DNA of 20,515 nt from a virus. The notes beneath the pieces were generated by a model, which was not told the DNA's origin, did not search any database, and saw only the letters and a list, made by a program, of their open reading frames with translations. The stretch's first letter is position 1, and each line of letters opens with the position of its first letter. Location of the stretch: positions 1 to 20,515 of the IMG/VR virus record IMGVR_UViG_3300032299_000719, one strand, 5' to 3'. Position numbers and translations under genes: made by a program. Below are positions 1-20,515 of this stretch, piece after piece.

Positions 1-1114
1 CATTCCTTTGGCTCATAAAGTGAGCTGCTGTCTCATCCAGGCCCCGTCCGCTGGGGTCAACAGCACAAATGGTTTCAGAGAAGGCTTCCCAGTTTTGGCC
101 AATGGCCATCGGCGAGTAATACCAGTCGCCCGGCAGGCCAACAGCCGGCAGGTCTTTTAGGACATTCCGTGGATCACTGCACCAGACGATCTTATCTGGG
201 CCTTCTGTTGGGTTAACCGGGCTGACAATTAGGTCAGCAAACTTCAGGGGGTATCGTTCAGCATCGCTCAGGCTGGTATCCAACATGAACTGCAGCATAA
301 AGTTCGACTTGCCCATTGAAGCTTCCCGTTCCAGAAGCTCCTCATTGTCAAATCGATCAGGGTCAGTTGGCTCCCAGGCTGCGACTCCTTGGCGGAGGTC
401 CTCCATCAACTGTGGAGCCAGATTGGCCTCATATCCGATCATCTTTTCGGCCAATGGGTACCTAGATGGCCAGATCATCGGCCGGTAGCCGCGTTCTGCC
501 AGCTTGCGGTAGATCGTAAAGAGACTTTGTGGAGTTCCGAGATAAACGATTTCGCTGTCGCCCTCAGGAATGATGACCGACTCGGCCTCTGTAACCAGCT
601 GGATCAGCTTTTCCCGCATGATCTCGGTGAGGCTGTTGTTGGGAACCTCAACGTCATCAAAGATAACTGTGTTTGCCCGAGCTCCGGTCAGCTGGCCAGT
701 AATTCCCACAGACTTCACAGAAGGGCTCTGAGACGGCATACATTCAACGTCGAAGCTAACCCGCGTCCATCGGCCCTCCTCTTTTGGTTTGAGGTGCTGT
801 AGCCAGGGAATTTCGATAATCAGCCTTTGGATAAAAATGGACATGGCGTCTGCCCGGTCCTTTGAAGCTGATACGATCATCACTTTCCGTTCTGGATCCT
901 TCCAAAGGCGCCAGATGACGTAGGCTGCAGTGATCCAGCTTTTGCCGACTCCTCGGAAGGCTTGAATCTGTTTTCGCTTTGGTCCGTGTTGTAGGTATTC
1001 TGCAATTGCGAGTTGGGCCCTGGTGGGTTCTGGGAGTTTTAGCTCCCGCCAGATCGCTCTCAAGAAGACCTTAAAGTCCCGCTGCATTGCCTCCAGCAGG
1101 GTGGCTTTTGTCAT
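1..1114 (-). CDS. Terminase large subunit, T7 gp19-like (C-terminus cut by window edge)
   Basis: Packaging motor ATPase and nuclease that translocates concatemeric DNA into proheads through the portal. Translating the minus strand from ATG at 1114 gives 371 open codons with no stop up to base 1. A Walker A motif is visible at about residues 53-60 (FRGVGKSW), and a Walker B strand with catalytic acid at about 149-156 (TVIFDDVE). The start of the nuclease domain is at about 351-362 (AVDPSGRGLDET), whose first Asp matches the metal-binding acid of terminase nucleases. T7 gp19 has 586 residues, so roughly 215 are missing because the window ends, not because the gene is broken. It lies 36 bases after the preceding stop, with a UUCG hairpin in between. 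There is no clear Shine-Dalgarno sequence; the leader reads TTATTACT before ATG. Confidence 0.95.
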   Translation of the reverse strand, partial: MTKATLLEAMQRDFKVFLRAIWRELKLPEPTRAQLAIAEYLQHGPKRKQIQAFRGVGKSWITAAYVIWRLWKDPERKVMIVSASKDRADAMSIFIQRLIIEIPWLQHLKPKEEGRWTRVSFDVECMPSQSPSVKSVGITGQLTGARANTVIFDDVEVPNNSLTEIMREKLIQLVTEAESVIIPEGDSEIVYLGTPQSLFTIYRKLAERGYRPMIWPSRYPLAEKMIGYEANLAPQLMEDLRQGVAAWEPTDPDRFDNEELLEREASMGKSNFMLQFMLDTSLSDAERYPLKFADLIVSPVNPTEGPDKIVWCSDPRNVLKDLPAVGLPGDWYYSPMAIGQNWEAFSETICAVDPSGRGLDETAAHFMSQRN

Positions 1115-1122
1115 AGTAATAA

Positions 1123-1138
1123 GGGCCCCGAAGGGCCC
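1123..1138 (-). terminator. UUCG-capped GGGCCC hairpin upstream of the large terminase
   Basis: Read on the minus strand, GGGCCC-TTCG-GGGCCC forms a perfect 6-bp GC stem closed by the extra-stable C(UUCG)G tetraloop. It sits between the stop of the Pro/Ser-rich gene and the terminase ATG. The downstream bases TTATTACT are not a clean U-tract, so it could be a weak terminator, an RNA-processing or stability element, or an attenuator of terminase expression. Its stem matches the one at 16880-16895. Confidence 0.55.
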
Positions 1139-1150
1139 ACAGGTTGGTGA

Positions 1151-1888
1151 TTAGTCCTTCTTCTTTTTGCCTAGGGCCTTTTGGATGGCAGCGTAGCCAG
1201 CTTGGTTAGGCTTTACTTTTTCAGCTAAGCGTCTATTTGCTTTTGTCCAGGCCGCGTAGTTCTCATCCATGTCCTTGCTTTGCCCTGCTGCTTCTGCTTG
1301 AGCTCGCTCTGGGGCTGGTTGGTTGGAAACCCCCAGTGAACTTCTTTGAGGGGAGCTCGGACTAGCTTGGGGAGTAGGACTGGGTTGAGGAGTGCTAGGA
1401 CTGGATTGGCTTGGAGCTTCGGCCATTCTCTGTTCAGAGGCGGGAGACTTGGCAATGCGAGTCTTCTCCGCTCGGCGGGCTTGATCAGCCCTGGCATTCT
1501 TTAAGCGCTGATCTCCGGTCAATCCCCCCTTGACTGGGTTGGCCTTTTCTTCAGCCGTCTTAGATGCGTTTGAAGCTATCCGTGCGTTGATGGCCTTCTG
1601 TCCTGGGGAGGTCTGCATCAGCTTGCCAACGATGTCTGCAGCCATCCCAACCATCCCAACTGCACCCAAAGCCTTACCAGCAACACCAGCAACTTTACCA
1701 GCGGCCCCTGGAAGCCTCTGTAAGGCCTTTTGACCCATCTTAGGCATGGTAGGGCCACTTACGCTGCTGGGGGCCTTAGGGGCGCTTGTAGGCACCTTAG
1801 AGACCGCACGTAGCCTGGCGGCCCTCCCCTTGCCAGGTCCAACCATCTTGTTTGCTTGAGCTTGCTTTGATTTGATTCGAGAAGCCAT
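1151..1888 (-). CDS. Basic Ala/Pro/Ser-rich low-complexity protein, function unknown
   Basis: I do not recognise a family for this 245-residue product. The N-terminus is very basic. The middle (about residues 40-90) is rich in Gly, Ala, Val and Met, with short possible membrane-active or amphipathic stretches. Residues about 110-150 are charged and coil-like, residues about 150-190 are a Pro/Ser/Gln-rich linker built from repeated SP, TP and QP pairs, and the protein ends in a run of lysines. The ATG at 1888 overlaps the HNH gene by 92 bases. A second in-frame ATG at 1846 (MVGPGKGRAARL) would reduce the overlap to 50 bases. Neither has a strong ribosome site. The position just before the large terminase suggests a packaging or virion role, but composition and place are the only clues. 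Confidence 0.7.
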   Translation of the reverse strand: MASRIKSKQAQANKMVGPGKGRAARLRAVSKVPTSAPKAPSSVSGPTMPKMGQKALQRLPGAAGKVAGVAGKALGAVGMVGMAADIVGKLMQTSPGQKAINARIASNASKTAEEKANPVKGGLTGDQRLKNARADQARRAEKTRIAKSPASEQRMAEAPSQSSPSTPQPSPTPQASPSSPQRSSLGVSNQPAPERAQAEAAGQSKDMDENYAAWTKANRRLAEKVKPNQAGYAAIQKALGKKKKD

Positions 1889-2138
1889 CTATCCAATTAG
1901 AAAATAATATGTTACCCTTCCTTCTATTGCATGAAAGGCAAGCTGTCACGCAATTAGAAGAAAGAGTTTGGCCCCCTTTCGATTTAGGGTGGCAGTGATC
2001 AATAGTTAAGTCTTCAGGTGATCCGCAGTAGACACACTGGTGTCCGTCCCGTTGAAAGATTGCTTGCCGCCATTGCCGTTTGGCATCACTTGAGCGTAAT
2101 GCTTGCAGTGAAAACATCATTTCTTGGGGGCTTTCCAT
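1797..2138 (-). CDS. HNH endonuclease in the packaging module
   Basis: This is a 113-residue HNH nuclease. Zinc-ribbon cysteines are at 35 and 38 (CVYC) and at 67 and 70 (CLSC). The catalytic DH pair is at 47-48 (TIDHCHPKSKGG), Asn is at 62, and CNRRKG lies at 70-75, so all key residues are present. The start ATG at 2138 has an AAAGG ribosome site about 6 bases upstream and follows the preceding stop by 17 bases. The last 30 or so residues overlap the next gene in another frame and do not look like the HNH fold. Two readings fit: a free-standing homing endonuclease inserted beside the terminase, or an HNH partner of the terminase such as those needed for cos cleavage in HK97-type phages. The T7-like setting, where packaging proceeds without an HNH protein, favours the first. 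Confidence 0.9.
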   Translation of the reverse strand: MESPQEMMFSLQALRSSDAKRQWRQAIFQRDGHQCVYCGSPEDLTIDHCHPKSKGGQTLSSNCVTACLSCNRRKGNILFSNWIDGFSNQIKASSSKQDGWTWQGEGRQATCGL

Positions 2139-2155
2139 CGAGAACCTTTGTAGAG

Positions 2156-2434
2156 TTACTTTAGGCGACCACGTTTGCCGTGGCCATTACGGGCTCGGTT
2201 TGTTTTAGGATCTTCAGCGACTAGCTTGCCACTTTTGGTATGGCTCATGTCGTCTCCACCCTTACCATAAATCCTGCGTTTTCGGCGTTCAGCCTTCAAC
2301 TCAGTACGGTACTTAATGGCCAGAGGATGTTTGTTTCGACGACGTTGAGCAGCGTTCTTCTTGGCCCTAGCTTCAGGGTTATCCCTGTAGAAGCGGGCGC
2401 TACGGCCAGGATTTTCAGACGGCTTTGGAGCCAT
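2156..2434 (-). CDS. Small basic conserved phage protein, function unknown
   Basis: The product has 92 residues starting at ATG 2434, chosen because AAAGG lies about 6 bases upstream (AAAGGTTAACT before ATG). A longer reading would need a TTG at 2527. It is strongly basic, with an N-terminal segment RSARFYRDNPEARAKKNA, a central Lys/Arg-rich helix-like stretch, and the C-terminal pattern IYGKGGDDMSHTKSGKLV followed by KTNRARNGHGKRGRLK. This arrangement (YG.G...D.SH..GK.V...P..NR.R) resembles short uncharacterised proteins that I recall from cyanophages. The charge and lack of hydrophobic segments suggest nucleic-acid binding. The gene overlaps the small terminase by 20 bases and precedes the HNH gene, consistent with a packaging-associated role. 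Confidence 0.8.
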   Translation of the reverse strand: MAPKPSENPGRSARFYRDNPEARAKKNAAQRRRNKHPLAIKYRTELKAERRKRRIYGKGGDDMSHTKSGKLVAEDPKTNRARNGHGKRGRLK

Positions 2435-2681
2435 AGTTAACCTTTTGCTGAATTTCTTCTGGATCGATGAGTGGAAGGAGGTCAGCCAAGCGGGAAACAG
2501 GAGACCCTGATCTAGCAGGGCTATCAATCCCGTTAGCTTTTAGCCACTGGATGGCTGCCATCAGCTCTTGATGAGTAGCTCCTGTTTTAACTCTTGTAAT
2601 TAGCTCTTCAGTAACTAGATTGTGTAGGTCGTTAAATTGAGTCTCTGTGGCTTTCGAGCCGTTATTTGTTCCGGTCTTCAT
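2415..2681 (-). CDS. Probable terminase small subunit (gp18-like)
   Basis: This 88-residue protein starts at ATG 2681; an upstream TTG at 2705 is less likely. It contains LHNLVTEELITRVKTGATHQ followed by ELMAAIQWLKANGI. That pattern (a helix with LxxRxxxG, then AAxxWLKxNGI) is typical of small terminase subunits in marine T7-like podoviruses and is unlike coliphage T7 gp18 itself. The small terminase recognises phage DNA and regulates the large subunit. It overlaps the preceding coiled-coil gene by 20 bases and the next gene by 20 bases, implying translational coupling. The family call rests on remembered pattern and on gene order (after the tail fibre and lysis genes, before the large terminase). 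Confidence 0.72.
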   Translation of the reverse strand: MKTGTNNGSKATETQFNDLHNLVTEELITRVKTGATHQELMAAIQWLKANGIDSPARSGSPVSRLADLLPLIDPEEIQQKVNYGSKAV

Positions 2682-2910
2682 GGATAGTATCCAGTTTTGT
2701 TTCAATTCGAAGCATGTGCAGTTTGATCTCTGCCATCACTTCGCGGAAGTCTGCCTTAGTCAAGAAATCTTTATTGACCTCCAGCTCCAGAGCATGAAGC
2801 CGAAGTTCAACTGCAGCAATTCTCTGGTTAGTTCCCCTATGAAGGTTCCAATTCCAACCACTAATGGCAACTGTTACGGCTGAAATAAGACCCAAGAGTG
2901 GTTCAAACAT
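2662..2910 (-). CDS. Membrane-anchored coiled-coil protein, holin/spanin-like candidate
   Basis: This 82-residue protein has one N-terminal hydrophobic segment (about residues 4-20, PLLGLISAVTVAISGW). A long heptad-patterned helix follows (about 28-78: RIAAVELRLHALELEV, then KADFREVMAEIKLHMLRIET). One membrane span plus a coiled coil is the layout of XhlA-type haemolysin or holin accessory proteins and of small cyanophage proteins of similar length. The ATG at 2910 overlaps the end of the C39-like peptidase gene by 8 bases, so the two are probably translated together. That supports a lysis function in which the membrane protein helps the enzyme reach the wall. A virion membrane protein remains possible. 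Confidence 0.75.
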   Translation of the reverse strand: MFEPLLGLISAVTVAISGWNWNLHRGTNQRIAAVELRLHALELEVNKDFLTKADFREVMAEIKLHMLRIETKLDTIHEDRNK

Positions 2911-3460
2911 CAGTTGCGTTGCGAAAGGTCATAAACCACCCAGAGCCAGGCCCTTCGACCATCCAACGACGCCCAAAATTCTTGAGGCTGTAATGCACAC
3001 CCCTGCCACCCCTGCCGACAGTAACGTAATCGCCGTTAACCATATCCATTTCCCCGTAAGGATCGTGAAATACCCCATGAGTGGATGTGTAGCCAATCAT
3101 TAGCATCCAATGCCCACCACCACGTGGTTTAGTGACGGAGCCCTTGTGAAGGACCCCAACAGCTACAGGGAAGCCGCCGTCGATCTCTCGAAAGAGATCA
3201 GTGAAATTCCCGCTCTGGCGGTAGGTGGCCGCGATGCCGTATTCATTGCAAGCCTTAAGTTGAGAACAAGTAATGGTGGTGTCCCCGTATTTCAGAACTG
3301 TTCTCAAATAATCATCGTCTGCGTTGCTCCCCATCAGGGCATCAGGCTTGAGAAACTTGACGGCCATGGCACAGGTAGAGCTAAAACACATCCGCCGTGA
3401 ATGGCCAGTCTTTGAGTCAGTCTGCAAATAATACTGATTTACTGGGAGAAGATTGCTCAT
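2903..3460 (-). CDS. C39-like cysteine peptidase, candidate endolysin
   Basis: This 185-residue papain-fold protein resembles the peptidase C39-like family. The likely catalytic Cys is C25 in RRMCFSSTCAM, the His is H117 in GGGHWMLMIGY, and the Asp is D133 in VFHDPYGE, all spaced as in C39-like enzymes. No signal peptide or transporter domain is present, so it is not a bacteriocin exporter peptidase. The start ATG at 3460 has AGGTGAG about 6 bases upstream, overlapping the stop of the preceding gene. Flanking genes encode small membrane proteins, and no T7-type amidase (gp3.5) or lysozyme is seen nearby. The best inference is an endolysin that cuts peptidoglycan cross-links. Processing of a phage protein is an alternative. 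Confidence 0.8.
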   Translation of the reverse strand: MSNLLPVNQYYLQTDSKTGHSRRMCFSSTCAMAVKFLKPDALMGSNADDDYLRTVLKYGDTTITCSQLKACNEYGIAATYRQSGNFTDLFREIDGGFPVAVGVLHKGSVTKPRGGGHWMLMIGYTSTHGVFHDPYGEMDMVNGDYVTVGRGGRGVHYSLKNFGRRWMVEGPGSGWFMTFRNATDV

Positions 3461-3466
3461 TGTTTC

Positions 3467-3676
3467 TCACCTGCTCAGGATGTCACGGATCTTTTTAATC
3501 TTGTCATCTTCGGTCCGGCCATGGGCCAGATATTTAACGAGATGAATGAAAAGACCAGCAACATTATTCTCAGCCAGCTTAGGGTTGGATCCAAGCCATT
3601 CAGAGAGAAGGAAGACAACAAAGAAGAAGATGCTTTCACCAGTTAGGGTGATGCCAAAGAGTGTAATTGGGTCCAT
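3467..3676 (-). CDS. Small single-span membrane protein, holin-like candidate
   Basis: The product has 69 residues. A hydrophobic stretch at about residues 3-28 (ITLFGITLTGESIFFFVVFL) is followed by a polar segment with NNVAGLFIHLVKYLAHGR and a charged C-terminus (RTEDDKIKKIRDI). Similar short proteins beginning MDPIT are, as I recall, common in cyanophages and usually left unnamed. The size and single membrane span fit a class II or III holin, and it lies directly before the peptidase gene, with its TGA inside that gene's ribosome site region. T7 has its holin (gp17.5) at the same relative place after the tail fibre. Function is inferred from place and topology only. Confidence 0.75.
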   Translation of the reverse strand: MDPITLFGITLTGESIFFFVVFLLSEWLGSNPKLAENNVAGLFIHLVKYLAHGRTEDDKIKKIRDILSR

Positions 3677-3681
3677 GGTTG

Positions 3682-3972
3682 TTAAGAGTTGTAGGCTTCA
3701 TTTATGTTAGGCGTAGTCGGATTATCTGCCTTAAATGTACCATCTGGGTTTCTAGCACGCTGTCCTTTTTTAGGAGTAGGAGTGCCAACGCGCCGCATCC
3801 ATTCATGAGGATGCTCATCATCTGCAGGATCTGGGGTGTTGCCCGCTTCAAGCCACTTTAGGTACTCTTGAGTGTCGACGTTCTGCTCATCAGTAAGGGG
3901 AATCATTGAACCATCGCTGGTAAACACATGGCTACCTGTACCTACAATGGTGTCCATTAGTTTATATTTCAT
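3682..3972 (-). CDS. Small tail-fibre-linked protein, function unknown
   Basis: This 96-residue soluble acidic protein starts at ATG 3972, where the ATGA overlaps the tail fibre stop codon, so it is almost certainly translated by coupling to the fibre. The N-terminal half contains VFTSDGSMIPLTDEQNVDTQ followed by YLKWLEAGNTPDPADD. This YLxWLxxGNTPxPA pattern recurs in short proteins beside phage tail fibre genes. The C-terminal half is Pro/Asn/Thr rich (GTPTPKKGQRARNPDGTFKA). It could be a fibre chaperone or a minor fibre component. Neither can be decided from sequence alone, and no catalytic motif is visible. Confidence 0.75.
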   Translation of the reverse strand: MKYKLMDTIVGTGSHVFTSDGSMIPLTDEQNVDTQEYLKWLEAGNTPDPADDEHPHEWMRRVGTPTPKKGQRARNPDGTFKADNPTTPNINEAYNS

Positions 3973-5597
3973 AGTTCAGCACTTACTGTGATAGTAGCTC
4001 CAGTAGCAACAGAGTTTCCTACACTTTGATATATACTTGAAGAGCCTAAGCCTGCATACACCCCACCTGAACCTGAGTCAGGAGTAGTTGTTATGACGGT
4101 TGGCATAACTCGCATTTCCTTAAAGTAAACAGTGGCTTGTGTCGCTGAAGTTAGGACTAGGCCTCTAAGGTTTTGGTAGTATCGGAAGCAACGTTGCTGC
4201 TCCATGTCAAAGGGAAGTGATTCAAACGAAGTTGCAATCGACCCCAATTCAAGCTGGACACCAGTAATGAAGACATCATTATTGATTGCTGCCAACGCAT
4301 TAGTTTGGGCACTTGTCGTAGTTACGTTAGTTGATCCCCAAACTCCAGGGCTAGCTGTATGGAAATTAGATCCAGCCATAAAACAGAATCTAACACCCAC
4401 TCCACCACCTGTATCCTTTAGCCAGGTTCCCGAAGTATCTCCAGGAATTGTGATTGTTTTATATTCCCAAGTGTTATCAGCGTTAATTGTATACGTGGTG
4501 GCATAACATCTATTTATTGCAGAATTTAAGAAGGATACACCGAAAGTTCCAGTTATTACTGATTTAACATAGAACGACAGCGTCACTGTCTTTGCTGCAG
4601 CAGTCCCCCATTGAGCAGGAGCGAAAATAGTACCTTCAATGTTTTGAGTTACAACTGCAACTTCGCTTGCTGCAATTGAAGTATCTGCAGATGTTGGGCG
4701 CATCCGCAACGCTGCAGTAAATGGGTGCGGCTGGATTGCAGGATCTAAGTCAGTTATAGCTTCTTGAGAAACACTAATCGCCCCAGTTGTTACAGTTTCA
4801 TTCTTCCAACGATCTAAAGAAAAGGCTCCACTTACAGTAGCTGCAGCAGCTCTTTGGTAGTGATTCATTGCCCCGTTTATGATGAAGTTCCGGGTCATCA
4901 TGCCGAATCTTCCATTATTAAGGGCGGTGACGTCAATGTTTCCAGTAGAACTTCTTACAACCAATTCACTAGCTGTGTTACTTGCTGTGGCTGTCGTTTT
5001 TCCTGCAGTGACCGCACCATTCACGATGGCGTTGGTATCTACCGCATTATCAGCTAGCTCACTCGCACCAACAGCGTTGTTGTCGATTGTCCAGATAGAA
5101 CCAGTCCCACTAACTGAGATGTCCCCATAATCACCATCACCTATTCCAGCCGCAATAATGCCTTGTACATAGTTGCGGTTGACGGCATCTGTACCTGCTG
5201 TTGGAGTGGCAACGTTTAAGATTCTAAATCCACCCAGATCTAGATTTCCAACCATGGGCACTTGCCCATCAGAGAGAATTGTTCCATCTTTCAGTTCCTG
5301 CATCAAATACAGGCCTTGAGTATAGTTCTCATTCAGGTCTGCAGCCCTAATGGACGAGCCTGAAGAGAAGGTGGCATAGAGGGCATCTACCGTTGTGTCC
5401 CGGTAAATCCTGATATTTGCCCCGTTTGCTGGGGCAGATGTAAATAGAAGTGTTTGAGGTCCAGTGAGCGACCATGCGGTAGTAAGTACCCCGTCAATGG
5501 ACACCCTAATGTCTCCATCATCCAGGTAAGGAAAGGTGAAGACATATGAGGTCGTTACCCCGTTTCCTGTGAAAAGGGTTTCAATTACGGCGGCCAT
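3969..5597 (-). CDS. Tail fibre protein, T7 gp17-like N-terminus
   Basis: This 542-residue receptor-binding fibre is close in length to T7 gp17 (553). Residues 1 to about 120 match the T7 tail-fibre N-terminal domain that docks on the tail tube (LFTGNGVTTSYVFTFPYLDD, then RDTTVDALYATFSSGSSIRA, then LNENYTQGLYLMQE). Residues about 120-225 form a shaft with repeats such as ELADNAVDTNAIVNGAVTAG. From about 230 on, a beta-rich domain (MMTRNFIINGAMNHYQRA, later FDMEQQRCFRYYQNL) follows the jelly-roll, carbohydrate-binding-like pattern common at fibre ends in marine phages. The start ATG at 5597 directly abuts the TAA of the upstream gene. The C-terminal domain probably sets host range. Confidence 0.92.
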   Translation of the reverse strand: MAAVIETLFTGNGVTTSYVFTFPYLDDGDIRVSIDGVLTTAWSLTGPQTLLFTSAPANGANIRIYRDTTVDALYATFSSGSSIRAADLNENYTQGLYLMQELKDGTILSDGQVPMVGNLDLGGFRILNVATPTAGTDAVNRNYVQGIIAAGIGDGDYGDISVSGTGSIWTIDNNAVGASELADNAVDTNAIVNGAVTAGKTTATASNTASELVVRSSTGNIDVTALNNGRFGMMTRNFIINGAMNHYQRAAAATVSGAFSLDRWKNETVTTGAISVSQEAITDLDPAIQPHPFTAALRMRPTSADTSIAASEVAVVTQNIEGTIFAPAQWGTAAAKTVTLSFYVKSVITGTFGVSFLNSAINRCYATTYTINADNTWEYKTITIPGDTSGTWLKDTGGGVGVRFCFMAGSNFHTASPGVWGSTNVTTTSAQTNALAAINNDVFITGVQLELGSIATSFESLPFDMEQQRCFRYYQNLRGLVLTSATQATVYFKEMRVMPTVITTTPDSGSGGVYAGLGSSSIYQSVGNSVATGATITVSAEL

Positions 5598-8500
5598 TTA
5601 TTTGTTTTGGTAGTTAAGGATTCGTTGAATAGCAGCGTCTGGTCTGCCTTCCTGCTGTTGTATTTCTACCGCTGTGCGCTCTACAGCAGCCCTACGGAGG
5701 TTTGGATACTCCTGGTGGAGCTGGGCCTCTGCACGCTTCTGGGCCTGGGTAAATAGGGTATCAATGGCTTGATAAAACTTACTGGCTTTGACATCAAGCC
5801 CGTACTGTTTATCAGCATCCCTACTTTTAATTCCCATGTCTCTCATCTTGGCGTAGGATTCCATCTCAGCTTTGATGGCTGGTTTAGCAAACAACTTTTC
5901 CAACTGTCCTTCTAGGTTTTGTTGACCAATAAGGAACTGCATTTTGGAGCGCTGCTCTGGGGTAAGTTTATTCCCGTTGCTATCAGTTTTGAACTTTCTA
6001 ACTACTTCATACCCACTTTCCCTAAGGGTTTGGCGAGTTGGAGTATCAGTGCCAGTAAATCTAAGAGGGGAGACAGAGTTGATAAGTCTTTGGATGGGAG
6101 GAGTCCAGCCAACCAAGCTACCATCAAGAATGTCATACTTCTCAGGAAGTTCACCTTTGAAGTATGGGTTTGCGTTCTGGATCCGCTGGAAGGTTGATTG
6201 GAGATCATAATCTAACTCACGCATCCCAGGATTCATGATATTTGATAACTCACGACGGGCGCCAGCATAGGGAATAAAGGAGTTCATTTGATTGGCAAAA
6301 GTGCTGCCAATCTTATCCAGGCTTCCACTAGAGACAGCATCAATGATACCCCCAAGATCAACTATCCCTTGCAGGAAACTTTTGTTTGTGATGTTTTGAG
6401 CTATCATCCAGCTGACTTTCTGGAACATCTGTTCAGTACCAGGCTCTTTGAGGCTATTGGAGTTATCTCCAATATCAGCAACTGTAGACAGGAAACTATT
6501 AAAGGGTTCGAGGGCTGTATATTCAACCCAGGTATCTCCCACCTTAAATGATCTCGGCTTCCAGCCAGTCTGCATCCAAACGTCCCGTTCTGCTCGATCT
6601 ATAGGACCATTGCCAGTAAGCTTTCCAGATAAGTAAAGGCTAATTGCACTACCTACAGCCACATACCCAGCAGCTATTCTACCTTTCATCAGCATCTGAG
6701 CTTCAAGGAGTTGGCCAGGGTCGTTGATGCCATACACCCTTACCTTGTCCAAATTGTCAGACGTTGCAGCCATGACATCACGGTACTCATCAGAAAAGGT
6801 TGCCAGGATTGGAGTGTGCTTTTTAACAAGCTCAAGAGCGTTGACACCTGTCTTCATAAATAGAAAGAAAGGTTTGACGGCAGGGATGTTAAAAGCAGGC
6901 TCCAGACGCTTCATGTACTCTGGGAGAGGAAGACGCAGTGATGCTTCCTCTGACATCCTTTTAGCGTAATCGCTTAGAGTCTGTGGATTTTGATTGGCTA
7001 GAAACTCATCGGTGTACTTAGAAACCAACTCCTTCATATCTTTACCACCCGTCTCATCCCAGGCTTTGCTAAAAGCTCTCACCTTGGCATCGACTCTTGA
7101 CATAATTACACTGGTACCGTCATCCAGCCCTTGCATAAATACGTTGGGATACTTTGCTCCTATCCAGGAATTGAAATTGAATAGTGCATCAGTGATGCGG
7201 TACCAGACTTTAGGAGCCGTATCAGGGCCAGCATTAATGATTCTCCCAAGATCAGTCCACTCTTGTCTCGAAGCATAACGACCAACCGCTTCAGTAACCC
7301 TACTACCAGTGACATTCATCTCACCGTTTATGTTGGTGATGATAGTATTTCTGGCCGCTCTCCAAGCTTCTGTGGTTGCTGACATTGCAGCTTCCATACT
7401 GGATAGACCTAAGGCAAAGCCTTTTGGATCACCAGAAACAAGACCACCTAGGGCAGTCATAACAGGTCGGGTGTAAGTCATAAGGCTACCCCCAAGAGTT
7501 GCCCTAGCAAGGGTCCGTGGCCCGCTTAGAATGCCATTAATAGATACAGCCTGCCATTGCCTGATAAGTTCATTTGATTCCTCTGCTGGAACTGCCCCAT
7601 CAAAGAAGTCTTTAAAACCTGGCATGGAGAAGCGCTTCTTAAGCACTTCATACATTTCGTTGAGAGATTTTGGAGAGCCGTTTGCAAGCACAGCGGCATC
7701 AAGGAACCCTCTGGCCAACTCTGGGTTGGTGTCGAAGATCATGCGAAGATCCTTCATAGAAGAATCAACCTGCATGTCAATTTGCTGTAGACGGGCAGGC
7801 ATTGCTCCGGAATCCGCTTTCAGCCCTTGCAGGTCAAAGCCACTGATGTATTTGGCTCTTGCTGTTTCAGCCAGCATGAACTTCATTCGGTTAACTAAGG
7901 CGTCAACCGACCGGCTATTATCCATGGAACCATCGAGGGTCCTAGCCACCGTGGCAAGATCAGAGATCTCTCCAGCGGTTGTGTGGATCAGCATTTCGAC
8001 GGCCCTGTGATCGACCAAACCAAGGAACCGCTCCTGGGTGCCAGTAAGCGCATTAGTGCGATCTCTGGGGTCCACTGCGCCCTCAGTAAGCATCTTCTTA
8101 AGTCCCTCCAGATCGTCAGGGTTATCCACAACCTCATCAAGGAGATCGAGATACCTAGCAGTGGAGAGATTCCTAAGCTGCTTTGCTTCGGCAAACGGTG
8201 TTTCATTCAATTCAACATCAATCCCCTTAGCCACCTCTTGGATGATCTTGCGGCGATCTGGATCAAATTGAGCTAGACGCTTTTCAAGGGCTGCTTCGGT
8301 GTAAACCGCCACCCTCCGGCCATTGGCTTGGGTGGGGTCCATAGCCATGATATAAGCATCACGGAGATTTTTGTAATATGCCTTCCCTGTTCCTGGGGTA
8401 AACAGCGCTTTGTCTGGGCGGTCGAAGAGGGGGGAATTGACCCAAGCGTTGGGCTCTAGTCCCTCAGGATCATCAGCCAGGACGTTCTTTACCTTTTCAT

Positions 8501-9593
8501 CAAAGTTAGCCTGGCGGGAATCCGCGTCTTTGGCAATCCTGGCTTCTCCCTTGGATTTGGGATTTAATTCAAGGTCCAGCTCTGTGTACTGTTTCTTAAT
8601 GGCCTTGGTTAGTTGCTCGGCTCCTGAGTAGTCAGGGTCTGATGCCCGAAGGACAGCCTTTTCCTCAGCAGTCAGTGTTTGACCACCCTTAAAAGATGCT
8701 TCCTTTTCAGTTAAGACCTTTTGAGCTTTCTTGTAATCCTTTTCCAGCTGTTGATACTGCTGAAGTTTGGGCTCTGGTGGCAGCTTTGCTCCTTTGGCGG
8801 CTACGCTGGCGCGTCTCCAGCCCAAGGCAAGCTCTCCAGCCAATCCAAGACCAACACCTTCCAATACATTTTTAGCCCTCCGCTCTAGTGGAGTATCGTC
8901 ATCCTCAATAGCCAGTGGCGTCGGCAACCACGGCATCAACTCCTTCAAGTTATTTGAAAGAGTTTCACCTTCGCTGTAGCTGCTCATGAAGTCCACAGCA
9001 GCGCCCTCTAGGACGCCCTTTGTAGCCATCCTGACAAGCTTGCCACCCCTAGAGGCAGCCTTATCAGTATTCAGGGCTTGAGACAGTGCAGTGGCTCCTG
9101 GGACCCTCATAGCCTTTGCCCCTCTTGCAGCCCGTCTTGTAAGGACAGCTAGGGTCCCGTATTCAGCGATTCCGCGGAGCAACCCACCCCAAACGGTCCT
9201 GGTAAGCGGCTCCTTCTCATCAGCCACCTGAAGCCAGGTTGGCTTGAAGTGGGGGTCTGCGATTTGACCGGTCAGGAGCTTTTCAGTGGTTCCACCAACT
9301 GATTCAGCAGCATCAATGACACCACCAACAACAGCGCCGCCAGCCTCTGCCAGGTTTTCCATAACCCCCATAGGCTTGGACCCAGCGGCTTTCTCAGTCT
9401 GCTGGAGTTGACCCTCCTGCGCTGCAGCGTCTTGGGTCTCCAATTCGGCTCTTTGAGCCTCCTGCTGGGCCCTTAGCTGATCATCTGCTGAGACAGCTTC
9501 TGATGTAGCCAGGGCCTCCTGTGTTGCGGCTTCGCGCCGCGCTTCCCCGGCACCGGTCGGAACCATGCCCCTAGGGATGTATGAGCTTGTCAT
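5598..9593 (-). CDS. Internal virion (ejection) protein, gp16 position
   Basis: The product has 1331 residues, nearly the length of T7 gp16 (1318), and lies in the gp16 slot directly before the tail fibre. The N-terminus (about 1-80) is a Gln/Glu/Ala-rich coiled coil. Further in are Gly/Ala-rich segments (GGAVVGGVIDAAE; GVGLGLAGELALGW) and hydrophobic helices at about 960-990 (GRIAAGYVAVGSAISLYLSG). The segment GWKPRSFKVGDTWVEYTALE recurs in large podovirus ejection proteins. The C-terminus is again helical and Gln-rich. I see no lysozyme signature at the N-terminus, where T7 gp16 has its transglycosylase; that activity sits in the neighbouring protein. It is expected to enter the host envelope and help form the DNA channel. 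Its ATG shares one base with the preceding stop. Confidence 0.87.
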   Translation of the reverse strand: MTSSYIPRGMVPTGAGEARREAATQEALATSEAVSADDQLRAQQEAQRAELETQDAAAQEGQLQQTEKAAGSKPMGVMENLAEAGGAVVGGVIDAAESVGGTTEKLLTGQIADPHFKPTWLQVADEKEPLTRTVWGGLLRGIAEYGTLAVLTRRAARGAKAMRVPGATALSQALNTDKAASRGGKLVRMATKGVLEGAAVDFMSSYSEGETLSNNLKELMPWLPTPLAIEDDDTPLERRAKNVLEGVGLGLAGELALGWRRASVAAKGAKLPPEPKLQQYQQLEKDYKKAQKVLTEKEASFKGGQTLTAEEKAVLRASDPDYSGAEQLTKAIKKQYTELDLELNPKSKGEARIAKDADSRQANFDEKVKNVLADDPEGLEPNAWVNSPLFDRPDKALFTPGTGKAYYKNLRDAYIMAMDPTQANGRRVAVYTEAALEKRLAQFDPDRRKIIQEVAKGIDVELNETPFAEAKQLRNLSTARYLDLLDEVVDNPDDLEGLKKMLTEGAVDPRDRTNALTGTQERFLGLVDHRAVEMLIHTTAGEISDLATVARTLDGSMDNSRSVDALVNRMKFMLAETARAKYISGFDLQGLKADSGAMPARLQQIDMQVDSSMKDLRMIFDTNPELARGFLDAAVLANGSPKSLNEMYEVLKKRFSMPGFKDFFDGAVPAEESNELIRQWQAVSINGILSGPRTLARATLGGSLMTYTRPVMTALGGLVSGDPKGFALGLSSMEAAMSATTEAWRAARNTIITNINGEMNVTGSRVTEAVGRYASRQEWTDLGRIINAGPDTAPKVWYRITDALFNFNSWIGAKYPNVFMQGLDDGTSVIMSRVDAKVRAFSKAWDETGGKDMKELVSKYTDEFLANQNPQTLSDYAKRMSEEASLRLPLPEYMKRLEPAFNIPAVKPFFLFMKTGVNALELVKKHTPILATFSDEYRDVMAATSDNLDKVRVYGINDPGQLLEAQMLMKGRIAAGYVAVGSAISLYLSGKLTGNGPIDRAERDVWMQTGWKPRSFKVGDTWVEYTALEPFNSFLSTVADIGDNSNSLKEPGTEQMFQKVSWMIAQNITNKSFLQGIVDLGGIIDAVSSGSLDKIGSTFANQMNSFIPYAGARRELSNIMNPGMRELDYDLQSTFQRIQNANPYFKGELPEKYDILDGSLVGWTPPIQRLINSVSPLRFTGTDTPTRQTLRESGYEVVRKFKTDSNGNKLTPEQRSKMQFLIGQQNLEGQLEKLFAKPAIKAEMESYAKMRDMGIKSRDADKQYGLDVKASKFYQAIDTLFTQAQKRAEAQLHQEYPNLRRAAVERTAVEIQQQEGRPDAAIQRILNYQNK

Positions 9594-12500
9594 TAGATAT
9601 CGGCGTAGATTTGGTTAGCCATGGATCGCGGATCGACAGGTTTGTCGTTAAGCCTGCGTTCAAGATGGAGGTGTGGCCCCGAAGAAGAACCAGTATCTCC
9701 AGTCAGGGCAAAGACTTTTCTGGGGCTAATCTCCTGGCCGACCTTGACCTTTATGCTGTTGAGGTGAGCAAATCGAGCAATAGCACCATCGGGCATCCTG
9801 ATGTCCACGAACTTGCCGTAACCCCGCGGGTCATTGCCAATATAATCGACTGTCCCTGGGACCTTGAGGCTAAGCTTGCTGTTGCTCTCAGTGGCATAGT
9901 CCACACCTTTGTGATCTGTCGAAGCACCTGGTACCGGCTCCCCCCTGGGTCCCATCAGGCTAGTAATCCTGACCTGCGACAGCTGTCGTCTGGCCGAAGC
10001 GGACATCAAGCGATCATCACGGTAGGGATTGCTAGAGCCATCCTGGCTTGCTCCTTGGCTGAGCCAGTCGGCGGCAAGAGGGCGATGCTCCTTCTGCATC
10101 CTGGCAACATGTGTAGCTACAGGACCATTAGAATCGGACAAGAAGTTCCTGCCAGTTGCTCTGGCCTGTGCCGTATAGGCTGGGGCCTGAACCGCCTGAT
10201 ACAGAACATGGAGGCCATCGCCTTGGCGAACCCCTGAAGCCCTCATGTAATTCACCACGGCTTGGGCCTGCTCCATTGGAGACATGCCTGGCCGGACCCC
10301 ATACTTCCTTTGATTATCAGGAGAAAACTGAATCCAGCCGAGATACTGCCCACCATCACCGCCCCACCTATCAAGCCCGCGCCGATAAGCACCGCTTACA
10401 AGGTTTCCACCAGTCTCATAGTTAATAAAGGTGGCCATATCAACAGGATCAACACCTAATTGCTTTGCCATGAAGGCGATCGCCTGTCGATCCTGACCTG
10501 GTCCTACCTGCCCGGCACCAATAACCGCCCTAGAGGATCTAGCGCCAGTCGGTACTCGGTTAATAAGCTCCCTCAATCGGGGATCTCCAGAGGATTCTAT
10601 CTCTTGTGTTGCGAAATCACGCTCTCTAGGAGTCATACCGTGTAAAGCCCTTTGGGCGTTGATGATGTCGTAGGGTGACATTGACTTGCCTTTGGGTAGT
10701 GAGTTGGCAATCAAAGTCGCAATGAGGGGAATAGGTGCCTTTAGGTCGGAAGTCTGCTCTAGGATATGCTTTGGTATCAGCTTTTCTGTATTGATTGCTG
10801 ATACTCCACCAGACCTAACTCGGCTTACTGTGTATTGAACATCCTTAGCAGCAATATTGTACTGACCTGCCTGATTTGCTTTTGAGGAAAAGAGCCCAAA
10901 CTCCCCATCGTTAAACGAATAAGGACCAAACTGCTTTCTTCCAGTCAATTCCTCACGATCTGTTTCAATCTGAGCCACTACATCACGGCCAGCCTGGGCA
11001 TAGGCATCCTCTGCAGTCTTACCGGCGTTCATGTAGTTCGTGGCCAACTTGTCCAACTGCCGCAGGGCGTGAGCTTCTGCGAAGTAGAACGATGCGGGCC
11101 TTACATTCGTAGTGCCTGTGATCTTGGCGTTAGCCAGTAGGGCGGCGCTGATGGCTGGTTTGGATATATCTCTCAAGCCCTTGCTAATTGATTCAGCCTT
11201 CCTGGTACCTTCTTCAGCTATCTTACGTAGATTGGCATCAAACCGAACTTTAAGGGGGTATTTCCCACTGTCAAGCTCCTCAATTGTAAGCTCTCCTGCC
11301 TGTGCCAGGGCTTCCACATTGGCTCTTGACTCTTCGAGAGTCCGGGCCTGCAGGGTTAAGTTCTGTTGGTATTGGATGATCCGTTGATCTACTTTGCCAT
11401 CAAACTTTTGCCTAGATGCTTCAATTACTTCACCCACCTGAGCATCATCGGCACCACCTTCGATGGAGTTTAAGACGTTCATTGTCTCGTCAGACCAGTT
11501 CTCGAAGGCCTGGTCTCCCATCTTGTCTTGGAGATCCTCGTCAGAGGCTTTTTGGGTGTTGATCTTGCGTCGGGCTTCAGCGAATTCAGCGCTCCTTAAA
11601 TCACCGTAGGTCTTGCCAGGTTGGTAAGATTCAGCAGATTCCAAGGCATCCAAGGCCTCCATATTCCCATTCTTGACGAGATGCTCTAGGGTCATCTGGA
11701 AGGCCCTCAGAGGGCGAATGACACCCTTATCATCCCGAAGGTGGGTAAGCTGCCTCATCGTCTCCTTAAGGCTGCCTACGGGGTCACCACCAGCTTCTAG
11801 TGCAGCATCAAGTTGGAAGAAAGTTTCAGAAGTCCTTTCATCATCGCGGGCTTTATCAAAGAGTTCACGCTCCCGGTTAAGGATGGCATCCTCAGCCTCT
11901 CGCATCTTCTGTAGTGCTGGACCCAGAAACTTGGGATTCATTCCCAGTAAGCCCTGATCCTTGATGAACTTCCTAAATAAAACAGAATTGACGGCTGCCA
12001 GTTCGTCTGGACCTTGGGCGGTCATTGGGGTGATGATCTTGACTTCACCAGTGGCGGGTGACTTGTACTGGATTTCAGTCTTGTCTTGTTCGTAGGCTTG
12101 TTGCAATGTGCGGGGCCATTGAGCCACAGCCATGTTGCTGCGTGCTAAGGCCCTTCCAAGCTCATAGCCTTTCGACAGTTTCCTAACTGCCTCGACCGAT
12201 TCTGGCTGTGCTCCAGCATCCCGAAGATCGTCAGCGGTTCGCTGCATGATTTCGTCTTGCTGACGGAGTTGGGTCACACCTTGCTCCACAAGAGCAGCGT
12301 CTTGCGGTTGCTGCCCAAGGAGGTACTGGTCAGCAAACCCCTGCTCCATGTCGGCCTGCTCTTGGGCCTGCTTTCGCTCGGTAATCTGCTTATAAATAGT
12401 CGCAGAGAACTTGCTGAGGGACTCCAAAAGCGGCATAACACCATCATTTGGTTGATTCCTGATCACCCCTTCAGCGTTTGCAATCCTGGTCCTAAGGTTC

Positions 12501-12766
12501 TGCTCTGTGGCTCTCTGGGCGGCTGCCTTGGCAGACTCACTTAGCTCAAAGTTGCGCCCGCGATTAGCCGCTTCCAGGCGTTGTGCAGCCTCTTGGCCAG
12601 CCTGGAAAGCGTTGCGGTTGTTTTGCTCGATGTTTTGATTCTCACGGAGCTGTCGTGACAGCCCCGCCCCTTGCTGGAGAATAGAATCAATCTTGCCTGT
12701 GCTTAGTTGTACGGGATTAAACCCTCTTTCGCGAGCTTGCCCACGAAATTCAATCTGCTCGGCCAT
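9593..12766 (-). CDS. Internal virion protein, gp15 position, with transglycosylase and M23 peptidase domains
   Basis: This 1057-residue protein is longer than T7 gp15 (747). The N-terminal part (FRGQARERGFNPVQLSTGKI, then long Gln/Ala/Glu-rich helices to about 700) matches gp15-type ejection proteins of marine podoviruses. At about residues 765-905 is a lysozyme-fold, transglycosylase-like domain with probable catalytic Glu784 in INYETGGNLVSGAYRRG and a downstream GQYLGWIQFSPDNQRKYG. At about 920-1050 is an M23 (LytM-type) metallopeptidase with the zinc motif HxxxD at 952-956 (DHKGVDYA), a His at about 1001 (FAHLN) and HxH at 1032-1034 (GPHLHLE). Such a protein could cut both glycan strands and peptide cross-links when DNA is injected. 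It starts at ATG 12766, with no ribosome site, 9 bases after the gp14-like stop. Confidence 0.9.
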   Translation of the reverse strand: MAEQIEFRGQARERGFNPVQLSTGKIDSILQQGAGLSRQLRENQNIEQNNRNAFQAGQEAAQRLEAANRGRNFELSESAKAAAQRATEQNLRTRIANAEGVIRNQPNDGVMPLLESLSKFSATIYKQITERKQAQEQADMEQGFADQYLLGQQPQDAALVEQGVTQLRQQDEIMQRTADDLRDAGAQPESVEAVRKLSKGYELGRALARSNMAVAQWPRTLQQAYEQDKTEIQYKSPATGEVKIITPMTAQGPDELAAVNSVLFRKFIKDQGLLGMNPKFLGPALQKMREAEDAILNRERELFDKARDDERTSETFFQLDAALEAGGDPVGSLKETMRQLTHLRDDKGVIRPLRAFQMTLEHLVKNGNMEALDALESAESYQPGKTYGDLRSAEFAEARRKINTQKASDEDLQDKMGDQAFENWSDETMNVLNSIEGGADDAQVGEVIEASRQKFDGKVDQRIIQYQQNLTLQARTLEESRANVEALAQAGELTIEELDSGKYPLKVRFDANLRKIAEEGTRKAESISKGLRDISKPAISAALLANAKITGTTNVRPASFYFAEAHALRQLDKLATNYMNAGKTAEDAYAQAGRDVVAQIETDREELTGRKQFGPYSFNDGEFGLFSSKANQAGQYNIAAKDVQYTVSRVRSGGVSAINTEKLIPKHILEQTSDLKAPIPLIATLIANSLPKGKSMSPYDIINAQRALHGMTPRERDFATQEIESSGDPRLRELINRVPTGARSSRAVIGAGQVGPGQDRQAIAFMAKQLGVDPVDMATFINYETGGNLVSGAYRRGLDRWGGDGGQYLGWIQFSPDNQRKYGVRPGMSPMEQAQAVVNYMRASGVRQGDGLHVLYQAVQAPAYTAQARATGRNFLSDSNGPVATHVARMQKEHRPLAADWLSQGASQDGSSNPYRDDRLMSASARRQLSQVRITSLMGPRGEPVPGASTDHKGVDYATESNSKLSLKVPGTVDYIGNDPRGYGKFVDIRMPDGAIARFAHLNSIKVKVGQEISPRKVFALTGDTGSSSGPHLHLERRLNDKPVDPRSMANQIYADI

Positions 12767-12775
12767 TTTAGATAG

Positions 12776-13642
12776 TTAGAATCTGCCACCAAAGGCAGCG
12801 AATGTTGACAATCCTGCGTTGAGGAAGTTATTAGCGATACTTAAGCCAGATGGTGTTCTGACAGTGTTAGTGCCTTTCATCGGCGCAGGGCCCCTTTCAG
12901 GCTTTAATGGATCCAACAGCGTTGCTCTTGGCATCGACAACGGAGCCATCGGTGTGGGGGCTAGAAGGGGGGAAAGCATCCGACGTGCATCAGCAGCGAA
13001 GTCAGCCTGGTACTGGTCGTTGTAGACTTGCTTTTCGTTAGCAAGGCTTTCCCGTTCAGCACTTAGAAGGTTTGCTGCCATGATTGCCTGATTCCGCCCG
13101 TAGCTGGCCATTACACCGCCTGTGAGGCGTCCTGCTGATACACCCTGACCTGCTCTGGCTTCTACAGCCCCAGCCTCTTGGAGTCCTTTTACAAGCATGT
13201 CCTGGTGTTGGAAAGACATTCCTTTGATCAGTTCGTTGTAACGCCTACTTTCAGCATTTAAGGCATCCTGCGACGCGATGGCATTGAGCCGCCGCTGATC
13301 ACCATAAACCTTCTCTGATTGGTTATAGGCCCGGACCTGATTCGCATACTCGAAGTTTCTGATGGCCAGGGTGTAGCCATAATCCCTGGCAGCTGTGTCT
13401 TCCAGATAGCGGAGGTTGTTCTCCTGATTCTGCCTGGCTACTTTTGTTTCCTTTTTAGCAAACTTATATTGGCGCTCTGTCTGCTTCCAGTTAAAGTTAT
13501 CTACCGACGTATCGTATTTGTATTGGGCCTCAATCCTCTTTTGTTCTGCGGCCCTCGCCTTGCGTGCTTCTGAAGCTTGCGCACCGGAAGAGAGAAGGCC
13601 ACCAGCGATACCGGCAACACCGGCAATAAGACCTGCGACCAT
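12776..13642 (-). CDS. Internal virion protein, gp14 position
   Basis: The product has 288 residues (T7 gp14 has 196). It begins with a hydrophobic Gly/Ala segment (residues 1-18, MVAGLIAGVAGIAGGLLS), followed by a long charged and Gln/Asn-rich helical region at about 20-225 containing many Arg, Lys, Gln and Tyr. It ends in a Pro-rich section and GLSTFAAFGGRF. This layout and the position between tail tubular B and the two giant ejection proteins match gp14 of T7-like phages, which enters the outer membrane during infection. It has the best ribosome site in the window, AGGAGG 9 bases before ATG 13642, suggesting high translation. The preceding stop is 3 bases away. Confidence 0.88.
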   Translation of the reverse strand: MVAGLIAGVAGIAGGLLSSGAQASEARKARAAEQKRIEAQYKYDTSVDNFNWKQTERQYKFAKKETKVARQNQENNLRYLEDTAARDYGYTLAIRNFEYANQVRAYNQSEKVYGDQRRLNAIASQDALNAESRRYNELIKGMSFQHQDMLVKGLQEAGAVEARAGQGVSAGRLTGGVMASYGRNQAIMAANLLSAERESLANEKQVYNDQYQADFAADARRMLSPLLAPTPMAPLSMPRATLLDPLKPERGPAPMKGTNTVRTPSGLSIANNFLNAGLSTFAAFGGRF

Positions 13643-13645
13643 TTG

Positions 13646-16216
13646 TCAGACCCTCCTGTAGAAGCGCGGGGCGTAGTTGCCCTCCCAAGATGAAGACAGT
13701 AGTGTCATTGGGAAGGTAGTTGGGGAATCAATCCGTACACTGAAGTTATCATTTTTCTGGTGTATTGGTAAGGTATAAACAGCACTGTCAGTCATGGGGA
13801 CAGTGTTGGCAATATAATAGTCAGCCGATGGGACTGCTTGTACTTTTGTGAAATTTGCACGGCCTCTAGCTCTTAAAAAGAATTGCATAGGGCCTGTTAC
13901 CCCAAACACAAACCGTTGCCTTGCAATGGTTAGAGATGCTGTGTAATCAGCAGCCTCTTCCTTCCTTTGGAAGTATGTACGCGGTAACTCAATACCGCAG
14001 GTATATACATATCCATACAGAACGGTTCCATTAGTTGTTGTTAAATCAATATCAGGAACTGTTAAGTAGTATCGGCCATTGAAAGCACCTCCAGTCTGTA
14101 GGTCGATTGCTACAGCCTCTTTCTGGATGCCAGCATCTACTTCATTTCCAACAGGATTAGATGTCAAGACAACGTTGGAAAGCCCGTAGGCTGCGGATGA
14201 TAGTGTACTTGGGGTTGGTGGCCTGTACTTGGTAGGCAGGTAAACCTTTGTTAGGTCATTCACCGAATCATAGACTAAGTCTGCAGAAGGTATTTTGATC
14301 CAGTAGTCCACTCTAGGCTCAGCCCGGAGCACCTTACCAGTAAAGCTCAAACCAGTAGGGACAAAGGTGTAGTTAACATCAGAGTCCGAAGCGCTTTGTT
14401 GGTTGAGGTTTAGTTTACAGAGACAGTAAGCATCAGGTCCAGTTGTGCGATCTCCATCTGTAATCACCCAAAGCGTCTCCTGATCCAGATGAAGCATCAT
14501 GACTGGTTCTGGGAATTCCCATCGAGTCCATGCCTGAGACCTTAAGTTTCCTTCTTGCCAAAACCGCAACACGTACACCACATAAGACCCAGCAATCCCT
14601 GAAGCCCCTCCAGTACCAGTTGTGCCCATAACTACTGAGCCTGCTTGTGGGCTTCCCGTAATCGTATTGATCGAACTAGGGATCCACTCAGGAACAATCT
14701 TAGTTAATTCCAAGATCTCTGGCTGTTCGTTCTGGCCCCTGCTGAGGAATTCGAAGAACCTACTGTATGCACCAGAAATTGAAAGGAAACCAACAGTGGT
14801 TCCAAGGTCAACCGGGGCAACGTCTGGGTTAAGTTGATAGTTTGCAATAGACTTGATGTTTGAGTTGCTGGGCGTGAATATGCCGCCTTCAGCCTCCATC
14901 AAAAACTGCTGATTATCACCAAATATAATCAAACCCTGTGGGGTTGGGTGGATGGCACTCAGCCGCACCGTCGTTAGACTACTAACCGACCTGTCGATCG
15001 GATCAGTATCAACTGGAGCGATGGCGGAGTTAGCGTAGAGGTTGTAAAAATCATTCGTCTGGGACATTACCACTGTCTCTTCCGTCAGGAAGCCAAGCCT
15101 GTTGCTAAAGAAGAACATGCTCTTGACGGTTGACCCAACGATACTGGGGTGGGGATTGGTTTGATTATCTCCAACCAACCGATCTACCCAGGTTACTTGG
15201 TTAAAAGTAAACTGGTCAGTGATAGAGTCGTACGTTAAAACGTGCGGCATAGTGTTGAGGGTCAAGCCTGGGCTAACATCAGGAGCTACCCATTCCGTCC
15301 AGTACCCATCGCCACTACCAATCCCTGAAGAGTTAGCAATGAACTTTACATAGTAGTCATCTTCACCAGAGTCTGAGTTGATGACCTTGACTAATCTGCC
15401 ATCAGCAGCCTTGCTTGGTAGTTTAGAAATGTCAGAAATAGTATCCTGAAAGACATAGAGACCAACACCACTTAAGGCACCAGATGCCGTACAGGTAAAG
15501 TCAAGAACACCAGTGTTCCGGACAATCTGCATCGTATTGCCTATGATAGTTCCGGTATAACCAGCAGGAAGTAAGGCCTGAAGCCCCACTAGGATCTGCC
15601 TGGCGGTCACTGTTCGTTCAGTCTGCCCTGGGGTAGTAATCGCTGCTTCGGCATTGAAGGTGGTATAGGTGATAGTGGTTGTTGAGCCAGACAACCTGAA
15701 ATCCAAAGTGTATTGGGCCCCGTAATGCACCTCAGTAATAACTACTGTAGCGACCCTATTGGCATTAAAGCTTGGAGCAGTACGGGCAGTTACTGCTGTG
15801 TTTTTGTTTGCAATGAAGGTGAACTCATTAACTGTAAGGACAGAGACGCCAGTAAGATCACTAATGGTGCTGAGATACCCAGTACCAGCCGGAGTGTTGA
15901 CCGTACGCTCTACACCATTCTCACCAAACACACGAATTACATTGGTTCCTACGCACCCAAAGAAGTTAGCACCTGGTCCCAAAAAGATAGGGAACCACTT
16001 TGCAGACCTTAGGATATTGCTTGGAGATACAGCAGAGGTGTTAGTAGTATTTCGAAGGTCACTAATAAACTCTAGTCCAGTCCTTTTGGCCAGGCCTAAA
16101 GCAGGATCAGCATACGCATTAAGGGCTTCTAGTACCTGGCCAGGAAGCATCAACTCCTCGGCCTGCTGTGAGACACCACCTAGGTAGTTTGGAATCTTTT
16201 GTGTGACTGTAGCCAT
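13646..16216 (-). CDS. Tail tubular protein B (gp12-like)
   Basis: This 856-residue tail nozzle protein compares with 794 residues for T7 gp12. The N-terminus carries the family signature: ATVTQKIPNYLGGVSQQAEE, then an AYADPALGLAKRTGLEFI segment, matching the (S/T)Qxxxx..GGxSQQ ... GLxKR pattern of gp12 proteins. The remainder is beta-rich with motifs such as SNRLGFLTEETVVMSQTNDF and a C-terminal ending in APRFYRRV. It forms the distal tail nozzle below tail tubular A, to which fibres attach. It follows tail tubular A by 21 bases holding GC-rich palindromes, with no Shine-Dalgarno sequence, and is followed after 3 bases by the gp14-like gene. Confidence 0.95.
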   Translation of the reverse strand: MATVTQKIPNYLGGVSQQAEELMLPGQVLEALNAYADPALGLAKRTGLEFISDLRNTTNTSAVSPSNILRSAKWFPIFLGPGANFFGCVGTNVIRVFGENGVERTVNTPAGTGYLSTISDLTGVSVLTVNEFTFIANKNTAVTARTAPSFNANRVATVVITEVHYGAQYTLDFRLSGSTTTITYTTFNAEAAITTPGQTERTVTARQILVGLQALLPAGYTGTIIGNTMQIVRNTGVLDFTCTASGALSGVGLYVFQDTISDISKLPSKAADGRLVKVINSDSGEDDYYVKFIANSSGIGSGDGYWTEWVAPDVSPGLTLNTMPHVLTYDSITDQFTFNQVTWVDRLVGDNQTNPHPSIVGSTVKSMFFFSNRLGFLTEETVVMSQTNDFYNLYANSAIAPVDTDPIDRSVSSLTTVRLSAIHPTPQGLIIFGDNQQFLMEAEGGIFTPSNSNIKSIANYQLNPDVAPVDLGTTVGFLSISGAYSRFFEFLSRGQNEQPEILELTKIVPEWIPSSINTITGSPQAGSVVMGTTGTGGASGIAGSYVVYVLRFWQEGNLRSQAWTRWEFPEPVMMLHLDQETLWVITDGDRTTGPDAYCLCKLNLNQQSASDSDVNYTFVPTGLSFTGKVLRAEPRVDYWIKIPSADLVYDSVNDLTKVYLPTKYRPPTPSTLSSAAYGLSNVVLTSNPVGNEVDAGIQKEAVAIDLQTGGAFNGRYYLTVPDIDLTTTNGTVLYGYVYTCGIELPRTYFQRKEEAADYTASLTIARQRFVFGVTGPMQFFLRARGRANFTKVQAVPSADYYIANTVPMTDSAVYTLPIHQKNDNFSVRIDSPTTFPMTLLSSSWEGNYAPRFYRRV

Positions 16217-16237
16217 GGGGGTCGCTCGCGAGCTCGC
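16217..16237 (-). other. GC-palindromic spacer before the gp12-like gene
   Basis: The 21-base spacer contains the perfect 10-nt palindrome GCTCGCGAGC (16224-16233) and an overlapping GCGAGCTCGC. In RNA it could fold just before the start codon and sequester or present it. No ribosome site is seen in the spacer. Confidence 0.35.
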
Positions 16238-16861
16238 TTATCGTGTTAAGACTTTGAAGGGTCGGTAGGCATCATAGAGATTCTCACCAAGCTTCCACCC
16301 AAACATGGAGTAGTTCCCTTGCTCGGCTTCGTAGGTGGTCAGAGAGCTTCTGGAGAAGGCTTCTTTCTGCTGTAGCATTTGGTATAGGGCCTGGTCACCA
16401 ACGATCTTGTAAGACGATTGGACAGCCGCTCTGGCAATGATATATTCCCTCGCAGGAATAGGGAGATCTTCAAAGCTCAACTGCTCTACGATGTCCACCA
16501 AATAGGTCTCATTGGCAGTCCAGGTGAAGGTGTGATCCACCAAGTTGTATAGCTTTGATTGCCGCACAGTGACATCAATCCCACGATTCGCAGGAGTATC
16601 TGACAGGCTGACATAAAGGAATTCTGAAGGGATGGTAAGGATCCCTGTACTGCTAGCTGTGAGTGGATATTGGCGCTGTCGGTTGAAGTTCCAACCTTCT
16701 GCCTGAACTTCTCGGTTGCAGTCTTGCAAGGTAGCCCAGGCAATCGCAGCGTCAGGATTTGTAACATCGACGGTTGTGATTGGAGCCTGCCCAACAGAGC
16801 CGAGCACCTTGTTCAGAGCATCTAGCTCAATCGTAGAAACGGTTGATGGGATTACGGTCAT
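16238..16861 (-). CDS. Tail tubular protein A (gp11-like)
   Basis: This 207-residue gatekeeper/adaptor protein (T7 gp11 has 196) binds under the portal and starts the tail. Family features are STIELDALNKVLGSVGQAPI near the N-terminus, then DCNREVQAEGWNFNRQRQYP, and YIIARAAVQSSYKIVGDQAL in the second half. I chose ATG 16861, because the longer reading from a TTG at 16909 would run through the terminator hairpin at 16875-16895 and give a Pro/Gly-rich N-terminus not seen in the family. There is no Shine-Dalgarno sequence: the leader after the U-tract is CTCCCTTCCCAAA then ATG. Expression therefore depends on read-through of the terminator. Confidence 0.94.
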   Translation of the reverse strand: MTVIPSTVSTIELDALNKVLGSVGQAPITTVDVTNPDAAIAWATLQDCNREVQAEGWNFNRQRQYPLTASSTGILTIPSEFLYVSLSDTPANRGIDVTVRQSKLYNLVDHTFTWTANETYLVDIVEQLSFEDLPIPAREYIIARAAVQSSYKIVGDQALYQMLQQKEAFSRSSLTTYEAEQGNYSMFGWKLGENLYDAYRPFKVLTR

Positions 16862-16874
16862 TTTGGGAAGGGAG

Positions 16875-16895
16875 AAAAAGGGCCCCGGAGGGCCC
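16875..16895 (-). terminator. Intrinsic terminator between capsid cluster and gp11-like gene (T-phi position)
   Basis: On the minus strand, GGGCCC-TCCG-GGGCCC forms a perfect 6-bp GC stem with a 4-base loop, immediately followed by TTTTT. It lies 14 bases after the stop of the 54-residue gene and 13 bases before the gp11-like ATG. This is the same place as the partial terminator T-phi of T7 downstream of gene 10, so it probably makes capsid mRNA more abundant than tail and ejection mRNAs. Confidence 0.85.
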
Positions 16896-16909
16896 CAGTG
16901 ATTCGTCAA

Positions 16910-17074
16910 TCAGACGTTGGTGATATTGCACTCAATGGCGGGATAAGCCAGACGCAGGCCTTTGGTGACAGACTTCACTGCTGAGTCAGTACCAGAGGAA
17001 CCGGTTTTGGTCTTGGCCACAGAGATGCGCTCAGCGTCAGTCGTGCAGACGCCTTGGGAGTTAGCAGCAGCCAT
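16910..17074 (-). CDS. Small protein (54 aa) of the capsid cluster, function unknown
   Basis: The product is 54 residues from ATG 17074 to TGA at 16910. It begins MAAANSQGVCTTDAERISVA and ends LRLAYPAIECNITNV, with a Lys/Ser/Thr/Gly-rich middle. It contains two cysteines and no membrane segment. The ATG is two bases after the stop of the preceding gene and the intrinsic terminator follows the stop, so it is the last gene of the capsid transcript. I do not recognise the family. Position and composition suggest a virion or head-assembly accessory protein. Support comes from tight packing and from filling an otherwise empty stretch. Confidence 0.75.
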   Translation of the reverse strand: MAAANSQGVCTTDAERISVAKTKTGSSGTDSAVKSVTKGLRLAYPAIECNITNV

Positions 17075-17076
17075 GA

Positions 17077-17580
17077 TTAGAACTTACGGACTTCGACAAA
17101 GGAGCCAGCACGGATGATGGCAGATTCAGCGGAGGTGGCACTGTTCTGAGCAAACGAGAAGACCACGTTACCAGCGTTAGCACCATTCACAAGCAGCACG
17201 TTGGCCAGGATGTATCCTTCAGCACCCGTACCAAGAACGGTGAGGTCGCCCTCAGCGGTGGCAACAGCAGCGCCAGTAGCGCCACCAGCAACGATCGTCG
17301 TAGCAGAACCACCCTGGGACCAGCAAACTTCCCGGAAAAGGGTCGGGGATGCGGGAACATCCACGTTGAACTTAAGGTCTCCAGAAGAAGTAGTGCTGAG
17401 GAAGATGTTGTAGCGCAGAACATAGCGCTCATACTTCCCAACAGGAACAGTGAAAGAAGGAACCGCTACCAGCGTTGCGCTGTTCGTAACAGTTGCATCA
17501 GCCTCCAGAATTTGAGTCTGGAGAATTGCATTGTCAAAAATAATTTCGCCGTTATCGGCGCGAGTTGTATAGCCAGCCAT
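17077..17580 (-). CDS. Probable head-decoration/accessory virion protein
   Basis: This 167-residue protein is rich in Ala, Val, Thr and Gly, with alternating beta-type sequence (TLVAVPSFTVPVGKYERYVL, then RYNIFLSTTSSGDLKFNVDV, then ILANVLLVNGANAGNVVFSF). This is the pattern of a single-domain beta-sandwich with a final edge strand (IIRAGSFVEVRKF). Proteins of this build next to phage major capsid genes are often surface-decoration proteins or head fibres. It lies 5 bases after the 73-residue gene and 2 bases before the 54-residue gene, upstream of the terminator, so it should be made at capsid-like levels. The fold and role are inferred; I see no specific family signature. Confidence 0.75.
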   Translation of the reverse strand: MAGYTTRADNGEIIFDNAILQTQILEADATVTNSATLVAVPSFTVPVGKYERYVLRYNIFLSTTSSGDLKFNVDVPASPTLFREVCWSQGGSATTIVAGGATGAAVATAEGDLTVLGTGAEGYILANVLLVNGANAGNVVFSFAQNSATSAESAIIRAGSFVEVRKF

Positions 17581-17585
17581 AGTAA

Positions 17586-17807
17586 TTAGGCAGTAGTGGA
17601 ACCAGAGATGGAAGAGCCCAGGCTCTTTTTGAGGGCGATGCCTTCACCAGCAACCACTGTCCGTCCTGCTTCGAGGGGACCAAATGGATTGAGAGTGATG
17701 GACTTTACCGATTTGCCAGTGCCGAAGAGCTTGCCGTTGGGGGTATTCGGCGCAGCTGCCGCACCCCCAAGGGTTACAAGCTCCGACACGCCAGGAGTAA
17801 GCGGCAT
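17586..17807 (-). CDS. Small protein (73 aa) next to the capsid gene, function unknown
   Basis: This 73-residue protein starts at ATG 17807 with a good ribosome site (AAGGA about 8 bases upstream, overlapping the capsid stop region TAAGGA). It is rich in Gly, Pro, Ala, Ser and Thr, with no long hydrophobic run and few charges (GELVTLGG-type turns; GKLFGTGKSVKSITLNPFGP). It lies 11 bases after the capsid gene and 5 bases before the next gene. The low complexity and position suggest a minor head or capsid-binding protein, but I do not recognise a family. The ribosome site and dense packing support it as a real gene. Confidence 0.72.
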   Translation of the reverse strand: MPLTPGVSELVTLGGAAAAPNTPNGKLFGTGKSVKSITLNPFGPLEAGRTVVAGEGIALKKSLGSSISGSTTA

Positions 17808-17818
17808 ATCAGATTTCC

Positions 17819-18835
17819 TTATGAACGGGCAGACTGCAGCTCGATGGCAGCAGCGGGGTTGAGAGTACCGCAGCCCATGGCCATACGGCCGATGATCAGA
17901 TCACCCTGATAGAGTGCCTTCACATCAGCACCAGTGGTCTGAACTTGAGGACCAATGGCTTCCACAACACCAGCCGCATCCCGACCATAGATCAGGCCGC
18001 AGTGGGTAGAGAATGCACCAGAGTAGTCGTTGTTTTCACCAACAACAGAGTTCACAGTACCAGCCAGGAAAGGCAGGTTGTTGGAACGCCTGATGTTAAT
18101 ACCAGCAATGCTGACGAGGCCTTCACCACTGTTCAGGTTACCCTGGCTATTGCCGAAGTCACGATTCAGGATGTTGGTGTCAACTTGGCTCACAAGGGCG
18201 TAGTATTGGCGAGGAGCCAGTACCGCCGTGCGGCCCTGCTTGGGCACATTCTTCTCATCCAGGATGGAAGCAGCCTCGAAGAAGGCATCCACAATAGCTT
18301 GGGCGTCATACTCTTTCTGAACACCCAGCTGGATCACAGTACCGCCGGGCTCAGGGCCAGGAGCAGCAGTGATGGGATGGGCTTCACGGGCGGCCTTAGC
18401 GATCACACGAGCGATCTTTTTGTCATAGGCTTCAGCCAGGGCGTACCCGATCTTCTTGGAGATTTCTCCGCGAAGGTCGTAGTGGGTCAGCACCTCATCG
18501 AGGTCATAGACGAAAGCGCTGGAGATCAGCAGGTCGTCGCAGATGATGGTCTTTTCTGCCACAGGGGGATCACCACTGCCCAGGATCGGGGTCCCAGGGG
18601 TGTGGTAACCAGCCACCATGCGGCCAGTGAAGATGAACTGCATGGACTTGCCGTTCCGCAGGGTGCGGCTCTGTACGGTGTCCTTAAAAATGGTCGCAGA
18701 CTCATAAGCCTTAAACAGCTCTCCAGAAAAGAGCTTAAGCTGAGTTGCGTATTTAGTATCATAGGCATTAGCGCCACTGGTGGACGTTACGGCCTTATTG
18801 AGTGTACCGAGTACTGTTTGATTAACGTTTGCCAC
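17819..18835 (-). CDS. Major capsid protein (T7 gp10-like)
   Basis: This 338-residue HK97-fold capsid subunit is similar in length to T7 gp10A (345). The N-terminus reads VANVNQTVLGTLNKAVTSTS (first residue made as Met). Characteristic segments are FKAYESATIFKDTVQSRTLR, then SMQFIFTGRMVAGYHTPGTP, then LISSAFVYDLDEVLTHYDLR, and AVLAPRQYYALVSQVDTNIL. Translation starts at GTG 18835; an in-frame TAA just upstream (18839-18841) rules out a longer form, and no ATG alternative precedes the conserved N-terminus. No Shine-Dalgarno sequence precedes it. It is the first gene after the only long non-coding leader, matching a strongly transcribed late gene. No second, frameshifted form of the 10B type is evident at its end. 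Confidence 0.95.
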   Translation of the reverse strand: MANVNQTVLGTLNKAVTSTSGANAYDTKYATQLKLFSGELFKAYESATIFKDTVQSRTLRNGKSMQFIFTGRMVAGYHTPGTPILGSGDPPVAEKTIICDDLLISSAFVYDLDEVLTHYDLRGEISKKIGYALAEAYDKKIARVIAKAAREAHPITAAPGPEPGGTVIQLGVQKEYDAQAIVDAFFEAASILDEKNVPKQGRTAVLAPRQYYALVSQVDTNILNRDFGNSQGNLNSGEGLVSIAGINIRRSNNLPFLAGTVNSVVGENNDYSGAFSTHCGLIYGRDAAGVVEAIGPQVQTTGADVKALYQGDLIIGRMAMGCGTLNPAAAIELQSARS

Positions 18836-18891
18836 TTGATTAGTTGAGAGGGTGTACGGTTCCCTCGATCGATCGAAGATATGGGCGGATT

Positions 18892-18917
18892 GTTGTGGTC
18901 TCTCCCACCGTCAAATG
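18892..18917 (-). promoter_or_regulatory. Candidate phage RNA polymerase start site for capsid mRNA
   Basis: On the minus strand the segment reads CATTTGACGGT followed by GGGAGAGACCACAAC. T7 phi10 transcripts begin GGGAGACCACAAC, and the 11 bases GAGACCACAAC are identical. The putative +1 G (18906) is 71 bases before the capsid start, against 63 bases in T7 (recalled value). The upstream bases do not match the T7 class III consensus TAATACGACTCACTATA, so the cognate polymerase specificity would differ. Confidence 0.4.
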
Positions 18918-18954
18918 GCTTCGGGGTATCGGCCGTGGCCGGCCCTAGGCCAAA

Positions 18955-18989
18955 GAGAACAGGATCCGACTCTGAGGTGTCCTGCTCCC
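18955..18989 (-). terminator. 10-bp hairpin downstream of the 21-aa peptide ORF
   Basis: On the minus strand GGGAGCAGGA and TCCTGTTCTC pair over 10 positions (two G-U) around a 15-base loop. The bases after it are TTTGGCC, a weak U-tract, so it is either a poor terminator or a stable processing and protection element between the beta-helix gene transcript and the capsid leader. Confidence 0.45.
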
Positions 18990-19004
18990 GGTATTGAAGT
19001 CGCT

Positions 19005-19070
19005 CTACTTACCTTTCTTGGTGCCGTGGCCCTTGCCCCCATGGGGTTTGCCACATTTAAAATGCTTCAT
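19005..19070 (-). CDS. Very short basic peptide ORF (21 aa), tentative
   Basis: ATG at 19070 to TAG at 19005 encodes MKHFKCGKPHGGKGHGTKKG plus a final Lys. The product is highly basic, with three His, six Gly and one Cys. The ATG is two bases after the stop of the beta-helix gene, the same tight spacing used by accepted genes here, and the ORF ends just before the structured leader. There is no Shine-Dalgarno sequence. Very short Lys/Gly-rich ORFs occur in cyanophage genomes as I recall them. It could be chance coding in a GC-rich spacer, so I rate it low. Confidence 0.4.
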   Translation of the reverse strand: MKHFKCGKPHGGKGHGTKKGK

Positions 19071-19072
19071 TG

Positions 19073-20515
19073 TTAAAACCAAACTGTGGATGGTAGCCAT
19101 GTTGGGAAAGTATCAGGATCCGAATATTCAGGAATAGTGGCGAACTTAGACCGCAACTGTCCTGAAACTGTCTGGGGAACATCTGTCCGCTGGGCTGGAG
19201 TTGTAATAGCCTCTACAGCAGCAGCACCTAGACGTATGCGGAGTTGAGTCAGATAGAGCGAGCGAGGGTAAACCTCTGCCCCTAAAGCCTCCATGTAGGA
19301 AGCCTCTGATGGGTGCCCTGGGTCCTGTTCAGTTGCAGGAGTCTGGTAGAGGGGCACCCCCGCCGTTTTTTGTCGGCTGTTGGATTTAAGACCTACTGCC
19401 CAATTTGGGCCACGGCCAAATCGACCACTACTTAGGAAGTAGTCTGGCTCCCAATTCCGTGTGTTGTTTTGAACTACCAGATTCCACATGGTGCAAGCAA
19501 TAGCACGTTGGCCCTGCCCAGCTTTTGGAGCGGCAGCAGTGCCCTCCTTAGCACGGGCTCGATTCAACTTAAACCCACTATCACCACAAACATTATCAAA
19601 AAGGACGGCTTGAGAGAGTTGCTGGTGAGGCTCGCTAGCGATATGCCCCTTATCCCAAGCATTATCAAGAAAGACAACGTTTGTAGCAGCAGCACCATTT
19701 ACGATGAAAGGGTGTCTTCCATATCTACCGTAGCTTCTTTGCACTAATATTCTGCTGCCATTCATGTTGTACTGGTATTTTTGGAAACCCGCATGGAAAT
19801 GCAGGGTATCTCTAGCAACAGAATCAATAAGGGCAGTATCTTCTATTGTTACACTTTGGGAATCCTTTGACCCAACTGTTACAAGTGATAGGCCGTAATG
19901 AAAACCAAGGACTCTTCTAACCCAACAATTCTTTACGTCTCTTAAGGAGATCCCTTCCCAAGCGTGGTCAGTATCAATCGGATAATTTCCAGGATTAGCC
20001 GTATCTCTTTTTGTTTTATCATAAGTCGAATACAAAATGAGATCTTCTATGCCGATCCTTTGCCGCCTCCTTTCAGTTGTGACTCTGAGAATCTCTGCCG
20101 TATGCTCTTTTGCACCAATGTTAAGTAGGTTAGCTGTGGAGCCTTCTATTTGAACAACTCTCGTAGAAGTGTTAATCGAAGTGATTTTCCTTTCTAGTCG
20201 TGCGGTTGTATCAAGCAGCAAGCTAGTCTTTGTAGCATTCAACCACCCATTTGCCAACTGCATTGCATCAATGCCAACTGGTGTAGTGGAGGTTTGGATG
20301 ATATACTCTTCATTTGGTTTAAGTGAGGTAACACTGTCAACCGTAAACGATCTTGATCCTGAAGGAACAACTGGTTGAGTAATTGAGGCAAGGCGGGCTG
20401 AAAAGACTGGAGGTGCACCAACAACTGAAAAGCTGGGAACTTGAGCTGTTCCCCTGTGAATAATGATCGTCCCACTCTTGTGCGCTCCTGCACCTCTAAC
20501 GACCACACCATCAGC
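19073..20515 (-). CDS. Right-handed beta-helix, polysaccharide lyase-like protein (N-terminus outside window)
   Basis: The open frame runs to the window edge (480 visible residues, entering as ADGVVVRGAGAHKSGTIII), so the real start is beyond 20515; a GTG at 20506 is internal. The DGVVVRGAGA entry, typical of pectate-lyase-fold proteins, is followed by beta-helix rungs (GISLRDVKNCWVRRVLGFHY; DSQSVTIEDTALIDSVARDT; ILVQRSYGRYGRHPFIVNGA; TNVVFLDNAWDKGHIASEPH). The order WxGISLxxVKNCWVR, GRHxFxV, NVxFLDN, EPHQQLSQAVLFDNV and GQGQRAIACTMWN resembles secreted bacterial beta-helix proteins annotated as pectate-lyase-like. No signal peptide can be judged. The protein may be a virion depolymerase that cleaves capsule or slime. 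Its place before the capsid gene is unusual. Catalysis is unproven. Confidence 0.85.
   Translation of the reverse strand, partial: ADGVVVRGAGAHKSGTIIIHRGTAQVPSFSVVGAPPVFSARLASITQPVVPSGSRSFTVDSVTSLKPNEEYIIQTSTTPVGIDAMQLANGWLNATKTSLLLDTTARLERKITSINTSTRVVQIEGSTANLLNIGAKEHTAEILRVTTERRRQRIGIEDLILYSTYDKTKRDTANPGNYPIDTDHAWEGISLRDVKNCWVRRVLGFHYGLSLVTVGSKDSQSVTIEDTALIDSVARDTLHFHAGFQKYQYNMNGSRILVQRSYGRYGRHPFIVNGAAATNVVFLDNAWDKGHIASEPHQQLSQAVLFDNVCGDSGFKLNRARAKEGTAAAPKAGQGQRAIACTMWNLVVQNNTRNWEPDYFLSSGRFGRGPNWAVGLKSNSRQKTAGVPLYQTPATEQDPGHPSEASYMEALGAEVYPRSLYLTQLRIRLGAAAVEAITTPAQRTDVPQTVSGQLRSKFATIPEYSDPDTFPTWLPSTVWF

Follow-up and report, generated by a model that had tools for sequence, protein, structure and literature searches.

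Gene content of the window

We analysed a single viral metagenomic contig of 20.5 kb, IMGVR_UViG_3300032299_000719, which carries the structural module of a T7-like podovirus; the whole of this stretch is referred to below as the window. Its minus-strand genes run in the order capsid, tube, nozzle, gp14, slot 15, gp16, fibre, lysis candidate and terminase, with the slot-15 gene placed between gp14 and gp16, as is T7 gp15. The terminase shares 67–69% identity with the terminases of podoviruses that infect Synechococcus and Prochlorococcus, and the nozzle 36–37% with the nozzles of S-SRP01, LC07 and S-CBP3. Given these identities to cyanopodoviruses, the virus very probably infects a picocyanobacterium. 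The features that concern us are as follows.

13646..16216, minus strand: gp12 nozzle (tail tubular protein B); Pfam Phage_nozzle, E=3.5e-154; anchor of the comparative survey
12776..13642, minus strand: gp14-slot internal virion protein, 288 aa; phrog_20153, phrog_15746
9593..12766, minus strand: slot-15 ejection (internal virion) protein, 1057 aa, with two predicted C-terminal peptidoglycan-cutting domains
10546..12766, minus strand: N-terminal backbone of the slot-15 protein, residues 1–740; phrog_24152, E=9.8e-59, and hhalign to cyanopodovirus slot-15 proteins
10046..10510, minus strand: predicted lysozyme-superfamily (lytic-transglycosylase-like) domain, residues 753–907 (about); AlphaFold2 and VIA-align
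10415..10417, minus strand: codon of Glu784, the predicted catalytic residue, computed from the residue number
9629..9916, minus strand: M23 (LytM-type) metallopeptidase domain, residues 951–1046; Pfam, LytM fold
5598..9593, minus strand: gp16-slot internal virion protein, 1331 aa, with no peptidoglycan hydrolase domain detected
2903..3460, minus strand: lysis candidate, 185 aa, C39-like cysteine peptidase; phrog_10051 endolysin, E=1.3e-62

The lysis candidate aligns to the C-terminal part of the phrog_10051 endolysins, the N-terminal part of the family being missing, and is likely, from these matches, to be the lysis enzyme of the virus. Just upstream of the capsid gene lies a 477-aa ORF (19073–20506, minus strand), at the position occupied by hli and psbA in S-CBP1, S-CBP3 and S-CBP4. 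Its product gave no PHROG match, a weak match to DUF4955 (E=0.0023) and only two distant phage matches; repeated short motifs seen by eye suggest a beta-helix.

The slot-15 protein and its backbone

The ORF proposed at 9593–12766 exists, with an ATG start and 1057 codons for amino acids, and lies on the minus strand (12766 to 9593), a point absent from the original prediction. Its stop codon and the gp16 start share one base (TAATG). The backbone is homologous to the slot-15 proteins of Syn5 (gp44), S-CBP4, S-B28, P-SSP2 and KBS-P-1A (hhalign E<=2e-14). The description of the N-terminus as gp15-type thus stands as far as gene order and homology to cyanopodovirus slot-15 proteins are concerned, but does not extend to sequence similarity with T7 gp15: the cyanopodovirus backbone profile gave no hhalign match to the single T7 gp15 sequence. 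Neither was similarity found by hhalign to phiKMV gp36 or to the slot-15 proteins of Lo5R7ANS and Pasto, and a search of the backbone profile against PDB sequences returned no ejection protein, only weak unrelated matches. Full-length slot-15 and gp16 queries found no relatives among the viral contigs; the nozzle profile did find them. Syn5 gp44 is annotated as an internal virion protein and, by analogy with this annotation and with the pre-ejectosome structure 9k2v described below, the slot-15 protein of the window would be located in the virion core and ejected.

Two predicted C-terminal peptidoglycan-cutting domains

The motifs predicted for the C-terminal part lie exactly where they had been placed: YETGG at 783–787 (with Glu784), YLGWIQFSP at 808–816, H952-x3-D956 and H1032-x-H1034. 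The second domain is the more readily identified. Pfam PF01551 matches residues 951–1046 with E=3.7e-19 and 69.1 bits, against a gathering cut-off of 28.7, and the zinc ligands (His952, Asp956, His1034) and catalytic histidines (His1001, His1032) are all present in the canonical order. An AlphaFold2 model of residues 750–1057, made from an alignment of 15 natural sequences, superimposes on LytM (2b13) with Z=15.3 and an rmsd of 2.6 over 122 residues. Since Pfam, predicted fold and every zinc and catalytic residue agree, the identity of the M23 domain is certain, and endopeptidase activity is predicted from it.

The first domain is recognisable mainly by its predicted fold. No match to Pfam SLT, Lysozyme_like or Phage_lysozyme2 was obtained for residues ∼753–907 when the whole protein was searched at E<=1, and the only PHROG match is to phrog_4928, of ‘unknown function’ (E=4.4e-6 for the domain alone). 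The mean pLDDT of the model is 73.8, with the lysozyme-like domain mostly at 77–87 apart from a loop near 51–54; this weakly predicted loop, residues 45–56 of the modelled piece, follows the helix that bears Glu784. The best fold match of the modelled domain is a phage lytic transglycosidase (9udh; Z=11.7, 133 residues, 16% identity), with weaker matches to MltF, Slt and phiKZ gp144 (Z=7.5–7.7). In the model, Glu784 ends the second helix (residues 25–35), and the catalytic Glu of the lysozyme superfamily usually sits at a helix end. The same Glu is kept in homologous glycosidases of rhizobial, Microcystis and Ruegeria phages at 28–35% identity. Structure prediction thus bears out the lysozyme fold proposed around Glu784, and the domain is probably a lytic transglycosylase using this residue.

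Conservation points the same way for both sites. Glu784, His952, Asp956, His1001, His1032 and His1034 are invariant in 17 of 17 proteins (the window and 16 viral contigs) which are only 51–56% identical to the window across residues 750–1057, so that the invariance of the active sites is well beyond chance. A scan of genome contigs gave matches to the M23 part alone (query residues 162–305, approximately), which look like generic bacterial M23s. The central claim, that the slot-15 protein carries two peptidoglycan-cutting domains, is therefore upheld by the Pfam M23 match, the predicted lysozyme-superfamily fold and the invariant active sites.

The gp16-position protein and the gp15/gp16 border

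It had also been claimed that the gp16-position protein (5598–9593) lacks a cutter signature. This proved correct: the protein has no Pfam match and matches phrog_6651 ‘internal virion protein’ over its full length, while the positive control, T7 gp16, is matched by Pfam SLT with E=1.3e-30. The gp16 proteins of S-SRP01, Syn5, S-B28, S-CBP4, P-SSP2, KBS-P-1A and S-CBP1 likewise show no Pfam hydrolase (7/7).

The original prediction went further, proposing that the wall-piercing function had moved from gp16 to its neighbour. A counterpart does occur at the gp16 N-terminus: in the rhizobial T7-like phages Lo5R7ANS and Pasto, a glycosidase of the YETGG family starts within a few residues of the gp16 N-terminus, where T7 has its SLT, and no such glycosidase was detected in their slot-15 proteins. 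Because the slot-15 C-terminus and the gp16 N-terminus adjoin in the DNA, a shift of the gene border could relocate the domain, in either direction, without moving any DNA; transfer of the glycosidase from elsewhere is equally possible. The location of a wall-cutter on gp15 homologues has already been published (PMC8954989, PMC11440229).

Distribution among relatives

Relatives were surveyed as loci anchored on the nozzle profile in viral contigs, a set comprising the best-scoring nozzle relatives and hence biased towards close kin. The order nozzle, gp14, slot 15, gp16, fibre is kept in most of these loci. Two of the 41 slot-15 proteins extracted (L037, L076) leave the contig within the head, and 39 were counted. 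A glycan cutter and a peptidase-like domain stand at the end of 33 of the 39: 32 were assigned with home-made HMMs, which were built from the surveyed sequences themselves and so provide a classification rather than independent proof, and L051 by motif. No clear pair was seen in the other six (L030, L054, L062, L077, L083 and L084). Pfam searches on representatives agree with the assignments, returning GH73, SLT/SLT_3, canonical M23, Phage_lysozyme2 and Hydrolase_2. The combinations are listed here.

YETGG glycosidase and M23: the window and 16 other viral contigs (L097–L112)
GH73 and M23: S-SRP01, L013, L019
GH73 and apparently permuted M23: S-CBP1, LC07 and many others
KES-type and apparently permuted M23: L006, L010, L016, L022, L074
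SLT and M15-like: S-CBP3, L007, L009, L058, L060
SLT and degenerate M23: S-CBP4
Single cutter, Hydrolase_2: S-B28 (Pfam match below the gathering threshold), KBS-P-1A
Single cutter, tail-lysozyme type: Syn5 (Pfam match below the gathering threshold), S-CBP2

No cutter was found in slot 15 of P-SSP2. S-B28 (L086) has, besides its slot-15 Hydrolase_2-type domain, a separate gene between psbA and capsid (8359–9027), annotated as a lytic murein transglycosylase D precursor.

The pair is therefore no novelty of the window: 16 other contigs carry the same one, similar pairs are common, and complete isolate genomes carry analogous slot-15 fusions. Close relatives as a rule have two cutters on slot 15, and the window is a variant of a known arrangement. 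We found no account of M23 or dual domains in ejection proteins in open-access text, which does not prove that none exists.

Apparently permuted and degenerate peptidases

In many relatives an HxH-like strand (STGPHLDV; AAHLHV in L010 and L016) lies roughly 50–80 residues before the HxxxD-like segment, which reads SHGIDY or HKAWDF, and an FLHG histidine stands a few residues from the end of the protein. The arrangement is seen at these loci.

L016: 13753–14112, plus strand
L034: 6763–7149
L010, L003 (S-CBP1) and about 20 other loci

When compared with canonical M23 by hhalign, these C-termini align in a non-colinear manner, the first half of M23 matching the C-terminus (E=4.6e-8) and the HxH strand the front (E=0.004). 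HMMs of the two halves agree in position, that of the second half being weak (single scores of E about 0.02–1, Z=1). From the consistent placement and the first-half match, the M23 of many relatives is apparently circularly permuted. A fold search with the L016 head found no M23, but structural aligners are likely to be blind to permutation, and hence we do not take this as counter-evidence. Our literature search brought up no description of a permuted M23.

In S-CBP3 (L004, 7998–10970), L007, L009, L058 and L060, the SLT is followed by M15-like motifs (SYHYxGQAFDV) with NYHEH in front. In this M15-like type, where SLHYxxxAxD comes behind NYHEH, a second order swap is possible, suspected by eye; L051 has the two motifs in the opposite order. 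The S-CBP4 protein (L088, 14754–17855) combines an intact SLT with an M23 whose zinc ligands are gone, GQPGVD replacing HxxxD and the HxH being absent.

Apparent exchange of the two halves

A tree of the backbone, made by a quick method and containing long branches, groups the window with L097–L105 and then with the S-SRP01 type (100% SH-aLRT), in which the M23 is kept and the glycosidase is a GH73. L107–L111 carry the domain pair of the window on a distant backbone: L108 and L111 are 27–28% identical to the window in the backbone, 60–63% in the glycosidase and 39% in the M23, the values for L108 being 27, 63 and 39%. Between L097 and L108, the corresponding identities are 29, 65 and 74%. By its M23 the window is nearer to S-SRP01 (54% identity) than to L097 (42%), whereas its backbone is closer to L097 (41%, against about 31% for S-SRP01), and the glycosidase also sides with L097. 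As the pairwise identities conflict between the halves, the glycosidase and the M23 seem to have different histories, and to have been exchanged independently on one backbone. L032 (4413–7751), which falls inside the GH73 group, looks like a case of glycosidase replacement: only the ends of the GH73 remain, its core is missing, and an SLT follows, and then an apparently permuted M23.

Comparison with known systems

Among the nearest known parallels is the S-SRP01 slot-15 protein (QPD06462.1), where a glycosidase precedes a canonical M23 in the same slot; its glycosidase, unlike that of the window, is a GH73 glucosaminidase (Pfam E=7.8e-22; M23 E=3.3e-9) and not the YETGG lysozyme-like type, and the protein is annotated as a ‘hypothetical protein’. 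The cyanophage A4 pre-ejectosome (PDB 9k2v) also contains a slot-15 ejection protein with an M23. By length and M23 position, the M23-bearing chain corresponds to ORF28 (slot 15) of Anabaena phage A-4L, which differs from the window protein in that the M23 is internal (664–755 of 1058), there is no Pfam glycosidase, and the phage belongs to the Saffermanviridae. Lysozyme-like wall-cutters on slot 15 have been published for phiKMV gp36, the Pectobacterium phage PhiM1 OEP and the K1E homologue (PMC11440229, PMC8954989); each has one such domain and no M23, and the gp16-like protein of PhiM1 bears a second cutter-like domain.

T7 gp16 shares with the window a virion-borne glycan cutter for entry, its N-terminal SLT, but there the cutter is on gp16, has a single activity and belongs to a different Pfam family. 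In the gp16 proteins of Mesorhizobium phage Lo5R7ANS and Rhizobium phage Pasto the glycosidase is homologous to that of the window (28% identity, Glu invariant) but has no M23 beside it. Finally, phi29 gp13 (PDB 3csq) is a virion protein with a glycosidase followed by an M23, and VIA-align spans both domains; it is, however, a stand-alone tail-tip protein of a Bacillus phage, whereas the pair in the window is fused to a 740-residue ejection backbone.

Discussion

We consider the best explanation of the locus, with a probability of roughly 0.78, to be that a T7-like podovirus of picocyanobacteria here encodes its slot-15 ejection protein, and that this protein has a C-terminal head of two cutters for passage through the wall. 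In the head the lysozyme-superfamily domain, which probably acts as a lytic transglycosylase through Glu784, would come first and the zinc M23 endopeptidase second. The protein would sit in the inner core of the virion and at infection be ejected into the periplasm, where several copies would locally cut glycan strands and peptide cross-links, the M23 attacking the cross-links directly, and let the trans-envelope DNA tunnel pass the wall. This task would equal that of the gp16 N-terminal domain in T7. In this virus group the head itself would form a module that can be replaced at the border of the gp15 and gp16 genes, with its halves exchanged separately.

The gain of a second bond specificity, as originally proposed, fits the two domain types and their predicted activities. 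The further suggestion that the pair is an adaptation to a thick cyanobacterial wall is set aside as unsupported. Synechococcus CB0101 is the recorded host of S-CBP1, S-CBP3 and S-CBP4, yet these carry three different combinations (GH73 with apparently permuted M23, SLT with M15-like, and SLT with degenerate M23, respectively), and other cyanobacterial podoviruses have one cutter or none in this slot. Host wall chemistry does not dictate the enzymes.

It is conceivable, though unlikely, that only one of the domains cuts and the other mainly binds peptidoglycan and positions the active one, the role of degenerate M23/LytM domains in EnvC-type activators. The degenerate M23 beside an intact SLT in the same slot of S-CBP4 would fit such a division of labour, and Syn5, S-CBP2 and S-B28 manage with a single cutter, but both sites in the window are complete, and their residues are invariant in 17 proteins. 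A role in lysis late in infection rather than in entry is considerably less probable. Endolysins do occur among the PHROG and Foldseek neighbours of the domains; however, the gene lies in the ejection-protein block and is fused to an ejection-protein backbone, there is a separate lysis candidate at 2903–3460, and the A4 protein of the same slot is present in the pre-ejectosome. A single 20.5-kb metagenomic contig might owe such an ORF to misassembly or to the chance joining of unrelated frames, but this is refuted by the 16 independent contigs with the same continuous architecture and by the isolate genomes with analogous fusions.

Returning to the two-cutter ejection protein, what seems to be new is the independent exchange of the halves, the occurrence of the same glycosidase at the rhizobial gp16 N-terminus and the apparently permuted M23 in many relatives. 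We suggest tentatively, at somewhat less than even odds, that in cyanopodoviruses a combinatorial head of two cutters docks at the gp15/gp16 border, its halves being exchanged independently: one glycan cutter, of several unrelated types, together with a canonical M23, an apparently permuted M23 or an M15-like domain. Since phages of one strain carry different combinations, the requirement would then be to cut both bonds, and not for any particular enzyme.

The published idea that wall-cutters hop between podovirus ejection proteins is extended here to two complementary cutters on slot 15, a pair that most of one virus group carries, each half apparently having been replaced separately. This is of interest mainly for phage structural biologists and enzymologists. 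It also leads to a testable question, whether breaching the cyanobacterial wall needs both bonds to be cut, for which a single laboratory Synechococcus strain would allow the natural pairs to be compared.
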